A stretch of DNA of 64,000 nucleotides, taken from positions 62,001 to 126,000 of the forward strand of contig NZ_FRBE01000004.1 of NCBI RefSeq assembly GCF_900142535.1, in the 5' to 3' direction. The notes beneath the pieces were generated by a model. That model ran no database searches, was not told where the DNA came from, and saw only the letters and a list, made by a program, of their open reading frames with translations. The position numbers and the translations under genes were made by a program. The stretch comes from Fibrobacter sp. UWEL (GTDB lineage Bacteria > Fibrobacterota > Fibrobacteria > Fibrobacterales > Fibrobacteraceae). Positions 1 through 64,000 of this stretch are shown here, piece by piece. Positions within the stretch are counted from its first letter, which is position 1. The number at the start of each line of letters is the position of its first letter.

Positions 1-254
1 TCGAACACTGCCCAGCGAACGCCTTCCTTGTATTCCACGCCCAAGGTGGGAACCTTGTTGGCCTTGAATTCCTTGTGGAGTTCGTTAAGGATAGCCTGCA
101 TCTGGGCTTCGCTTTCGCAAGTGGCGACCAGGAAGTAGTCGGTCACGTCCTTGATTCCGCGAAGGTCGATGAGTTGCACGTCCTGAGCGCGCAGTTCAAA
201 AAGAATGCTTGCGCCCAACTGGATGGATTCCGGCAGGTCATTTCTAGTTGTCAT
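1..254 (-). CDS. rsfS: Ribosomal silencing factor RsfS (Iojap family), 3' end outside the window
   Basis: The translation from the ATG at 254 reads MTTRNDLPESIQLGASILFE and continues with the RsfS signature DLRGIKDVTDYFLVATCES, then a GVEYKEGVRWAVF segment before the window edge. RsfS binds ribosomal protein uL14 and blocks subunit joining when nutrients are short (family knowledge). About 84 residues are visible and the rest lies beyond position 1. The start codon follows the stop of the LytR_C gene by one base, so the two are probably translationally coupled and co-transcribed with the minus-strand genes upstream. Confidence 0.9.
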   Translation of the reverse strand, partial: MTTRNDLPESIQLGASILFELRAQDVQLIDLRGIKDVTDYFLVATCESEAQMQAILNELHKEFKANKVPTLGVEYKEGVRWAVF

Positions 255-255
255 T

Positions 256-648
256 TTATTTTCCCTCTTCGGGTTCGATGATTTGTTTAAAGTCTTTTCC
301 AATGTATACGGCTGCGTCTACCACAGCATGGTCGCTCAACACCACCAGAACGTTCTTCGTCTTAAGGGTCTTTGCAAGTGCTTGCGCACCTTCCCATTCG
401 GGGTTTCTAAGAACGATGATGGTTTCCTCGTAATTCTGCAGCACATCGTTTCGGGAACTGACCACGTCGAATCCGTTCTCTCTCAGGAAGGTTCGCATGG
501 TGGAAGCGGCACCTTGAATACCGCAGCTGTTTAAGAGTTCCACGTCGCCCTTGTAGGTACGGACAATCTGAGGCTTGGGGGCTTCTTCCCGAACCTCTTC
601 ACATCCCAACAGCAGGGCGCAGAATACTAGGCAAGCAATAAGTCGCAT
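256..648 (-). CDS. Small lipoprotein with LytR C-terminal (LytR_C) domain
   Basis: A 130-residue protein. It starts with a lipoprotein signal (MRLIACLVFCALLLGC, Cys16). Residues about 35-122 fit the LytR_C fold: VELLNSCGIQGAAS, then a GFDVVSSRN strand, YEETIIVLR and a final AAVYIGKDF. The LytR_C domain is found alone or at the end of LytR-CpsA-Psr proteins, and its exact role is unknown. The ATG directly follows the stop of the upstream gene, and its own stop lies one base before rsfS. Genes of this type are often next to rsfS, so the pairing supports the call. Function remains open. Confidence 0.75.
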   Translation of the reverse strand: MRLIACLVFCALLLGCEEVREEAPKPQIVRTYKGDVELLNSCGIQGAASTMRTFLRENGFDVVSSRNDVLQNYEETIIVLRNPEWEGAQALAKTLKTKNVLVVLSDHAVVDAAVYIGKDFKQIIEPEEGK

Positions 649-1242
649 CTATCTGCAAAAGATAGAATATCTATAGGGATTGCAGTAGAGTGCGGACGGC
701 CCGTAGGCTTTTACAGCGTCCCGTTCATTCACGAACATCAGGCGCAGATAGGTATTTTCGCTAGGTTTATACTCCAGAGCCACGTCGGGAAGGACAAATC
801 CTACACGCCCCTGTCGCACATCCTCCTTGGCAACGGGGACATCCGAGCGGAAGTTGGCGTAAAGCGGCATCCATAACCCTAGATCTGCGTACAGATGCAG
901 GTTGGGCGTAAACTCGTAATCCACATGAGCCATGTAGCTCTGGTGGGCAAATGTGCCAAAGCTGCCGCCTACGAAACTCAACGAATAGGTATAACCCACC
1001 TTTAGGGCGTCGTCGAATGAGGGGCCCTTGCGCACAAGACGGCTAGGCGGAAAGTTCTCCCGATTCCAGGGTGTTCCATCCTGAACGGCAACGTAAACCG
1101 TATCGCGGATCGTGTCCAGGGCTGCTTCTGTTGACGCTTCTTCCTTAACGTCTTTCGGTTTTACGGGCAAAACCTGCTGGGCATGGACTAGCCCCGCAGT
1201 TATGCAAGCGCACGTAATAAAGAAAAACGTAGAGAATTTCAT
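649..1242 (-). CDS. Secreted protein of unknown function, possible outer-membrane barrel
   Basis: I do not recognise the family. The likely start is the ATG at 1242, preceded by GGAGC, giving a classic signal peptide (MKFSTFFFITCACITAGLVHA) and a 197-residue product; the open frame extends upstream to 1296 without support. After the signal come a short charged linker and a C-terminal half of alternating aromatic/polar strands (VGYTYSLSFVGGSFGTF, YMAHVDYEFTPNLHLYADLG, VALEYKPSENTYLRLMFV) ending YSIFCR. Such strands suit a small beta-barrel, but this is inference. The stop TAG abuts the ATG of the LytR_C gene. Confidence 0.6.
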   Translation of the reverse strand: MKFSTFFFITCACITAGLVHAQQVLPVKPKDVKEEASTEAALDTIRDTVYVAVQDGTPWNRENFPPSRLVRKGPSFDDALKVGYTYSLSFVGGSFGTFAHQSYMAHVDYEFTPNLHLYADLGLWMPLYANFRSDVPVAKEDVRQGRVGFVLPDVALEYKPSENTYLRLMFVNERDAVKAYGPSALYCNPYRYSIFCR

Positions 1243-1257
1243 GCTCCGAATATAGCA

Positions 1258-1283
1258 AAAGCGAGTCCGGGACTCGCTTTCCA
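1258..1283 (-). terminator. Hairpin between panD and the next minus-strand gene
   Basis: Arms AAAGCGAGTCC (1258-1268) and GGACTCGCTTT (1270-1280) are perfect reverse complements with one central base. Read on the minus strand the hairpin runs into TTTTGC, so it can act as an intrinsic terminator after panD, possibly partial because the next gene starts at 1242. Confidence 0.6.
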
Positions 1284-1329
1284 AACGTTGAATCATGTCT
1301 GGGACTTTCGTCTAAAATCGCTTGGGTTC

Positions 1330-1677
1330 TTAGACGATTTCGTTCTTTTCGTTAACGTGAACGACGGTAGGCTGCCAGGTCTTTGCTTCTTCAGGAGACA
1401 TGGTTGCGTATGCCACAATAATCACTAGGTCGCCGGGCTGTACCAGTCGGGCGGCAGCGCCATTCAGGCAAATCATGCCGGACTTTGCAGGACCTTCAAT
1501 CACGTAAGTATCCAGACGGGAACCGTTGTTCACGTCTAGAACGCCAACCTTTTCGTAGGGAAGGAGGCCTGCGGCATCCATCAGATCGCGGGCAATAGTG
1601 ATAGAACCCTGATAATTCAGGTTTGCATCAGTTACCGTCGCGCGGTGAATCTTACATTTGAGGAGTTCAAGCTGCAT
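1330..1677 (-). CDS. panD: Aspartate 1-decarboxylase
   Basis: A 115-residue protein of normal PanD length. PanD makes beta-alanine from L-aspartate for pantothenate and coenzyme A. The proenzyme cleaves itself between Gly24 and Ser25 to form the pyruvoyl cofactor, and the YQGSIT motif is intact. Other family features are the [16 protein letters not shown] start, Tyr/Arg-bearing [11 protein letters not shown], and [20 protein letters not shown]. It lies 16 bp downstream of the 1694-2467 gene on the same strand. coaX, a later CoA-pathway gene, is in this window at 20.7 kb. Confidence 0.96.
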
Positions 1678-1693
1678 GATTTCTTAAACTAAG

Positions 1694-2467
1694 TTAGAAC
1701 TTAATGTTAAGGAATCCTGCAACGCCCATACCAGCACTCTGCTGTGCCGGAGTCGGGATGATGCCGTAGCTAAAGCGGTTTGCATCAGGATTGCTGTCCC
1801 ACTGAGTGCTGAAGAATGCGTCAGCAAAGGACCAGACATGAGCGCCTGCAACGAAGAGCAGGCCGTACCACCAGGCAGAATTCTTTTCTGCTGCCAGATA
1901 GATAGTAGCGCCGATGGAAACAACTTCCAGAGCGTCCATCCAGATAGCCTTCATGGACTGATCGGTCTTCCACTGATAGAGGGAAGGAACCAGAAGGGAA
2001 AGGTAAGCATAACCCTGGTTACCTGCGCGATTACGATAGGAACGGTCGATGTCTGCATCTTCCATACCGCCGGTGCGCTGGTTGAGCCATTCTTCTTCGG
2101 AAACACCCAGCTTTTCCCAGGGATGCTGCATGTATTCGGAAGGACGAACGCCCATTTCAACGAGCTGGGTCAACTTGTCGCGAGAAATACCTTCTTCCTT
2201 GGCCTGCTGGAATTCCCACTGGGAAAGACCAATTTCTTCGTAATTGAAGCCGGCCCATTCGTCATTTGCTGCAGTTGCAGTACCGACGGTCTTTTCTTCG
2301 GAAGGTTCAGAAGATTCAGAAACATCTTCTGCGTATTCGGTTGTTTCGCTGGATTCGGTGGTGCCGTAATCGTAAGATTCAGAGGAAGACTCTTCGTCGT
2401 CAAACTGTGCAAAAGCGAGAGTACCGCAAAGAAGCACTGCGCTGACTGTCTTACACCAATTTAACAT
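1694..2467 (-). CDS. Secreted/inner-membrane protein of unknown function with acidic Ser/Glu-rich linker
   Basis: A 257-residue protein that I do not recognise. It has an N-terminal signal (ending near TLAFAQ, residue 21), then a low-complexity acidic stretch rich in Ser, Glu, Tyr and Thr (residues about 23-65), then a helical middle (FNYEEIGLSQWEFQQAKEEG). The C-terminal half has two hydrophobic segments (AIWMDALEVVSIGATIYLAA and WYGLLFVAGAHVWSFADAFF) and ends GVAGFLNIKF. The two segments plus the final beta-like strand suggest an envelope protein. It is the first gene of the minus-strand run to rsfS and starts about 20 bp after tRNA-Leu. Confidence 0.6.
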   Translation of the reverse strand: MLNWCKTVSAVLLCGTLAFAQFDDEESSSESYDYGTTESSETTEYAEDVSESSEPSEEKTVGTATAANDEWAGFNYEEIGLSQWEFQQAKEEGISRDKLTQLVEMGVRPSEYMQHPWEKLGVSEEEWLNQRTGGMEDADIDRSYRNRAGNQGYAYLSLLVPSLYQWKTDQSMKAIWMDALEVVSIGATIYLAAEKNSAWWYGLLFVAGAHVWSFADAFFSTQWDSNPDANRFSYGIIPTPAQQSAGMGVAGFLNIKF

Positions 2468-2487
2468 TTACGACCTCATCCTTTTAG

Positions 2488-2571
2488 TGCCGGGGGAGGG
2501 AATCGAACCCTCACACTCTCACGAGTATCGGATTTTGAGTCCGACGCGTCTACCAATTTCACCACCCCGGC
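2488..2571 (-). tRNA. tRNA-Leu (anticodon CAA)
   Basis: On the minus strand GCCGGGG (5') pairs with CCCCGGC (3'), followed by discriminator A. The anticodon stem TCGGA/TCCGA encloses the loop CTCAAAA, giving anticodon CAA (codon UUG). A long variable arm (ACTCGTGAGAGT) and the T-arm GGGTTCGATTCCC fit a class II leucine tRNA of 84 nt. CCA is not encoded. Upstream on the minus strand is a TATATT element (about 2587-2592). Confidence 0.96.
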
Positions 2572-2647
2572 AGGGTTGAACTAAATATAGAACACTTTAT
2601 AATTTTTTTGGAGGGCGAGATCCGAAAAAATGGCTTTTTTCTGTAAA

Positions 2648-3595
2648 TTATTTCTTAAGAAGTGGCTGAAATTCCACATTTAGGGGCTGAAGTGCCTTTT
2701 CTCCGAAGGCATTTGCTTCTTCCCTGGTGGAAAAATGACCGGTTTGTACCAGATAGAGGGTTCTTTCCCCACGGGGCATCTCTACGATGGTGCTGGAAAT
2801 CTTCTGTTTCTTAAGGTTTGTGACCAAGAGGTTGGCGTTTTCACGTACTCCAAAGGCTCCAAGCTGTAAAATCCAGTATTCTTCTGCCGGTTTGGCGGCT
2901 TCAGGAGCGGCAGAAGCCGGTACTGCGGGGGCAGAAACGGTTGCGGCGACTGGAGTGGCTGGTGTTGCAGGGGCTGCGACGGGTTCTGCGGGTTTTGTTT
3001 CTACAGGCTTTGCTTCTACGGGAGCAGGTTTCACTTCTGCGGGCTTCACTTCGGCCTGCTTTACTTCTGCAGGTTTAGTTTCAGCGGGCTTGGGAGCTTC
3101 TGCAGCAGGATGCTTCAGGCTTTCGCAGCGTTCGGAGAGCTCGTCGGACTTGGTTCTGGAAAGGACTGCAGAACAGACCTTCTGGAGCACCAGGCTCTGG
3201 TTGGGTCTGGATGTTTCAATAGCGTGAATCAGTTCTTCGGCTGCGCGATCGTACTTGCCCAGGTACAGCATGAACTGAGCTCGGGTCATGACCAGGTCGG
3301 CGTAGTTTTCGTGCTGAGGGCTGGTTACGTTAATAAGACTGTCCAGTCGGGTTCCTGCTTTCTTGAAGGATTTGGCGTCGCCTACCTGAGACAAGGCGAG
3401 CACTCCCCACAGGTTACAACTCACTTGCGTTTCCTTGGGCTGGCTGGGACAAACCTTTTCGTAGGCGGCCGCGGCTTCTTTCCAGTTGCCGCCGACATAT
3501 GCCTTCTGGGCATCAGCCAAGGTAACGGGAGCGGTCGTCTGGGCGAAAGCCCCTACTGCAATAGTCAAAACAGATAAAATAACAGAGAATTTCAT
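2648..3595 (-). CDS. Secreted SPOR-domain protein with Lys-Pro-Ala-Glu repeat linker
   Basis: A 315-residue protein. A signal peptide (MKFSVILSVLTIAVGAFAQ) is followed by a helical, TPR-like region (residues about 25-170; AYVGGNWKEAAAAYEKVCPS, YLGKYDRAAEELIHAIET). A low-complexity linker of KPAEVKPAE units follows (about 172-240). The C-terminal SPOR domain (about 240-312) has YWILQLGAFGVRENANLLV and LYLVQTGHFSTREEANAF. SPOR domains bind denuded septal peptidoglycan, so a periplasmic, division-linked role is likely. No Shine-Dalgarno is visible, because a heptanucleotide array ends two bases before the ATG. Confidence 0.8.
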   Translation of the reverse strand: MKFSVILSVLTIAVGAFAQTTAPVTLADAQKAYVGGNWKEAAAAYEKVCPSQPKETQVSCNLWGVLALSQVGDAKSFKKAGTRLDSLINVTSPQHENYADLVMTRAQFMLYLGKYDRAAEELIHAIETSRPNQSLVLQKVCSAVLSRTKSDELSERCESLKHPAAEAPKPAETKPAEVKQAEVKPAEVKPAPVEAKPVETKPAEPVAAPATPATPVAATVSAPAVPASAAPEAAKPAEEYWILQLGAFGVRENANLLVTNLKKQKISSTIVEMPRGERTLYLVQTGHFSTREEANAFGEKALQPLNVEFQPLLKK

Positions 3596-3597
3596 GG

Positions 3598-3632
3598 TTA
3601 ACTTTTAACTGTTCATTGTTAATTATTCATTG
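3598..3632. repeat. Heptanucleotide array (5 units) between miaB and the SPOR gene
   Basis: Five contiguous 7-mers on the plus strand: TTAACTT, TTAACTG, TTCATTG, TTAATTA, TTCATTG. The array begins two bases from the SPOR gene start codon and runs through the miaB stop codon (3623-3625), supplying the last codons of MiaB. Similar arrays lie at 19793, 45143 and 49335. Confidence 0.8.
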
Positions 3633-4948
3633 ACCAGTGTTCCGCGCAAGGTCCAGCCGCGGATGTCGTCAATTTTTACCTTCACGTAATCGCCGGGCTT
3701 GATGATGCGACCTTCGGGCTTGAAGATTACCTTCTTGAAGTTGTCGGTCTTGCCCATGAGCTCGCCAGCGTCGCGGCTGGAGCTGCCTTCTACCAGCAAG
3801 GTTTCGGTACGGCCCAGCATAAGTTCGTTGCGCTTCTTGGTAATGGAGTTCTGTAATTCCACCAAGCGACTGTGGCGTGCGGACTTTTCTTCTTCCGTCA
3901 GGGTTTCCGTTTCCTTGTAGGATTCGGTTCCCTTACGGGGACTGTAGATAAACATGTAGGCGCTGTCGAACTGGCAGGCCTCAAATGCCTTCATGGTATC
4001 TTCAAAGTCTGCGTCGGTTTCACCAACAAAACCGCAGATTACGTCCGTAGAAATGCCGTACAGCGGGTCCTTGCTGCGAAGCTGCTCGATGACGCTCATG
4101 TACTGTTCCATGTTGTGCTGGCGACGCATCTTCTTCAGCATAGCGTCGCTTCCGCTCTGGATAGGAATGTGGGCGTAATGACAAACCTTGGGATTGTTCA
4201 GCAGAACGTCGATGAGCTCGTTGGTATAGTGCCTGGGGTGAGGGCTGGTAAAGCGAATGCGTTCAATGCCGCCAATCTCAGACACGCGTGTGAGCAGATC
4301 TGCAAAATTGTTGTCGCCGTTCTTGTAGGCGTTCACCGTCTGACCCAGCAGCATTACTTCCGTAATGCCCTTGTCTGCAGCCTTCTGGACTTCGGCCAGA
4401 ACGTCGTTCATGTCGCGGTACTTTTCAGGGCCACGCAGGTAAGGCACGATGCAGTAGCTGCAGCGCTTGTTGCATCCACGCTGGATGGTAACGAAGGTAC
4501 TAAAGTCGTGCTTCACCTTGGCGTAATCGCCCACGTAGTTCTGGGAAATATCTTCGTCCAGGAACATGCGGTGATGGGTCTTGTGCAGCGGGCTTTCGGG
4601 GCCTGCCAACAGCAACTCGGGAATATTCTTGTACTGGTCCGGGCCTACCACGTAGTTCACGACCTTCAGTCGCTTCAGAATTTCCGGACCGCGGTTCTTG
4701 GCCATGCAGCCGCAAACAACCACCTTCAAGTCAGGATTGGCTTTTTTCAGCTTGCGGTACTTGCTGATGTTGGCGAAGGCGGTGTCTTCAGCCTTCTCGC
4801 GAACGGAGCAGGTGTTGACGATAATGAAATCGGCTTCCTGGATGTCACCGGTTTCCATGCAGCCTTCCATGTCCAGCTTCTGGGCAATGAGGGCCGAGTC
4901 GTATTCGTTCATCTGGCAGCCGTAAGTGGCCAAGTAATATTTTTTCAT
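3623..4948 (-). CDS. miaB: tRNA-2-methylthio-N6-dimethylallyladenosine synthase MiaB
   Basis: A 441-residue radical-SAM methylthiotransferase of normal length. The UPF0004 domain (residues 1-115) has the three conserved cysteines in ATYGCQMNEYDS, VNTCSVREKAED and VVCGCMAKN. The radical-SAM motif is in RGCNKRCSYCIVPYLRG, and a C-terminal TRAM domain covers about 375-441 (GRTETLLVEGSS ... YVKVKIDDIRGWTLRGTLV). It adds the 2-methylthio group to i6A37 of tRNAs reading UNN codons. The motif TATCTTTG sits 8 bp before the ATG on the same strand, implying a very short leader. Confidence 0.96.
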   Translation of the reverse strand: MKKYYLATYGCQMNEYDSALIAQKLDMEGCMETGDIQEADFIIVNTCSVREKAEDTAFANISKYRKLKKANPDLKVVVCGCMAKNRGPEILKRLKVVNYVVGPDQYKNIPELLLAGPESPLHKTHHRMFLDEDISQNYVGDYAKVKHDFSTFVTIQRGCNKRCSYCIVPYLRGPEKYRDMNDVLAEVQKAADKGITEVMLLGQTVNAYKNGDNNFADLLTRVSEIGGIERIRFTSPHPRHYTNELIDVLLNNPKVCHYAHIPIQSGSDAMLKKMRRQHNMEQYMSVIEQLRSKDPLYGISTDVICGFVGETDADFEDTMKAFEACQFDSAYMFIYSPRKGTESYKETETLTEEEKSARHSRLVELQNSITKKRNELMLGRTETLLVEGSSSRDAGELMGKTDNFKKVIFKPEGRIIKPGDYVKVKIDDIRGWTLRGTLVNE

Positions 4949-4956
4949 AGCGGGTG

Positions 4957-4964
4957 CAAAGATA
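4957..4964 (-). promoter_or_regulatory. TATCTTTG -10-like element for miaB
   Basis: The minus strand reads TATCTTTG eight bases upstream of the miaB ATG. The motif fits the TAnnTTTG -7 box known from Bacteroidetes and recurs before several genes here. No clear -35 was seen. Confidence 0.45.
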
Positions 4965-4989
4965 GAAAAACAAAAATGTAAAAGTTTGT

Positions 4990-4997
4990 TATCTTTG
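4990..4997 (+). promoter_or_regulatory. TATCTTTG -10-like element for the 5018 gene
   Basis: TATCTTTG lies 20 bases before the ATG at 5018, back-to-back with the miaB element (26 bp apart), so this short gap appears to be a divergent promoter. GAGG (about 5003-5006) may serve as ribosome binding site. Confidence 0.45.
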
Positions 4998-5017
4998 ACG
5001 CCGAGGTTAGTTTTTTT

Positions 5018-7726
5018 ATGGCGAAGCGTTTGAAGTTCTTGTATCCTTTTTTGACGTGGGTAGGGTGCCTAATGATGGCTACCGCCTGCGACAGTGGTTC
5101 TGATGCTACTGTCTCAGGTTCTCCCGTTGATATTGAGGATAGCGCCATTGAGGGAATGCTTCGTGTTCATTCTGCAGGTGGATTCGCCATGCTGGGGACC
5201 GACAAGAAGGCTAAGGCCATGGAACGTCCCCAAATGCGGGTGAAATTTGACTATGATTATTCTATAGGACGTTCTGAGGTTACCTGCGGTGAGTTTTTAG
5301 AACTTCAGAAGGATCGTCATTTCGATTTGAAATGTGAAAATGATTCTCTTCCCGTTGCCGATGTAACTTATTATGATGCAGTTCTTTTTGCGAATGCCAA
5401 AAGCAAGAGCCTGAAAAAGGACACCGCCTATACATACTCGTCAGCCTCCTTTGACAATGAAGGTCGCTGCACGAATCTGGAAGGCTTTGTTTATCATCCG
5501 GAAGTAGAGGGTGTTCGCCTGCCTACAGAAGCGGAATGGACCCTGGTGGCAAACAAGGTCTGGGATCCTATAAATAGCTGGAATGCGGAAAATTCCGATT
5601 ACAAGGTCCATCAGGTTTGCTCTATGGATTTGGGCTCCGACGGCATTTGTGATATGGCGGGCAACGTCATGGAATGGGTGAATGACTGGCTGGGCAATTT
5701 TGCAGATACTACCATTATCAATTATGCGGGTGCTCCCGATGGAGGCAACCTTAGGCAACGTGTCCTGAAGGGGGGCAGCTATCGCGATGCTGCAAAGGAC
5801 ATGAAACTTTATAGCCGTGGTGATGTCTATACGGTAACCTCTGAAACCCATAAGGAATATATCGGCTTCCGTCTGGCTTACGGCGCCATTCCCGATGCTC
5901 AATGGATGGACAATCGTGGGGATGCGTCTTCTAGCAGAGTGATCCCTCTGGCAAGTCCTCTTGCGATTCGTAACATGACGGGAACGTACCAGGCTAAAAT
6001 CGTCTTCCGTAATGAGGAAACGGGAAACCTGGACGTGGTTGATTTTTCCTCTGGGGTGGCTTCCGTTTTTGAAATTCGCGATACCCTCGCTGTGTACCAT
6101 CCGGTTATTTCTCCCGATGGAAAGAAGGTGGCGTTTAGTACGGGAACGGAAGGCGTTTCTGGAACATCGTCTCTTTATGTCCGCAACTTGAATTCCACGG
6201 GATCAAACCTGGTAAAGCTGGATGTTCCCTCTGCGGCGATTCCCCGTTGGATGGTTTACATGGGGGATACCTCCATCGTGTACGTTACCGATGCAGGAAA
6301 CAATGAGGATACCCAAGCTTTTTTGAAACAGTCCACCTGGCGAGTTCGCTTTAAGGATGGAAAATTTGGAACGCCTTATAAAATACTTGATGGAGCTTAT
6401 CACAGCGGGGTCGATGTCCTTGGGTCCTTTGGTATATCGGGTGCAAGAAAACTCCGTGCCCATGTTTCTGGAATCGATACCGTTTGGTTCAATGGGGATC
6501 AGGCCTGTAATGCATCTCTTTCTAAGGATGGTTCCAAGAAAACTCTATTCCTGGATTTTGGAAGCAAAAAGCGAGACGGCTATGAAGGCGAATCCTACGG
6601 TGTTCACGAACGCATCCTGATGGTGGATAGCTTGGGCAATCTTGTGGATGAATATCCTTCTCCGGAAAATTATGCCTTTGACCATACGGAATGGGTTTCG
6701 GATCATCTAGTGATTGCTAGCCTCACTGCAAATAATGGCGCCCACGAAAAAATCGTAATGGTCAACACCCAGGATTCTTCCGTGACTGAACTTGTGGAAG
6801 GAAATGAACTTTGGCATCCTGATTTCTGGTTTAAAAGCCAGGGGGATTCGGATGATGAATTGCTGGACTTCGATAGCGCGGGCGTCTACTATTCCGCTGG
6901 CATTCCGTTCTCTGGTCTGGATTTGAGAGTCAAGATGGAAGACTTCTGGACGAATAAGGACGAAGCTACTGTGGTCGCTCTTGGAAGCTCCAGAGTGATG
7001 TTTGGCCTGAATGAGAAGGCTTTTGAATCTGGAGTCCTTGTGAACATGGGGTACTCTTCCGGTGATTTCTCCGGAATGAATTTCCTCTTTAGAAACTACG
7101 TTCTGAACCATACTGATGCGAAGTTTGTTGTGGTGGAATTTTCTCCGGATTTCATGATTACGGATGATAACACCAGCTGGAATTTAATTTATCTGAGATC
7201 TCCTGGATTTCTGTATGATCAACACCATAATTTCTGGCCTGATGGGGTAAGTAATGCGTTCGTGACTGCGGTGAAGGATTCCTACAAACCGACAGACTCC
7301 TTGTCCTTACCCTACACCTACGATGAAATTCTATTGCCTACCGAAGGATGGGGCAGTCCTTTGATTTACCGTGATTCCAATGAAGTGGAGAAAACCTATA
7401 AGGAAAGCATTCTCGCCAATTTGGAAACCCTTCGTAATATGTGTAAACTGGCTAAGGAAAGGGATATTCGTCTTATCGCCCTCATTCCACCCCTAAATCC
7501 AAAGTACAGAGAAACGGGGGCTTTCGGTCTTTATGGAATCAGTAGGTCTTCTGCATTGGCCTTGATCGACTCTGTTAAGCAAATGGATCTTGTCTTGATG
7601 GATGAAAACAAGATGGGATACCATGACTACGGTAGCAACATGGCTTACAATACGGACCACCTTTCCAAAAATGGTGCAGCCCAGCTCACCCGTCGCCTAG
7701 ATTCCCTGATCCGTACATTAAAGTAG
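5018..7726 (+). CDS. Large lipoprotein: FGE-like domain, beta-propeller and SGNH-like C-terminus (TIGR02171-type family)
   Basis: A 902-residue protein. The lipobox is at Cys24 (LMMATAC). Residues about 45-290 match the formylglycine-generating-enzyme-like (SUMF1) fold: SIGRSEVTCGEFLEL, VRLPTEAEWTLVA, DMAGNVMEWVNDW, VLKGGSYRDA and IGFRLAYG. Residues about 320-600 show TolB/WD-like strands (HPVISPDGKKVAFST). The C-terminal 270 residues look like an SGNH hydrolase/acyltransferase: VALGSSRVMFG near residue 658 and TDHLSKNGAAQL near 881 match the nucleophile block and the Asp-x-x-His block. Length and lipoprotein signal agree with the Fibrobacter paralogous family TIGR02171 as I recall it. Function is unknown, and no sulfatase is nearby. 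Confidence 0.75.
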   Translation: MAKRLKFLYPFLTWVGCLMMATACDSGSDATVSGSPVDIEDSAIEGMLRVHSAGGFAMLGTDKKAKAMERPQMRVKFDYDYSIGRSEVTCGEFLELQKDRHFDLKCENDSLPVADVTYYDAVLFANAKSKSLKKDTAYTYSSASFDNEGRCTNLEGFVYHPEVEGVRLPTEAEWTLVANKVWDPINSWNAENSDYKVHQVCSMDLGSDGICDMAGNVMEWVNDWLGNFADTTIINYAGAPDGGNLRQRVLKGGSYRDAAKDMKLYSRGDVYTVTSETHKEYIGFRLAYGAIPDAQWMDNRGDASSSRVIPLASPLAIRNMTGTYQAKIVFRNEETGNLDVVDFSSGVASVFEIRDTLAVYHPVISPDGKKVAFSTGTEGVSGTSSLYVRNLNSTGSNLVKLDVPSAAIPRWMVYMGDTSIVYVTDAGNNEDTQAFLKQSTWRVRFKDGKFGTPYKILDGAYHSGVDVLGSFGISGARKLRAHVSGIDTVWFNGDQACNASLSKDGSKKTLFLDFGSKKRDGYEGESYGVHERILMVDSLGNLVDEYPSPENYAFDHTEWVSDHLVIASLTANNGAHEKIVMVNTQDSSVTELVEGNELWHPDFWFKSQGDSDDELLDFDSAGVYYSAGIPFSGLDLRVKMEDFWTNKDEATVVALGSSRVMFGLNEKAFESGVLVNMGYSSGDFSGMNFLFRNYVLNHTDAKFVVVEFSPDFMITDDNTSWNLIYLRSPGFLYDQHHNFWPDGVSNAFVTAVKDSYKPTDSLSLPYTYDEILLPTEGWGSPLIYRDSNEVEKTYKESILANLETLRNMCKLAKERDIRLIALIPPLNPKYRETGAFGLYGISRSSALALIDSVKQMDLVLMDENKMGYHDYGSNMAYNTDHLSKNGAAQLTRRLDSLIRTLK

Positions 7727-7759
7727 CTTTAAACAATTTCTGAAAAAATTACAAACCTC

Positions 7760-7788
7760 TTGCGTTTCTAAAAAATCTTATGTATATT
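7760..7788 (+). promoter_or_regulatory. Promoter of the higBA pair
   Basis: TTGCGT (7760-7765), a 17-bp spacer and TATATT (7783-7788) make a good housekeeping-type promoter. It ends 29 bases before the proposed higB start. The flanks are AT-rich. Confidence 0.6.
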
Positions 7789-7817
7789 TAAGAAAAATTA
7801 GTAACGTGGAGGGTTTC

Positions 7818-8132
7818 TTGAAAATTTTGTTTGCCGATAGAGAATTGGAATTGTGTGCAACCAGCAAGTCTGTGGCGTTGAAAACCATGGGTAAGGTAAG
7901 GGCGAATCTATACCTTAAAAGAATTAGAACGATGATGTCTGTTGATAACTTTGAACAGTTGAAATGCTATTCAGGCAACTTTCATGAATTGGTTGGAAAT
8001 CGCAAGGGTCAATGGGCCTGCAATTTGGATCAACCTTATCGTTTGGTTTCAAAAGGTGCAGAACCAAATGAAACGGTTCTTTGGAAAAATGTATCTGAGG
8101 CTACTGTTCTTGAAATTGTGGATTACCATTAG
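7818..8132 (+). CDS. higB: HigB-type (RelE/ParE superfamily) toxin
   Basis: The start is placed at TTG 7818 because GGAGGG (7808-7813) is a strong ribosome binding site just before it. A GTG at 7806 in the same frame would swallow that site and has nothing upstream. The 104-residue product begins MKILFADRELELC, like other plasmid-maintenance 'killer' proteins. It has the family layout: KVRANLYLKRIRTMMSVDNFEQL, FHELVGNRKGQWACNLDQPYRLV and a final ATVLEIVDYH. HigB toxins are ribosome-dependent mRNA endonucleases. The gene precedes its antitoxin by 11 bp, the toxin-first order typical of higBA. Confidence 0.85.
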   Translation: MKILFADRELELCATSKSVALKTMGKVRANLYLKRIRTMMSVDNFEQLKCYSGNFHELVGNRKGQWACNLDQPYRLVSKGAEPNETVLWKNVSEATVLEIVDYH

Positions 8133-8143
8133 GGAGGCGTTTT

Positions 8144-9151
8144 ATGACTGAGGAAAAAGAATTGGAAATTTGGGGTGTTGTTTCCCCTGGTGATATCCTT
8201 GAGGAAAAGCTTGAAGAAATGGGGATGGATGTCAATGAATTCGCTCAACGAATAGGATACACGCCCAAAACGGTAAATGAACTTCTTAAGGGAAAGTGTC
8301 GTGTTACAACGGAAGTCGCTTTGAATCTTGAGTACGTAACGGAAATTCCTGCTAGTAATTGGCTGAATATGCAGCGGTATTACGAAGAAGATCTTATGCG
8401 AAAAAAGATGCGTGAGTCCCTCAACAGCAAGCCTTTGTGGCGTAAGGATTTTCCGTTGCCGGAACTTGCTCCCCGCAACTGGATCAATGACCTTGATAAC
8501 AAGGAAGATAACGTCTCTCCCATATTGCGATTCTTTAAGGTTTCATCACCGAAGGCTTGGATGGATTATTATCTCAGTGCCGACCTTAAGGTTGCGTTTC
8601 GAATTTCCCTTGCGGAGGCGCAGGATCCGTATGCAGCTTCGGTATGGCTTCGTCGCGGTGAAATTCTTGCGGAGGCGATTCCTATGGAAAAGCAGAACGA
8701 CAAGAAGATTCGTTCTGCACTCAAGAAAGCGTTGCCGCAATTTATTGAGTTGGCGAAAAAGTATGGCGATCAATCTACCCAAGGTGCACCTGGCGAAATT
8801 GACGAAGGTATGCAGAAACTTCACGAGTTTGGCCTGACTTTAGGCGTGAAAATTCTCTATGTCCAGAATTTCAAGAGCGCGCCTATTCACGGCATGGCCC
8901 GCTGGTACCGCGATATTCCCATTATCCAGATTCATGACCGCTTCGAAGACCGTAGGGCTTTCTGGTACACTTTCTTCCATGAGTTGTCCCACATTATTCT
9001 TCACGGGAAAAAGGACATCTTCATCAAGAATGTGTATCACGGCAACAAGAATCCGCAAAAAGAAGAAGAGGCGGACCTCTTCGCGCAAAAATGCATGGTG
9101 GATGCCGGCCTTGAAATGGATGCAAAACTGCGAAAGTTTGTCAGCGTGTAA
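8144..9151 (+). CDS. higA: HigA-type antitoxin fused to an ImmA/IrrE metallopeptidase domain
   Basis: A 335-residue protein, three times the length of a plain HigA. Residues about 15-75 form an XRE helix-turn-helix (SPGDILEEKLEEMGMDVNEF, GYTPKTVNELLKGK). The C-terminal part carries a zinc-peptidase motif FHELSHIILHG with His279, Glu280 and His283, and an EEEADLFAQ segment that may give the third ligand (about residue 309). This is the ImmA/IrrE (COG2856) arrangement. The start follows GGGAGG at proper spacing. The HTH domain probably represses the operon and neutralises HigB, and the peptidase could cleave a regulator. The 3' end overlaps the convergent HAD gene by 11 bp. Confidence 0.85.
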   Translation: MTEEKELEIWGVVSPGDILEEKLEEMGMDVNEFAQRIGYTPKTVNELLKGKCRVTTEVALNLEYVTEIPASNWLNMQRYYEEDLMRKKMRESLNSKPLWRKDFPLPELAPRNWINDLDNKEDNVSPILRFFKVSSPKAWMDYYLSADLKVAFRISLAEAQDPYAASVWLRRGEILAEAIPMEKQNDKKIRSALKKALPQFIELAKKYGDQSTQGAPGEIDEGMQKLHEFGLTLGVKILYVQNFKSAPIHGMARWYRDIPIIQIHDRFEDRRAFWYTFFHELSHIILHGKKDIFIKNVYHGNKNPQKEEEADLFAQKCMVDAGLEMDAKLRKFVSV

Positions 9152-10049
9152 GCAAATCCTTGATATGCCCGATGGTGTATTTGGGTTCCAAGGGTAGCAG
9201 ATTTTCGGGGCGGCCGAAACCTTCTAGGCAGATGATGCTGTCGATGCCTGCGTTCTTGGCGGCCATGACGTCGGGAGTGTCGTCGCCAATCATGACAGCT
9301 TTTTCGGGGGCTACGCCCAGTTTTTCCAAAATCGCGTAAATGCCGCCGGGGCCGGGCTTGCGTTCCGGTGTGGTATCACCGCAAAGGTACGTGACGATTT
9401 TGTTTACGCGGTGCTCACTCGGAATAACAGCGGCAGAGTTGTCCGTACAAACCGAGTCGTATTCGCCTGCGGCGTCCCCGCTGTTAATTAACCCGAACTT
9501 TTTCAGGATTTTCTTTGCCGGTGCCACAGGCTTGTTAGTGAGCATGGCGGCGATTTTCTTGCCTTCGCCGCGGCTTTCGCTGCCACAAATCCAGTCGATG
9601 AATTCCAGTACCCCTGCGTAAGGTTCTGTTTCGATGGTGCAGTGGTCCCAGTAGTATGCGGAGTAAACTTTCAGAACTTCGTCGATTTTTGCTTCGTCGA
9701 AGCCTGCTCTACCTAAAATCGCGTCGACAGCTTCCTTGTCGCGGACATCCAGATGGTCTGCGTCGCTCTTGCTTGCATCTGGCTCACCGGCGGTCTTGCC
9801 TGCGCTGAACATTATGCCCGAGGCCACGGACCTTTTAATCAAATTTCTTGACCCGTTCCCGATGCAGCTGCGCACGTTCTCTTTTGAAATTTCAGGAATG
9901 CCGAAATGCCTTAACGCAAAATTCACAGCCGGGGCCAAATCCCCCAGGCTATTGAACATGGTCCCGTCCAAGTCAAAAATGAACAGTTCCTTGGTGGCGA
10001 TCAAATCCTGGATCTTTTCGCTAGACGTTGTTTCGACAATGTTTTTCAT
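9141..10049 (-). CDS. HAD-superfamily phosphatase, phosphoglycolate-phosphatase-like
   Basis: The start is ATG 10049, giving 302 residues; the longer frame to 10823 runs antisense through the next gene and is rejected. Motif I is FIFDLDGTMFNS (nucleophile Asp), motif II is AAMLTNKP, the lysine is in ERKPGPGGIYAIL, and motif III is MIGDDTPDVMAAKNAG. A helical cap lies between motifs I and II with a low-complexity insert (AGKTAGEPDASKSDADHLDV). Family members hydrolyse 2-phosphoglycolate or related sugar phosphates, but the substrate is not fixed by sequence. TATCTTTG lies 6 bp before the ATG. Confidence 0.85.
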   Translation of the reverse strand: MKNIVETTSSEKIQDLIATKELFIFDLDGTMFNSLGDLAPAVNFALRHFGIPEISKENVRSCIGNGSRNLIKRSVASGIMFSAGKTAGEPDASKSDADHLDVRDKEAVDAILGRAGFDEAKIDEVLKVYSAYYWDHCTIETEPYAGVLEFIDWICGSESRGEGKKIAAMLTNKPVAPAKKILKKFGLINSGDAAGEYDSVCTDNSAAVIPSEHRVNKIVTYLCGDTTPERKPGPGGIYAILEKLGVAPEKAVMIGDDTPDVMAAKNAGIDSIICLEGFGRPENLLPLEPKYTIGHIKDLLTR

Positions 10050-10055
10050 GGACCG

Positions 10056-10063
10056 CAAAGATA
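10056..10063 (-). promoter_or_regulatory. TATCTTTG -10-like element for the HAD gene
   Basis: The minus strand reads TATCTTTG six bases upstream of the ATG, the same arrangement as miaB. On the other strand TATATTTCG lies close by before the 10086 gene, so the 36-bp gap serves both directions. Confidence 0.45.
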
Positions 10064-10085
10064 GAAAAATTGTATATTTCGTCCC

Positions 10086-10805
10086 ATGAAAAAGACTTTG
10101 ACTGCATTTGCATTTATGGCTGCCACGGCAGCTTTCGCTATTGAACCGGTGGTATTCACTCCTGCTGTTTATCAGGTGGGCGAAGTGAACCAAGGTGACG
10201 TTAAGCATATTACACTGAAGGGTGCCAACGTTTCCGGCAAGGATATCAAGCTGGAAACGGTAATGTGTCAGGGCACGGGCTGCTCTAACTTTAAGTACCC
10301 CGCAGTTGTTGCAAACAAGAATGGAATGACCATCGAATTCGATATGGATTTTTCCGACAAGGAAGGTCCTGTAAGTTCCACCGTGGTTCTGGTGGGTGAA
10401 GATGGTAAGACTTATACCACCGCTTTTGAAAGTGTGGTGAAGGCACCCTTCTTCTTTAGCGATAAGATGTTTGACACCGGCTATTATACTCCTGGTGAAT
10501 CTCGTGATTGGACGTTCTATGTCTGGGAAACCGACAAGAAGGCTCGTCCGGATCTGACCCTCGCAGAAGAAGCTATCAAGGACTTCTCCATCAAGACCAA
10601 GAACGTAAAGGTGAAGGTGGACCAGAACGGTAAGGTATCCGAAGGTGGCAAGATTCCCGCCCTCAAGATTACTCTGAAGACCAAGGGCCTCTCTCGCGAA
10701 GGCTGGGAACTGAAACAGCAGAGCATTCGCAAGATTGTAAGCTTCAAGAGCAAAAAATATCCCCAGGCAACCCCTGAAGTCTTGATTATTGGTTTCTGGA
10801 AGTAA
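10086..10805 (+). CDS. Periplasmic protein of unknown function, DUF1573-like strands
   Basis: A 239-residue protein with a signal peptide (MKKTLTAFAFMAATAAFA). The first 110 mature residues (VYQVGEVNQGDVKHITLKGA ... LETVMCQGTGCSNF ... MTIEFDMDF ... GPVSSTVVLVGEDGKTY) follow the beta-sandwich pattern of DUF1573 proteins, which supply one Ig-like domain in the periplasm. This is a fold-level impression only. The rest is Lys-rich and ends PEVLIIGFWK. It is a single gene; tRNA-Pro follows with its own promoter. Function unknown. Confidence 0.65.
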   Translation: MKKTLTAFAFMAATAAFAIEPVVFTPAVYQVGEVNQGDVKHITLKGANVSGKDIKLETVMCQGTGCSNFKYPAVVANKNGMTIEFDMDFSDKEGPVSSTVVLVGEDGKTYTTAFESVVKAPFFFSDKMFDTGYYTPGESRDWTFYVWETDKKARPDLTLAEEAIKDFSIKTKNVKVKVDQNGKVSEGGKIPALKITLKTKGLSREGWELKQQSIRKIVSFKSKKYPQATPEVLIIGFWK

Positions 10806-10842
10806 AATCTGGAAAAAAATCAAGTTTTTTTGCGGTTTCGCC

Positions 10843-10872
10843 TTGCAAAAAATGGAATATTAACTAACTTTG
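10843..10872 (+). promoter_or_regulatory. Promoter of tRNA-Pro
   Basis: TTGCAA (10843-10848), a 16-bp spacer, then TAACTTTG (10865-10872). The tRNA begins 21 bases further on, a reasonable leader for RNase P processing. Confidence 0.6.
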
Positions 10873-10893
10873 GTCTACTCTTAAACGAGACCT

Positions 10894-10967
10894 CGGGATG
10901 TAGCTCAGCCTGGTAGAGCGCTTGAATGGGGTTCAAGAGGTCGCTGATTCGAATTCAGTCATCCCGA
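10894..10967 (+). tRNA. tRNA-Pro (anticodon GGG)
   Basis: The acceptor CGGGATG pairs with CATCCCG, with discriminator A at 10967. The D-arm is GCTCAGCCTGGTAGAGC. The anticodon stem CTTGA/TCAAG holds the loop ATGGGGT, giving GGG. The T-loop region is GATTCGAATTC. Length 74 nt; CCA is not encoded. Confidence 0.96.
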
Positions 10968-10974
10968 TAAAAAG

Positions 10975-11002
10975 ACTCGCAACGCAAGTTGCGAGTTTTT
11001 TT
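10975..11002 (+). terminator. Intrinsic terminator of tRNA-Pro
   Basis: ACTCGCAAC (10975-10983), loop GCAA, GTTGCGAGT (10988-10996), followed by an uninterrupted T run to 11002. A perfect 9-bp stem. Confidence 0.9.
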
Positions 11003-11008
11003 ATATGC

Positions 11009-11035
11009 AGAGGGCGGGGCTGTTCCCCGCCCTCT
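11009..11035. repeat. GC-rich perfect inverted repeat
   Basis: AGAGGGCGGGG (11009-11019), a 5-base loop and CCCCGCCCTCT (11025-11035). There is no T tract on either side. It sits between the tRNA terminator and the tandem hairpin elements. Confidence 0.7.
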
Positions 11036-11146
11036 GGACTCCCACCCCAGCTAGCTATTCGCTTCGCTCTTAGCTAGGAGTACTCGGGATGGACTCCCAC
11101 CCCAGCTAACGATGCGCTTTGCTTATCGTTAGCGGTTCTCGGGATG
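11036..11146. repeat. Two tandem 55-bp hairpin elements with conserved flanks
   Basis: Copies at 11036-11090 and 11091-11146 share the first 18 bases (GGACTCCCACCCCAGCTA), the loop core CGCTTYGCT and the end CTCGGGAT. Between them the stems differ but each is self-complementary: CTAGCTA/TAGCTAG (11051-11057, 11071-11077) and GCTAACGAT/ATCGTTAGC (11105-11113, 11125-11133). This occupies the gap downstream of the diguanylate cyclase, which is transcribed towards it. Confidence 0.75.
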
Positions 11147-11156
11147 TTTCTAGGGT

Positions 11157-12920
11157 TTATGCTTCGGGTTGGTTTTTATCGGCGCTTTTTTGAAGTTCGG
11201 CCAGCTCGATGGCGGCTGCTTCATAGTCGGCGTCTGTAACCCATTCGGGTTGCCATACAACCACTTGGTTACGTCCGGATTCCTTACCTTGATAGAGGGC
11301 CTTGTCTGCCATCTGGATACTGCGGTCTGCGCCCAGTCGATGGTCAAAGCGGGAAACACCCAAGGTAATGGTGATATTGATGGTATAATCGCCGTAATGG
11401 ACTGTCATCATCTCGATCTTGCGGCGGAAGCGTTCTGCGACGATTGCTGCACCTTCCAGATCTGTTTCCGGGAGCAAGGTCAGGAATTCTTCACCACCAT
11501 AGCGGGCGAATACATCATACTTGCGTAGTAAACCCCGAACGGTCTGTGCGACGGCCTTCAAAATCTCGTCACCGCAGGCATGGCCGTAGGTGTCATTAAT
11601 AGCCTTGAAGTGGTCAATATCAATGAAGATGAAGCAGAATGGTTTGTTGGAACGCTGGGTTCTTCCAATTTCGTTCGCGATGGTCTCGTTCATTTCGCGA
11701 CGGTTAGGCAGTCCTGTCAGTTCGTCTGTCTTGGAAATCATGTCCAGTCGACGGTTTGCTTCTTCCAATTCCTTGGTTCTTTCCTTGACTTCCTGTTCCA
11801 GCATATCACGATGGGAATTCAGTTCTTCAATCTGGCGCCTGATGGTTTCGTGCATCTGGTTGAAGGTTGCTGCCAGTCGGCCGATTTCGTCGTTACGCTT
11901 TCCCACCTTAATTTCTGCAATATCTAGTTCACCGTTAGTGATTCTGCTAATGTGATAGATTAAAGTGTTTAGGGGACGGCCCAGCAGTCGGTACATCCAG
12001 ATGGCCATAATGGCGATGACTATCATGAATACAATCATGATGACAAGGCTGATTTGCTTGGTTGTAGCGGCCTGTGCGTCAATGTCGCTCTTGGGCTGGA
12101 AAAGGAACAATCCTAAGTCGTAATCCGGATTATACTCAAAATTGACCAGGTACTGTTTACCTGTGTAAGACGTGATGAATTCCGGCTTAGGAACGCTATA
12201 GGTCTTAATGTTTGGAATATTTATGCCGAGCTCGGAAATCTTGTGAGGCTTGGCGACCCACTTGTTTAAATCAGGATGGTACAGAATTTCGCCGTTGCCA
12301 TTTACTGCTACCAGGATTTCGTGCTGGGAAGGCGTTGTAGATTCCAGTTTCTTCCAGATACGGCTTGCCGAGAAAACTGCAATTAGGTTTCCGTCACCGC
12401 CTTGAGCGCGGTTTGCAATATTGATACCTACGATGCGCTTGGGATAGGGGTCGGAATGATCTCTATACCAGGGGAAATTGTAGGCGTTGTGCGGCGTCAG
12501 TCGGGTAAAGTCCACTGGGTAGGTGTTTTCATTTTCCATTCCTACCATGGAGTTGTTGCAAATGAAGTTATTTGCCTTGTCGTAGACAGTTACCAGTTCG
12601 GACTTGTTGAACAAGTCTGATACGGAATAACTCTTTAAGTAGTTGGCGACGACAATGGGATCCATGCTCTGGATTTCAGAGGTTCGGGCAAGGAGCTTCA
12701 GGCGCTTGCCGAACTGGACCATTTCGTCATTAGCAAACAAAGCCTTTTGGGCAAGGAGATTTTTGCCATTGGAGAAAGCCCTCTCCACAATCTGGGTCAT
12801 CTGCTTCTGTGTATAGATATACACGCCACAGAGGACTGCCAGCGTCATGGAAACCGTCAAAATCAAGATGCACTTTAGAATAATGCTTCTTGAAAATTTT
12901 ACGCTATGGGATTCCTTCAT
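11157..12920 (-). CDS. Membrane diguanylate cyclase: Cache-like sensor, HAMP, GGDEF
   Basis: A 587-residue protein. TM1 covers about 12-36, then an extracytoplasmic region about 40-285 with Cache-type features (VGINIANRAQGGDGNLIAVF; ILVAVNGNGEILYHPD). TM2 covers about 288-312, HAMP about 312-366, a coiled linker 366-395, and a GGDEF domain about 396-555. The active-site loop is GGEEF (475-479) and the product-inhibition motif RKYD (466-469) is five residues before it, so an active, feedback-regulated c-di-GMP synthase is expected. It is 23 bp downstream of a binding-protein gene on the same strand. The ligand is unknown. Confidence 0.9.
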   Translation of the reverse strand: MKESHSVKFSRSIILKCILILTVSMTLAVLCGVYIYTQKQMTQIVERAFSNGKNLLAQKALFANDEMVQFGKRLKLLARTSEIQSMDPIVVANYLKSYSVSDLFNKSELVTVYDKANNFICNNSMVGMENENTYPVDFTRLTPHNAYNFPWYRDHSDPYPKRIVGINIANRAQGGDGNLIAVFSASRIWKKLESTTPSQHEILVAVNGNGEILYHPDLNKWVAKPHKISELGINIPNIKTYSVPKPEFITSYTGKQYLVNFEYNPDYDLGLFLFQPKSDIDAQAATTKQISLVIMIVFMIVIAIMAIWMYRLLGRPLNTLIYHISRITNGELDIAEIKVGKRNDEIGRLAATFNQMHETIRRQIEELNSHRDMLEQEVKERTKELEEANRRLDMISKTDELTGLPNRREMNETIANEIGRTQRSNKPFCFIFIDIDHFKAINDTYGHACGDEILKAVAQTVRGLLRKYDVFARYGGEEFLTLLPETDLEGAAIVAERFRRKIEMMTVHYGDYTINITITLGVSRFDHRLGADRSIQMADKALYQGKESGRNQVVVWQPEWVTDADYEAAAIELAELQKSADKNQPEA

Positions 12921-12943
12921 AAGTTACCGTACAGACGTATAGT

Positions 12944-14458
12944 TTACTTCTTGCGCTTTCTTGCGAAGTTGATCAAGAAGCTCAGGATAACAATCGCGAT
13001 AAAGACAAAGGGTGCTTTTTTCAGATTGTCTTCGACGACAGCCTTCTTGATATCGTTTTCGTCAATGGAGACGTTGCGGTTGATGTCCTTCTTTTCGGCG
13101 CTCCAGATTTCCTTGAATTCAGCCAGAGTCATGACGTCTGTGGCTTGATAGTTCAACCTTCTGTCGATTTCATGAGAGTACTGGGAGAACATTTCGTAAA
13201 GTTTGTCTACGGAGTAGAGGGACGGAATTTCCATGTGGTCCCAAACATTACTGAACATGTTCACCAGGAGCTGTTCCAGTTCACCCCATTCAGGGATGGA
13301 TACGTAGGCGCGTCCGGTTTCCAGGGATTTTACAAGTTCCTTGTAGTCTTCGTCTTCAGACCAGGCTTCCAGCACCTTTTTGGAGGAAGGGAGTAGGCCA
13401 ATCTGTTTTGTATAGGCGTCCAGGTTTTCGTCTTCGATCAGGAACAGAAGCAAATCCTTGGCTTCCGAGCGTTTGCAGCTAGAGGGAATGGCCAGGTTGC
13501 TTCCTCCGATAAAACTTACGGAACCGGTAGAACCGCGGGGGAAGGGGAGGACCATTACACTATCTTGACCCAGACGAGCTTCGGCGAGACCGCCCATGGC
13601 ACCATCAAAGCGGGTCTGCATGACCACGTCAGTGGTGTTGACAATAAACGCTAACTCACCGTTGTTGAATCGCTGTGTTACCTGGGAAGTGTTCAACTGA
13701 AGAAAATCGGTTGATACCAGGCTGTCCAGGATGAACTTCAGGTAAGATTCGATTCCCTTCAAGGTGTTCTTACTCAGGATGTTGGAATGCCACTTTCCGG
13801 TGGAATCCTTTTCCAGGAAGGAACCTCCATTGCTCCAAACCCACGGGGCGAAGTTGTGGAGAATGTTCCAGTCGCTCTTGCCGGGGAAGGCGTATGCGTG
13901 AACCTTCAATCCGTCGTCCAGAGATTCATCGCTTGCGTTAATCTTTTTCAGAGCCTCTCTGAAACCTTCGTAAGTGGAAACGGATTCCTTAGTAAGGCCG
14001 TTCTTCTTGAAGATTCGCTTGTTTGCCAACAGCGGTCGTACGTCAATGAACCAGGGTACGGAATAGATTACCGTATCAGCATCAATATGGGTGGTGTTCC
14101 AGCTGACAGGGACAAATCGTTCGGGTTGAATATCCTTGAGCCATCCGTTTAAAGGCTTGATTTCCTTGCGGGATGCGAAATAGGGAATCCAGGTGGTGCC
14201 CAGCTGAAGCACATCGGGTGCGTCCAGCTTGCCATCCAAAGCTTGGGAAATTCTGCTCCAGGCCACACCCCAGTCCAACACTTCGACTTTGGTGGGGATT
14301 CCGGTTCTTTTTGTAAAAATCTCAAGACGCTGTTCCAGCTTTTCCTGCGGGGATGCCCCATTGGGCATAATCCATACGGTAAGCGGCTTAGGGGCTGCCA
14401 ATGCAGCTGTGGCTGCAATGACGGCTGCTAGAGTCGTCTTTTTTAACAGATTAAACAT
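12944..14458 (-). CDS. Extracellular solute-binding protein (family 1) with C-terminal membrane anchor
   Basis: A 504-residue protein with a signal peptide (about 1-21, ending ATAALAAP). It then follows the sugar ABC-transporter binding-protein fold: KPLTVWIMPNGASPQEKLEQ, APDVLQLGTTWIPYFASR and AFIVNTTDVVMQTR. The C-terminus is unusual: a hydrophobic helix (APFVFIAIVILSFLINFA) and a basic tail ARKRKK, so the protein should stay anchored in the inner membrane with its body outside. No permease or ATPase gene is adjacent; its only partner is the sensor diguanylate cyclase downstream. A sensory role is therefore plausible. SD: AAGGAG before the ATG. Confidence 0.85.
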   Translation of the reverse strand: MFNLLKKTTLAAVIAATAALAAPKPLTVWIMPNGASPQEKLEQRLEIFTKRTGIPTKVEVLDWGVAWSRISQALDGKLDAPDVLQLGTTWIPYFASRKEIKPLNGWLKDIQPERFVPVSWNTTHIDADTVIYSVPWFIDVRPLLANKRIFKKNGLTKESVSTYEGFREALKKINASDESLDDGLKVHAYAFPGKSDWNILHNFAPWVWSNGGSFLEKDSTGKWHSNILSKNTLKGIESYLKFILDSLVSTDFLQLNTSQVTQRFNNGELAFIVNTTDVVMQTRFDGAMGGLAEARLGQDSVMVLPFPRGSTGSVSFIGGSNLAIPSSCKRSEAKDLLLFLIEDENLDAYTKQIGLLPSSKKVLEAWSEDEDYKELVKSLETGRAYVSIPEWGELEQLLVNMFSNVWDHMEIPSLYSVDKLYEMFSQYSHEIDRRLNYQATDVMTLAEFKEIWSAEKKDINRNVSIDENDIKKAVVEDNLKKAPFVFIAIVILSFLINFARKRKK

Positions 14459-14733
14459 AAAACTCCTTGATAGACTCTGCTAAATTACAATAAAAAAAGA
14501 AAAAACGTCATGAAATTAGTCAAAACAGGGCTTTTTTGGACCTTTTTTAAATGATTTTTATTCAATTGTGCACCATGTTCTCCCGTGAGATAAATCACGA
14601 AAAGCCTTCTGTTTTGGTCGGTTTTTGTGGGGTTTCGTAAAAAAGTTATGCATCAACTAGATTTTTCTTGCATTTTAGTTATATTTCCCCACGTCGTTAA
14701 GAAACGATAAACCTACCCTTAAGGAGTATCAAA
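14459..14733. other. Divergent intergenic region (275 bp), AT-rich
   Basis: This lies between the binding protein (minus) and the DUF3332 gene (plus). TATATTTCC near 14680 is a possible -10 for the plus gene, and AAGGAG lies before its ATG. I see no ORF or RNA gene. Confidence 0.5.
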
Positions 14734-15171
14734 ATGAAAAAAGGTATCATTACCCTTCTCTGCGCCGGCATGGTTGTCCTGACCGGTTGCTATGGCAAGA
14801 ACGCATGCTTCGAAAAGCTGCACCAGTGGAACGGCACCCTTGGTAACAAGTGGCTCAACTCCATCGTTCACTTCTTCCTGATGATCTTCGGTGTATATCC
14901 GATCTGCCTCGGCCTCATCGACGGTCTCGTTCTGAACACTGTTGAATTCTGGACTGGCTCCAATCCTCTCGCTGCTGGCGACTCCTACTTCGAAAAGGAC
15001 GCTCAGGGCAACACCATCGCAGCTGTCAAGAATGCTGACGGTTCCATGACCGCAGAACTGACCACCGCTGCTGGCGAAAAGGCTGTCATCACTCTCCAGC
15101 GCGACGAAAACGTTGTCCGCGCTCTCGACGTTGAAGGCAACCTCGTTGCTCAGTACGAAATCGCTAAGTAA
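14734..15171 (+). CDS. DUF3332-family small lipoprotein
   Basis: A 145-residue protein. The lipobox is in VVLTGCYG (Cys18). The conserved DUF3332 core follows: CFEKLHQWNGTLGNKWLNSI, a hydrophobic helix FFLMIFGVYPICLGLIDGLV and NTVEFWTGSNPL. The C-terminal half is a beta-rich tail (AAGEKAVITLQRDENVVRAL). The role of DUF3332 is unknown. Codon use is strongly biased (CTC, GCT, GTT, AAG), the Shine-Dalgarno is good and a strong terminator follows, so it is probably a well-expressed single-gene unit. Confidence 0.85.
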   Translation: MKKGIITLLCAGMVVLTGCYGKNACFEKLHQWNGTLGNKWLNSIVHFFLMIFGVYPICLGLIDGLVLNTVEFWTGSNPLAAGDSYFEKDAQGNTIAAVKNADGSMTAELTTAAGEKAVITLQRDENVVRALDVEGNLVAQYEIAK

Positions 15172-15203
15172 TATTTGATTACTTACAAGATCTTGTAAAA
15201 GTG

Positions 15204-15237
15204 CCCCTGGCTTTAAGCCAGGGGTTCTTTTTTTATC
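15204..15237 (+). terminator. Intrinsic terminator of the DUF3332 gene
   Basis: CCCCTGGC (15204-15211), loop TTTAA, GCCAGGGG (15217-15224), then TTCTTTTTTT. Confidence 0.9.
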
Positions 15238-15284
15238 CCCGCAAAACAAGTGCGTTCAGTACTTTTGAACAAACTTCCAATCCC

Positions 15285-15575
15285 GCTCTGTGTTCCCGAG
15301 CAGAGCATCTGCCTGTCATACGAAACCACCATCGACCGTGGCCGATGAGATATCCCCACGTTTGGGAAAGGAACCAGACGCCTCTTTCAAGTACGCTCTG
15401 TTCTCCCGAGCAGAGCATCGGCCTGTCGTATAGACTGCTCCATAGGATGTGGCCAACACCATATCCACACGTTTGGGAAAGGAAGGCCAGAAGCCTCTTT
15501 CAAGTACGCTCTGTTTTCTTGAATTAGTGTTGGCCTGTCGTATGGACTGCTCCATAGGATGTGGCCAACACGATA
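15285..15575. repeat. Tandem repeat, 2.6 copies of a 110-113 bp unit
   Basis: Copies begin with GCTCTG at 15285, 15395 and 15508. Shared segments include CCTGTC(A/G)TA, GTGGCC(A/G)A, CACGTTTGGGAAAGGAA and CCTCTTTCAAGTAC. Copies 1 and 2 carry a hairpin GCTCTG...CAGAGC at their start; copy 3 has lost it and ends near the stop codon of the sugar transferase (15576). Copies 2 and 3 are more alike than copy 1. No ORF is supported here. Confidence 0.75.
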
Positions 15576-16748
15576 TTAATACGCGCCTTCGCCCTTGAAC
15601 ACGACCTTAAAGGTCTTGAGAATCAGCTTGAAGTCGTCGCCCAGCTTGCCGTCACGACGGATGTAGTCGTTGTCCAAACGCATCTGACCTTCAAAGCTAA
15701 TGTTACTGCGGCCACTGACCTGCCAGATACAGGTAAGACCGGGGGTCACAGACAGGCGCATGCGGTGCCACGGTTCATATTCCGCCACTTCGGATGGAAT
15801 AGGAGGACGAGGACCTACAATGGACATGTCGCCCTTGATGACGTTGAAGAACTGGGGCAGTTCGTCCAGACTGAACTTACGCAGCACATGTCCGAACGGA
15901 TAAATACGAGGGTCGTTCTTCATCTTGAAGGTCTTACCGCCCGTTTCGTTCTGAGCCATCAAAGCTTTCTTGCGTTCTTCGGCATCTGCGTACATACTGC
16001 GGAACTTGTACATGGTGAACAGCTTGCCATTGCGTCCCACACGAATCTGCTTAAAGATGATGGGGCCCTTGGGGTCGCTAATCTTCACTGCCAATGCGCA
16101 GAACAAAAGCAGGGGGGAGCAAAGGATTACGGCAACGCTTGTGCAGACCACGTCCACGATACGCTTGATCACATGGCGATAGCGAATCTTGTGAGGATGC
16201 TGCCAGATGTGGTCCAAGTTCAGACGCTGGAGACTGAAGAAGCTTCCGTTAGTGCTGTTGAATTCGTCCAGCTTGTCCTGCTGTTCCAGGGCGTCCTTTT
16301 CGGTGAGGCCGCTGTAGATGTAGGCCTGGAAAATGGGACGCTTGGGCTTGATTCGCAGGGACTGGATGAGACCTGCGTCGTTCAGCTTGTGGAGCATTTC
16401 CTTGCGGATGGCTTCAAGTTTGGACAGGTCGGAATTCAGGAGGATGATGCCGATACCGCTACCATCGTCCAGATATCCAAGTACGTCGATGAAACGCAGG
16501 TGGGAGAACATGGTCAGAAGACTGATTCGCCATGTCTTGCTAACGGTTTCGTCGTTACTGGCCCAGCCGAAGATATCGTACTGGTGGGAATAAATCTTGA
16601 TGAACAGGAATGGCTTGCGGGTGCGGTTGGCTCGCAAAAATTCCTCGTTGAGCCTCGCCCTGAAAAGGCGGGCCGGATAGACAATATTCTTAAGCTTCTG
16701 CTCGTTGAGCAGGTTGTCGATAGCCGGATTTGAACTCACTTGTTCCAT
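15576..16748 (-). CDS. Polyprenyl-phosphate sugar-1-phosphate transferase (bacterial sugar transferase)
   Basis: ATG 16748 is preferred (390 residues); an upstream ATG at 16841 has no ribosome site. The N-terminal ~190 residues are a soluble domain (FLFIKIYSHQYDIFGWASND; LGYLDDGSGIGIILLNSDLS). Then one membrane helix (IVDVVCTSVAVILCSPLLLF) leads to the Bac_transf core: GPIIFKQIRVGRNGKLFTMYK, FRSMYADAEERK, LRKFSLDELPQFFNVIKGDM, SIVGPRPPIP and TPGLTCIWQVSGRS. Such enzymes load the first sugar phosphate onto undecaprenyl phosphate for exopolysaccharide or glycan assembly. A second, different member is at 18318. Confidence 0.88.
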   Translation of the reverse strand: MEQVSSNPAIDNLLNEQKLKNIVYPARLFRARLNEEFLRANRTRKPFLFIKIYSHQYDIFGWASNDETVSKTWRISLLTMFSHLRFIDVLGYLDDGSGIGIILLNSDLSKLEAIRKEMLHKLNDAGLIQSLRIKPKRPIFQAYIYSGLTEKDALEQQDKLDEFNSTNGSFFSLQRLNLDHIWQHPHKIRYRHVIKRIVDVVCTSVAVILCSPLLLFCALAVKISDPKGPIIFKQIRVGRNGKLFTMYKFRSMYADAEERKKALMAQNETGGKTFKMKNDPRIYPFGHVLRKFSLDELPQFFNVIKGDMSIVGPRPPIPSEVAEYEPWHRMRLSVTPGLTCIWQVSGRSNISFEGQMRLDNDYIRRDGKLGDDFKLILKTFKVVFKGEGAY

Positions 16749-16968
16749 GTTCCCAAATTTAGAATAATGATGGTTTACAAATGGGGTGGATCCATAAAAA
16801 ATGTGTCCTTTTTTAGTGATGTGAAATGTGTTTCTGCTCATTTTTTATAAAACACGTCCGGATTTCTGTTTTGTGCTGTAGAGAGGCGTTCTTTTGGGGC
16901 GGAACAAAAAGTACTAGCCTATTATTTTCTATGTTTTTTCCGTAAAAATTTTAATATGGAGACGCTAT

Positions 16969-18258
16969 ATGTTGCGTATTGGTCTTATTGGTACAGGTAC
17001 CGTCGGTGGCGGTGTTATTCAGATTCTTGAACAGAAGATTGCCGAATACAAGGAAAAGCTCGGTGTTGAACTGGAACTCTCCTGCATTTGCGCAAAGTCT
17101 GATGAAGAAGTGGCTCCCTTCAAGGCTAAGGGTTACAAGACTTCCACTAACGCAGACGAAATGATTGCTTCTAACGATATCGACGTTCTGGTGGAACTTG
17201 CTGGTGGCTACAATATGCCTCGCAAGTGGATCCTGGCTGCTCTCGAAAGTGGCAAGCATGTGGTGACTGCAAACAAGGCTCTGTTGGCTAAGTATGGCCA
17301 CGAAATCTTCCCCCTGGCTGCAAAGAAGGGCCTGCATGTCCTGTTCGAAGCTGCAGTGGGCGGTGGCATTCCTATTATCCGCAGTCTTCAGGAAGGTCTC
17401 CTGGGTTCTACCGTTGAAAACCTCAGCTGCATCATTAACGGTACCTGTAACTACATCCTGTCCCGTATGGCTGAAGAAGGCCTGGATTTCGATGTGGTTC
17501 TGAAGGACGCCCAGCGCCTCGGCTTTGCTGAAGCTGATCCCACCTTCGATATTGAAGGTATCGACTCCGCACACAAGACTGCACTTCTGGCTTCTCTCTG
17601 CAGTGGCCATCGCGTAGACTTCGAAAAGATTCATGTGACCGGTATTTCCAAGATTACCGCTCAGGATATTGCAATTGCCAAGGAACTTGGCTGCTGCATC
17701 AAGCTCTTGGGTATCTACCGTCGTGAAGGCGAACGTGTGGATGCTCGTGTCCATCCTTGCCTGGTTCCTCTGGAACATCAGCTGTCCAGCGTGAACCGCG
17801 TGCTGAACGCTGTTTACCTGCAGTGCGACAACCTGGGCGAAACTCTCCAGACTGGTGCTGGTGCTGGCCGTCTGCCCACCGCTTCCGCTGTTGTGGCTGA
17901 CCTGGTATCCCTGGCTCGCTCCACTGATACTGGTTCTCGTAAGGCTCTGCCCCTGGGCTGGTTCAACGTTGAAAATTCTGCTACCCTGGTTCCTATTTCC
18001 GAAACCAGCGCTCGCTACTACCTCCGCTTCACCTCTCGTGATGCTTGCGGCGTTCTGGCAAAGATCACCAAGATCCTGGCAGACAATGGTATTTCCATCG
18101 AAACCATTATCCAGAAGAACGTAAAGGATCCGGGTAAGGTTTCCGTGGTGGTTATTACTGAAAATACCTTGGATAGCAAGGCTCAGAAGGCTGTGGATGC
18201 CATCGACGCCCTTGCTGAAATCGTTGAAAAGAGCCAGGTCATCCGTTTCTTGGCTTAA
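16969..18258 (+). CDS. hom: Homoserine dehydrogenase
   Basis: A 429-residue stand-alone enzyme. The NAD(P)-binding motif is GLIGTGTVGGGV. Catalytic-domain motifs are ANKALLAKYG, FEAAVGGGIPIIR, INGTCNYILSRM and AEADPTFDIEGIDSAHK. The C-terminal ACT domain (about 350-429; RFTSRDACGVLAKITKILAD) suggests feedback control, commonly by threonine. It reduces aspartate semialdehyde to homoserine for Thr/Met synthesis. GGAG lies at correct spacing and a strong terminator follows, so it is monocistronic. Codon use is that of a well-expressed gene. Confidence 0.96.
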   Translation: MLRIGLIGTGTVGGGVIQILEQKIAEYKEKLGVELELSCICAKSDEEVAPFKAKGYKTSTNADEMIASNDIDVLVELAGGYNMPRKWILAALESGKHVVTANKALLAKYGHEIFPLAAKKGLHVLFEAAVGGGIPIIRSLQEGLLGSTVENLSCIINGTCNYILSRMAEEGLDFDVVLKDAQRLGFAEADPTFDIEGIDSAHKTALLASLCSGHRVDFEKIHVTGISKITAQDIAIAKELGCCIKLLGIYRREGERVDARVHPCLVPLEHQLSSVNRVLNAVYLQCDNLGETLQTGAGAGRLPTASAVVADLVSLARSTDTGSRKALPLGWFNVENSATLVPISETSARYYLRFTSRDACGVLAKITKILADNGISIETIIQKNVKDPGKVSVVVITENTLDSKAQKAVDAIDALAEIVEKSQVIRFLA

Positions 18259-18266
18259 TGAAATCC

Positions 18267-18294
18267 GGGTCGGGGTTTTGCCCGACCCATTTTT
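18267..18294 (+). terminator. Intrinsic terminator of hom
   Basis: GGGTCGGG (18267-18274), loop GTTTTG, CCCGACCC (18281-18288), then ATTTTTG. Confidence 0.9.
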
Positions 18295-18317
18295 GAATTA
18301 ATCGTATTGGTGTCGTT

Positions 18318-19769
18318 ATGATTCGAGCTACCACATTGGAAAGAATACTCGTAATCCTGTCGGATTTCGTAATCTTGTCCATTTGCTTTGGCTTGGCGTT
18401 TTGGGTGCAGTTCCATAGTGGCTGGATTGTAGATAAGTACGATCCCAGCAAGATGTTCGTGGATTATTACCACATGGGACTTGTCCTGAATGTGGCCTGG
18501 CTTGTGCTGTTTACCTGCGCAGGTCTCTACCGCTCCTGGCTGTTGCAGTCTAGAACCCACCAGATCCTGCGAGTCATTCGTGCGGTGGTGATTGGTATTG
18601 TCCTGATTATTCTTTGCCTGTTCGGCGCTGAATTTATCGGGAAGGTCATGTCCAACGAACCGCTGAGTAGCGGCTACCTGTACGGATCCCGTTTCCCCTG
18701 GATTTTCATTTACGGTGGATTCGCATTGACTTTGGTGGCCGTTTTCCGCATGATCATTTACGGTTGCCTTCGCAGTCTTCTCCGTCATGGCTACGGTGCC
18801 AATAACATTCTGGTCCTTGGTGCTACGGATGCCGGTAAGAAAATTGCGGAAGATCTTGCCCGGACCCCCGAGCGAGGTCAGCGTGTCATTGGCTTTGTGG
18901 ATGAACGTTACCAGGTGATGGACAAGGAATTTGCCGGTGTACCCGTGCTGGGTAAGTACTCTGACTTGCCTACCTTGATTAAGAAGCTTAAGGTCACCGG
19001 AATTATTATTGCCCATGACAGTACCTCTCCTCAGGAAATCATGCGAATCCTGGTGTGGATCTGCGAATGTCCTCTCCATATTTATTTGACTCCTGAACTT
19101 TATCCTGTGGTGAATGGCCAGTTCAAGGCTAACCTGGTGTACGGCTTTGAATTGCAGGAATTGTTGCCCTTTACCATGCCTCCTTGGCAAGTTCGAGTCA
19201 AGCGTGTTATTGACATTTTGTTTGGCGCCTTCCTGGGCATTTGCTCTCTGCCTGTTTGCTTGTTGACTGCAATTGCGATTAAGCTGGATGATCACGGTCC
19301 TGTTTTCTATTCTCAGGAACGTATCGGCCTGTATGGGAAACCGTTCTACGTGTACAAGTTCCGCACCATGCGTACGGATGCGGAAAAGTTCGGCGCCCAG
19401 TGGGCTACCAAGAATGACCCGCGAATCACTCGCATTGGTCGTTTCCTGCGTAAGACTCGTATTGATGAACTTCCCCAGATTCTTTGTGTGCTGAAGGGCG
19501 ACATGAGCATGGTGGGCCCCCGCCCGGAACGTGCCGTGTTTATCGGTAAGCTTCGCGAACAGATTCCTTTCTACATTAGCCGTCTTAAAATGAAGCCGGG
19601 TCTTACGGGCTGGGCTCAGGTGTGCCATCATTACGATACCAGCACCGAAGACGTGAAGATCAAGCTTCAGTATGATATGTACTACTACGAGAACATGAGC
19701 CTCTTGTTGGATTTCCAGATTCTCGTTCGTACTGTTTATGTTGTTTTAACAGGAAAAGGCGCGCAATGA
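18318..19769 (+). CDS. Exopolysaccharide polyprenyl glycosylphosphotransferase (WbaP/WcaJ type)
   Basis: A 483-residue protein. The N-terminal ~135 residues hold four membrane helices. A soluble Rossmann-like CoA-binding_3 domain follows (NNILVLGATDAGKKIAEDLA, VIGFVDERYQVMD). A fifth helix (IDILFGAFLGICSLPVCLLT) leads to the catalytic C-terminus: GPVFYSQERIGLYGKPFYVYK, FRTMRTDAEKFG, TRIDELPQILCVLKGDMSMV, GPRPER and MKPGLTGWAQV. It starts exopolysaccharide or O-antigen-like assembly by transferring hexose-1-phosphate to undecaprenyl phosphate. The sugar is not determined by sequence. Confidence 0.92.
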   Translation: MIRATTLERILVILSDFVILSICFGLAFWVQFHSGWIVDKYDPSKMFVDYYHMGLVLNVAWLVLFTCAGLYRSWLLQSRTHQILRVIRAVVIGIVLIILCLFGAEFIGKVMSNEPLSSGYLYGSRFPWIFIYGGFALTLVAVFRMIIYGCLRSLLRHGYGANNILVLGATDAGKKIAEDLARTPERGQRVIGFVDERYQVMDKEFAGVPVLGKYSDLPTLIKKLKVTGIIIAHDSTSPQEIMRILVWICECPLHIYLTPELYPVVNGQFKANLVYGFELQELLPFTMPPWQVRVKRVIDILFGAFLGICSLPVCLLTAIAIKLDDHGPVFYSQERIGLYGKPFYVYKFRTMRTDAEKFGAQWATKNDPRITRIGRFLRKTRIDELPQILCVLKGDMSMVGPRPERAVFIGKLREQIPFYISRLKMKPGLTGWAQVCHHYDTSTEDVKIKLQYDMYYYENMSLLLDFQILVRTVYVVLTGKGAQ

Positions 19770-19820
19770 GTAATGAGCCCGGTTGAGGCTCGTAACTCAT
19801 CACTCATAACTCATCACTAA
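19765..19820. repeat. Inverted repeat plus heptanucleotide array upstream of nadC
   Basis: ATGAGTAATGAGCC (from 19766, overlapping the preceding stop codon) pairs with GGCTCGTAACTCAT (19787-19800) at 12 of 14 positions. The second arm continues as heptamers TAACTCA, TCACTCA, TAACTCA, TCACTAA (19793-19820). The hairpin could act as a weak terminator or leader structure. Confidence 0.65.
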
Positions 19821-19833
19821 CCGAAGGTTATAT

Positions 19834-20697
19834 ATGTACGGTGATAATTCTACTCCGGTATTTCCTACAGAAGATGCTTTGACCATGATCCGCTTGGCTT
19901 TGGCCGAAGACGTTCGCACGGGCGACGTGACTAGCATGTGGACCATTCCTGCTGACCAGAAACAGCATGCACGTTTGATTGCCAAGGAAGATGGCGTTGT
20001 GGCTGGTCTTCCCTTTATTGAACTGGTCTTCAAGGAAATGAAGGCTAATGCCACCGTGACCCTCCATAAGAAGGATGGGGACGTGGTAAAGAAGGGTGAC
20101 CTGATTGCCGAACTGGATGGCACTACTCATGAACTTCTGACCGGTGAACGTACCTTGCTGAACTTCATCCAGCAGCTCTCTGGCGTGGCTACCGTGGCCC
20201 ACACATTCCAGGAAGCATTGAAGGGCGGAAAGACCAAGGTTCTGGATACCCGCAAGACTATTCCTGGTTTCCGTACTTTGCAGAAGTATGCTGTTCGCGT
20301 AGGCGGCGGCTCCAACCATCGCATGGGTCTCTTTGACATGGTGCTGGTGAAGGACAACCACATTGCTGCTGCAGGTGGCGTGCTGGAAGCTCTGGCTGTT
20401 GTGAAGAAGAACAACACCCAGAACCTGATGGTTGAAATGGAAGTGGAAACTTTCGACCAGCTCCGCGCACTTTTGAACAAGGGCGTGGACGTGATTATGT
20501 TGGACAACATGAGTAACGAAACCATGGCCGAAGCTCTTAAGATCATTAAGGAAAGTGGCGACAAGTGCCTGGTGGAAGGTTCCGGCAACATGACTCTGGA
20601 ACGTGCCAAGGAAATTGCAACTCTCGGTCTGGACTTTATTTCCGTGGGAGCTCTCACTCACAGTGTGAAGGCTCTGGACATTTCCATGAGAATCTAG
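19834..20697 (+). CDS. nadC: Nicotinate-nucleotide pyrophosphorylase (carboxylating)
   Basis: A 287-residue quinolinate phosphoribosyltransferase of normal length. Motifs: AEDVRTGDVTSMWTIPADQ, ERTLLNFIQQLSGVAT, DTRKTIPGFRTLQKYAVRVG (substrate-binding Arg/Lys), GGGSNHRMGLFDMVLVKDNH, VEMEVETFDQL and ISVGALTHSVKALDISM. It converts quinolinate and PRPP to nicotinate mononucleotide in de novo NAD synthesis. coaX starts 18 bp downstream, so the two cofactor genes are likely one transcript. Confidence 0.96.
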   Translation: MYGDNSTPVFPTEDALTMIRLALAEDVRTGDVTSMWTIPADQKQHARLIAKEDGVVAGLPFIELVFKEMKANATVTLHKKDGDVVKKGDLIAELDGTTHELLTGERTLLNFIQQLSGVATVAHTFQEALKGGKTKVLDTRKTIPGFRTLQKYAVRVGGGSNHRMGLFDMVLVKDNHIAAAGGVLEALAVVKKNNTQNLMVEMEVETFDQLRALLNKGVDVIMLDNMSNETMAEALKIIKESGDKCLVEGSGNMTLERAKEIATLGLDFISVGALTHSVKALDISMRI

Positions 20698-20714
20698 GCG
20701 CTCTGCGCAATTTG

Positions 20715-21542
20715 ATGACGATGCAAGATTCTGTAACATTAGTTGTTGACGTTGGTAATACCCATACGGTGCTTGGTATCTTTAAGGGTACCAAGGTGGT
20801 GGATTACTGGCGCTTGACGACCCGCAAGGAAACCACCTCTGACGAAGTGATGAACAAGGTGGGTGGCCTTCTTGGTTTTTCCAAGATTAAAACGGAAGAA
20901 ATTACCCATGTGGGTCTTTCTACGGTGGTGCCTGCTTTGGAACGCCCCTGGATCAAGGCTCTGGATTCTCTGCTGAAAAAGCGCGTGCAGGTGGTGAATT
21001 CCAAGAATTGCATGGGCTTGCAGATTAACTATTTGAACCCGTCTATGGCGGGTGCGGATCGTTTGTGTAACGTTCTTGCCATGCGTGAGGCGGGTTTCAA
21101 GAATGCGATTATCGTGGATATGGGGACTGCCACCACATTTGACGTCATGAAGGATGGCGCCTTTGCGGGTGGCGTGATTATTCCCGGTATTAACGCAAGC
21201 TTGGACGCCTTGACGGAGAAGGCAGCCCGACTGCTTCCGGTGACCATCGAATGGCCCGACGCAGTTGTTGCGGACAACACGGATGACGCCATTCGTGCAG
21301 GTCTTCTGTATGGTTTTCTTGCTCAGCTGGAATTCCTGATTGGAAAAATAAAGAAGGAAATTGGCTGCGACGATATGCCGGTTTATGCGACCGGCGGATG
21401 GGGAAAAACGATCGCTCGAAGAACATCTCTGATTGACAAGTATGATCCATTCCTGACGCTGCGAGGAATTCGCCTAGTGGCCCTGAACGGGGACGCGACG
21501 AATATCAATAGCGAGGAATCGCGAGACACCGAGGAAGAATAA
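20715..21542 (+). CDS. coaX: Type III pantothenate kinase
   Basis: The start is ATG 20715 (or 20721). The longer frame beginning inside nadC is not supported. Phosphate motif 1 is LVVDVGNTHTVLGIFKG; others are YWRLTTRKETTSDE, NPSMAGADRLCNVLAM, IIVDMGTATTFDVM and GGVIIPGINASLDAL. About 275 residues with a short acidic tail (SEESRDTEEE). CoaX enzymes phosphorylate pantothenate without ATP feedback and are not inhibited by CoA. With panD at 1.3 kb it gives two steps of the CoA route in this window. Confidence 0.95.
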   Translation: MTMQDSVTLVVDVGNTHTVLGIFKGTKVVDYWRLTTRKETTSDEVMNKVGGLLGFSKIKTEEITHVGLSTVVPALERPWIKALDSLLKKRVQVVNSKNCMGLQINYLNPSMAGADRLCNVLAMREAGFKNAIIVDMGTATTFDVMKDGAFAGGVIIPGINASLDALTEKAARLLPVTIEWPDAVVADNTDDAIRAGLLYGFLAQLEFLIGKIKKEIGCDDMPVYATGGWGKTIARRTSLIDKYDPFLTLRGIRLVALNGDATNINSEESRDTEEE

Positions 21543-21571
21543 GTTTTCTCAAGTAAGAAGGAGAAATATAG

Positions 21572-22597
21572 GTGCAGAAAAATCTTTTAAGGAATCTGTC
21601 GGAACATAGGACCGTAATCTTTCTGATGATGTGTCTTTGTGTTCATGTATTCAATATCTTTTTCTTCGGGAAAATAGGGCTGTTCCCTCTTGCGGTTCTT
21701 AATGGCGTCAGTTCTTGCCTGTATGTAATTTTCATCCTGTTCATGAGGAAAAGCGAAAATCTCAGGATTTCCTTCGCCTACTTCGAAATTATCATTTTCT
21801 CAGCTCTTAGTGAATTGACTTCTGGTGGTCACTTTGGTTACTTGAACTTTGTCATCGGAATGGTGGCTGTCATATTCTTCCTACTCCCCTCCGAAAATAG
21901 GAAGAAATATGTGTACCAGTTTATTGGGGCTATCTGCGCGGTGGCCATTAGTCAGATCTCCATTTACAATTTTTCGTTCCATCCGGAGTTGATGGATACG
22001 GTTCTTGAATACAAGTCTCTTGTAAATAGCATCAATCTCGTTATTACTCTGTTTACCCTTTTCTACCTGTCTAATCTTTATCTGGTTGAACTTCGTACTA
22101 CTAGGGAAAAGCTGGACTACACCAGCAATCACGACATGCTGACAGGCCTTTACAATCGTCGTTTCTTTGAAGGCATCATGAAGCGTAGCAAGGAAGAAAA
22201 GGAACGTTCCTTCTCCGTGGCCATGCTGGACGTGGATGACTTCAAGAAGATTAACGACACCTACGGACACGAAACGGGTGACAGGGTCCTGTCTGCCGTC
22301 AGTAAGTGTATTGAATCCTGTCTGCCGTCCAATGCAGTGGCGGTCCGCTGGGGTGGTGAAGAATTCGTGCTTTACTTGCCCCAGGTGGATAATGCCCATG
22401 CTTTGGATGTTCTGGGAAATTTCCGTGCCAAGCTTTCAGAACAGGCAATCTACCATAAGGAGACGAGAGTTTCTATTACGGTGACCATCGGCCTTTGCAC
22501 TGGTGACGATATCACGGAATATGAGGAATATATCCGCCAGGCCGACGAAAAGCTGTACTGGGGCAAGAAGCACGGCAAGAACCAGATTGTGAAATAA
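21572..22597 (+). CDS. Integral-membrane diguanylate cyclase
   Basis: GTG start after AAGGAG with 8-base spacing; 341 residues. The N-terminal 170 residues form about five or six membrane helices without a recognisable sensor fold. The GGDEF domain (about 183-341) has LDVDDFKKINDTYGHETGD and the active loop GGEEF (261-265), so it should be catalytically competent. The RxxD inhibition site is absent (PSNA at that position), unlike the 11157 cyclase. It begins 29 bp after coaX and 33 bp before a sugar-nucleotide gene, and might tune polysaccharide output. Confidence 0.9.
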   Translation: MQKNLLRNLSEHRTVIFLMMCLCVHVFNIFFFGKIGLFPLAVLNGVSSCLYVIFILFMRKSENLRISFAYFEIIIFSALSELTSGGHFGYLNFVIGMVAVIFFLLPSENRKKYVYQFIGAICAVAISQISIYNFSFHPELMDTVLEYKSLVNSINLVITLFTLFYLSNLYLVELRTTREKLDYTSNHDMLTGLYNRRFFEGIMKRSKEEKERSFSVAMLDVDDFKKINDTYGHETGDRVLSAVSKCIESCLPSNAVAVRWGGEEFVLYLPQVDNAHALDVLGNFRAKLSEQAIYHKETRVSITVTIGLCTGDDITEYEEYIRQADEKLYWGKKHGKNQIVK

Positions 22598-22630
22598 ACT
22601 ATATTATGCCCAATATCATTGGAGCATAAT

Positions 22631-23563
22631 ATGCGTTGTTTAGTTACTGGTGGTGCGGGGTTTTTAGGAAGTCATCTTTGTGAACGTCTCCTGAATGATG
22701 GTCATGAAGTCATCTGTCTGGATAACTACTTCACGGGCCGTATGGCTAACGTGGCTCACCTCCGTGACAACAAGAGCTTTGAACTGATCCGTCACGATGT
22801 AACGGAACCGATTCTTCTGGAAGTGGATCGCATTTTCAACCTGGCTTGTCCTGCAAGTCCTGTGCATTACCAGTTCAATCCGGTGAAGACCATCAAGACC
22901 AGCGTCATGGGCGCCATCAATATGTTGGGCATGGCCAAGCGCGTGAAGGCTCGCATTCTCCAGGCTAGTACCAGCGAGGTTTACGGCGATCCTGCAATTC
23001 ACCCGCAGACTGAAGACTACTGGGGAAACGTGAATCCCATCGGAATCCGTAGCTGCTACGACGAAGGAAAGCGCGTGGCTGAAACTCTGTTTATGGATTA
23101 CCATCGCCAGAACAAGGTGGACATCCGCATCGTCCGTATTTTCAATACTTACGGCCCTCGCATGTTGCCTAACGATGGCCGCGTGGTCTCTAACTTTATC
23201 GTGCAGGCTTTGAAGGGCGAAGACATTACCATCTATGGCGATGGCTCCCAGACTCGCAGCTTCTGTTATGTGGACGACCTGATTGAAGGCTTTGTTCGCA
23301 TGATGAACCAGGACAAGATTATTGGCCCTGTGAACATCGGCAATCCCGGCGAATTTACCATGCTGGAACTTGCAAAGGAAGTACTGGACTTGACCGGCTC
23401 CAAGAGCAAGATTATTTATCAGCCCCTGCCCGGTGACGACCCCAAGATGCGTAAGCCCAATATCGATTTGGCGAAGAGCGCCTTGGGCTGGGAACCTACC
23501 ATTCCTTTGCGCAAGGGTCTTGAAAAGACCATCTGCTACTTTGATGAGTTGCTGAAGGGATAA
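22631..23563 (+). CDS. UDP-glucuronate decarboxylase (UDP-xylose synthase), SDR family
   Basis: Start is ATG 22631 with GGAG seven bases upstream; 310 residues. Motifs: the Rossmann motif [40 protein letters not shown] (hallmark of this branch), [23 protein letters not shown] (catalytic Tyr/Lys), [10 protein letters not shown] and [16 protein letters not shown]. It makes UDP-xylose from UDP-glucuronate for surface polysaccharides. The context (sugar transferase, diguanylate cyclase) agrees. A dehydratase with another substrate is less likely because of the CPASP motif. Confidence 0.92.
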
Positions 23564-23578
23564 TAAGCTAGAGTTTAT

Positions 23579-23612
23579 AAATAAAGCGGGCAGAAATGCT
23601 CGCTTATTTTGT
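23579..23612. terminator. Convergent hairpin between UDP-xylose synthase and nth
   Basis: AATAAAGCGGGC and GCTCGCTTATTTT flank AGAAAT. The hairpin is imperfect (one G-T pair) and has A/T runs on both sides, fitting a bidirectional terminator. The right arm overlaps the nth stop codon. Confidence 0.6.
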
Positions 23613-24233
23613 TTTGCAACCGATGACGCTACAGATGGGGCATTGGTCCACCTTATGTCCCATGGCCTTGCAGTAGGTGCGGCCAAACAGAATGATCTGG
23701 AGATGTTTTAATTCCCAGGTTTCGGGCGGAAAAGATTTTTTCAAGTCGGCTTCCGTACGTTCTACGGTGCTTCCATCGGAAAGTCCCCAGCGGGCTGCCA
23801 GACGGTGGATGTGTGTATCCACAGGGAAGGCGGGAACTTTGAAGGCGTGAATCATCATGACGCTTGCTGTCTTGTGCCCAACGCCGGGCAACGCCTCCAG
23901 ATCTTCGAAAGTGCGGGGAACTTCACCGCCGTACTTTTCCACCAGGATCTGGGACAGCTTGAAAATGTTTTTGCTTTTATTCTGGTAGAGACCGCATGTC
24001 TTGATATATTCGGCGATGCCTTCAACGCCTAGCTTTACCATCTTGGCGGGAGTGTCTGCTACCTTATAGAGTTCTGCGGTTACAAGATTGACGCGGGCAT
24101 CTGTACATTGGGCGCTAAGGACGACTGCCACAAGGAGCGTGTACGGATCGCGGTAATCCAGAGGAATAGGCGGGTCGGGGAACAACTCGTCTAACTTCTG
24201 GTTGATGAACGCGATTTTTTCTTTCTTGGTCAT
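23604..24233 (-). CDS. nth: Endonuclease III
   Basis: A 209-residue protein. DNA glycosylase/AP lyase motifs: VVLSAQCTDARVN, the helix-hairpin-helix LPGVGHKTASVMM with catalytic Lys, the Asp in FPVDTHIHRLAARWGL, and a C-terminal 4Fe-4S site Cys-x6-Cys-x2-Cys-x5-Cys (YCKAMGHKVDQCPICSVIGC). It removes oxidised pyrimidines. It is the last gene of a five-gene minus-strand operon; its ATG overlaps the cysE stop by 4 bp. Confidence 0.96.
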   Translation of the reverse strand: MTKKEKIAFINQKLDELFPDPPIPLDYRDPYTLLVAVVLSAQCTDARVNLVTAELYKVADTPAKMVKLGVEGIAEYIKTCGLYQNKSKNIFKLSQILVEKYGGEVPRTFEDLEALPGVGHKTASVMMIHAFKVPAFPVDTHIHRLAARWGLSDGSTVERTEADLKKSFPPETWELKHLQIILFGRTYCKAMGHKVDQCPICSVIGCKTK

Positions 24234-25015
24234 GCGTCGCGGGTGAAGTCCTGCTCCATGTTGAAGCTGGGCATTTCATCGTGAGGACGTCCTACCTGAA
24301 CTGCGGGTACACCTGCGTAAGTCGTATGGCTAGGAACGTCCGTAACGACGACGGCGCCTGCGCCGATCTTGGCACCATCACCAATGTGAATGTTGCCAAG
24401 AAGCTGGGCGTGCGCGCCCAGCATTACGCCGTTACCCACCTTCGGGTGACGATCGCCAACTTCATTACCGGTGCCGCCCAAAGTAACACCGTGCAGGAAG
24501 GAAACGTTGTTCCCTACAGTAGCGGTTTCGCCAATGACAATGTTGGTGGCATGGTCTACCAGGATGCCGTAACCGATGGTGGCTGCGGGATGGATGTCCA
24601 TACCGAACTTGCGACTAATGATGCTCTGTAACATCTTGGCGGGGAAGGTGCGGTCTTCGCTCCACAGGATGTGTGCTGCACGGAATGCCTGAAGTCCCTG
24701 GAAACCCTTAAAGAACAAAAGCGGTTCCAGATAGCTGGTACAGGCGGGGTCACGGAGAACCGTTGCGTGCAAGTCCTTGGCTGCACTCATCAGAAGCTCC
24801 GGGTACTTCTCGTACAAATTACCGAACATCTTTTCCAGCTCGGCTCTATCAATGACTTCCCCAGCCAGCTGGCAGGAGAGGGTTACGCCAAGCATTTCAG
24901 CAAAACTCTTACGACATAGAATCTGCTCGTTCAGCATCAGCACAGAAAGAGGTTCTTTCTGTACAAGAACTTCAGCTTCTTCACGGATGGATTTTTCTAT
25001 GTCGAGAATATTCAT
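24230..25015 (-). CDS. cysE: Serine O-acetyltransferase
   Basis: A 261-residue protein with an N-terminal helical SATase region (1-130) and a left-handed beta-helix C-terminus. The active-site stretch is GMDIHPAATIGYGILVDHAT, followed by IVIGETATVGNNVSFLHGVT, LGGTGNEVGDRHPKVGNGVM and GAGAVVVTDVPSHTTYAGVP. It makes O-acetylserine, the precursor of cysteine. It overlaps the upstream membrane protein by 4 bp and nth by 4 bp (translational coupling). Confidence 0.95.
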   Translation of the reverse strand: MNILDIEKSIREEAEVLVQKEPLSVLMLNEQILCRKSFAEMLGVTLSCQLAGEVIDRAELEKMFGNLYEKYPELLMSAAKDLHATVLRDPACTSYLEPLLFFKGFQGLQAFRAAHILWSEDRTFPAKMLQSIISRKFGMDIHPAATIGYGILVDHATNIVIGETATVGNNVSFLHGVTLGGTGNEVGDRHPKVGNGVMLGAHAQLLGNIHIGDGAKIGAGAVVVTDVPSHTTYAGVPAVQVGRPHDEMPSFNMEQDFTRDA

Positions 25016-25512
25016 TTCTTTTCCTTAACAGGTTCTTCTTCTTCCAGGGTGGGAATCACCTTGTTTTCCTGGCAGAGATTTTCTTCACGAATCTTGAAGG
25101 AGAAGTCCACCAGGTTGTTTTCGAACATCTTCTGGTAGGGCTTCTTTTTCTGTACGCCCTCCAGGGCGCAGGTGCAGTAGTTAATGCGCTGGACCAGTTC
25201 CGTCTGGTTACGGGGAGCCTTCTGGCCTGCGAACACGCATTCATGCATGATGGCGTATTCCATGGCGCGGTCGTAACGGTACTTGCACTTGTTGGGAAGG
25301 TCCGGCTGGGCGGCAATCTTTTCGATGGTGCCCAAAGCGGGAATGTCGTTCATCAACTTGCAGGTAACGTAACCTCCGATGAAGAAGAATAAACCACCAG
25401 CAAGTATGATGAGGGCGCGCTTGCCACGTCCAATCTTGTTGAAGCTACGGCCCACGGCCTCGAAGGTTTGGGTCGCGTGGAACTTGACTTCATCTAAATC
25501 GTTATTTGCCAT
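25012..25512 (-). CDS. Single-pass membrane protein of unknown function
   Basis: Start is ATG 25512 (166 residues); the frame extends three codons further to a TTG. The N-terminal ~30 residues are cytoplasmic and charged, then comes one membrane helix (ALIILAGGLFFFIGGYVTCK). An extracytoplasmic region follows with several cysteines (PNKCKYR, IMHECVFAG, INYCTCALEG, EENLCQENK), which may form disulfides. It ends in an acidic/Lys tail. I do not recognise the family. It is in the GH57-hpt-cysE-nth operon. Confidence 0.65.
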   Translation of the reverse strand: MANNDLDEVKFHATQTFEAVGRSFNKIGRGKRALIILAGGLFFFIGGYVTCKLMNDIPALGTIEKIAAQPDLPNKCKYRYDRAMEYAIMHECVFAGQKAPRNQTELVQRINYCTCALEGVQKKKPYQKMFENNLVDFSFKIREENLCQENKVIPTLEEEEPVKEKK

Positions 25513-25536
25513 ATCTTTCAACCAAGCAAATGAGGG

Positions 25537-26061
25537 TTAGACTTCTTCCAAAGTCCAGACTTCGGGTAAGGTTCTGTAGTCTTCGTCAAAATCCAGTCCG
25601 TAGCCCACTACGAATTCGTTTGCAATTTCAAAGCCAACGTAATCGGCGTGGAAATCTACGGAACGGCGTTCTTCCTTGTTCATGAGAACGCAGGTACGAA
25701 TGTCTGTGGCACCAGCTTCCTTCAACATGGAAACCAGGGTGCTCATGGTACGACCTGTATCCAGGATGTCGTCCACGATCAAGACCCGCTTGCCCTTGAG
25801 GTCCAACTTTTCAAGGCCAGTCACTTTCAGCTTGCCGCTAGATTCCATGCCGGAACCATAGCTGGAAGCCTTGATGAAGGCGATGCGATGCTTGAAGTTT
25901 GCCATGGCACGGCACAAGTCCGTGGTAAACATGAAGGCGCCAGTGAGGGCGGACAGGATTACGTCAAACTCAAAAGTGGAGTTGATTTCCGTAGCCAGAT
26001 CCTTGACGCGAGTCTGGATCTGCTTTGCGGAAATCATGGGCTTTGCGGACATCTTGTACAT
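25537..26061 (-). CDS. hpt: Hypoxanthine phosphoribosyltransferase
   Basis: A 174-residue protein. The PRPP-binding motif VLIVDDILDTGRTM is intact. The flexible-loop region is FIKASSYGSGMESSGKLKV, and base-binding residues fall in VDFHADYVGFEIANEFVVGY and GLDFDEDYRTLPEV. It salvages hypoxanthine (and often guanine) to the nucleotide. The ATG at 26061 directly follows the stop of the GH57 gene; an internal ATG at 26052 is an alternative start. Confidence 0.94.
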   Translation of the reverse strand: MYKMSAKPMISAKQIQTRVKDLATEINSTFEFDVILSALTGAFMFTTDLCRAMANFKHRIAFIKASSYGSGMESSGKLKVTGLEKLDLKGKRVLIVDDILDTGRTMSTLVSMLKEAGATDIRTCVLMNKEERRSVDFHADYVGFEIANEFVVGYGLDFDEDYRTLPEVWTLEEV

Positions 26062-28494
26062 TTAGACCTCGTAGTTGAGCCAGCTGAACATGGGCTTCAG
26101 TGCGGCAAGCTTGCCATCCGGATTCTTCTTGTATTCCTTGAAGAAGGGGAATACCTTGTTTTCCAGACTTGTCTTGTCGATGCCCAGGTGGAGCCAGTCT
26201 GCGACGGTAATGAGACCGGTAATATGGTTCACGGACTTCTTGTCCAGCTTGTTGGAAACGGAGTCAATCAGTTCTACAAGCTTTGCGTAGAACATACGGC
26301 CCGTGCCGCCGAAGGAGAAGTGAGTGTTCAGTGCGCTTGCTTCGTCCACCAGGTCCTTGATTTCGTCGAAGACCTTCTTGTTGTCTTCTTCCATATAGGA
26401 CAGGGCCAGATGGTGTATCTTGGAGTTGATTTCCAGAGACAAAATCTTACGCATGGTATCCGGCAGGGTATGGTCGGGGTCGGCCAGACTGTCGATGGAC
26501 AGACCATGGGACAGAGCGAAACTACTGTAGGATTCGGTCAGACCAGTGAGATACTTGCGGGTGGAAATCTGGTTGATACGCTTCAGGGAATCGCTCATGA
26601 GGTTACGCATACGAACCACGTAGGAAGTGGGGTACAGTTCCTGCAGCTCGTTGGTGCTCATGTTGGGATCGTCGGCGAACTTCAGACCGTTCTGTTCGTT
26701 TTCGCCATCGGCGACGACTAGATTGATACGACCCAGCTGGTCGGTAATAGCAAGTACGGTAGAAACACGGGAGTCGCCCACCAGCTTGTCGTTGAACTCG
26801 GCGCGGACCAGAGTCTGGCGGCGGCGGGAAGCGATCTTGGTTGCGGTAATGCGAGCGTCCTTGTTGTCGTAACCGTCTTCCAGACCCAGGTGGAAGATGG
26901 CTGCACGTTCTGCCATTTCCTTTACGACCACAGGAACCTGTTCCTCGGCGTAGCGGGTAAAGACTTCGGCGCCGTTCCACTTGTGTTCGTTACTGGTAGC
27001 ACGAGCAAGAATGCTGATGAATTCGTTACGGATGTGGTGACCGTAGGGCAGGAAGCGTTCCAGCAGTTCCATGGCACGCAGGGCATAACGCATGTTCTGC
27101 ACCGGTTCCAGACCTTCAATATCGTTGAAGAACCAGCCGCAGCTAGTGAAACTAAACAGGCAGAACTTCTGGATTTCCAACAGACGGATCGCGCGGGCGC
27201 GCTGAGCTTCGTCAGAAGGATTCTTGATGGTGGCCTTCAGGAAGGCGTCCACGCGGGACTTGTCTTCGGGAGCTACCAGGGTCTGAACATAGTTGTTACG
27301 TGCATCCCAGGGGTTCACATCGGAAATCTTTTCGAACTCACGGACGAATACGTCATCAGCAAGTTCCTTCAGGTGGTTAAAGGCATCGCGGAGAGGTCCA
27401 CGCCACTTCTGGTTCCAATCGGGGCCGCCGCCAGTGCAGCAACCGCAATCGCGATACCAGCGGCCAACGCCATGAGCACAGCTCCAGGCGCAACCTTCGC
27501 CGTAGAAGTTCTTCAGGAGAACTTCATTTTCGGGCGGGAACTTTTCCAGGAACCAACCGTAGTTCACCGGTTCCATGTTGTTTTCCGGTGCGTAGTGGTT
27601 GTACAGCCAGGCGGCGCACATGTCGCCAAAGGGCTCATGGTGACCGTAGGATTCACCGTCGGTACCAATGCTTACCAGCTGGGGTTCTTCACGGTTTTCG
27701 TCCCAGGCGCTCTTGATCTTGTTGCCGAAGGTGCCTGCGTCACGGAGCAGGTGTTCAAAGCCAACGGCAGAAGAAAGCCAGGGGTTGTAGAAGAATACGT
27801 CCAGATAGCCATCGCATACCAGGTTGCCTTCCTTATCGCGGGGGTAGATGCGGTAGGGACGAGTGGTGTCAATATCGGTATTGCTGCAACCGGTCCATTC
27901 GCCTTCCTTGGGGGTTCCATCTGCTGCCAAAGCGCGGAAGGAATCTGCCTGAGTGGGGGAGAGAATGGTGAACTTGATGCCTGCCTTAATGAGGGCAACT
28001 ACCGTTTCGAAATTGATGGCAGTTTCGGCAAGCCACATGGCTTCGGGCATACGACCGAAATGGAATTTAAAGTCCTGAATGCCCCATTCAATCTGAGTCT
28101 TCTTGTCCTGTTCGGAAGCAAGAGGCATAATGATGTGGTTGTACACCTGGGCGATGGCGTTGCCGTGGCCGAGGCGTTCAATGCTACGCTTGTCGGCTTC
28201 CTGAATACGCTTGTAGGTATCGGGAGTGTTGGTACGGATCCAGCCCATGAGAGTGGGACCCATGTTGAAACTCATGAAATCGTAGTTGTTGACGATATCT
28301 ACGATGCGGCCGTTGGGGGAAAGAATACGGCTTGCGGAGTTAGGGCTATAGCACTGGCTTGCAATGCGGTCGTTCCAGTCGTGGAACGGACGGGCGCTGG
28401 GCTGGTTTTCAATGACACCGGTCCAGGGGTTTTCACGAGGCGGCTGATAGAAGTGGCCGTGAATTGTAAAATACAGAGGATGTTTTTTAGTCAT
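26062..28494 (-). CDS. GH57-family glycosidase with DUF3536 domain
   Basis: An 810-residue cytoplasmic protein without a signal peptide. The GH57 N-terminus has FTIHGHFYQPPRENPWTGVI, MPEAMWLAETAINFETV and SIGTDGESYGHHEPFGDM (motifs 1, 3 and 4 of the family). The DUF3536 part contains GCAWSCAHGVGRWYRDCGCC and a long helical C-terminus. GH57 enzymes act on alpha-glucans such as glycogen, but members with DUF3536 have no firmly assigned activity. It is first in the operon with hpt, a small membrane protein, cysE and nth. TATCTTTC lies upstream on the same strand. Confidence 0.85.
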   Translation of the reverse strand: MTKKHPLYFTIHGHFYQPPRENPWTGVIENQPSARPFHDWNDRIASQCYSPNSASRILSPNGRIVDIVNNYDFMSFNMGPTLMGWIRTNTPDTYKRIQEADKRSIERLGHGNAIAQVYNHIIMPLASEQDKKTQIEWGIQDFKFHFGRMPEAMWLAETAINFETVVALIKAGIKFTILSPTQADSFRALAADGTPKEGEWTGCSNTDIDTTRPYRIYPRDKEGNLVCDGYLDVFFYNPWLSSAVGFEHLLRDAGTFGNKIKSAWDENREEPQLVSIGTDGESYGHHEPFGDMCAAWLYNHYAPENNMEPVNYGWFLEKFPPENEVLLKNFYGEGCAWSCAHGVGRWYRDCGCCTGGGPDWNQKWRGPLRDAFNHLKELADDVFVREFEKISDVNPWDARNNYVQTLVAPEDKSRVDAFLKATIKNPSDEAQRARAIRLLEIQKFCLFSFTSCGWFFNDIEGLEPVQNMRYALRAMELLERFLPYGHHIRNEFISILARATSNEHKWNGAEVFTRYAEEQVPVVVKEMAERAAIFHLGLEDGYDNKDARITATKIASRRRQTLVRAEFNDKLVGDSRVSTVLAITDQLGRINLVVADGENEQNGLKFADDPNMSTNELQELYPTSYVVRMRNLMSDSLKRINQISTRKYLTGLTESYSSFALSHGLSIDSLADPDHTLPDTMRKILSLEINSKIHHLALSYMEEDNKKVFDEIKDLVDEASALNTHFSFGGTGRMFYAKLVELIDSVSNKLDKKSVNHITGLITVADWLHLGIDKTSLENKVFPFFKEYKKNPDGKLAALKPMFSWLNYEV

Positions 28495-28532
28495 AACTAC
28501 ACCAAATGTTTTTTTGAAAGATAGAAAATGAC

Positions 28533-28559
28533 GAAAAAAGCGCGGGTTTGAACCCGCGC
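28533..28559 (-). terminator. Terminator downstream of GH26 gene 28611-30509
   Basis: GCGCGGGT (28540-28547), loop TTGA, ACCCGCGC (28552-28559). Read on the minus strand, a T run follows. Confidence 0.85.
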
Positions 28560-28610
28560 CAATGTAAACAAAAACCTTACGTTTTAGGGAACTTAAAGCT
28601 CCATGGAAGG

Positions 28611-30509
28611 CTATTTCAGCTTGATGACTCTTGCCGTGCTGCCTGCGTCAAAGGAGGCCCTGACCACATAGCTTCCGGAAGCGAATGCCTGAAGGTCAAA
28701 ACGGTAATTTCCGGCGGTCAAATTGCCTTGGGCAAGGCTTGCGATTTGATGTCCGTTCATGTCGAACAGGGCGATAGAACCGCGGCCAGCCTGGGGAATA
28801 TTCAGGGAAAGGCTCTTGCCACTTGCCGTGATTGTTACGTTGTTTGCAATTCCTGCGAATCTCTGCTTGAGGGTTTCGCCCGGGGCTACCACAGAACCTT
28901 CGGTGGAGGGGTCTGCCTTTACGTTGTCCCAGCCAGGCATATTGTCCAAAGCGATAATGCGTTCGTCGTCCAGGTTGCGCTTCCACATATCGTTTGTGGT
29001 CTTGTCCAAGAAGTTTCCGTTCCAGGTCTGGCTCCAAGTCATCCAGTAGCTCCAATAGGACTTGTCTTCGGCAACGCTGTCGATGTCGGGAATGGCGCCG
29101 TTTTCGCTGAGGGCGATCATCTTGTCGGAACCCACTTCGCTAATGATCTTGTTCCAGTAATTGCTTGCAGAATTGTGGTCGTTCAGCGGGTCGTAAATGT
29201 CCACTGCTACGATATCCACATATTCGGCTCCCGGATACCAGGCACCATTGAGGGCGGAATAGTCATAGCCGAACTTAGGATCCGTATTGATGTTCCAGAC
29301 CCAAATCAGGTTCTTGTTACCGTTGACGTTTACCATGCGGTTAAACATCAAACGCCACAGCTGAACGTAACATTCCGGCTCCGCAACGCCCCACCAGAAC
29401 CAGCCACCGCTTGCTTCGTGAAGGGGGCGCCAAAGTACGGCAACGCCCTGTTCTTCCAGGCCCTTCAAGTGTGCGGAAATCTTATCGATGTCGCTTACGA
29501 TATCCTTGTATTCCTTGGAGGTTTCATCGATTTCCAGGCACTTGTCATCCTTGAAGGCCTTGGTGTAGTTGAAACAGGAATTGTTGGCGGAACTGCCTTC
29601 CACGCCTTCGGTACAGCCGGCGTTCTTGAAGCCGTTTTCCTTGGTGTAGAATACGGTATCCTGACCCACCTTCCAGTGCCATGTAAAGGTAGGAATGCCG
29701 CCCATATCCCAAAGTTCCTTGGCCATGAGGACGTGGTTGTCGGTATATCCGCGGAACCAGCCTTCATCGCTGTGGCCGCCTGCGGCAAACAGGAAGTCAA
29801 AGCCGCCAACTGCGGGATAGTGGCCGGAACGCTTGTAGAATTCTGCAATGTCCGTCTGGCCCTTCCATTTGTCTTCGCCATTCAGGAACTTGCAGGAGTC
29901 TGCAGGAGTACATTCTTCGGCGGAAAGCAACTTCATGTTGCCGTAATCGTAGTTGAAATTCTGGTCGCTGATCATCATGCCGCTGATGGTCTTCTTCATG
30001 AAATTATCACGAAGGAAAGTCTTTACCTTCATGGCGCTGACGGTCGCATTGGGTGTGACGGGCAGGGCGCTGATCTTGAATTCCGGATCCGGATGACGAC
30101 CTACGGAAATGTAGTCCACGCCGATGGCCCCGTTGCCCACGGTGATGGTGTTGGTGCCCGTCTTCATCTTGGCGGAAGCGGTTACCACATAGGCGGAATC
30201 GCAGTTGCGGGGCGTTGTCAGCAGGGAGCCCACTTCCACGTCGTTCACCAGAATTTTGGAAGTAGTCCAGTCGTATTGCTTGATCAAAACCTGAGTTTCA
30301 ATATCGTAAATGGCGGTTTCGTCCACGGTAACCGTAAAGGTCATGGCGGCGCCCACCTTCACATACTTTCCGGCGGAGTATCCTTCGGCGGCCTGGATGC
30401 TTGCTGCGTCCACACCGGCCTGGTCTTCTGCTTCGTACTTAGTTGCTTCTGCGGCGGATGCTGCAGCGGCAATGCCCATCAGGGCGGCTAATGTTATTTT
30501 CAATCCCAT
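28611..30509 (-). CDS. GH26 beta-mannanase with N-terminal CBM35-like module and sorting tail
   Basis: A 632-residue secreted enzyme. The signal is MGLKITLAALMGIAAAASA. A CBM35-like module covers about 24-137 (KYEAEDQAGVDAASIQAAEG ... IGVDYISVGRH). The GH26 catalytic domain covers about 155-545, with acid/base Glu365 in RPLHEASGGWFWWG and nucleophile Glu469 in ALSENGAIPD. The C-terminal ~65 residues (IALFDMNGHQIASLAQG ... SGSYVVRASF ... RVIKLK) match the type IX-like sorting domain used by Fibrobacter. GH26 enzymes cut beta-1,4-mannan. It is 36 bp downstream of a damaged paralogue. Confidence 0.92.
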   Translation of the reverse strand: MGLKITLAALMGIAAAASAAEATKYEAEDQAGVDAASIQAAEGYSAGKYVKVGAAMTFTVTVDETAIYDIETQVLIKQYDWTTSKILVNDVEVGSLLTTPRNCDSAYVVTASAKMKTGTNTITVGNGAIGVDYISVGRHPDPEFKISALPVTPNATVSAMKVKTFLRDNFMKKTISGMMISDQNFNYDYGNMKLLSAEECTPADSCKFLNGEDKWKGQTDIAEFYKRSGHYPAVGGFDFLFAAGGHSDEGWFRGYTDNHVLMAKELWDMGGIPTFTWHWKVGQDTVFYTKENGFKNAGCTEGVEGSSANNSCFNYTKAFKDDKCLEIDETSKEYKDIVSDIDKISAHLKGLEEQGVAVLWRPLHEASGGWFWWGVAEPECYVQLWRLMFNRMVNVNGNKNLIWVWNINTDPKFGYDYSALNGAWYPGAEYVDIVAVDIYDPLNDHNSASNYWNKIISEVGSDKMIALSENGAIPDIDSVAEDKSYWSYWMTWSQTWNGNFLDKTTNDMWKRNLDDERIIALDNMPGWDNVKADPSTEGSVVAPGETLKQRFAGIANNVTITASGKSLSLNIPQAGRGSIALFDMNGHQIASLAQGNLTAGNYRFDLQAFASGSYVVRASFDAGSTARVIKLK

Positions 30510-30544
30510 AAACAACCTTTGTTTTATACCAAAAAATTTTTGCG

Positions 30545-32221
30545 TTATTTCACGATGAACATTCTATTCTGCATAGAAGTTCCCTTCTTCACTTGCTTGC
30601 CGTTTAGGTCGAAGACGCTTGTATTCTTCTTGTTCTTCAAAACACTGGCGCCTGAATTCTGCGGAGTGGAAATACGGTCTACAATGATGTTTTCGTCGAT
30701 TTCGTACTTGTCCCAGCCTGGCATGTCTTCCAGAGTGATGATATAATCGTTGTTCATCACGGTCTTCCAGGTTTCCGCCGTGTTGTCGTTAGCCCAGCTT
30801 TCCATGGCGTAGTCACCGTACCAAGGCATGAATCAGCTCCAGTTGGCTCCATCGGCCTTCATTTCGTCGGGGAAGGGAACGGAACCGTTTTCGCTGAGGG
30901 CGATAATTTTCTTGCCACCGTAGATGTTCTTGACGGTTTCAAAACTGCCTACCAAGCTGGAGTGATTTGCTTCGCGGGGGTAGTAGTAATAGTCGCGTCC
31001 CACCACGTCCACGTATTCATCGCCAGGATACCAGTTGATGGCGTCCTTGGCTTCGTCGGTGGTCCAGACCCAGATCAGGTTGTGGACGCCCTTGGTGTTG
31101 ACGAAAAGATCGAACATGAGGCGGTACAGGGCTACGCAGGCTTCTGCACCATCGGTACCCCACCAGAACCACTTGCCTGCTGCTTCGTGGAGCGGGCGCC
31201 ACAGCAGGGCCACGCCCTCCTTTTGCAAGGTCAGGAGGCTGTCGGCAATCATTTCCATATCGCGGACAATGGCCTTGTATTCATCGGATTCCGTCTTCCA
31301 CTTCTTGGTGGTCAGATCGTAGGCCTTGGTAATGCTGAAGGTGGTGAAGGGCGTGTTTCCGCTGGATTCGGTGTAGAAGGCTTCCACTTCCCACATGGGA
31401 TCTTTCCAGTGCCAGTTAAACTGCGGGATGCCGCCTTGATTCCAGACGTACTTTGCCATTTCCAGACTTGCGTGAGTGTAGCCCTGATGCCACATGCCGT
31501 CGGAGCCACTGCCGGTAGCGTGCAAGAAGTCGAAACCCACCAGCACCACGTTCTTGCCGGAGGCTTCCGCAATATACTTCAGTTCCGTCTGGGTTTCGTA
31601 AGTCTGGGGAGTGTACATGCCGTCATTTGCGAAGGGGTTCTGCGTCATGACGCCGCTAATGGTGCGTTTCCCGAAGTTTTTCAGCAAGAAGTTATACAGC
31701 TTCTGTGCGCCTTCGGTAGGCTCGGGGGTAACAGGCGTTCCGCGAATGCTGAAGGGCGTGGCCTCGTATTCCGTCAGTTCAATATAATCCAGGTTGACCC
31801 AGCCCCAGGATTTCACGATGCCGATGGTGTTTTCGCCTTTGGTCAGCTTGATTTTTCCCGCACCCTTGATGGTGGAAAATTCGTCGTTCATGCCGAAGGA
31901 AATCTGACCCGAGGAAACTCCGTTGATGGTCAAATTCTGGATCTTGTCGGTACCACCCGTAGGCAGCATGTAGTTGGCCCACAGGGTGTAATAACCGGTT
32001 TCGGGAACGGTCACCTTAAATTCCAGATTACCTTCCTTCATGGCCACGTAGGCCCCACCGGAAGCGGTTGCACTTTCTGTAACCACTACGCTGTGGTCGT
32101 CCGCTAAAACGGCATCTTCTGCTTCAAGACGAATAGCCGCTGCGTTAGCTACGGTAGCTGCAGTGGCACAAATCAAACCTGCGAGGGAGACTCCTCGACT
32201 AGCGTTATTCAAACATCCCAT
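30545..32221 (-). pseudogene. GH26 mannanase with CBM35, interrupted by an in-frame TGA
   Basis: The start is ATG 32221 after AAGGAG. Residues 1-27 form a signal peptide, about 29-148 a CBM35-like module (IRLEAEDAVLADDHSVVVTE ... WGWVNLDYIELTEY), then the GH26 domain with RPLHEAAGKWFWWG and ALSENGSVPF. The frame stops at 30833-30835 (TGA) after GANWS and resumes unshifted with FMPWYGDYAMESW to 30545. The paralogue at 34491 has GAVWSWNMPWY, so the TGA replaces a Trp codon (TGG). The truncated product keeps both catalytic Glu residues but loses the barrel's last part and the tail (VFDLNGKQV). It may be a nonsense mutation, a sequencing error or a readthrough site. Confidence 0.85.
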
Positions 32222-32321
32222 AAACGCTCCTTTTTTCGCCCTAAATTTATATTCATCCAACCTTTTCTCAAAATGGAATCCTGTTTCATTTGGTAAAAAT
32301 GTTGAATCATTCTCATCATGG

Positions 32322-32347
32322 AAAAGGCCGCAGATTCCTCTGCGGCC
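32322..32347 (-). terminator. Terminator downstream of the GH5 gene
   Basis: GGCCGCAGA (32326-32334), loop TTCC, TCTGCGGCC (32339-32347). On the minus strand it runs into TTTTCC. Confidence 0.85.
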
Positions 32348-32379
32348 CATAAGCTTGAATTTTGAAAATCAGCCGGAAA

Positions 32380-34290
32380 TTAACGGTTGATAATCTGTGT
32401 GGCGGAAATTCCTACGCCCTTCACGCGGACAATGTACTGACCCTTGGAAAGTTCAGACATGTCGAAGGCGTGGGTGCCTGCGTTCAGGATGCCGTGGAAC
32501 AGGGTTGCCACGCGCTTGCCGTTCATGCCGAACACTTCTACGCTTACGTCCCCTGCTGTTGCGGAGGTGAACATGATGCTGTTGCCAACCACGTTCATCT
32601 TGGAGGCTGCGACCGCTCCTGTTGCGCGGATTGCTGCAGGATCTGCAGCGGCGTTACCGCCCATGACGTAGTTTTCGTTATACACGATCTTGATTTCGGG
32701 AATCTGTTCTTCAGTGTTGCCGTAACCGCGGCTAAAGGCGTCATACCTATCTTCGTTGAAGTTGAACAGAACCTTGTCGCCAGCAGCGAAATCGTCATAG
32801 ACGACTGTGCCAGTGTAGCCTGCGGCATAGTTGGCGATCACGACAGACAGAGTCTTGTTGCGGTCAGCCAGATCGGAAATATCGATGGAGCAGGTGACCT
32901 TTTCGCCGGCGGGAACTTCGCAGCTACCATCCGTTTCGGTCCACTTCCAGGAATCGGTCAGCTTGAGAATCAAGTAAAGATCTGCGGGAGCGTCGCCATT
33001 GTTCTTGGCGGTCCAGGTAAAGGTGGTTGCGCCGGAAAGGTCCCAGCCGCCCTTGTTCTGGTATTCGATCTGGGCGTTGTCATCACCGTAGGTCACGGCC
33101 ATCTTGCCGTCGCCACCTTCAGTAGAAATTGCTACGTCTTTAATCTTGATGGAGGCTTCTGCAGTTGCTGCCAGCTTGGTCATGGCATCAAGTGCGGGGT
33201 CGATGGTGTAGCTATAACCGCCGAAATTGCTTTCGGTCTTGTCGCCGATGTACTGCCATGCCAATGCACCTGCGTAGCCGCTTTCGTAAGCGAACTTATA
33301 GGCCTGTTCCGTAGAAACGTCGGTCTTTGCCGCCATGCTGGTGGTGCGTGTGCCGTCAGCCAAGGTCCAGCCGCTGGCCGGGAATTCGCCGATAATCATG
33401 GGCTTGGCGTCGTACTTGTACTTTACCTGCATTTCTGCAGCAGTATTCACGAAGGGAGATACGGCGTCGTTCTGGTAGTAGGGATAGTAATGGGTCTGGA
33501 AGAAGTCCAGAGTACCGTTGGCTTCGCCACCGGCTGCCACCAGGTTGGCGTCATTCCACCATTCCTGATACTGGATATTCACGCTACCGGTAGAAACCAG
33601 CAGTTCCGGGTTGGTAGTATGGATGGCTGCTGCCACCTTGTTGGTAAATTTCTGGAGGGTAGCCTTGTCCAGCTTCTTGGTGGTCCAGCCCACGCTGGTC
33701 ATGCCTTCAGGTTCGTTAAACACTTCCCAAGTCATGAGGGCGTTATGATTGCCTACGCCCTTTACCACGGGAACAAGGACGTTGTTGATGAATGCGGTTG
33801 TACCTTCGTCGGTAAACAAATTCTGGTTGGCGGTAAAGTCCAACTTTTCGCCATCGTAAATGCCCCACTGGTTGGGTTCCATCAGGTTGTGGCTGAACAA
33901 GCACATGGAAACCATAACGCCGTATTCTTCGGCAATGTCCAGAGCCTTCTTCATATTGGCCAAGGTGCTTGCCTTCAGACCCGTAACTAGATGGGTGGTG
34001 GGGTCGATTGCCGGGCTCTGGCTCATGTTATTGAAAAGCCACCAGCGAATGGCGTTACCGCCTGCGGCGCGGGTGCCTTCCACGGCCTTACGCCATGCAT
34101 TTTCGTCCAAGGGGGATTCGCCTACGTCGGAATTGTAGTCGGCCCAGGCCAGGTTGGTGCCGGAGAAGAAAATCTTCTTGCCGTTGTACATCAAGTCGGT
34201 GCCGCTTACTGTCAGGCCCGGCGCTGCAAATACTGCAGTTGCGGAGCCGAAAAGAGTAGCGATAAGGGCTGCTTTGGCGAATTTATTCAT
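32380..34290 (-). CDS. GH5 endo-beta-1,4-mannanase with carbohydrate-binding module and sorting tail
   Basis: A 636-residue protein with a signal peptide (1-22). The GH5 barrel covers about 24-375: FFSGTNLAWADYNSDVG, GGNAIRWWLFNN, TWEVFNEPEG (acid/base Glu193), FFQTHYYPYYQ and PMIIGEFPASGW (nucleophile Glu302). These fit bacterial GH5 mannanases. Residues about 385-530 form a beta-rich binding module (DSWKWTETDGSCEVPAGEKV, AGYTGTVVYDDFAAGD) also seen in the GH26 protein at 34491. The tail has VSVEVFGMNGKRVATLF and SKGQYIVRVKG. SD GGAG. It sits inside the GH26 cluster. Confidence 0.92.
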   Translation of the reverse strand: MNKFAKAALIATLFGSATAVFAAPGLTVSGTDLMYNGKKIFFSGTNLAWADYNSDVGESPLDENAWRKAVEGTRAAGGNAIRWWLFNNMSQSPAIDPTTHLVTGLKASTLANMKKALDIAEEYGVMVSMCLFSHNLMEPNQWGIYDGEKLDFTANQNLFTDEGTTAFINNVLVPVVKGVGNHNALMTWEVFNEPEGMTSVGWTTKKLDKATLQKFTNKVAAAIHTTNPELLVSTGSVNIQYQEWWNDANLVAAGGEANGTLDFFQTHYYPYYQNDAVSPFVNTAAEMQVKYKYDAKPMIIGEFPASGWTLADGTRTTSMAAKTDVSTEQAYKFAYESGYAGALAWQYIGDKTESNFGGYSYTIDPALDAMTKLAATAEASIKIKDVAISTEGGDGKMAVTYGDDNAQIEYQNKGGWDLSGATTFTWTAKNNGDAPADLYLILKLTDSWKWTETDGSCEVPAGEKVTCSIDISDLADRNKTLSVVIANYAAGYTGTVVYDDFAAGDKVLFNFNEDRYDAFSRGYGNTEEQIPEIKIVYNENYVMGGNAAADPAAIRATGAVAASKMNVVGNSIMFTSATAGDVSVEVFGMNGKRVATLFHGILNAGTHAFDMSELSKGQYIVRVKGVGISATQIINR

Positions 34291-34431
34291 AGAACATCTC
34301 CATATTTTTTTACAGCGTTAAATCTATACAAAAGAATGGAGAAAGGGCGTAAAGAAAGGTTATCGTAAACTTTATTGTGAATTTAATCAACTGGATCCAG
34401 GCGCTAGTAACGGAAAAACGCGAAAAAATGC

Positions 34432-34462
34432 AAAAAAAACGCCGCGGATGAACTCCGCGGCG
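34432..34462 (-). terminator. Terminator downstream of GH26 gene 34491-36425
   Basis: CGCCGCGGA (34440-34448), loop TGAAC, TCCGCGGCG (34454-34462). On the minus strand eight T residues follow. Very strong. Confidence 0.92.
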
Positions 34463-34490
34463 CACACATCCCAAACACGAGATTCTGTAA

Positions 34491-36425
34491 TTACTTGATC
34501 TTTACGACCTGAGAGGCGTTCATGCCAGCGCCCTTCACGCTGACGATGTACTGACCCTTAGACAGGTCGGACATATCGAAGGCGTGAGTACCGGCGGCGA
34601 GAGCGCCACGGTAGAGGGTTGCCACGCGCTTGCCGGTCATGCTGAAGACGTCGACATTGACGTTACCAGCGGAAGCGGCAGTGAACATAATGCTCTGACC
34701 CTGAACCTTGAGGCCTGCTGCCTTGGCGGCTGCCATGGTGTTAATGGCGGTGGTGGTTCCGCTTCCGATGATTTCAGCCTTTACGAGGTTGCCTTCTTCA
34801 ATGGAAATCTTTGCTTTCTTGTTGAAGTCGTTAATCACAACGCCTGCATCAGTCTTGACATCGTCAAAGAACAGAGTTCCAGACCAACCTGCACCAAAGA
34901 ATTCGATGTAGAACTTGCTGATGTTCTTCATGAAGTTGGTGTAATCGTCACCTTCCAGAATTTCCTGATCCTTAGCGGTGGTGCTCAGATCAATTTCGCA
35001 GGTGGTTTCTTCGCCAGCATTAATCCAGCAGCCATCGGGCTGAGCCCAAGCCCAATCCGGAGCGCCAGTCAGGAAGGCGATGGTGAACCACACGCCGGCA
35101 TCGTTGTTGGAATTGTCCACTTCCAGAGTGATTTTCTTTGCGCTGGAAAGGTCAATCTTGCCGGACTTAATCACGATATTGCCTCTGGCAGTATCGGCAG
35201 CAGTTGCGTTGGCGGTAACCATAAGGTAGCCGTTGGTAGCGGTATCTGCAGGGAAGTTGATGGTATGGTCTACAGCGGTATCCAAATCAGCAAGGGCATA
35301 GCCAACTTCGCAAGCGGCTGCCGGAGCGTTACTGATGGTGTAGTTGTCCCAGCCCGGCATGTCTTCGAGAGCATAGACGCAAGGAGACTTCAGGTTTGCC
35401 TCCCAGACGGTATTCTTGGTCTTGCTGACAAAGTTACCGCTCCAGGTTTCGTACCAAGGCATGTTCCAGGACCAAACTGCTCCGTCGGCATGCATCAGGG
35501 ATGCGTCAGGAATAGGACCGTTTTCGGAAAGAGCAAGAATCTTGTTGGCGTGGAGAGCTACCATGTCCTTGTAAGCGGTAGCATTGCTCTGGTAGTCGTA
35601 GGAACTGTTGTAAATGTCTACGGAGAATACATCGTAGTAGGCTTCACCCGGATCCCAGGTGGCGTCGGTGAAAATGGACCTTTCGGCGTTCCAGACCCAA
35701 ACCAGGTTATTTACGCCGTTGACCTTCACCATACGGTCGTAAACAAGGCGGTAGAGAGCTGCGTATTCAGCACCCTTATGCATGGTTTCGGTAGCGCTCC
35801 ACCAGAACCAGGCTCCACCAGATTCGTGGAGGGGACGGAAGATGGCTGCAACGCCCTTTTCCTGCAAAGTCTTGAAGAGTGCGGAAATTTCGTCGATGTC
35901 TTCTACAATCTGCTTGTAGGTTTCGGAGGTTTCGTCCCATTCCGTGGTGCCTGCCTTAAAACCGGCAGAATAATCGAAGGTGGTGTATTCCTTAGCATTG
36001 CCCTTCTTGTTGTAGAAGGCGTCGATGGTGTGGCTGGGGTCTTTCCAGTGCCAGGAGAATGCGGGAATGCCGCCGTTCTTCCACAAGTCGGCTGCTGCAT
36101 CCAGAGCGTTCTGGGTATAGGACTTGTACCAGCTGTCGTCTGCCTTGATGCCATTGGCGAACAGGAAGTCAAAACCGACCAGGGCAGGGTACTTGCCTGC
36201 TGCTTCATAAACGGCCTGTAAGTCAGGGAGTTCCTTGACGACGCTACCGTCGAGATCGCCGGTTTGAACACCGGAAACGGTGTGGGTACCGAAATTGGTT
36301 GCCAGGAAGTTGTACAACTTCTGGGCGCTTTCAGTTGCATTTGCATTGCCGATGCTGTAGCTGACTGCTGCCTGAGAGGCTGCAGCTGCAAGGCCGAATG
36401 CTAAAAGCGTTTTCTTGAAATCCAT
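34491..36425 (-). CDS. GH26 beta-mannanase with C-terminal binding module and sorting tail
   Basis: Start is ATG 36425 (644 residues, after GAGG); the frame upstream to 36584 lacks a signal. The signal is MDFKKTLLAFGLAAAASQA. The GH26 domain covers about 30-385: acid/base Glu201 in FRPLHESGGAWFWWS, nucleophile Glu301 in ALSENGPIPD, and GAVWSWNMPWYETW intact. Residues about 420-570 are a beta module like that of the neighbouring GH5 (WAQPDGCWINAGEETTCEID, GWSGTLFFDDVK). The tail is VNVDVFSMTGKRVATLYRG ... SKGQYIVSVKG ... QVVKIK. It lacks the CBM35 of its paralogues. Confidence 0.92.
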   Translation of the reverse strand: MDFKKTLLAFGLAAAASQAAVSYSIGNANATESAQKLYNFLATNFGTHTVSGVQTGDLDGSVVKELPDLQAVYEAAGKYPALVGFDFLFANGIKADDSWYKSYTQNALDAAADLWKNGGIPAFSWHWKDPSHTIDAFYNKKGNAKEYTTFDYSAGFKAGTTEWDETSETYKQIVEDIDEISALFKTLQEKGVAAIFRPLHESGGAWFWWSATETMHKGAEYAALYRLVYDRMVKVNGVNNLVWVWNAERSIFTDATWDPGEAYYDVFSVDIYNSSYDYQSNATAYKDMVALHANKILALSENGPIPDASLMHADGAVWSWNMPWYETWSGNFVSKTKNTVWEANLKSPCVYALEDMPGWDNYTISNAPAAACEVGYALADLDTAVDHTINFPADTATNGYLMVTANATAADTARGNIVIKSGKIDLSSAKKITLEVDNSNNDAGVWFTIAFLTGAPDWAWAQPDGCWINAGEETTCEIDLSTTAKDQEILEGDDYTNFMKNISKFYIEFFGAGWSGTLFFDDVKTDAGVVINDFNKKAKISIEEGNLVKAEIIGSGTTTAINTMAAAKAAGLKVQGQSIMFTAASAGNVNVDVFSMTGKRVATLYRGALAAGTHAFDMSDLSKGQYIVSVKGAGMNASQVVKIK

Positions 36426-36545
36426 ATACACCTCATACAATTGTTTTGGTTCGCTGCCTAAAACTATACTCATCCATATAATGGAGGCGCGATTTCTTTC
36501 CCACCGGTTGTAATTGTGTTGAAAAAAACTCAACGAGCAAAAAAA

Positions 36546-36580
36546 CGAAAAAATGGCGTTTTCATTAAGAAAACGCCATT
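36546..36580 (-). terminator. Terminator downstream of the epimerase-like gene
   Basis: AATGGCGTTTTC (36552-36563), loop ATTAA, GAAAACGCCATT (36569-36580). On the minus strand it continues TTTTTCG. Confidence 0.88.
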
Positions 36581-36617
36581 CCAACCAAGGAGTGTTGAAA
36601 AAAGATTACGTTTTTGC

Positions 36618-37598
36618 CTACTTTTCGGAGACCGTAAAGCCGAACTGGAAGGTTCTGGACTGTCCTGCCGGAATCACAATCAGGCCACGGTGATGATTTA
36701 GGGCGTCCGGCTCGGAAGTCATGGGTTCGATGGCGATGCTCATACGGTCAGGAGGAGTGTACATCTGGATAGCGTTGTACTGTTCCACGCCGGCGCGCTG
36801 CCAGATATCCAGAGTCTTGGACGCACTTTCCAGAATCACATGGGCGTTACTGGTCAAATCCTGGGTGTCAGTGACGCGGACCTTGGAAAATTCATCGTTC
36901 AGGCAGAAACAGTCGTTAATGAACATGTCGCCAATCTTGTTGCCTGCCACAAAGCGGGTGTCGTCCTTGAAACTGCCGGTGGGAAGGTCCGCCTGGTCCA
37001 GGAGGGCGAGCTTTGTTTCCGGAATTCTCATGGTGAGTCCGTCGATCTTTTCGCCCAGCATAAAGTAGGGGTGCCAACCTTCGGAATAGGGCATGTCCTT
37101 CGTGCCCAGGTTTTCCACCTTGGACTGGATCATGACAGATTCACCGTTGAAGGTAATCATGTTGGTGGCGCGATAGGGGAAAGGGAAGCCTGTGTAAGCG
37201 CCCGGCCAGTCGCAGGTAAATATGGCTGTGCAGCTGTCGCTATCGCTTTCGAAACTCTGGAATTTCCATTCCTTGTTCTGGAGGAAACCGTGGAGGGCGT
37301 GAGGAGCCCAGCTCACATTGTTTTCCAACTGGTAGGTGTTGCCGCCCCAGGTAAACTTGGCGTAGGCGGTACGGCCCGGGAACGGGGTCAGTCGGCAGCC
37401 CGCATTGGTATCAGGGGCAATCTTTGCAATGTCGTCGCCCTGGCGGTAGCCCATCAGGAGGTCGCTGCCATTGACGCGCCAGGCGTTCAGGCCGCAACCG
37501 TAGCCGCTAAGAACTTCGAATTCAGCACCATCATCGCGCTGCAGGACGTAGCATTCGAGGGTGCCAAGGGGGCGGGAGATAATCTTGAACTGACTCAT
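36618..37598 (-). CDS. Aldose 1-epimerase-like protein
   Basis: A 326-residue cytoplasmic protein of the galactose-mutarotase-like fold. Family features: CRLTPFPGRTAYAKFTWGG, HALHGFLQNKEWKF (catalytic-type His), SEGWHPYFMLG (second His) and IAIEPMTSEPDALNH (catalytic-type Glu). It interconverts anomers of free sugars or sugar phosphates; substrate not assignable. Standing next to the mannan locus, with its own terminator, it may act on mannose or glucose released outside, but that is inference. Confidence 0.85.
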   Translation of the reverse strand: MSQFKIISRPLGTLECYVLQRDDGAEFEVLSGYGCGLNAWRVNGSDLLMGYRQGDDIAKIAPDTNAGCRLTPFPGRTAYAKFTWGGNTYQLENNVSWAPHALHGFLQNKEWKFQSFESDSDSCTAIFTCDWPGAYTGFPFPYRATNMITFNGESVMIQSKVENLGTKDMPYSEGWHPYFMLGEKIDGLTMRIPETKLALLDQADLPTGSFKDDTRFVAGNKIGDMFINDCFCLNDEFSKVRVTDTQDLTSNAHVILESASKTLDIWQRAGVEQYNAIQMYTPPDRMSIAIEPMTSEPDALNHHRGLIVIPAGQSRTFQFGFTVSEK

Positions 37599-37736
37599 AG
37601 TGGGGTAAAATTAGTTTATGAAGGTGAAATTTCACATCATATTTTGATCGGATAGTAAAAATGTATCACGAAAAACAATAAAAGAGGAATAGTGAAAGTT
37701 TTTTGTAATAAATGTTACTTCTATCTTTTACATCAT

Positions 37737-39194
37737 ATGGATAAGCAGACGATTGTAGCACCGATGACCCCAAACGGAGTGAGTGCCGTTGCGGCTATTC
37801 GCGTCAGTGGCCCCCAGGTAAAAAACGTGGTGCATGCCCTCTTTGGCGAAAAGGCCCAGGCCGGTCTTAAATCCCACATGGCAAAACTGGGTACGGCAAG
37901 GTGGCCCGCTGATGTGGCGGGTGGGTGCCGCGATGTTCAATTGTCAGGCGGGTGCCGCGCCGGGGCTGTGATTGATAGCCTGCTTTACTTGTATTTTGAA
38001 GGTCCCAATTCCTACACTGGCGAAGATGTGCTGGAACTGTACCCCCACGGAAACCCCCTGATTGTGCGAGACCTGCTCCAGGCTTGCCGCATGGTGGATG
38101 GCGTCCGATTGGCGGAGCCGGGGGAATACACCCGTCGAGCATTTTTGAACGGGAAGATGGACCTGACTCAGGCCGAGTCCGTTGCCGACGTGATTCACAG
38201 CGCAAACCGTTCCGAGTTGGAAAACGCTCACCGCTTGCTGGGCGGTGCCTTGTCCCGCAAGGTGAGTGCGTTAACCGCCCAGGTGAAGGATATTTCCGCA
38301 CGAATGGAACTGGATGTGGATTTTGCCGAAGAAGAGGCGGATCCGGATTACGCTGGATGGGAAACGCGCTTTGTGGCTATCCGCCAGTCGGTTCAGGATA
38401 TTCTGGATAGTTTCCGCGGGAAGGCCGAAGTAGGCCGCCTCCCTCTGGTTGTGCTCTATGGCGCTCCCAACGCAGGCAAGTCCAGCCTGGTGAATGCCCT
38501 TCTGGGCGAAGACCGCATTCTCGTCAGTGACATCGCAGGTACTACCCGCGACTTCGTGGAAGTCCGTCTGTTCTTAGACGGTGGCGAAATCCGTCTGGTG
38601 GATACCGCAGGCTTAGCTGCCCGCGCCGCCGACGCTCTGGACGCACTCAGTATGGAAAAGAGCCGCCAGATTCTAGCAGAAGCCGACATGAAAATCCTGC
38701 TGGTGGACAGCTCCAACTGTCATCCTGAGCGTAGCGCCTCTGACGCGGAGTCGAAAGCCTGCCCTGAGCTTGCCGAAAGGAATCTTGGTGCAATGCCGGA
38801 TCTTGTCCTCTACACAAAGCAGGACCTTGCCCCCGCATGTCATCCTGAGCGCAGCGCCTTAGGCGCGGAGTCGAAGGATCTAGCTGCACTTGCCATTTCA
38901 TCAAAAACAGGCGCAGGTCTCGCGGAACTCAAGTCCACCCTCAATGCCCGCCTTTTCAAGAATCGCGAAAACTCCGAAGATCTCTGGATCACAAGCGAAC
39001 GTGAGAAGGTGTGCCTGGAAGAAGCTCTGGCTGGCATCGACCGCGTGCTCCATCAGCTGCGCTCCAATCCCGCAGTAGAACTGCTGGCTTTTGAAATGCA
39101 AATCGTTCGCCGCGCTCTCCAGAGCATCACCGGCGAAATCTCATCCGAAGACGTTTTACAATCCATCTTTGCGGGGTTCTGCATTGGGAAATAG
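37737..39194 (+). CDS. mnmE: tRNA modification GTPase MnmE, with repeat-derived insertions in the G domain
   Basis: The start is set at ATG 37737 ([14 protein letters not shown] is the usual N-terminus); an in-frame GTG at 37692 has AGAGGA but only three bases of spacing. 485 residues. Motifs: folate-binding [21 protein letters not shown]1 [10 protein letters not shown]2 GTTRD, G3 DTAG, G4 TKQD and C-terminal CIGK. With MnmG it builds cmnm5U34 in tRNA. Between G3 and the helical end are two in-frame copies of CHPERSA--AESK, encoded by palindromic intergenic-type repeats (38718 and 38838). Both leave the GTPase motifs intact. Confidence 0.94.
38718..38785. repeat. Palindromic repeat copy inside mnmE (between G3 and G4)
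   Basis: TGTCATCCTGAGCG at 38718, GCGCC...GGAGTCGAAAG to 38757, then a second element CCTGAGCTTGCCGAAAGG (about 38763-38780). In frame it encodes [13 protein letters not shown] and PELAERN. It matches the intergenic copy at 61168. Confidence 0.85.
38838..38881. repeat. Palindromic repeat copy inside mnmE (after G4)
   Basis: A 44-bp element from TGTCATCCTGAGCG to GTCGAAGGATCT. It equals the intergenic element at 61168-61211 in length and nearly in sequence. In frame it encodes [14 protein letters not shown]. Confidence 0.9.
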
Positions 39195-40065
39195 CTATCT
39201 CGGCGCGTTACTCGCCATCGTCATTTTCGGCTCCTACATGGTGCCCTTAAAGAAGTGGTCCTCCTACTCTTCCTGGTCTTTCTTGTCCATGATGACAACG
39301 GGGGCTCTCCTTTGCTCTCTAGTCATAGCCTTCGTGACGGGAACTTTCAATATGAATCCCATGGGCCTGTTGTGCGGCGCCCTGTGGGTAGCTGGTGGTG
39401 CCTTCTGCTTCTGGGCGGTTCAGGCCGAAGCGGACTTGGCCGGTGCTGGTGTTCGTGCTATGGGCGTGAGTATTCTGGCCTCCTTCCTGTCGGGCGTTTT
39501 GCTGTTTGGCGAACCGTCTAACTATGCACTTTCCATTCCGGCAATCGTCTGCTTTCTGGTTGGCCTCTCCCGATTGACGCCTTCCACCGGCGGTTCCGTG
39601 TTTAAGAACTGGCGTTCCTTCCTGGGTGGCTTCGTTTTCGGTACATACCTGATTCCCTTTAAGATTGCGACGGCTCATGGCCTGCAGCTGACGGATGTGG
39701 AATTCATGTGTTCCTTGTCCATCGGCATTTTCATTACGAGCCAAATTCTGGTGGGCATCCTGATGCTCAAACGCAAGAAATCCTTTGGATTCCCGGTGCT
39801 GCCTAGCCTTGTGTGCGCAGGTGCGGGTGCCCTTTGGACCATCGGTATGCACGGCTGCTTCTGGGCCATTGCTCCAATTGCTGCTGGCGGTACCTTGGGC
39901 TATGCCGTGGGCTATCCTCTCACTCAGTTGAACCTGCTGGTAAACCTGAGCTGGGGCGTGTTCGTCTTTGGAGAATACAAAACCGCCAAGGAACGAATCA
40001 AGCTGCTTTTGGCGACCTTCATCATCCTTGCCGGTGCGGTTCTACTGACCCTGTCTAAGGGTTAG
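39184..40065 (+). CDS. GRP-type (DMT superfamily) sugar transporter
   Basis: The proposed start is TTG 39184, overlapping the end of mnmE by 11 bp; ATG 39238 is possible but would cut the first helix. 293 residues with ten membrane helices and the pattern of glucose/ribose uptake permeases (GRP family): [42 protein letters not shown] and [21 protein letters not shown] role in uptake of a monosaccharide is likely. It ends convergently with the M6 protease, 19 bp apart, without a visible hairpin. Confidence 0.8.
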
Positions 40066-40084
40066 TTTTTGAAATTTTCTCTGA

Positions 40085-42538
40085 TTATTTCACTGAGATT
40101 TTTCTCTGGCTCATCACCTTGCCGCCTTCGGTGAGGCGCACTACCAGAACTTTTCCAGCAAAGGGTGCTAAGTCAAGACTGTAGCTTTCTCCCGTAAATT
40201 GAATGGTTTGAATCTTATTGCCCAGCAGGTCAAATAAGGCTACGGACTTGACCGCCTGACCATATGCCGCAATATGCAAGGTCTTGTGTTCCAAATTCAT
40301 CTGGGTGCGTCCCTTGTGTTCTGCTTTCACAGCCAAAGTCCCTTCGCTGGATTTTGCAGTAATCTGTGTCTTGAAAATCACCTGCTTCCCGTTGAAGGTC
40401 AAGGCCTGGGCGATGCTGTATGTTCCCGGGGTAATTCCGTCGGGGTAATTCCCGATGGTAGCTGTCATGTTGTCCAAATTTAAGTTGGAATAGAGGGCGG
40501 CGCCTGCTCCCCAGCTGATAACGTTACCTTGTTCATCAAACCAGTGACCCGGTTCCTCTGCGGTAGATGGCGTGTTGTCAAGAATACCTGCACTTGTAAC
40601 CGCGCTGTAAGTTAATTCGCCACTCTGGTACAGGGAACTTGCGTTTGCCGCAGAAATTCCAAGGGCTGTTGCAACGCTGCTTAAGTCAAGGCTAACGGAT
40701 TCGTAAGAATCGCTGATGGTCAGCTCTGTGCTCAGGTTGATCGTCTGGGTCACCAGTTGCATGGAACTGGAGCTAGACTTCACGACAGAGCTGGAGGATT
40801 TTGCACTGCTGGAACTTGCTGCCACGCTACTGCTAGACTTCGCGACGGAACTAGAAGATTTCGCAACAGAACTAGATGACTTCGCGCTAGAGCTAGAAGA
40901 AACCGCGCTGTTGCAGTCTCCAACGCTTACGCCACTCTGGGTTGCAAAGCACACTTTGTTGTTCTTTTCCGTAATGCTGTAAAGCTGGATACCTTGGCTC
41001 TTGCCCGCCCAGGAAGTGAACGGCCCATAGCTTGTCACATTCTGGGAACCGGGGAACGGATCGTCCATAAAGTGGGTTGTTTCAAAGCCATCGTAGTAGC
41101 CGGTTACCCTCAGGTTTCCTGCTTCCACCACGTCAATTCTCTGATGGGTCTTGTCGTCATTCAGGGCGTCTCCATCCCATGCTTCTTGATCGTAATCGAT
41201 GTGCCAAATCAGCATGCCGTGATTGGGAAGTGCGGCATCCCATTTGGTCTTCTGGCGGTTTTCCAAAACCCACCATTCGTCATTATCGCCGCTGACGGGA
41301 ATCTTGTAGGCCATGTTAGTTGTGTTCAGCGGAGTGATGGTTGTAACTGCCGAAGACGATGTCAGCGAGGTGTAGTTCATCCATCCCATAAAGGCTCGTT
41401 CAAAACCGCTATAGCTGGGAGGTGTCAAACCGCCATTGGCGTACATGCCGGTGGCCATCACGTCCCAATAGTGGGCACCGGGAGATTGGTAACTGCTATT
41501 GGTAAAGTCGGAGTAACAGTCATCGGCACGTACGCAGTAGTGGTCCATCAAGCCCATGGTGTGGCTGAATTCATGAACGAACACGGGGAAGTAACTTTGG
41601 TCGCTAATAATGAAATAGCTGTTGAATTTCTTGCCGTTACCTGCGTCCTGAGTGCCTGCATTATTCCATTGCAATTCGTACTGGAATCCGCCCAGCTCTT
41701 GCCCGTTGTTGACTTCTCCCGCATAAAGGAAACCGGTGGCGTCAATGTTACCGTCCCCATCGGAATCGTAGCTGGAAGCGTTGAAGTTGGGATACTTGGA
41801 TTTAAGAGCGCTGATGGCTGCGGCTACCAGCTGGTCTTCGTTCCCGATGTAGCTGCTTAGGGAGTTGTTTACGGTTACGTAGAACAGGTCGAAACTAGGC
41901 TTGAACGCTCCGCTGGACTGGTCGTTGAAATAATCGCGGACAGACCCGGTATGGCCTCCGGCGGTGTAGTTATCCTGATTCAGGACTTTATACAATGTGG
42001 TGGAATCGATACTTGCCTGACTGCCGGAACCCGCCACAAGAATTACGGGGAACTTAATGTTTCCCTGGGTGTGGACTTTTGCGTTGGGCAGGTAGCGAAC
42101 CGCCGGCACGCCGCTATCGCTAGAGTTGCTCGACTCGCTGGAGGTTGCAGAGGGTACCCAGTTGGGACGCTTGTTTCGTTCCTTGCGTTTGAAACGGTCC
42201 GGATGTTTTTTCTGGTGGGAGTCCAGTACTTTACTCTTGTCCAGCTTTTTCAAAAAAGCCTTGTCGGCTGCGCTGCGGGCATCCGCATTTTTTGCCTTGA
42301 TATTGGATCGTTCCCCATTGCTATTGACGTAATAGTAAACGCCATTAGAGTCCTGTTCCAGCAAGTAACCATCGATGGTTCTTGTAAAATGGTAATGTTC
42401 GTCACCCAGCTTTTGCAGCGTCACCGAATCGCCATCGTTGTCGATGGTTTTGGGTGTAGGGTTGAACGGAGCGGCTTCTGCTCCGGCGAAAAGACCGAAG
42501 GAAAGTACGCTTCCTAAAAACACATGAATTTTTTTCAT
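40085..42538 (-). CDS. Secreted M6-family metalloprotease with poly-Ser linker and sorting tail
   Basis: The start is ATG 42538 after AAAGGA (817 residues). The signal runs to about residue 22, a propeptide-like basic region to about 145. The M6 catalytic domain has the zinc motif HEFSHTMGLMDH (His322, Glu323, His326) and a downstream YWDVMATGMY Met-turn-like segment. A linker of SSSSVAK units (about residues 545-590) is encoded by 21-bp tandem DNA repeats. A beta domain and a sorting tail follow (VALFDLLGNKIQTIQFTG ... APFAGKVLVVRLTEG). Likely surface or extracellular protein turnover in the fibre-degrading secretome. Confidence 0.88.
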   Translation of the reverse strand: MKKIHVFLGSVLSFGLFAGAEAAPFNPTPKTIDNDGDSVTLQKLGDEHYHFTRTIDGYLLEQDSNGVYYYVNSNGERSNIKAKNADARSAADKAFLKKLDKSKVLDSHQKKHPDRFKRKERNKRPNWVPSATSSESSNSSDSGVPAVRYLPNAKVHTQGNIKFPVILVAGSGSQASIDSTTLYKVLNQDNYTAGGHTGSVRDYFNDQSSGAFKPSFDLFYVTVNNSLSSYIGNEDQLVAAAISALKSKYPNFNASSYDSDGDGNIDATGFLYAGEVNNGQELGGFQYELQWNNAGTQDAGNGKKFNSYFIISDQSYFPVFVHEFSHTMGLMDHYCVRADDCYSDFTNSSYQSPGAHYWDVMATGMYANGGLTPPSYSGFERAFMGWMNYTSLTSSSAVTTITPLNTTNMAYKIPVSGDNDEWWVLENRQKTKWDAALPNHGMLIWHIDYDQEAWDGDALNDDKTHQRIDVVEAGNLRVTGYYDGFETTHFMDDPFPGSQNVTSYGPFTSWAGKSQGIQLYSITEKNNKVCFATQSGVSVGDCNSAVSSSSSAKSSSSVAKSSSSVAKSSSSVAASSSSAKSSSSVVKSSSSSMQLVTQTINLSTELTISDSYESVSLDLSSVATALGISAANASSLYQSGELTYSAVTSAGILDNTPSTAEEPGHWFDEQGNVISWGAGAALYSNLNLDNMTATIGNYPDGITPGTYSIAQALTFNGKQVIFKTQITAKSSEGTLAVKAEHKGRTQMNLEHKTLHIAAYGQAVKSVALFDLLGNKIQTIQFTGESYSLDLAPFAGKVLVVRLTEGGKVMSQRKISVK

Positions 42539-42588
42539 ACACCAATCCTTTTTATAATCCAAGATGGAATATATGGCGGTATATGAGA

Positions 42589-42613
42589 AATGTTCCCTCG
42601 GGGAGGGAACATT
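42589..42613 (-). terminator. Terminator-like hairpin after the GH9 gene
   Basis: AATGTTCCCTC (42589-42599), three bases, GAGGGAACATT (42603-42613). On the minus strand it leads into TCTCAT, a weak T tract, just upstream of the M6 protease promoter region. Confidence 0.7.
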
Positions 42614-42643
42614 CCGTGCTAGAACTGTGTAAAAGGTGATTTT

Positions 42644-44767
42644 TTACTTCACTGCAATCTTCTTGCTGACTTCGCCAACCTTCACCATGTACACGCCGCT
42701 CTTCAATCCGGCCAGGTTCATGGTGGCGCGACCTGCTACAACAGGCTGGCTCATGACCATGCGACCGCTCAAGTCTATCAGCGTTGCAGTTCCGTTTTTA
42801 TCCTTGTTCAAGACGCTTATGTTTAAGGTGCGACCGCTTAGAGACAACTTGAATTGTTGTGCAATTTGCCTGTTGATGGATGTGGGCATTCGTTTGTTGA
42901 AGGCTTCGGTTACTTCATCGTAACGTGCGGTTAATGCCATCAGGTACCAGGTGGAGTGGGGGAGCCATTGCTCGATCCAGCGCCAGTTATTCCAAGGTTC
43001 TTCGGATTTGCCGATGGCGGCTACGTCGTCCCAGACAATTCCGCTTCCATCTTCCTTGAGGCCGCTAATGCCGTTGGCGATGCCGCCTTCCAAGGTGGCG
43101 TCATAGTCTGAAGAACCGTTGTACTTGTCGGGGTTCTTAAGGCCTTTTCCGTACATCATGCAAACGCCATAAGGATTTTTACCCAGAATCCAGTCTAGCT
43201 GATCGGTGGCGTACTTGTTGATAGCCTCGCTGTCCGCTCCGTTTCTGCCTAAAATCTTTGCTGCGTAGATTACAGCGGCGGAAAGACTTGCGATTCGGGC
43301 GTCTTCGCCCTGCCACCAGTACTTACTTTCGTTGTCGTGAGGGATAAAGAAGGTGTTCTTGATGGCGCCTTGGGTCTTTGCAGCCTGGCGGGCGTAGCCG
43401 AAGGGATTATCCACTTCGGTGGTTATGGAAACGAGCCAGTTCAAGTGTGCACTTATTGCGTCTCCAACCTGGTAAAGGAGCTCGTTCATGGGATCGCAGT
43501 CGCAGTCGGGACGAACCCAAACAGGTATTTTGTCGATAAATTCGTCCGAGGATATGTCTTGCTTGCTTTCGATTTCCGCAAAACGGCTTAAAGCAACAAG
43601 CGGGAGACCTGCGTCACTGGCATGCCAGAAGGGGCGAGTTTCGTCATCGTCGCTCCAGAAATAGCCCTTTTCGCTCATACGTTTGCTTAGGTGTCGTGCG
43701 CGCTTGCGGGCTTCAGTCAAGTAGGCCTTGTCTTCTGTGGCGGCGTACAGTTCCGTTGCGGCAAGCAATGCGGTGTAATCGTCGATGATGTTTTCCTTGC
43801 CGTCATCACAGTATTCGCAAGAGCCGTCCATGGACTGTTTGCCTTGCAGATGTTCAAAGCCCTTGATTGCGGCAGCCAAGTATTGTTCGCTGGTGTAGTC
43901 GCCGTTCTTCTTCAAGGTCGATGCGCGGGCGAGAGCTGCAATGGCCATGCCACCGCCTTCACGGAAAGCGGTCTTGTAGTCTGCACTCTTTACGCCGTCG
44001 CTTCCGCTAAAGGCGCAGAGGAAACGATCGCCTTGTCCCCAGTTGTCGAAGACGGTCATGTAGAAGAACCCATCTTCGTCCTGCATGCGAACCAGGAAGT
44101 CTGCGCCGTAAATAGCTTCGTCAATTGCGGTAACCGTTGAGGGGTTGGCTGCCAAGGTCTTCGGCATTTTTTCTGCAGCAAAGGCCAGGGCCCACACAGT
44201 TAAAGGAATCTGCTGTGGGTTCAGGTAGTTGGCGTAGGAAAGGTGACTCAGGTATTTGCTCACGTCGCCGCTGGCGTCATACCATCCGCCGTGTACGTCT
44301 CGTGTTACGCCGCTGCTACCGTAAACGGAAACCTTCTGGTCCCAGCCCACGATGGGATCCTTGTCGGCGCGGTCCTTGTAGAAATAATCCATCACGGACT
44401 TCAGGGTGTTGGCGGCCAAGGCGTTTTCGGCGATGACAATCTTCTCCAGAGAGGAACCGTCGGAAAGCTTGATGGTGTATGTTCCGGGGGTGGTCACTCC
44501 GGAAAAGTCTGCGGTGTAAAATACATCGCTTCCGCTGATCCAGTTGTCGGGATTTGTTCCCTTGCTCAATTTGCCGGAGTAGACTGCAGATCCGTCTAAT
44601 TCTACGGTGAAGTCTGCTCCGTCGAGCCCCGCTGCAGCTTTGACCACTACGGATTTTGGCTGGGAAGCGTCGTAACCCACCTGGTTATGGTAAAATGTGG
44701 CAGCGTTGGCAGAGCCGATGGTTGCTAGTGCTGCAAAAGTGCTAAGTGTAAAAATCTTTGTCCTCAT
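42644..44767 (-). CDS. GH9 endoglucanase with N-terminal Ig-like domain and sorting tail
   Basis: The start is ATG 44767 (707 residues, AGGA before it). The signal ends near GSANA. A CelD_N-type Ig domain (about 22-105: FYHNQVGYDASQPKSVVVKA) precedes the GH9 (alpha/alpha)6 barrel. That carries RDVHGGWYDASGDVSKYLSH (catalytic Asp region, one residue longer than the usual YDAGD), GKNPYGVCMMYGKG and a C-terminal WRWIEQWLPHS with a candidate general-acid Glu. The tail is ATLIDLSGRMVMSQPVV ... SGVYMVKVGE ... KIAVK. It cuts internal beta-1,4-glucan bonds of cellulose. Confidence 0.9.
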   Translation of the reverse strand: MRTKIFTLSTFAALATIGSANAATFYHNQVGYDASQPKSVVVKAAAGLDGADFTVELDGSAVYSGKLSKGTNPDNWISGSDVFYTADFSGVTTPGTYTIKLSDGSSLEKIVIAENALAANTLKSVMDYFYKDRADKDPIVGWDQKVSVYGSSGVTRDVHGGWYDASGDVSKYLSHLSYANYLNPQQIPLTVWALAFAAEKMPKTLAANPSTVTAIDEAIYGADFLVRMQDEDGFFYMTVFDNWGQGDRFLCAFSGSDGVKSADYKTAFREGGGMAIAALARASTLKKNGDYTSEQYLAAAIKGFEHLQGKQSMDGSCEYCDDGKENIIDDYTALLAATELYAATEDKAYLTEARKRARHLSKRMSEKGYFWSDDDETRPFWHASDAGLPLVALSRFAEIESKQDISSDEFIDKIPVWVRPDCDCDPMNELLYQVGDAISAHLNWLVSITTEVDNPFGYARQAAKTQGAIKNTFFIPHDNESKYWWQGEDARIASLSAAVIYAAKILGRNGADSEAINKYATDQLDWILGKNPYGVCMMYGKGLKNPDKYNGSSDYDATLEGGIANGISGLKEDGSGIVWDDVAAIGKSEEPWNNWRWIEQWLPHSTWYLMALTARYDEVTEAFNKRMPTSINRQIAQQFKLSLSGRTLNISVLNKDKNGTATLIDLSGRMVMSQPVVAGRATMNLAGLKSGVYMVKVGEVSKKIAVK

Positions 44768-44782
44768 GGTCCTAAATTTAAT

Positions 44783-44830
44783 TTTATAGGATAAGCGTGG
44801 GTTGGCTTGCAATTTATTTGTTGTATACAA
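44783..44830 (-). promoter_or_regulatory. Promoter of the GH9 gene with upstream palindrome
   Basis: On the minus strand TTGCAA (44807-44812), an 18-bp spacer and TATAAA (44783-44788). Eight bases further upstream is the perfect 10-bp palindrome TTGTATACAA (44821-44830), a candidate operator. Confidence 0.6.
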
Positions 44831-45056
44831 CAGGAACAGGAATTTTAATTACATACGCAAAATTTGCGTTAAATAAAAGGTGGTTCCGGCGATGCGTTCC
44901 GCCTGTATGAAAGAAAAACGTCCAAAAGGGAGTGCTTATCGCAAAATTTTGGATTATTAATTCCTTAAATATCAAGGAAAAACAAGTAAAAATGTATTAT
45001 CTACGCATAAAATGCGTTTATTGTGTGAATATTTTTATTCGTCACAGGCTTTCCCC
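44831..45056. other. Intergenic region with two related 15-bp palindromes
   Basis: ACGCAAAATTTGCGT (44855-44869) and ACGCATAAAATGCGT (45003-45017) share the consensus ACGCAWAAAWTGCGT. They may be operator sites for the flanking divergent genes (GH9 and the aldolase). No ORF is supported. Confidence 0.5.
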
Positions 45057-45087
45057 TTGTGCGTACCTTTTTTTTAATCTACCTTTG
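45057..45087 (+). promoter_or_regulatory. Promoter of the aldolase-like gene
   Basis: TTGTGC (45057-45062), a 17-bp spacer, TACCTTTG (45080-45087). Confidence 0.6.
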
Positions 45088-45142
45088 CCCTCATAGAAAA
45101 AAGATGCGTTCGCAAGACCTTAGAAGAATGCCTTGCCCGCAT

Positions 45143-45177
45143 CCCTAAACCCTAACCCCTAGCCCCTAGGCCCTAGT
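45143..45177 (+). repeat. Heptanucleotide array CCCTARN x5 abutting a start codon
   Basis: CCCTAAA, CCCTAAC, CCCTAGC, CCCTAGG, CCCTAGT with no interruption, then one T and the ATG at 45179. The array takes the place where a Shine-Dalgarno would be, and none is visible. Confidence 0.9.
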
Positions 45178-45178
45178 T

Positions 45179-46120
45179 ATGTACTACGAAAGCATTAAGG
45201 TTCTCGACTGCACCATCCGCGATGGCGGTCTCGTCAACAAGCACGATTTCTCTCTGGAATTCGTCCGTCGTCTTTACACCCTCCTGTCTGCCGCTGGCGT
45301 TGACTACATGGAAATGGGTTACAAGAACTCTCCGGAACTGTTCGACCCCAAGGAATACGGCCCGTGGAAGTTCTGCGATGACGATCTCCTGTGGAAGGTG
45401 AAGGACGGTATCGATTCCAAGATGAAGATGGCTGTGATGGCTGACGTGGGTCGTGTGAACATGGACGCTGTGAAGCCCGCTTCTGAAAGCCCGTACCAGA
45501 TGTTCCGCGTCGCTTCTTACGTGAAGAACATCGATAAGGGTATCGAAATGGTGAACGCTTTCAACCAGATGGGTTACGAAACCACCCTGAACATCATGGC
45601 TGTTAGCCGTGACCGCGGTCCGGAACTGGACGAAGCTCTCCATCAGGTCAACGAAGAATGCAAGGCCGACGTCTTGTACCTGGTTGACTCCTTCGGCGCC
45701 TTCTACCAGGAAGACATCGATAAGGAAATGGCTCGCTACCGCGGCATCGTAAAGAACAAGCGCTTCGGTTTCCACGGCCACAACAACCAGCAGCTGGCTT
45801 TCTCCAACACCATCCAGGCTATCATCAACCACGTTGATTTCCTTGACGGTTCCGTGTCCGGCATGGGCCGTGGCGCAGGCAACTGCACCACCGAACTCCT
45901 CCTGGGCTTCCTGAAGAACCCCAAGTACGATCTGCGCCCGGTTCTGGACGCTTACCAGGAACTGTTCTTGCCTCTCCAGGCCAAGTACGAATGGGGCTAC
46001 ATCATTCCTCAGATGATCACCGGTATGCTGAACCGTCACCCGCAGGACGCTATCGCCGTCCGTAAGACCGAAGAAAAGGACGAATACCGCAAGTTCTATA
46101 ATCATATGATGAACGACTAA
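45179..46120 (+). CDS. HMGL-like aldolase-domain protein
   Basis: A 313-residue TIM-barrel protein of the DRE-TIM/HMGL-like family. It has the metal/catalytic signature DCTIRDGGLVNKHDFS, YMEMGYKNS, VLYLVDSFGAFY and the two metal-binding histidines in FGFHGHNNQQLA, then GSVSGMGRGAGNCTTELLLG. Relatives are 4-hydroxy-2-oxovalerate aldolase and homocitrate-type synthases; the substrate here cannot be assigned. Codon use is very biased (AAC, AAG, CTG, TAC), suggesting high expression, despite the lack of a ribosome binding site. It is monocistronic with a clear promoter. Confidence 0.85.
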   Translation: MYYESIKVLDCTIRDGGLVNKHDFSLEFVRRLYTLLSAAGVDYMEMGYKNSPELFDPKEYGPWKFCDDDLLWKVKDGIDSKMKMAVMADVGRVNMDAVKPASESPYQMFRVASYVKNIDKGIEMVNAFNQMGYETTLNIMAVSRDRGPELDEALHQVNEECKADVLYLVDSFGAFYQEDIDKEMARYRGIVKNKRFGFHGHNNQQLAFSNTIQAIINHVDFLDGSVSGMGRGAGNCTTELLLGFLKNPKYDLRPVLDAYQELFLPLQAKYEWGYIIPQMITGMLNRHPQDAIAVRKTEEKDEYRKFYNHMMND

Positions 46121-46290
46121 CAAGGTTTGCAAGAGGACAAGCTTGCTTGTCCTCTTTGGCAAACCGTTAGTCAAGCGCTCGTGATTGAAAATCGCGAGCG
46201 CCACGATTAGGAGGCGAGTGGCGCACCACGACTAGCAATCCCGAGTGTAGCGGCCAACCCGATATCGCCCGAGACTTCCTAACGAAAAAT
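46121..46290. repeat. Two strong hairpins downstream of the aldolase gene
   Basis: Hairpin 1 covers 46124-46165 (GGTTTGCAAGAGGACAAG against CTTGTCCTCTTTGGCAAACC). Hairpin 2 covers 46175-46201 (GCGCTCGTGATT, loop GAA, AATCGCGAGCGC, one G-T pair). Neither has a T tract. They could protect the 3' end of the mRNA or belong to a dispersed repeat family. Confidence 0.65.
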
Positions 46291-46325
46291 CCCGAGTCCA
46301 GCCTTATGCTGACTCGGGTTTTTTG
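46291..46325 (+). terminator. Intrinsic terminator
   Basis: CCCGAGTC-C-AGC, loop CTTAT, GCTGACTCGGG with one bulged base, then TTTTTTGC. Confidence 0.85.
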
Positions 46326-46375
46326 CATAAATCCCAAAATCGTAGTACGAAACCCCCGTTTTATCGTTTTTTGCA

Positions 46376-46580
46376 CTACTTTTTTGTCTCTCAAATCAAT
46401 TTGACTAGTGCAAATATCAAACAAATCGCAGATTCATCCTAGTGTAAACGGTGATCTTGGCCGATGTCTTTAAAAATCCTAGTGCAAAAAACGGATTTCC
46501 TGCAAATTCGTACTAGTGTTGCGCATAGGCACTGGCTTGACACTAGTGCAAGTTTACCCCATCAGCCAAATTCGCACTAG
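46376..46580. repeat. Quasi-periodic CTAGTG motif array
   Basis: CTAG cores at 46405, 46439, 46479, 46513, 46543 and 46577, plus a degenerate CTAC at 46376. The usual context is ACTAGTGCAAA or CCTAGTGYAAA. Spacings are 29, 34, 40, 34, 30 and 34 bp. The intervening DNA is not repeated. No ORF or RNA fold is obvious. Confidence 0.6.
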
Positions 46581-46690
46581 ACATTTGCCATTTTGCCCCC
46601 GCAAATCCTATCCTTCAAACCTCGTCCTTCAAAAAAAGGCCACCGCCGTAGCGATGGTCTTCGTCTCTCTCTCAATTGGTCGCGAGCGGC

Positions 46691-46855
46691 GCTCGCCTTA
46701 TTTCTTTTGGCCCTCTACGAGGGCTAAAGAGATGGCTCGGCAATGCGAATATAAATATTCGCGCTGCGCTCGCCTTATTTTGGCCCTCTACGAGGGCTAA
46801 AGGGTCGGCTCGGCAATGCGAATATAAATATTCGCGCTGCGCTCGCCTTATTTCT
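46691..46855. repeat. Tandem repeat of about 75 bp containing an AT palindrome
   Basis: GCTCGCCTTATTT occurs at 46691, 46768 and 46841. Each full unit holds the hairpin GCCCTCTACGAGGGC and the 18-bp perfect palindrome GCGAATAT-AA-ATATTCGC. The last copy runs into the 3' end of the adaptor gene (stop at 46848). Confidence 0.75.
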
Positions 46856-48227
46856 TTTTTTTGTTTTTTCCCGGAGGGCCGGGCATAAAGGGGCTGCTTG
46901 CCTTTTCCTTTTCGACCTTGGCTTCGGTTTCCACTTCCTGGCCAACTACCACGGTGTCGCCTACGCTTAGACCCTTAAGGATTTCAACGTTCACGCCGTC
47001 GTTAATGCCGACTTCGACTGGGCGGGGGGCGGCCTTTCCGTTGATGCTGATCCATACGTGGTTGCCCTTCAGCTGAGGAGGCTTGCGGTTCTTCTTGCCG
47101 CTCTTGCCTCCGCCAAATCCACCCTTGCCCGGAGGGCCACCTGCTCCCGGACCACCAGCCATTCCCGGTGGGGGAGGTGCGTCGCCACCGTCCATTCCCG
47201 GCGGCGGGGGCGGCATTTCGCCTTCCTTGAATCCCGGAGGAGGAGTGAATCCTTCTGGCATGGGCGGGCGAGGCATGTCCTTCGGGTCCATCATGGGGGT
47301 GCTTTCGTCGGGAGTAAACTTCAATGCCTTTACCGGAACAGAGATGGCGTCCACCACTTCCTTGGTAACGATAGTGCAGGTGGCTGTCATGCCGGGGAGC
47401 AACTTCTGGTCCGGATTGTCGGCGGTAATTACCACCGTATAAGTCACCACGTTAGAAGTTGTAGTGGGGTTCAGTCGAACTTCCTGGACCTTGCCGCTGA
47501 ACTTGTCGTTCTGGAAGGCGTCCACTGTAAATTCCACTCGCTGGCCGGCCTTTACCTGACCGATGTCGGCTTCGTCCACGTCGGCCATGACCTTCATCTG
47601 GCTTAAATCCTTTGCGATAATAAAGAGGGTCGGGGTGCTCATGGAGGCGGCCACAGTCTGGCCCACATCCACGGCGCGTTTCAGGACAACTCCGTTAATA
47701 GGGCTCTTGATGGTGGCGTAGCTCAAGTTCAAACGGGCCTGGGCCACTTCGTTCTTGCGCTGTTCCACGGTGAACTTGGCTGCGTTCATGCTGTATTCTG
47801 CAGATTCCAGATCCACGGCGCTGGCGCTATTGCTTTCGGCCAGCTTCTTGGTGCGATTGTAGGATGATTCCTTGTACTTGAAGTCGTTTTCGGCGGACTT
47901 GTAGGCGATTTCGGCCTGGGTCAAAGTGGCCTGCAGCTTGGACTTGTCCAGTTCCGCAATGACCTGGCCTTTCTTGACCTTGGAATTGAAGTCCACGTAA
48001 ATCTTGCTGATGTCGCCAGAAACCTGGGTGCCAACTTCCACCTGGTCCACAGGCTCCAGGGAACCGGTTGCGGAAATGGAGGTAGTAATGGTTGCCTTGG
48101 TAACGGCGGCGGTGGTTAGGGTGGCCACCTTTGCTTCTGTTCCCTTGTCAAGAACGAATGTCTTGACCCCGTAGCCAATACCAGCCAGAACGGCGAGAAC
48201 AATGATAAATTTCAGTAATTTCTTCAT
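46848..48227 (-). CDS. Efflux periplasmic adaptor (MacA/HlyD family) with Pro/Gly-rich insertion
   Basis: Start is ATG 48227 (459 residues); four extra codons reach a TTG upstream. An N-terminal membrane anchor (LLKFIIVLAVLAGIGYGVKT) is followed by a lipoyl half (VGTQVSGDISKIYVDFNSKV), a coiled-coil hairpin (about 105-180), the second lipoyl half (IKSPINGVVLKRAVDVGQTV) and beta-barrel strands. At about residues 300-385 there is an insertion of PPP, GG and charged residues before GNHVWISINGKAA. The tail is Lys-rich (GKNKKKK). It would link an inner-membrane MacB-type pump to TolC, but neither partner is next to it in the window. Confidence 0.87.
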   Translation of the reverse strand: MKKLLKFIIVLAVLAGIGYGVKTFVLDKGTEAKVATLTTAAVTKATITTSISATGSLEPVDQVEVGTQVSGDISKIYVDFNSKVKKGQVIAELDKSKLQATLTQAEIAYKSAENDFKYKESSYNRTKKLAESNSASAVDLESAEYSMNAAKFTVEQRKNEVAQARLNLSYATIKSPINGVVLKRAVDVGQTVAASMSTPTLFIIAKDLSQMKVMADVDEADIGQVKAGQRVEFTVDAFQNDKFSGKVQEVRLNPTTTSNVVTYTVVITADNPDQKLLPGMTATCTIVTKEVVDAISVPVKALKFTPDESTPMMDPKDMPRPPMPEGFTPPPGFKEGEMPPPPPGMDGGDAPPPPGMAGGPGAGGPPGKGGFGGGKSGKKNRKPPQLKGNHVWISINGKAAPRPVEVGINDGVNVEILKGLSVGDTVVVGQEVETEAKVEKEKASSPFMPGPPGKNKKKK

Positions 48228-48406
48228 ATTGTTTGGCAAAATTTAGAAAGTCTTGGTTTGTTTACGTCTAATTAGATGCCTTAGGGGGCTAATTCGTTGC
48301 AGTAGCTTTAGCAAACTTTGTTTGCCGAATCTAAAGGATGTTGCTCTGCCATTACTCGTTTGACTTAGCCAAGCCTTTGTTTGAATTTGTTTCTAGATTT
48401 TCTGCT

Positions 48407-49321
48407 ATGACTCGCATCGCAAAGCAAGATGATAGCGCCGAAGTGCGGCACGTAACCTGGGTTGGCCTGGGTTGGAACGTGGCTCTTTCCGTAGGGAAAT
48501 TCCTGGCGGGTTTCTTTGGCGGCTCTCAGGCCTTGATTGCCGATGCCATTCACAGTGCGTCCGACTTCCTTACGGATATTGCTGTGATTGCAGGTTCCAA
48601 GCTGTGGAACTGCCCTCCCGATGAAAATCACCCTTATGGTCATCGCCGTTTCGAGACCCTTATTTCTGTAGGAATTGGCGTTGCGGTTTGCGCTGTTGGC
48701 GTGGGGCTAGGTTATGATGCCATCCAGACTTTGCGATTGGGGGAGGATGGCGCCTCTCACCCGGAATGGATTGCCGCCGCCATGGCCGCCCTGTCCATTA
48801 TCATCAAGGAAGGTTTGTTCCGCTATACTCGCAAGGCGGGCAAGAATATCCGCAGTCAAGCTCTGGAAGCTAACGCCTGGCACCATCGTAGCGACGCCTA
48901 TAGTTCCATCCCCGTGTTGATTGCGGTGGGCATCGGCATTCTTTTCCCGGAGCTGTGGTTTGCGGACTCCGTTGGCGCTATCATTGTGGCTTGCTTCATT
49001 CTGCATTCCGGATATGAAATCGCCTGGCCTGGAATCCATCAGGTGGCCGATATTGGCGCTCCCGAAGAAATCGCGGCGAAGTTAAAAACTCTGGCTCTTG
49101 AAACTCCCGGGGTCATTAGCATTCATGGGTTCCGCACCCGCTTCGTAGGCAGTGACCTTCATGTAGACTTGCATATTGTGGTGCCTGCCGACATGACCCT
49201 CCTGGCAGCCCATGACCTTTCCGAAGAAGTGGAACGCCGCATCCTTGAAGCGGGCGAAAACGTGGTAGACGCCATGGTCCATGTGGACCCCTACGATCCC
49301 AAGAAAGCCGGTGAGGCGTAA
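48407..49321 (+). CDS. Cation diffusion facilitator (CDF) metal transporter
   Basis: The start at ATG 48407 gives 304 residues; the longer frame to 48338 adds an unlikely cytosolic extension. Six membrane helices with metal-site motifs in TM2 (ADAIHSASDFLTD) and TM5 (HHRSDAYSSIPV), the DENHPYGHRRFE loop, and a cytoplasmic C-terminal ferredoxin-like domain (HGFRTRFVGSDLHVDLHIVV). CDF proteins export Zn, Mn, Fe or Co in exchange for protons; the metal is not settled here. Single gene. Confidence 0.93.
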   Translation: MTRIAKQDDSAEVRHVTWVGLGWNVALSVGKFLAGFFGGSQALIADAIHSASDFLTDIAVIAGSKLWNCPPDENHPYGHRRFETLISVGIGVAVCAVGVGLGYDAIQTLRLGEDGASHPEWIAAAMAALSIIIKEGLFRYTRKAGKNIRSQALEANAWHHRSDAYSSIPVLIAVGIGILFPELWFADSVGAIIVACFILHSGYEIAWPGIHQVADIGAPEEIAAKLKTLALETPGVISIHGFRTRFVGSDLHVDLHIVVPADMTLLAAHDLSEEVERRILEAGENVVDAMVHVDPYDPKKAGEA

Positions 49322-49334
49322 TCACTCCACACCG

Positions 49335-49376
49335 CATAATTCATATCTCATAATTCGTACCTCATAACTCGAATTA
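49335..49376 (+). repeat. Heptanucleotide array upstream of the thiC leader
   Basis: Six 7-mers: CATAATT, CATATCT, CATAATT, CGTACCT, CATAACT, CGAATTA. It ends just before TATATTT (49378-49384), the likely -10 of thiC, so it overlies the -35 region. Confidence 0.75.
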
Positions 49377-49397
49377 CTATATTTATCCGCGAAATAA

Positions 49398-51193
<1,796 letters not shown>

Positions 51194-51197
51194 AGTT

Positions 51198-51223
51198 GTC
51201 ATCCCCGACTTGATTGGGGATCT
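51198..51223. repeat. GTCATCCCC palindrome after thiC
   Basis: GTCATCCCCGA...TTGGGGATCT, a small inverted repeat four bases after the thiC stop. It belongs to the same family as those at 52132, 54821, 58704 and 61168. Confidence 0.7.
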
Positions 51224-51265
51224 GGCAGTTTCTATTTGCGCATAAAGCGTTAATGATATATATTA

Positions 51266-51288
51266 CCTCGTAGGTTTAACCTGCGAGG
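51266..51288 (+). promoter_or_regulatory. Leader hairpin covering the ribosome site of the reductase gene
   Basis: CCTCGTAGGTT (51266-51276) pairs with AACCTGCGAGG (51278-51288), one T-G pair. GCGAGG in the right arm is the only Shine-Dalgarno for the ATG at 51293. The following TTTT also makes it a possible terminator. Confidence 0.5.
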
Positions 51289-51292
51289 TTTT

Positions 51293-52126
51293 ATGATTTT
51301 AGACGAAACTTTTAAGCTGGCAAATGGCGCACGTATTCCAAAGGTGGCTCTGGGTACATGGCAGACTCCCGATGATGTAGTTGCGGAGGCTGTTGTTGCG
51401 GCCATCGACGCAGGTTATAAACATATTGACACCGCTGCCGTCTACGGTAACGAACGTGGGGTAGGCGATGGCCTTTCCCGCGCCCTCCAGAAAACAGGGA
51501 TCCACCGCGAGAGTATTTTCGTTACCACCAAGATTCCCGCAGAAGTCAAGAGCTACAAGGGCGCAGAACAAAGCATCCAGGATAGTTTTGAACGTCTGGC
51601 CACACCTCACATCGACATGATGCTCATTCACTGGCCTAAACCGTGGGCCGAAATGAAGGATCCTAACGCTCCCAGCTATAATGCCGAAAATCTCGAGGTC
51701 TGGCGCGCTATGGAAGCCGCACATGATTGGGGCAAGATCCGCTGTCTGGGCGTTTCCAACTTCAGTATCGACGACATCAAGAACATTCAGGACAATTGCC
51801 GCGTCCAGCCGGTAGTGAACCAAATACGCGTCCACATCGGGCATGTTCCCTTTGAACTCATCGAATTTTGCCGCATCAACAATATACGTGTGGAGGCTTA
51901 TTCTCCCAATGCAACGGGCCGCCTTTCCCAAGTCCCCGCAGTTTGTGAAATGGCAAAAAAGTATGGTGTTTCCGTTCCCCAGCTGGCCAACCGCTTCTGC
52001 CTCCAGCTAAATCTGGTAACGCTGCCAAAATCCACTCACGCCGAACGCATCATCGAGAATGGCAACCTGGATTTTGAAATCACCGCCGAGGATATGGAAC
52101 AGCTCCTGCAAATGCCGGAGATCTAA
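51293..52126 (+). CDS. Aldo/keto reductase
   Basis: A 277-residue NADPH-dependent TIM-barrel reductase. The catalytic tetrad is visible: Asp in AGYKHIDTAAVYGNE, Tyr in VYGNE, Lys in VTTKIPAE and His in MLIHWPKP. Coenzyme residues include LPKSTHAERI. The closest named relatives are 2,5-diketo-D-gluconate reductases and similar short AKR3/AKR5-type enzymes; the physiological carbonyl substrate is unknown. Possible translational control by the leader hairpin. Confidence 0.9.
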   Translation: MILDETFKLANGARIPKVALGTWQTPDDVVAEAVVAAIDAGYKHIDTAAVYGNERGVGDGLSRALQKTGIHRESIFVTTKIPAEVKSYKGAEQSIQDSFERLATPHIDMMLIHWPKPWAEMKDPNAPSYNAENLEVWRAMEAAHDWGKIRCLGVSNFSIDDIKNIQDNCRVQPVVNQIRVHIGHVPFELIEFCRINNIRVEAYSPNATGRLSQVPAVCEMAKKYGVSVPQLANRFCLQLNLVTLPKSTHAERIIENGNLDFEITAEDMEQLLQMPEI

Positions 52127-52131
52127 TCCCT

Positions 52132-52203
52132 CGTCATTCCCGGCTTCCTCCTACGTCATTCCCGGCTTCCTCCTACGTCATTCCCGGCTTGACCGGGAAT
52201 CTC
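52132..52203. repeat. 22-bp exact tandem repeat ending in a palindrome
   Basis: CGTCATTCCCGGCTTCCTCC(TA) occurs at 52132 and 52154. A third partial copy at 52176 continues CTTGACCGGGAATCT, which pairs with its own ATTCCCGG. Confidence 0.85.
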
Positions 52204-52230
52204 GCATTATCTTTTTTCTATCTTCAAGAT

Positions 52231-53838
52231 ATGAAGTTTTCTCGCAAAGTTTTATTGCCGGTGATGGCAGCCCTCTCCATGGCGCTGCCTTCTTCCGTAT
52301 TTGCCGATGTGAACCTTCCCGTCCATAGGGAAGTTCTGGATAACGGCCTTACCGTCCTGTTGCATCCTAACAAGCAGGCTCCTACCGTAAGCTGCCGCCT
52401 GTTCTACGTGACCGGTTCCGTACACGAAGTTCCGGGAAAATCTGGCCTCGCTCACCTGCTGGAACATGAACTGTTCAAGGGAACCAAGAAGGTGGGCATC
52501 CAGGATAGTGTTGCTGACGTCCGTTTCATGGCTCAACAGGATAGCCTCCAGGCTCTCATCCGCCCGGCGAAACTTTCTGGCGATACTGCCACCGTGCGTA
52601 AACTTACCGCGGAACACGATTCCATCGTCAATGAACATCGCAAGATATTCGTGAAGGATGAACTGTGGGGCGCCTATCAGGCTGCCGGCGGTACGGGCCT
52701 CAACGCCTTTACAACCGACCTCATGACCGCATACATCGTGACGCTTCCCAAGAACAAGATCGAGATGTTCATGTGGTTGGAAGCAGACCGTATGCAGAAC
52801 GCAGTGCTCCGCGAATTCTATTCCGAACGTGACGTGGTCCGCGAAGAACGCCGTATGCGTTACGACGACAAACCCACGGGCCGTTACTACGAAACCTTGA
52901 ACTCCATGATTTACGAGGCTTTCCCTTACCGCGTGCCTACCATCGGCTGGCCCAGCGATATTGCAAACCTGACTCGTGAAATGGCCGACGAACATTACCG
53001 CAAGTACTACAAGCCCCGCAATGCCATTCTCGTTCTGGCAGGCGACCTGGATACCACATCCACCATGGAGATGGTCAAGAAGTACTTCGCCAATATTCCT
53101 GCTGGGGAAGCTTTCCCCCCGCTGACCATCCGCGACCCTGAACAGGCTGGTGAAAAACGCCTGACGGTGAAGCGCCCCGATGCCCCGAACATGTATAATC
53201 TAGTGTTCAAAACACCCGAAGTAGGTGACGACATCCTGTATGCTCTGGACATTGCCGAAGGTGTGCTGAATGGCCGTAGCGGTAAACTGTACAAGCGTCT
53301 GGTGGAACAGGAAAAACTGGCTGTAGGTGTAAGCGCAAGCAATAGCCCCAACAAGTATGTTTCCGAATTTAGCGTCCGCGTGAACATGCGCCCCGATGCA
53401 GACCCCGCCAAGGTAGAGGCCATCATTTGGGAAGAACTGGAAAAACTGAAGACTGAACCGGTCAGCGAACGCGAATTCCAGAAGGTAAAGAATCGCGCCT
53501 ACGCTGGTCTTGTCCGCAGCCTCACCGACATGGAAAATGTGGCTACCATGCTTGCCTGGTACGAAATGTTTGGCGACTACAAGATTTTCCTCCACTGGGC
53601 AGATGAACTGAACAAGGTAAGCGCTGCCGACGTGCAGGCCGCAGTCCAGAAAACATTCGTTCGCGAAAAGTCCGTTGCAGGCTTCCTCCTGAAGGAAAAA
53701 CCTGCGGTTGCTGCCACCGCCGACAAAACTGCAGAAGCTAAACCCGCGGAACCCACCGCAGCACAGGCTGCTACCCCCGCCGCTACCGCAGCTCCTGCCG
53801 CAAAGCCCGCAAAGAAAGCCTCCAAAAAGAAGAAGTAA
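52231..53838 (+). CDS. Secreted M16-family zinc peptidase with Ala/Lys-rich tail
   Basis: The start is ATG 52231 (535 residues). The signal is about 1-25 (ALPSSVFA). The inverted zinc motif HLLEH is at 75-79 within LAHLLEHELFKGT. The characteristic insert before the second Glu region and EERRMRYDDKPTGRYYETLN follow. A second M16-type domain covers about 210-480 (YNLVFKTPEVGDDILYALDI; NGRSGKLYKRLVEQEKLAVG). The last ~45 residues are Ala/Pro/Lys low complexity ending KKASKKKK. M16 enzymes degrade peptides; this one should act in the periplasm. Confidence 0.9.
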   Translation: MKFSRKVLLPVMAALSMALPSSVFADVNLPVHREVLDNGLTVLLHPNKQAPTVSCRLFYVTGSVHEVPGKSGLAHLLEHELFKGTKKVGIQDSVADVRFMAQQDSLQALIRPAKLSGDTATVRKLTAEHDSIVNEHRKIFVKDELWGAYQAAGGTGLNAFTTDLMTAYIVTLPKNKIEMFMWLEADRMQNAVLREFYSERDVVREERRMRYDDKPTGRYYETLNSMIYEAFPYRVPTIGWPSDIANLTREMADEHYRKYYKPRNAILVLAGDLDTTSTMEMVKKYFANIPAGEAFPPLTIRDPEQAGEKRLTVKRPDAPNMYNLVFKTPEVGDDILYALDIAEGVLNGRSGKLYKRLVEQEKLAVGVSASNSPNKYVSEFSVRVNMRPDADPAKVEAIIWEELEKLKTEPVSEREFQKVKNRAYAGLVRSLTDMENVATMLAWYEMFGDYKIFLHWADELNKVSAADVQAAVQKTFVREKSVAGFLLKEKPAVAATADKTAEAKPAEPTAAQAATPAATAAPAAKPAKKASKKKK

Positions 53839-53858
53839 TTTTCCGCAGAATTGAAAAG

Positions 53859-53884
53859 TCCCTCTCGCTAGAGAGGGATTTTTG
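53859..53884. terminator. Bidirectional terminator between M16 peptidase and the 53894 gene
   Basis: TCCCTCTC (53859-53866), loop GCTA, GAGAGGGA (53871-53878), TTTTTG on the plus side and an A run (TTTT on the minus strand) on the other. Confidence 0.88.
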
Positions 53885-53893
53885 CATAGAAAT

Positions 53894-54802
53894 CTATTTC
53901 AGCAACTCAGTGATTTGCTGGTCGATGTCCTGCGCCTTCCTGGAGTCTTCGTCGTAGACGGCACAGACTTTCTGGCAGCTCAGTTCCAGAAGCTTGCGAG
54001 CTACATTGGAATCCTGGTGGCGTAATTCCCGCAGGGCCATATCAATGCGCATAATATCTGCAGTTTCCGGATAAGCCTTCATGAATTCAAAGAACTTGAT
54101 CATCTGGCGGTCGTAATCCACATCGCTTTCTGCAGCCAGCAGGAAGGGAATGACGCGAACGTTCAGAAGCTTGGAAAGATCCCCCACGAAATTGTTCAGG
54201 GTGATACCTTCCGGGAAAAGCTCGTCGGAATTTTCCTGCAGGTCATCCGTGTCCACGAAATCGCCCGCTTCAATCTGGGCCAGGGCCTCGTTCAGGAAAT
54301 CCATTTCCTTACGCTTGGCCTGTTCGCGATAAACCGCCTGATAATAAATGGGCAGGGTAGTCAAGCAGTAATGGGCCTGACCCGCCCCAATAAATTCGCC
54401 AATGTAATAGATGTCGGCATCTTCCCCCAGGATCTGTTCTTCCGTTTCAAAACTTCCGATTCGGGCGGGGATAGGAATCACTTCCATGCTGGAAAGTTCG
54501 TGAAGGCGTTCGCGCATCTTGTCCACGTCCACATTCTCGGGAATGTCGATGCCCTCGGATTCCATGTGCTGCAACATGTTGTCGAACTTTTCGTCCATGG
54601 CTTCCGTAATGGCCTTGCGCTGAGACTTTGTGGGAACAGCCTGGCGGAAATCCCCTTCCAGGGCCAGCAAGCCGTTCTTGATCATGTCATCAAAGGGCGA
54701 TCCACCCACATCACCGTCGGGATTGGGTAAAATGCGGGCATAGGCGATCATGCGACCGCACAGATTATCGTCATTGCCTTTCTTTTGCTCGATGCCTAAC
54801 AT
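53894..54802 (-). CDS. Cytoplasmic protein of unknown function
   Basis: The start is ATG 54802 (302 residues; a TTG lies three codons further up). I do not recognise the family. It is acidic, without signal or membrane segments, largely helical, with FDDMIKNGLLALEGDFRQA, AMDEKFDNMLQHMESEGIDI, IGEFIGAGQAHYCLTTLPIY and RQMIKFFEFMKAYPETADIM. It is an isolated single gene between a bidirectional terminator and the pectin pair. Codon use is normal for the region. Confidence 0.65.
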   Translation of the reverse strand: MLGIEQKKGNDDNLCGRMIAYARILPNPDGDVGGSPFDDMIKNGLLALEGDFRQAVPTKSQRKAITEAMDEKFDNMLQHMESEGIDIPENVDVDKMRERLHELSSMEVIPIPARIGSFETEEQILGEDADIYYIGEFIGAGQAHYCLTTLPIYYQAVYREQAKRKEMDFLNEALAQIEAGDFVDTDDLQENSDELFPEGITLNNFVGDLSKLLNVRVIPFLLAAESDVDYDRQMIKFFEFMKAYPETADIMRIDMALRELRHQDSNVARKLLELSCQKVCAVYDEDSRKAQDIDQQITELLK

Positions 54803-54820
54803 ACAGAGCAAATATACAAA

Positions 54821-54869
54821 GAATTGTCATCCCCGCGTAGAATTGTCATCCCCGCGTAGGCGGGGATCT
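54821..54869. repeat. 19-bp direct repeat with GTCATCCCCG palindrome
   Basis: GAATTGTCATCCCCGCGTA occurs at 54821 and 54840, followed by GGCGGGGATCT, which pairs with ATCCCCGC. Confidence 0.85.
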
Positions 54870-54873
54870 AACA

Positions 54874-56985
54874 TTATTGAACCCGAATGACTTGCTGCTT
54901 CCTATAACCCGGAGCCTCGATGCGTATCAGATAAGACCCCGCAGGAATACCAAGGCGAGTATTTGAAAGTTCGTCAAGATTGGAAACGCTCAAACTGCGA
55001 ATAAATTTACCCTGAACGCTGAACAGCTGGACCTGAACCTTACCGCTGGTCAAGTTCTGCAGTCGGCTTCCGGCCAAACCGAGGGACGGATCCGGAACCT
55101 CCTCCACCTTCAGGGGAGTCAGTACAATCTGATCCAGATTGGGACCGTCATTGCTACCCACAACCGCAAACTGAATGTAGCTCGCTCCCTCGGGAAGTTC
55201 AATTTCGGTCTCCTTCGAGAGGTAGGTCGTCCAAGCGCCAGTCTTCTCGAACGTCAAGGTCTCCGAGCCAGCCGAGGAGGAGCCCAATGCCTTAACAATC
55301 AAGTCTCTGTCCGAGGAACTTCCGTTGGCGAAGAACATTTCCATCTTGTAGGTACCGGCAGCATCCGCATAAACGGGAATGTTCACGTAGGAATTACCCG
55401 CACCAAAATTCACGTAGCCGCTACCAGCATAGCCCGCATTGGTACTTTCGTTAATGGCATTTTCTAGAATGCCGCTTTCCGCCTGGAAGGTGGTTTCCCC
55501 AAGCGCCATAAAGGTTGCCCCCAGCTCAATGTCTCCAGTGGCAACAATCTCCAAGGTCTTCATGCTTGCCGAGGCGTTCGAAGGGGCCGATGCTCCTGTC
55601 CATCCTGCAAGCTTCCATCCGTCAATGGGCTTTGCGGTAAATGTAGCGGTCTTACCTTCTGCAACTTTATCGCCACTCAAATTACTTTCGATGGTTCCGC
55701 CGATGCCATTATTTAGGGAGACCTTGTAGTAGGTCACGTTGCTTTCGACAGTAGCGACTTCGTTTGATGTAGCGCCCAAGCCGCCCATGGAGTTTGCCGC
55801 ACGCACTGTGACTTTGGAACCCACTGCCACGCCATTCAAGTCAAAGCTGTTGCTTGCTACGCTGGTCTTGAATTTCCCGTTCACAAACACCGCCCAGCAA
55901 CGAGCGTTTTCATCGTTTGCCCAGACAATCTCTGAACCTTCCTGAGAAATCTTAGGTGCGCTCATCTGTACGGTCAGCTTGTTGGGTGCCCAGCCGTCGG
56001 AACCGCCCATGACGTTTGCCAAGGTATACTTGCTTGCATCACTTGCGGACCATACTGTTTTGAGAGATGCAGTAGAACCATCCTTGCCGCCGCTGAAATA
56101 AGTCTTTCGCTGGCTCGTATTGACCGCACCGCCGTTTCCGTTCTTGCTGTTGTATTCGCCAAACACCACCGGCGCGGAATTCATGTCCGGTCCCCAGCCT
56201 GCTGCAGTGGGCTGGGCATACATGGTGGTGTTCAAAAATACAACCTTGGCTTTTCCCCAGGAACGTCCTAGATAGAATGTTCCGCCCGCCCCGTTGGTGG
56301 CGTTAAGGGTGGTGTTGTTAAAAATGTAACCCCAGTCTCCAGGATTCTGGGAGGCGGTAATGTATCCGCCGTTTCGTTTCGTCACCAGGTTGGTGCCTTC
56401 AAACCAAACGTCGCCACCGCCACAGATGTAGTCAACGGTACCTTGAATTTCGCCACCTTCCCAATAGGCGCGGCCACTTTTCGTGTAGTAGGTGTCTTGA
56501 CCGCTGACCAGTCTTACGTTCTTGTAGATGAACTTGTCACCGCTGTTCTGCTGGATCGTCACTTGTCGGGCTGCTGTTGCGCTGGCTGCAGAACTTTTAT
56601 TCTCTATGGTCAAGTCCTGCATGTACATCCCATTGTTCTTGGGAAAGTACAATGTGGCGGTAACGCTGATGCCTTCTGTAGTAGTGGTGTTGGAAATGGT
56701 CGTCTTGTCGCGGGTTTGTCCCACGAAGGAAACGTAGGAAGTAGAGAATGTACTTTTCCCGTTGCTATCTCCGGTAAGATTCGTAATGTTGTATTCTCCC
56801 TCAGGGAAGAAAATCACAAAACGATTGCTTTCGCTGGGATTTGCCGCAGCAGCCGCTGCAACTGCAGCTTTAAAGTCACCGTCAACGCCAACCACAAAGT
56901 CGAACTTTTTCTTTGTCACGGCGAAAGCGTCCGCAGCAAAACCTGCTGCCAGCCCAAATACCAATGTCAATGCGACTTTATTCAT
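54874..56985 (-). CDS. Pectin methylesterase (CE8) with additional beta modules and sorting tail
   Basis: A 703-residue protein with a signal peptide (1-22). The CE8 parallel beta-helix covers about 25-330: FFPEGEYNITNLTG, ARQVTIQQNSGDKFIYKNVR, LVSGQDTYYTKSGRAYWEGG (first catalytic Asp), IQGTVDYICGGGDVWFEG (second Asp) and YLGRSWGKAKVVFLNTTM (Arg). Then an Ig-like segment (about 340-420), an InlB-type beta-repeat (TATFTAKPIDGWKLAGWTG), and a CBM35/6-like module (about 500-630: TFQAESGILENAINESTNAG). The tail is VQLFSVQGKFIRSLSVS ... AGSYLIRIEAPG. It removes methyl groups from pectin ahead of lyase attack. Its ATG overlaps the lyase stop by one base. Confidence 0.92.
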   Translation of the reverse strand: MNKVALTLVFGLAAGFAADAFAVTKKKFDFVVGVDGDFKAAVAAAAAANPSESNRFVIFFPEGEYNITNLTGDSNGKSTFSTSYVSFVGQTRDKTTISNTTTTEGISVTATLYFPKNNGMYMQDLTIENKSSAASATAARQVTIQQNSGDKFIYKNVRLVSGQDTYYTKSGRAYWEGGEIQGTVDYICGGGDVWFEGTNLVTKRNGGYITASQNPGDWGYIFNNTTLNATNGAGGTFYLGRSWGKAKVVFLNTTMYAQPTAAGWGPDMNSAPVVFGEYNSKNGNGGAVNTSQRKTYFSGGKDGSTASLKTVWSASDASKYTLANVMGGSDGWAPNKLTVQMSAPKISQEGSEIVWANDENARCWAVFVNGKFKTSVASNSFDLNGVAVGSKVTVRAANSMGGLGATSNEVATVESNVTYYKVSLNNGIGGTIESNLSGDKVAEGKTATFTAKPIDGWKLAGWTGASAPSNASASMKTLEIVATGDIELGATFMALGETTFQAESGILENAINESTNAGYAGSGYVNFGAGNSYVNIPVYADAAGTYKMEMFFANGSSSDRDLIVKALGSSSAGSETLTFEKTGAWTTYLSKETEIELPEGASYIQFAVVGSNDGPNLDQIVLTPLKVEEVPDPSLGLAGSRLQNLTSGKVQVQLFSVQGKFIRSLSVSNLDELSNTRLGIPAGSYLIRIEAPGYRKQQVIRVQ

Positions 56986-58682
56986 TACTTCCTTCCATTA
57001 ACGCGAACTGCGTCTTTCTTGCCGTTAAAGATGTAAAAGATACCGGCGCCCTTTCCGTAATTTCCAGAATAAGCCTTCGGTGCAAAAGTTTTTTCACGTT
57101 CTATTTTCACGCCGCTTATGGAAAGGCTCGGGTCCGGTTCAACCAGCTCCCATCCGATGAAATCGATGTTGGCCATGCCATCCTTGCCTAAGCTAGTGAA
57201 GGTAATTTTGCTATAGCCTGCAGGCAATTCTACTTCAACAGAAGTTGTCTTGTAGGTGGTCCATCCACCTGTTGATTCCATACTGGCGGATTCCACAAGA
57301 ACTTTTTCGCCGGCACTAACTTTAAAGTCGCGAGCGCCCGAGCCACCGTTTGCGAAGGAGATGAACAGCGTGTACTTGCCTTCCTTCAATGCGGTAACGC
57401 CGTAGGTCACGTAGCTACCTACTTCATTATCCACGTTGGCGTAACCTTCGCCAATGAAACCTGCGTTGGTCGCTTCCTTCACGCCCTTGATGTCAATGAA
57501 GTCAACACCGTCAATATAATTCTTGCAAGTATCGCTCCCGCACATGGCTGCTGGGGGAGGTGGCTCCACGTAAGTTCCCGCAGCCTTTTCCAATGCGGTT
57601 AGGTAAGGCTGTTCTGCACTCAAAATGGCACTGCCGTAATCGCCTGCCCACTGGTATCCTGTGCGACGCTCTTCGGAGATGGTCATGTAGTTGTAAGACT
57701 TGGTGCTTTCGCCACCGCGGTCGCAGAAGAAGAACTGGTCGTTGTTCACTTCATAAAAACGGTACCACAGGGATGAACCGCTTTTTTCGTAGGCGCCGGT
57801 AGTCTTGTTCCAGGCTGTGTTCGCATTCTTGTTCTTCTTGTACCAGGCGATAGCGCCCTTTACTGCAGCCTGAATTTCAGGAGTCTGGTTGGGCCAATTC
57901 ATCAGGAACCAAACAACGCCCATAGATTCGTTACCGGACTTGCTGGGAAGTTCGTAGGCGCGGGCTCCTCGCGGTTGGTAATTGCTGGTGTCGTGCTGAG
58001 CGCACCAGACGGTCAAATTACCGTCATTCTTGATCTGAGCCTTCAAGAGGTAATCGATGGCCTTGTCCATAGCAGACCCCATCTTGGCGCGAGTGGCGTC
58101 ATCGATAATGTCGCTATCGAAGGGTGCGGTCTTGTTGGCGATATCCATCATGGTCACCATGGCGCGAATCATGGCGTTGTCGTTCAGCGTAATGTGGTCG
58201 CTGTAATTGCCTCGCTTGGGCCACACCTGAGGCAAGCCGCCGTTGGCTCTCTGCATGGTCAGCAGGAAATTGATGCCCTTGTTGAAACTGCTTTTGAACG
58301 CCGATTTGTAATTGCTGTTGGTGGTCTCCTTGTAGCGGATTGCCAACAATCGCAATTCCTGGACCGTTGCGTTGTTGTCGATGGTGGCGAGGTCCCCGCC
58401 GCTGGCAGAGCGCCATTCCGATTTGTTTCCACCGGTATAGGCATTTTTGTAGCTGCTTGCCATGGCCTTGTAAAAACCGCCGTTGCTAATCTGCCAGGTG
58501 GTCATGTTGTAGGCATACTGGTCAATATCCATGCCGCTTGCAGCACTGGTCAACTCGGAGTACCCGCGATAACTATTAATCTTGGAAACCGCAACAGCAG
58601 GCGGCTCATAAGCCGCCCCTAAAGCAGAGGACCCAGCAAGAGCTGCTAATCCAGTAAAAACCAAAAATCTATCCATCTTCAT
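56985..58682 (-). CDS. Pectate lyase (PL10) with CBM35-like module
   Basis: ATG 58682, AGG upstream; 565 residues. The signal ends near SSALGA. The PL10 domain covers about 35-365: TIDNNATVQELRLLAIRYK, GINFLLTMQRANGGLPQVWP, HITLNDNAMIRAMVTMMDIA, ARAYELPSKSGNESMGVVWF and SLWYRFYEVNN. After a Pro linker a CBM35-like module (about 400-525: FIDIKGVKEATNAGFIGEGY ... ANIDFIGWELVEPDP). The end (IFYIFNGKKDAVRVNGRK) is short and lacks the full sorting tail of its neighbours. It cuts polygalacturonate by beta-elimination and is translationally coupled to the CE8 gene. Confidence 0.9.
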   Translation of the reverse strand: MKMDRFLVFTGLAALAGSSALGAAYEPPAVAVSKINSYRGYSELTSAASGMDIDQYAYNMTTWQISNGGFYKAMASSYKNAYTGGNKSEWRSASGGDLATIDNNATVQELRLLAIRYKETTNSNYKSAFKSSFNKGINFLLTMQRANGGLPQVWPKRGNYSDHITLNDNAMIRAMVTMMDIANKTAPFDSDIIDDATRAKMGSAMDKAIDYLLKAQIKNDGNLTVWCAQHDTSNYQPRGARAYELPSKSGNESMGVVWFLMNWPNQTPEIQAAVKGAIAWYKKNKNANTAWNKTTGAYEKSGSSLWYRFYEVNNDQFFFCDRGGESTKSYNYMTISEERRTGYQWAGDYGSAILSAEQPYLTALEKAAGTYVEPPPPAAMCGSDTCKNYIDGVDFIDIKGVKEATNAGFIGEGYANVDNEVGSYVTYGVTALKEGKYTLFISFANGGSGARDFKVSAGEKVLVESASMESTGGWTTYKTTSVEVELPAGYSKITFTSLGKDGMANIDFIGWELVEPDPSLSISGVKIEREKTFAPKAYSGNYGKGAGIFYIFNGKKDAVRVNGRK

Positions 58683-58703
58683 ACACACTACCTTTATTCC
58701 GCT

Positions 58704-58729
58704 GTCATCCTCGACTCGATCGAGGATCT
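58704..58729. repeat. GTCATCCTCG palindrome upstream of the pectin operon
   Basis: GTCATCCTCGA...TCGAGGATCT, perfect inner arms (ATCCTCGA/TCGAGGAT), located 21 bases before the lyase start. It lies inside the likely 5' leader, since TATAGAT lies further upstream. Confidence 0.75.
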
Positions 58730-58912
58730 AGCTGTACTTACCTGTACCATAATCTATACGTTTTTTGTAAATACAGACTTTTACATCCTGCGGAATAATT
58801 GTCCAGAGACAACAATCCCACAAATCTAAAACTATACCCAAAAGCCTATTTTTTTCAGTAAAAAAGGCTTTTCTCATTGTCAAATTGTCAATGGCGTTGG
58901 CCCGATTTTTGC

Positions 58913-58920
58913 TAACTTTG
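58913..58920 (+). promoter_or_regulatory. TAACTTTG -10-like element of icd
   Basis: TAACTTTG lies 26 bases before the ATG. AAGG (58938-58941) serves as ribosome site. No well-spaced -35 was found. Confidence 0.4.
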
Positions 58921-58934
58921 GGGGCGAAACTTAA

Positions 58935-61139
<2,205 letters not shown>

Positions 61140-61167
61140 TCAGCGTTGTCATCCCCGCGCCCCACAC

Positions 61168-61211
61168 TGTCATCCTGAGCGTAGCGCCATAGGCGCGAAG
61201 TCGAAGGATCT
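61168..61211. repeat. 44-bp palindromic repeat after icd
   Basis: TGTCATCCTGAGCGTAGCGC...GCGCGAAGTCGAAGGATCT, the intergenic counterpart of the two copies within mnmE. A truncated GTCATCCCCGCG precedes it at 61148. Confidence 0.9.
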
Positions 61212-61232
61212 CAGCATAGGCATTACAAAAAT

Positions 61233-61265
61233 AAGAACCGGAATTTTCGTTCCGGTTCTTGTTTT
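61233..61265. terminator. Bidirectional terminator between icd and the 61285 gene
   Basis: AAGAACCGGAA (61233-61243), loop TTTTCG, TTCCGGTTCTT (61250-61260), GTTTTC after it; on the minus strand ATTTTTG follows. Confidence 0.9.
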
Positions 61266-61284
61266 CTTTGTGCTTCACAACAGC

Positions 61285-62124
61285 TTACTTACTTGTTTCG
61301 GTTGTTTCAACATCGCTCTTAGATATTGCTCCCGATTCCGTTGTTACAAAGATTCCGTTCTCTGCACTATAGGATGGCCTAAGCCCTGTCACTCGAGACA
61401 TGGGAATATCGAACGTTGCTCCAACTTCGCTTAGCTTATAAGCTTCTTGAGTCCAGGAGGGTGCTTCCTTGAAGAACAGGGATTTTCCTCCTCTCTTTGA
61501 CAGCAGCGCCGTACTTGAAGTGTGGTCTGTGGAGTGGATTACCATGATCTGGCGATGCTTCCCATCCCATTTTAGACCCGTGTGAATAACGTCATCCACC
61601 TTGGTGCTGAATCCGCTATGATACAACGTGGTATCATTATCCGGATACCTGTTTGGATTCTGGATAGTCACAGGTGCGCGGAATGCCAAGGTGGCCGTAC
61701 CCCCAGTCATGGTGCCGCGGTTGTAGTCAAAGTCGTCTGGCAGATAATACACAGAAATGTAACGGTACTTTTTAGGATCCTTCTGTTCCCACAGACCGTC
61801 AAAATACATGGTAAGACGTTCTCCCTCTACCGCAGCCGTATCCATTGTGGCAAAGAACACGATGTAAGAGGAAACACTGAATTGATGCTCGTCAAAATCT
61901 AAAGTATACGCGGCAACATTCGACTTGTTGAACGTGGAATCGTTGAACATCTGCTCAACAGCCTTCTCACCCTTGTATACCTTATCGGTTTCTGGATCGA
62001 CGTAATAAGCCTCCTCAGAATCTTCGTCCCAATCTACATTGGGTTTGGTGGCCGAACTGCAAGAAGCCATCTGCATTGCCAACACAGATGGAATAATATA
62101 AGCCAGTGTTTTTTTGATACTCAT
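61285..62124 (-). CDS. Lipoprotein of unknown function
   Basis: A 279-residue protein. The lipobox lies in LAMQMASCSS (Cys22). I do not recognise the family. The mature part begins with an acidic stretch (DWDEDSEEAYYVDPETDKVY) and is beta-rich (QFSVSSYIVFFATMDTAAVE, YRYISVYYLPDDFDYNRG, TATLAFRAPVTI). It ends with a Thr/Glu/Ser tail. Good Shine-Dalgarno AAGGAG. Divergent from the pilin-like gene; a link between the two is possible but unproven. Confidence 0.7.
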   Translation of the reverse strand: MSIKKTLAYIIPSVLAMQMASCSSATKPNVDWDEDSEEAYYVDPETDKVYKGEKAVEQMFNDSTFNKSNVAAYTLDFDEHQFSVSSYIVFFATMDTAAVEGERLTMYFDGLWEQKDPKKYRYISVYYLPDDFDYNRGTMTGGTATLAFRAPVTIQNPNRYPDNDTTLYHSGFSTKVDDVIHTGLKWDGKHRQIMVIHSTDHTSSTALLSKRGGKSLFFKEAPSWTQEAYKLSEVGATFDIPMSRVTGLRPSYSAENGIFVTTESGAISKSDVETTETSK

Positions 62125-62251
62125 AGTGAAGACTCCTTTCGCTGAAATTTATATAGAGAAGAAAGGAGCTTTTATTTCAAGTTTTCACTCTTGTATTCCA
62201 ACTCGGAACAGCTTTTCGGGGTGTTTATTCCCGTTTTTTTTGCTACACAAA

Positions 62252-62281
62252 TTGGATTGTTCTCTTTCTTAGATATATTTG
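62252..62281 (+). promoter_or_regulatory. Promoter of the pilin-like gene
   Basis: TTGGAT (62252-62257), a 16-bp spacer, TATATTTG (62274-62281), which again fits TAnnTTTG. The ATG is 59 bases downstream, preceded by GAGG. Confidence 0.6.
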
Positions 62282-62339
62282 TAGAGGATGTAATGAGAAG
62301 ATGCCTTTGGCGTCGTTTTTTTCTTGTGTAGAGGTTTTT

Positions 62340-63914
62340 ATGCATAAAAATCATAAAACAGGATTTACTCTTGTTGAGCTCATGGTCGTTATTGTGATCA
62401 TGGGTATTCTTGCTGGTGTTGCAATACCCAAATTAACGAACTCCGTTACAAAGGCCAAGGCAAGTGAAGTTGCCCCCGCCGCCAATACCTATATCAAGCT
62501 GCAGAATGCCTATGTCATGGAAAAGAAGCGAATCGGTTCTTGGAGAAAAATTGGGTATACCAAACCCAAGTCAGACGTGTTTACGTACGATAAGGCTGAT
62601 ATTAAGGTTGCAACGAATGTGTCTAATCTCGGTGAGTCCGGCTTAGTAGGTTGGAAAGCTACAAATAAAGCTCCCCTTGGTGGCTGCACCATCGATAATG
62701 AATGGACCGTGACTATCCTGAATAAGGGGGCCGATAGTGATGGCAACATTCAGCTTGAATACAAGTCGGATGTTTCCTCTAGCGAATGTGCCGCAATCTC
62801 CGGCGATTGGGGTGTCGTTGGCGGGAATACTCAGGTGGCTGCGTCTAGTAATGAACCGAAAACAGAATGGTCTGCTGTGTCTAGGTATGAACTTAATACT
62901 AACGCTGATGGAACGTTTAATTTTGGAGGAGCCCTTTGGAATGGACAAAGTTCGCAGAACGATAAATCTAAAGATAAAAATTTTTCCACGGCATCGGGAA
63001 CCTATTATTTGAATTATGGTTTATTGGGCGCAGATGCAAAACAAACGTTACTCGGAGGAACTTCTTCAACGGTAAAGATTCTTTCTGCAGTAGACTTAAA
63101 GGGTGATGAAACTTTGGTGAAGGGCCATACGTACGAAGTTACGCAAACTCTGTACTATGGGTATGCTAAAGAAGATATCATTATGGCTAATACATATGGA
63201 TCTAGGAAGGTGTATTTTACTGCAACTTCAGCAACGGGCGGCGATTATTGCTATAAATTGGACGCTAATGGAAAGTGTTCCGGCACCAACAAAATTGATA
63301 TGAGTACGGACACGTCTAATTGGGTTGAAACTACTGAAGATGAAAAAGATGACCCTATGAAACAGACTTGGAACTATCCTTCCCCTTTGCTGAAGGATAC
63401 GATTGAAGTAACCAAGGATGGCTATACTTCTGAAGGAAAAATGACATTGGCAAAGGCTATTGTGAGTGGATGCTCTTCTGATAATGATGGCAAAGCAAAA
63501 AGTTTGGATAAGAATGATCAGGATGAAACAACGTTTAACAGCCTTTATAATGTGAGTGGTTATGTTAAGAATGACAATGTCGCTGCGGGAACTGATTTAA
63601 ATAACTGGCTCAAAGACGAAGTAGGTTCTTCTGCGAATACCAGTAGTGTTAAAATTTTGTCGGAATTGCACACTACTGAAAGTGTTGTGCCAGGCAATAT
63701 ATATGCTGCAACACAAAGTCTTTATTATGGAGATGCAAATGGAGTCCGCATTTATGGAACTAGAGTTGTATATGCCGTGATGACTCAGACCACGACAAAA
63801 GCAAACCCAAGAGTTCGATATTATTATGATTTAGCATGCAAACAAGAAATCACCTTGACAACTGATACTACTCATTGGGTTAAGTCATCTACCACAGAAA
63901 CCTCTTCCGATTAA
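62340..63914 (+). CDS. Very long type IV pilin-like protein with duplicated C-terminal module
   Basis: The start is ATG 62340 after GAGG (524 residues). A class-III signal KTG/FTLVELMVVIVIMGILAG has cleavage after Gly8 and Glu at mature position 5, so it should be processed by prepilin peptidase and packed like a major or minor pilin. Typical pilins are 130-200 residues. Here the pilin-like part (to about residue 180) is followed by a large Thr/Ser/Asp-rich region with two related modules: SSTVKILSAVDLKG...TLYYGYAKEDI...SRKVYFTAT (from nt 63067) and SSVKILSELHTTE...SLYYGDANGV...TRVVYAVMT (from nt 63643). The DNA is AT-richer than its neighbours. An adhesin-like pilin is plausible. Confidence 0.82.
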   Translation: MHKNHKTGFTLVELMVVIVIMGILAGVAIPKLTNSVTKAKASEVAPAANTYIKLQNAYVMEKKRIGSWRKIGYTKPKSDVFTYDKADIKVATNVSNLGESGLVGWKATNKAPLGGCTIDNEWTVTILNKGADSDGNIQLEYKSDVSSSECAAISGDWGVVGGNTQVAASSNEPKTEWSAVSRYELNTNADGTFNFGGALWNGQSSQNDKSKDKNFSTASGTYYLNYGLLGADAKQTLLGGTSSTVKILSAVDLKGDETLVKGHTYEVTQTLYYGYAKEDIIMANTYGSRKVYFTATSATGGDYCYKLDANGKCSGTNKIDMSTDTSNWVETTEDEKDDPMKQTWNYPSPLLKDTIEVTKDGYTSEGKMTLAKAIVSGCSSDNDGKAKSLDKNDQDETTFNSLYNVSGYVKNDNVAAGTDLNNWLKDEVGSSANTSSVKILSELHTTESVVPGNIYAATQSLYYGDANGVRIYGTRVVYAVMTQTTTKANPRVRYYYDLACKQEITLTTDTTHWVKSSTTETSSD

Positions 63915-63960
63915 GTTCTCGTACCTGTCCTAGGACTCCTTATCCTTCTTCACTCAAATT

Positions 63961-63996
63961 AGAAAAGCCAGCCCCCTGCTAAGGGCTGTCTTTTCT
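63961..63996 (+). terminator. Terminator of the pilin-like gene
   Basis: AGAAAAG-C-CAGCCC, eight-base loop, GGGCTG-T-CTTTTCT: a 13-bp stem with one internal mismatch and T-rich end. Confidence 0.75.
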
Positions 63997-64000
63997 GTTT

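Follow-up and report, generated by a model that had tools for sequence, protein, structure and literature searches.

In MBOAT-SGNH systems, the MBOAT protein acylates the tyrosine of a C-terminal FXYXXF motif, and the acyl group then passes to the serine of the SGNH partner (PMC12148441). Envelope proteome studies of Fibrobacter have reported many uncharacterised lipoproteins, and in our literature search the TIGR02171 lipoprotein family was named in no paper and no function was found for it. Here, we analysed the TIGR02171 gene carried by a 64,000-nucleotide stretch of DNA from Fibrobacter sp. UWEL (the window), together with its relatives and their neighbouring genes. To a family name that carries no function, the analysis adds an architecture of FGE-like, propeller and SGNH domains and a linkage to MBOAT and AlgX-type genes.

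Domain architecture of the TIGR02171 lipoprotein

The assignment of the gene to TIGR02171 in the first-pass annotation was confirmed by a full-length NCBIfam match (residues 18-902 on model positions 8-912 of 912) that scored 1155 bits against a curated cut-off of 544. In Pfam, the window protein matched the FGE-like family PF03781 at residues 52-287 (E 6e-24) and gave a single weak match to the PD40 propeller repeat at residues 361-388, with nothing convincing in its last 290 residues. A full-length AlphaFold2 (AF2) model (pLDDT 89.9, pTM 0.84) was compared with known structures by Foldseek. The best matches of the first domain were FGE-fold proteins (TvpA 2y3c and human FGE), with PorK also among them, and the second domain matched TolB, kelch and WD40 propellers. 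The division into FGE-like, propeller and SGNH parts, already proposed from the sequence, is thus supported by Pfam for the FGE-like part and weakly for PD40, and by AF2 and Foldseek for all three (Table 1).

Conservation was followed in 111 distinct full-length members, gathered by a single scan of the collection and a single search of the phylum. The lipobox Cys24 was found in 111/111, mostly preceded by Ala, Ser or Gly; the residue after it is Asp in the window copy and Ser in most members. In E. coli, Asp after the lipidated Cys is an inner-membrane retention signal.

Catalysis by the formylglycine-generating enzyme requires two cysteines in its C-terminal part, downstream of KGGS, as located in human FGE. 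No conserved Cys was found in columns 251-271 after KGG, where at most two of the 111 members had one in any column. FGE catalysis was rejected because these catalytic cysteines are absent, and the FGE-like domain of TIGR02171, judged on its residues, retains the fold only.

Table 1. Features of the TIGR02171 gene and its product, with positions in the window.
Feature	Residues	Position	Strand	Basis or remark
TIGR02171 family lipoprotein gene, ORF, 902 aa		5018..7726	+	ATG start; NCBIfam 1155 bits
Signal peptide and lipobox		5018..5089	+	Cys24, predicted lipidated residue (MMATAC)
FGE/SUMF1-like (C-type-lectin-like) domain	45-295	5150..5902	+	PF03781; Foldseek 2y3c/FGE; without catalytic Cys pair
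TolB-like beta-propeller	about 325-605	5990..6832	+	Weak PD40; AF2 strands; Foldseek TolB 4pwz, kelch/WD40
SGNH-fold domain	about 616-902	6863..7723	+	AF2 pLDDT 94.3; Foldseek PDB matches
Block I GSSRV	656-660	6983..6997	+	Ser658 (6989-6991) directly follows beta-strand 1; putative nucleophile
Asn676, block II position (VNMGYSSGD)	676	7043..7045	+	Invariant, 111/111
Family-specific Y733-D734-x-x-H737-x-x-W740 cassette	733-740	7214..7237	+	Between strand 3 and strand 4
HDY and block V N878-T-D880-H881-L...G886	869-871; 878-886	7622..7675	+	Putative catalytic His881 at 7658-7660

Genomic context and distribution

The window copy stands alone, with miaB on one side and a toxin-antitoxin-like pair on the other. 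This pair lies directly downstream (7806-9151) and consists of a putatively HigB-like 108-aa ORF and an HTH and IrrE/M78 peptidase-domain protein. Among nine near genomes, the most similar copy (in G070) shared 75% identity with the window protein, and the others about 52% or less. In the same genome as the window, intact paralogues occur singly and, on contig C12, as four in tandem. The paralogue of contig C6 (L119 11221-13987) carries a frameshift at its KGG[ES]F motif and is either a pseudogene or an assembly error. A short paralogue of 658 aa on contig C24 consists of the FGE and SGNH parts, and a Ser-rich linker replaces the propeller.

On contig C12, the genes for an ALGX-type SGNH lipoprotein (PF16822 match, 1.4e-19), a transglutaminase-like Transglut_core2 protein (TGL), four TIGR02171 proteins and a 532-aa membrane protein (MEM532) follow one another on one strand with close spacing. 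The order ALGX - Transglut_core2 - one or more TIGR02171 - MEM532 recurs at many loci in several genera, and was also found, with more distant proteins, in L071 and L083. Copy number differs between species, and seven TIGR02171 genes surround ALGX in G091 (contig C29, 6294-28669). The family that ends the TIGR02171 operon (L118 73-1671 and homologues) is a conserved polytopic membrane family of 500-530 aa with invariant D34, D36, H62, R403-x-G-G and D420-x-R422. The 532-aa protein had no informative match in Pfam, NCBIfam or PDB, and one member has TPR repeats; the D34/D36 and RxGG...DxR motifs might point to a GT-C-like enzyme.

Within the genus Fibrobacter, four regions (L124-L127), picked because both matches were close together, have an AlgI-like MBOAT gene on the same strand at a distance of about 8-10 kb upstream. 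The fullest arrangement was seen in G044 (L134, 502-13808), where MBOAT - ALGX2 - ALGX - TGL - MEM532 - PD40 - TIGR02171 are on one strand within 13.4 kb, with two opposite-strand ORFs between PD40 and TIGR02171. In other families, the cluster reads MBOAT - ALGX2 - ALGX - (TGL) - MEM532 - PD40. In seven genomes (G031, G032, G020, G038, G044, G016 and G022), two ALGX-type genes come immediately after the MBOAT gene, and in several of these the 532-aa membrane family and the PD40 propeller gene come next. Both ALGX and ALGX2 retain the AlgX-family DTHW and GDS blocks. The C-terminal FXYXXF motif (F[LI]YFQF) and the WHG His were present in 16/16 MBOATs checked (15 of this type and one of a second type), so the linked system is a good candidate for envelope O-acylation.

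In G098, the MBOAT gene is on another contig, and outside the genus TIGR02171 and MBOAT were on separate contigs in the searched genomes other than G044. Their separation in many genera, like the position of the window copy outside the cluster, counts against a common pathway. The MBOAT of the window genome is also on a different contig from the window gene; a reading of the MBOATs of this genome as unlinked, since they lie on other contigs, was dropped when relatives showed linkage. A second MBOAT gene of the same genome, directly behind those of two GDSL/SGNH proteins (L123 4505-9711, contig C2), probably belongs to another MBOAT-SGNH acylation operon.

The first-pass annotation had described the family as one of Fibrobacter. 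This proved too narrow, as matches above the curated cut-off were found in 86/168 Fibrobacterota genomes from several families, and in 0/14 control genomes. The titles of some member-bearing assemblies give no hint of gut origin. Outside the phylum, the collection scan returned FGE-domain matches only, with the exception of one contig (L050). On this contig, titled as a Bacteroidales MAG and probably mis-binned, are TIGR02171 genes of the Fibrobacter type together with the gene for the 532-aa membrane protein.

Presence of a full-length TIGR02171 match and of an MBOAT orthologue was scored at E <= 1e-100 for each, thresholds that were set after the tables had been seen. In a genus table assembled by hand, 18 of 41 genera had both, 1 had TIGR02171 only, 5 had MBOAT only and 17 had neither (Fisher 3.6e-6), a count that scores as positive genus g22, known from a single genome (G015) with a weak MBOAT match and, at the start of a contig, intact ALGX genes. 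With g22 taken as MBOAT-negative, the strict count was 17/2/5/17 (p 2.5e-5); the genomes share one phylum and so are not independent samples. Within the genus Fibrobacter, 65 genomes had both, 2 had TIGR02171 only, none had MBOAT only and 13 had neither, a figure that overstates independence since the 13 double-negatives may be one clade. Both states were found within each of families f1, f4, f5 and f7. The same genomes lacked the ALGX orthologue, as did a few incomplete assemblies. Presence is nested, in that TIGR02171 rarely occurs without this MBOAT (three genomes, G150, G066 and G132), and MBOAT occurs more often without TIGR02171. Membership of TIGR02171 in the O-acylation pathway is likely.

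A role in fibre degradation, suggested earlier from the sequence, was not borne out by this distribution. Its specific form, a surface esterase acting on plant cell-wall polymers, appears very unlikely to us. In its favour, acetylxylan esterases with an SGNH domain are common, other such enzymes of the SGNH superfamily are found in F. succinogenes (PMC9487903), the gene of the short paralogue (L121 9166-12533) is directly behind a GH16 and ricin-lectin gene whose stop it overlaps, and a GH5-like cellulase gene adjoins the C12 array. Against these stand the occurrence of the family across the phylum, its co-occurrence with an envelope O-acylation machine, and the absence of a carbohydrate-binding module from the Pfam matches of the window protein.

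Fold and candidate active site of the C-terminal domain

Residues 606-902 were modelled alone by AlphaFold2 with 74 sequences (mean pLDDT 94.3, pTM 0.92). In this model, strands alternate with helices (DSSP), GSS comes right after strand 1 and His881 right before the last helix. Nearly all of the best 50 PDB matches (Foldseek), including the first nine, were SGNH proteins, among them PAF-acetylhydrolase (PAF-AH), DltD, GDSL acylhydrolases, PatB and TesA; a few entries were engineered scaffolds or CgnD. A C-terminal SGNH alpha/beta/alpha fold, as had been proposed for the last ~270 residues, is near-certain from this prediction.

Comparison by sequence profile placed an acetyltransferase first, with a weak match (6vjp, E 0.058, an OatA catalytic domain). 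DltD (PF04914) was the most frequent Pfam match, in 7/74 members (best 1.2e-5). It was matched neither by the window domain itself nor by eight chosen members, so that the DltD matches stem from members outside these eight. An earlier comparison of the domain with DltD and AlgX holds in part. The DltD fold match was recovered and AlgX-type genes are in the same operon, but PF16822 (AlgX/AlgJ) was not among the matches listed for the window protein or the members, and Ser precedes His, so that the order is not the permuted H-S order of AlgX. The TIGR02171 SGNH profile also aligned poorly with those of the operon ALGX proteins (hhalign E 0.36 and 0.0076), and profile homology to them was set aside, as it was missing in one comparison and weak in the other.

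The two motifs pointed out in the first-pass annotation, GSSRV and DHLSKNG, were located at residues 656-660 and 880-886. Invariance of a whole Ser/Asp/His triad had been anticipated; it was found for Ser658 and His881 (each 111/111), and not for the Asp. Gly656, Asn676, Asp734, Pro825, Pro828, Gly840 and Gly886 are likewise invariant in 111/111, and the family-specific cassette is conserved at D734 (111/111), H737 (108/111) and W740 (105/111). Position 880, at -1 to the His, is Asp in 90/111, and the canonical -3 position (878) is Asn in 60, Asp in 50 and Ser in 1; an acid is present at one or the other in 107/111 members. HDY (869-871), about 95-97% conserved, could also supply the acid. The block III Asn is absent, the conserved residue after strand 3 being D711 (99/111). 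Without this Asn and with an Asp that varies, the domain might have reduced activity or none. Ser-His dyads, DXH for DXXH and a block III residue other than Asn are all on record for SGNH families (PMC9487903), so both features are compatible with activity, and the domain is likely an active Ser-His enzyme.

Mean pairwise identity across members was lower for the SGNH domain (38%) than for the FGE (50%) and propeller (54%) domains. This divergence is compatible with a changing acceptor or acyl specificity, and equally with relaxed constraint. It is also one of the points that would suit an inactive SGNH domain serving as a binding or scaffold module, in a protein acting as an adhesion or assembly platform, like the FGE-fold GldK/PorK in type IX secretion. 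The lost FGE cysteines, the variable triad Asp and the PorK match point the same way. We regard such a platform as quite unlikely, since Ser and His are kept in 111/111 across domains of 38% identity, and the short paralogue keeps the FGE and SGNH parts and drops the propeller.

Alternatively, the protein may be an O-acyl-editing esterase of the same pathway, trimming acyl groups that the MBOAT-AlgX machine puts on a surface glycan. The operon and co-occurrence evidence applies to such an enzyme as well, the nearest folds are hydrolases (PAF-AH), with DltD appearing only from rank 12, and an outer-membrane location would suit it better. The window genome has about seven TIGR02171 copies for each copy of this MBOAT, an excess that also favours an esterase and speaks against a transferase. 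Conversely, the block III Asn of classical SGNH esterases is missing, and the weak Pfam and profile leanings are toward DltD and an acetyltransferase. An editing esterase seems unlikely, and a terminal transferase is the more likely of the two.

Proposed function and comparison with known systems

We propose, with about even confidence, that TIGR02171 proteins are lipid-anchored SGNH enzymes of the envelope that act as terminal acyltransferases in an MBOAT-SGNH O-acylation pathway of a self-made surface glycan. The basis, drawn from sequence and prediction, is the architecture, the fold, the invariant Ser and His, the AlgX-type operon, the co-occurrence with MBOAT and the acyl-shuttle motif. 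From it we infer that the SGNH domain would be active, by transfer rather than hydrolysis, and which acyl group, acceptor and handover from the MBOAT would be involved. Acyl-CoA would be the donor from which the AlgI-like MBOAT of the inner membrane loads an acyl group, probably acetyl, onto the Tyr in the FLYFQF tail at its C-terminus. From there the group would pass to the active-site Ser of the TIGR02171 SGNH domains (here Ser658, activated by His881) and of the AlgX-type SGNH proteins, which would hand it on to hydroxyls of the glycan. Binding or selection of the acceptor, or of partner proteins, may fall to the propeller and to the FGE-fold domain, itself non-catalytic, and each paralogue may serve a different acceptor.

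An extension of this proposal, possible although rather doubtful, is that one MBOAT feeds multiple lipid-anchored terminal acyltransferases per genome, with the FGE and propeller domains as acceptor arm and the paralogue setting the acceptor, an arrangement that would be special to the Fibrobacterota. Two further points speak against a transferase: TIGR02171, if located in the outer membrane, could not take an acyl group from an inner-membrane MBOAT, and the pathway already has transferases in its AlgX-type proteins. The family is large and multicopy in most Fibrobacter, and its fold, candidate catalytic residues and partner pathway lead to a testable question, namely whether the Fibrobacterota have extended surface O-acylation by an MBOAT-AlgX machine with arrays of three-domain SGNH lipoproteins, and with what effect on life on plant fibre.

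Among known systems, GldK/PorK and TvpA (2y3c) have the fold of the N-terminal domain in common with TIGR02171, but are not known to contain a propeller or an SGNH domain. DltD (PF04914), of the DltB-DltX-DltD D-alanylation system, is alike in its SGNH domain, which has the Ser near its start and the His near its end, and is among the PDB fold matches, but it is an enzyme of teichoic acids in Gram-positive bacteria and lacks the two extra N-terminal domains of the TIGR02171 lipoprotein. AlgI-AlgJ-AlgX alginate O-acetylation resembles the cluster, which has an AlgI-like MBOAT with an FXYXXF tail and two ALGX-type proteins, although the SGNH domain is circularly permuted in AlgX/AlgJ and not in TIGR02171. 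Finally, PatA-PatB peptidoglycan O-acetylation is alike in its MBOAT-SGNH logic and acyl-Tyr motif (PMC12148441), and PatB is a fold match; the domain architecture differs, and paralogous arrays are found on the TIGR02171 side.

Follow-up and report, generated by a model that had tools for sequence, protein, structure and literature searches.

The two loops that flank the G4 motif of the tRNA modification GTPase MnmE are very probably permissive sites that have been refilled repeatedly by small hairpin repeats spreading through Fibrobacter genomes, with the enzyme core kept under purifying selection and the inserts tolerated. In Fibrobacter sp. UWEL, two such repeats flank G4 within mnmE, both of them in frame, as had been proposed from the letters alone (hereafter the sequence-only reading): the open frame holds exact copies of the 14-mer TGTCATCCTGAGCG at 38718 and 38838 (coordinates are those of the window, the whole 64-kb stretch of UWEL DNA that was analyzed). 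That the same element also occurs between genes was borne out by a third exact copy at 61168, which is flanked by an ORF that ends at 61139 and by an opposite-strand ORF that ends at 61285. All three elements are of the TGTCATCCTGAGCG…TCGAAGGATCT type. Both mnmE copies encode in-frame peptides as the sequence-only reading had it; the extent given for the first one was too short, as its right arm (AGGAATCT) is separated from the left arm and hairpin (38718–38755) by a nested AGCCTGCCCTGAGCTTGCCGAA. A composite of this kind was also found in a glycosyltransferase gene (locus L027).

Related elements with other stems occur elsewhere in the window (Table 1). Near 51197, 52132, 54844 and 58703, the common layout is GTC, an AT-opening stem, a loop, the complementary stem ending in AT and a C; the full copy at 54845–54869 reads GTC-ATCCCCGC-GTAG-GCGGGGAT-CTA. 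A search of window positions 36000–41000 against Rfam gave no match. The window also contains tandem direct repeats at 46702–46847 (73 nt), 11035–11144 (55 nt) and 15274–15583 (approximately 110 nt).

Table 1 Features of the 64-kb window discussed in the text.
Feature	Position	Strand	Description
mnmE	37737..39194	+	tRNA modification GTPase (485 aa); reading frame intact across both inserts
Insert 1	38718..38785	+	Composite family-A palindromic element, 68 nt; loop 1 before G4, residues 328–350
G4 stretch	38814..38825	+	TKQD, residues 360–363, between the two inserts
Insert 2	38838..38881	+	Family-A element, 44 nt; loop 2 between G4 and G5, residues 368–382
Intergenic copy	61168..61211	+	Same 44-nt form as insert 2
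Superfamily element	51197..51223	+	Different stem, GTCATCCCCGACTTGATTGGGGATCTG
Superfamily element	52127..52202	+	Two tag-side half copies, then full copy (CGTCATTCCCGG...CCGGGAATC)
Superfamily element	54825..54869	+	One half copy, then full copy (stem of 8 bp, loop of 4 nt)
Superfamily element	58703..58729	+	Different stem, GTCATCCTCGACTCGATCGAGGATCTA

The 14-mer that marks these elements, here called family A, is a genomic repeat. Allowing up to two mismatches, five matches to TGTCATCCTGAGCG were found in the window against 0.30 expected, a number reached in 0 of 100 shuffles; the whole UWEL genome contains 48 exact copies (23 + 25) versus none for the reversed control, and 107 copies at no more than one mismatch. 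A chance origin is excluded by these counts. Among same-genus genomes, 36 of 37 contain the exact 14-mer, versus 1 of 23 among more distant genomes. Copies in the UWEL genome are mainly 44, 28, 42 and 38 nt long, with most between 27 and 45 nt. The 44-nt form, with 25 copies, folds as TGTC-ATCCT-hairpin-AGGAT-CT, and the family-A hairpin covaries: pairing is kept in 99.2% of cells, changes on both sides occur at 7 of 10 stem pairs versus 3.2 in shuffles, and in the inner hairpin every pair varies and 100% are still paired. These 44-mers start with TGTC or CGTC in 24 cases and with AGTC in one, and the first two stem pairs are A-U and U-A in all 25. Family A in the form found in mnmE consists of 5 bp, a bulge, 5 bp and a 3-nt loop, and element tails read CTA, CCA or otherwise. 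The plain form of the element is free of stop codons in four of its six reading frames.

The identity of the host gene was established by several comparisons. Its product matched MnmE_helical (3e-37), TrmE_N (3e-32) and MMR_HSR1 (7e-21) in Pfam, found MnmE proteins in the PDB and ranked MnmE structures first in Foldseek. It carries TrmE_N, helical and G domains, intact G motifs (G1, G3 and G5 included) and the FCIGK end. Residues K361 and D363 of G4 showed no variation in alignments of 10 and 64 sequences. The same genome encodes a full-length 660-aa frame with a GIDA-family match, likely MnmG, the partner of MnmE. The sequence-only reading is thus supported in taking the segments for intergenic-type palindromes, and the MnmE in which they sit in frame is of a working type. 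The finding that would have refuted that reading, their presence in every MnmE homologue outside Fibrobacter, did not turn up: phmmer alignments to three solved MnmE proteins contain no CHPERS insert. Codons flanking the loops are under strong purifying selection (dN/dS of 0.026–0.126 across 219 mnmE codons and 15 species pairs). An AlphaFold model based on the 64-sequence alignment reached a mean pLDDT of 84.6 and retained the strand preceding loop 1 as well as those at G4 and G5. The sequence-only reading had suggested modeling the G domain to see whether both inserts fall in surface loops; in this otherwise confident model, they are predicted as low-confidence loops, with pLDDT of 54 for residues 331–340, 59 for 341–350 and 51 for 371–380. 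An additional stretch at residues ~57–76 (window 37905–37965) contains the direct repeat GCGGGTGCCGCG; it is not in the consensus of 10 relatives and model confidence is low there.

Short repeats can mislead assembly, the UWEL genome (3.53 Mb) is assembled in 62 contigs, and most of the relatives compared are MAGs, so the inserts might be thought an artefact of assembly or annotation. We find this hardly credible. One open frame runs to the FC/SIGK end in 70 of 70 mnmE loci, and the dN/dS values are those of normal coding evolution. Copies of 28–68 nt are, moreover, shorter than usual sequencing reads.

The contents of the same two loops were then compared across the family. A gene for MnmE was recovered from 70 of 101 family genomes, and 69 were parsed for loops (L099 excluded), of which 66 belong to the genus Fibrobacter; of the 70 Fibrobacter genomes in the family set, four had no usable mnmE. 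Lengths were 14–100 aa for loop 1 and 10–100 aa for loop 2. Across the 66 genes, these loops hold different repeat families, on both strands and sometimes in tandem or nested. Their contents include family A, read as CHPERS or, in another frame, as VILSEAKNLS; family B (GTCATTGCGAG), read as CHCERSEAI or VIARSEATKQS; family C, read as tandem SRHSREGE; family H on the reverse strand, read as GGSGAAMT; tandem SMDPLLRCAQSRMTS on the reverse strand; and 7-nt-type tandem repeats, read for example as DERRETRDER. Families B, C and H are themselves multicopy in genomes whose mnmE carries them: B has 11–79 copies in 12 Fibrobacter genomes, which were chosen because their mnmE carries B; H has 6–15 copies in five genomes; and C has up to 15 copies per genome, with its strict pattern occurring only once in G056. 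In the mnmE genes of L054, L064 and L055, a second element is nested behind the GAGC of an A element.

Under a strict rule (GTC, then AT plus 3 nt, with the complement no more than 100 nt away), 49 palindromes were found in 10,431 loop nucleotides versus eight in 90,912 nucleotides elsewhere in the 69 mnmE ORFs, a 54-fold difference between related and hence not independent sequences. By hand count, 36 of the 66 Fibrobacter genes contain at least one strict palindrome. With family patterns that were defined after inspecting the loops, 39 genes carry a listed palindrome family, 50 any listed repeat and 16 none. Parsimony on a loop-free mnmE tree required at least 21 changes of palindrome-family state in loop 1 and at least 18 in loop 2, summed over families; these counts are rough, as the tree was built quickly and 28 of its 66 inner branches have weak support. 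Tandem repeats of the 7-nt type (ACGARAG, TTCGGAA and CTCGAAC types) share the loops of the palindromes, for example in L047, L051, L079 and L096, and were counted in loop 1 of 25 genes and in loop 2 of 16. They are not palindromes, and the REP idea does not explain them.

The sequence-only reading had called the repeats domesticated. Domestication would mean that they were kept because their peptides improve or regulate MnmE, for example in GTPase coupling or MnmG binding. Inserts are indeed common, given the recognized repeats in 50 of 66 genes, and within loop 1 the model forms a short helix (residues 344–350) from repeat-derived sequence, at a place where the segment is longer in other MnmE proteins. 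Against this, insert sequence, family, strand, frame and length all vary, even between close relatives; some inserts are degenerate or partly deleted, and no sign of a gained function was seen. L088, L090 and L091 have no listed repeat, and their loops are minimal, at 14 and 10 aa. We therefore abandon the term and judge domestication very unlikely; the inserts look like tolerated passengers. In these three genes, the strand preceding loop 1 is separated from G4 by 14 aa, a shorter stretch than the aligned MnmE proteins of solved structure have, so loss of a helix may have preceded the time at which loop 1 became permissive.

The sequence-only reading further stated that the element moves into genes. 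Other genes do carry copies, as described below; movement itself was not observed. For the A elements in mnmE, comparison of species gave no filled site that could be matched cleanly to an empty one with a target-site duplication, because the loop flanks diverge too fast. A candidate empty relative was available for only 11 of 157 elements, several of these being weak or due to chance. Mobility of the element is therefore deduced from species comparison. A deletion remnant, ATGTCAATCTC, stands in L243 at the position of the whole B element of L249 and L252, and a nested insertion in CobA-HemD is present in both filled and empty states.

Partial copies are polar. An extra tag-side half lies upstream in 13 of 89 strict elements, some of the 13 being orthologues, and a far-side half lies downstream in one. 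That single case (L137) coincides with a stretch of L025 whose frame matches coiled-coil families; it is probably not a repeat. Tag-side halves in tandem upstream of a full copy occur in the window (52127–52202 and 54825–54869) and in L092, L108, L253 and L256. Such half copies may hint at polar copying. Neighboring elements no more than 150 nt apart have the same orientation in 13 pairs and opposite orientations in one.

Several of these observations would equally suit loops that are hypervariable for other reasons, such as slippage of short tandem repeats or recombination between repeats, and that receive palindromes from intergenic copies by template switching or gene conversion with no transposition-like process. 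The tandem repeats sharing both loops, the polarity of partial copies, the lack of a target duplication in filled/empty comparisons and the lack of a PF01797 (Y1) match in the UWEL genome all favor this account, to which we grant a substantial if minority probability. It fits less well with whole, two-ended elements at unrelated sites throughout the genome, some nested in one another, and the excess of same-orientation pairs is explained equally by insertion with an orientation preference. Mobilization by an IS200/RAYT-like Y1 transposase, as for REPINs in Pseudomonas, appears far less probable. PF01797 profiles matched in 12 of 41 Fibrobacter genomes. A link between the two was rejected: UWEL has its 48 exact copies and no PF01797 match, and G076 is the reverse, with two PF01797 matches and no exact 14-mer. 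The tag is also TGTC rather than GTAG.

The sequence-only reading had called for a count of in-gene copies; for family A, the contexts of 100 of the 107 UWEL places were inspected. Running across a copy with at least 90 nt on each side are 29 frames. By hand count from the Pfam results, at least 16 copies lie within a Pfam domain or separate two domains of the same protein: three in CobA-HemD; two each in topoisomerase, HemA, ABC transporter, glycosyltransferase and MnmE; and others in an RlmL-like methyltransferase, a CbiX-NAD-binding protein and a type ISP restriction enzyme. Eight more are in frames whose Pfam match is elsewhere, some possibly upstream of the true start. The majority of the remaining copies look intergenic. 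A heme/siroheme gene region of approximately 7 kb (G000:C1:113595-120611; loci L003, L004, L120 and L121) holds 8 of the 100 copies, where 0.2 would be expected from an even distribution.

Recurrence at fixed loops extends beyond mnmE. In CobA-HemD, four variable loops contain the same repeat families (27 genes, from 30 loci of which L240, L247 and L254 were unparsed), and a nest like that in mnmE was found in the CobA-HemD gene of L256. With the palindrome limit set to 60 nt, strict palindromes per 10 kb numbered 11.0 in CobA-HemD, 4.5 in mnmE and 4.3 in TopA (25 loci) versus 0.6 in a control gene, Icd (30 loci). Excluded from these locus sets as other genes or fragments were L292–L296. The mnmE total here is 46, versus 49 + 8 above, owing to the different length limit and overlap rule, with one unparsed gene omitted from the 49 + 8. 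The control gene presumably encodes isocitrate dehydrogenase; of its four strict matches, three are ordinary-looking stretches and one lies beyond the 730-aa protein. The contrast between the three rich genes and Icd argues that tolerance of inserts is gene-specific; the sample is small, with mnmE, TopA and CobA-HemD chosen for carrying inserts and the single control chosen regardless of them. Among the TopA loci (L267–L291), strict palindromes on both strands were noted in 18 of 25 species loci, a few resembling ordinary coding sequence.

We favor a scheme in which a hairpin repeat resembling CGTC-tagged REPs would spread through Fibrobacter genomes, with insertions arising widely. Four of six frames being stop-free, a copy could survive where its frame is tolerated and its landing site is a flexible surface loop, and other landings would be purged. 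The two MnmE loops beside G4 would be such permissive sites; as the genus evolved, at least six repeat families that look unrelated, together with short tandem repeats, would have occupied them in many rounds of filling, emptying and refilling. Copying might be linked to replication or repair of the host DNA at the hairpin, or to a trans-acting enzyme, rather than to a RAYT transposase. A more far-reaching proposal, which we offer tentatively and hold to be rather doubtful, is that certain surface loops of core enzymes (those beside G4 in MnmE, four in CobA-HemD and several in topoisomerase) serve as standing landing pads, where hairpin repeats of many families are gained and lost all the time. 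These repeats would multiply through a polar kind of copying, so far undescribed, which starts at TGTC and involves no Y1 transposase. Stops part-way would then leave tag-side halves, and the loops would be rewritten mainly by repeat traffic instead of point mutation.

Fibrobacter mnmE thus amounts to a natural insertion scan: across 66 genes, the inserts in these two loops differ or are missing. As MnmE has solved homologues and an assayable activity, tolerance, function and copying could be tested on real variants. For annotation, stretches such as CHPERS, VILSE and SRHSREG in Fibrobacter proteins should be recognized as repeat-derived. The sequence-only reading had considered in-frame inserts in such a GTPase unusual; this holds less for the palindromes themselves, which have already been described in Rickettsia and in further bacteria that bear REPs, reportedly since 2000 and mainly in the former. 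What appears to be new here is that several families refill the same MnmE loops across a genus. A title-level search with partial coverage of the literature found no description of such repeats in Fibrobacter and no precedent for this genus-wide refilling.

Among known systems, GTAG-tagged REPs and REPINs with RAYT transposases are short palindromes with many copies, mostly intergenic. The Fibrobacter elements are likewise short, palindromic and multicopy, but their tag is TGTC and the UWEL genome has no RAYT-family match. Rickettsia palindromic elements (RPEs) in protein-coding genes were reportedly described by Ogata in 2000 and 2002. In reviews, RPEs are presented as in-frame palindromes in many unrelated conserved genes, with several families per genome and a length of approximately 105–150 nt (PMC10969869 and PMC2229807), and are usually read as tolerated, not functional, as gmk with an RPE remains active (PMC2229807). 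Judged against those accounts, the Fibrobacter palindromes are similar in lying in frame in conserved genes, with 16 of 100 copies in or between Pfam domains. They differ in being mostly 28–68 nt long (68 and 44 nt in mnmE), in belonging to another phylum and in the refilling of one enzyme's loops by different families genus-wide. CGTC-tagged REPs, as portrayed in the main text of Di Nocera 2013 (PMC3733652), which does not mention Fibrobacter, have a CGTC/TGTC tag, an AT-opening stem of 8–9 bp, a loop of 4–5 nt, a short tail that is mostly CCA, no dedicated transposase, intragenic copies and mainly head-to-head dimers. As far as that text goes, the Fibrobacter elements share the unpaired TGTC/CGTC tag, the complementary AT stem opening, the presence of copies inside genes and, for UWEL, a genome with no PF01797 transposase. 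The window copy at 54845–54869 fits the described stem (8 bp, GTAG loop), whereas family A, with its bulged two-part stem, does not. The short tails read CTA, CCA or otherwise in Fibrobacter, and neighbors are head-to-tail in 13 of 14 pairs, in contrast to the head-to-head dimers. The nearest precedent for recurrence at the same site is recB, where section 15 of the same paper places REPs at about one position in two Xanthomonas species. In their TGTC tag, AT/AT stem opening and covarying hairpin, the Fibrobacter elements resemble CGTC-tagged REPs, and they appear to behave like RPEs.
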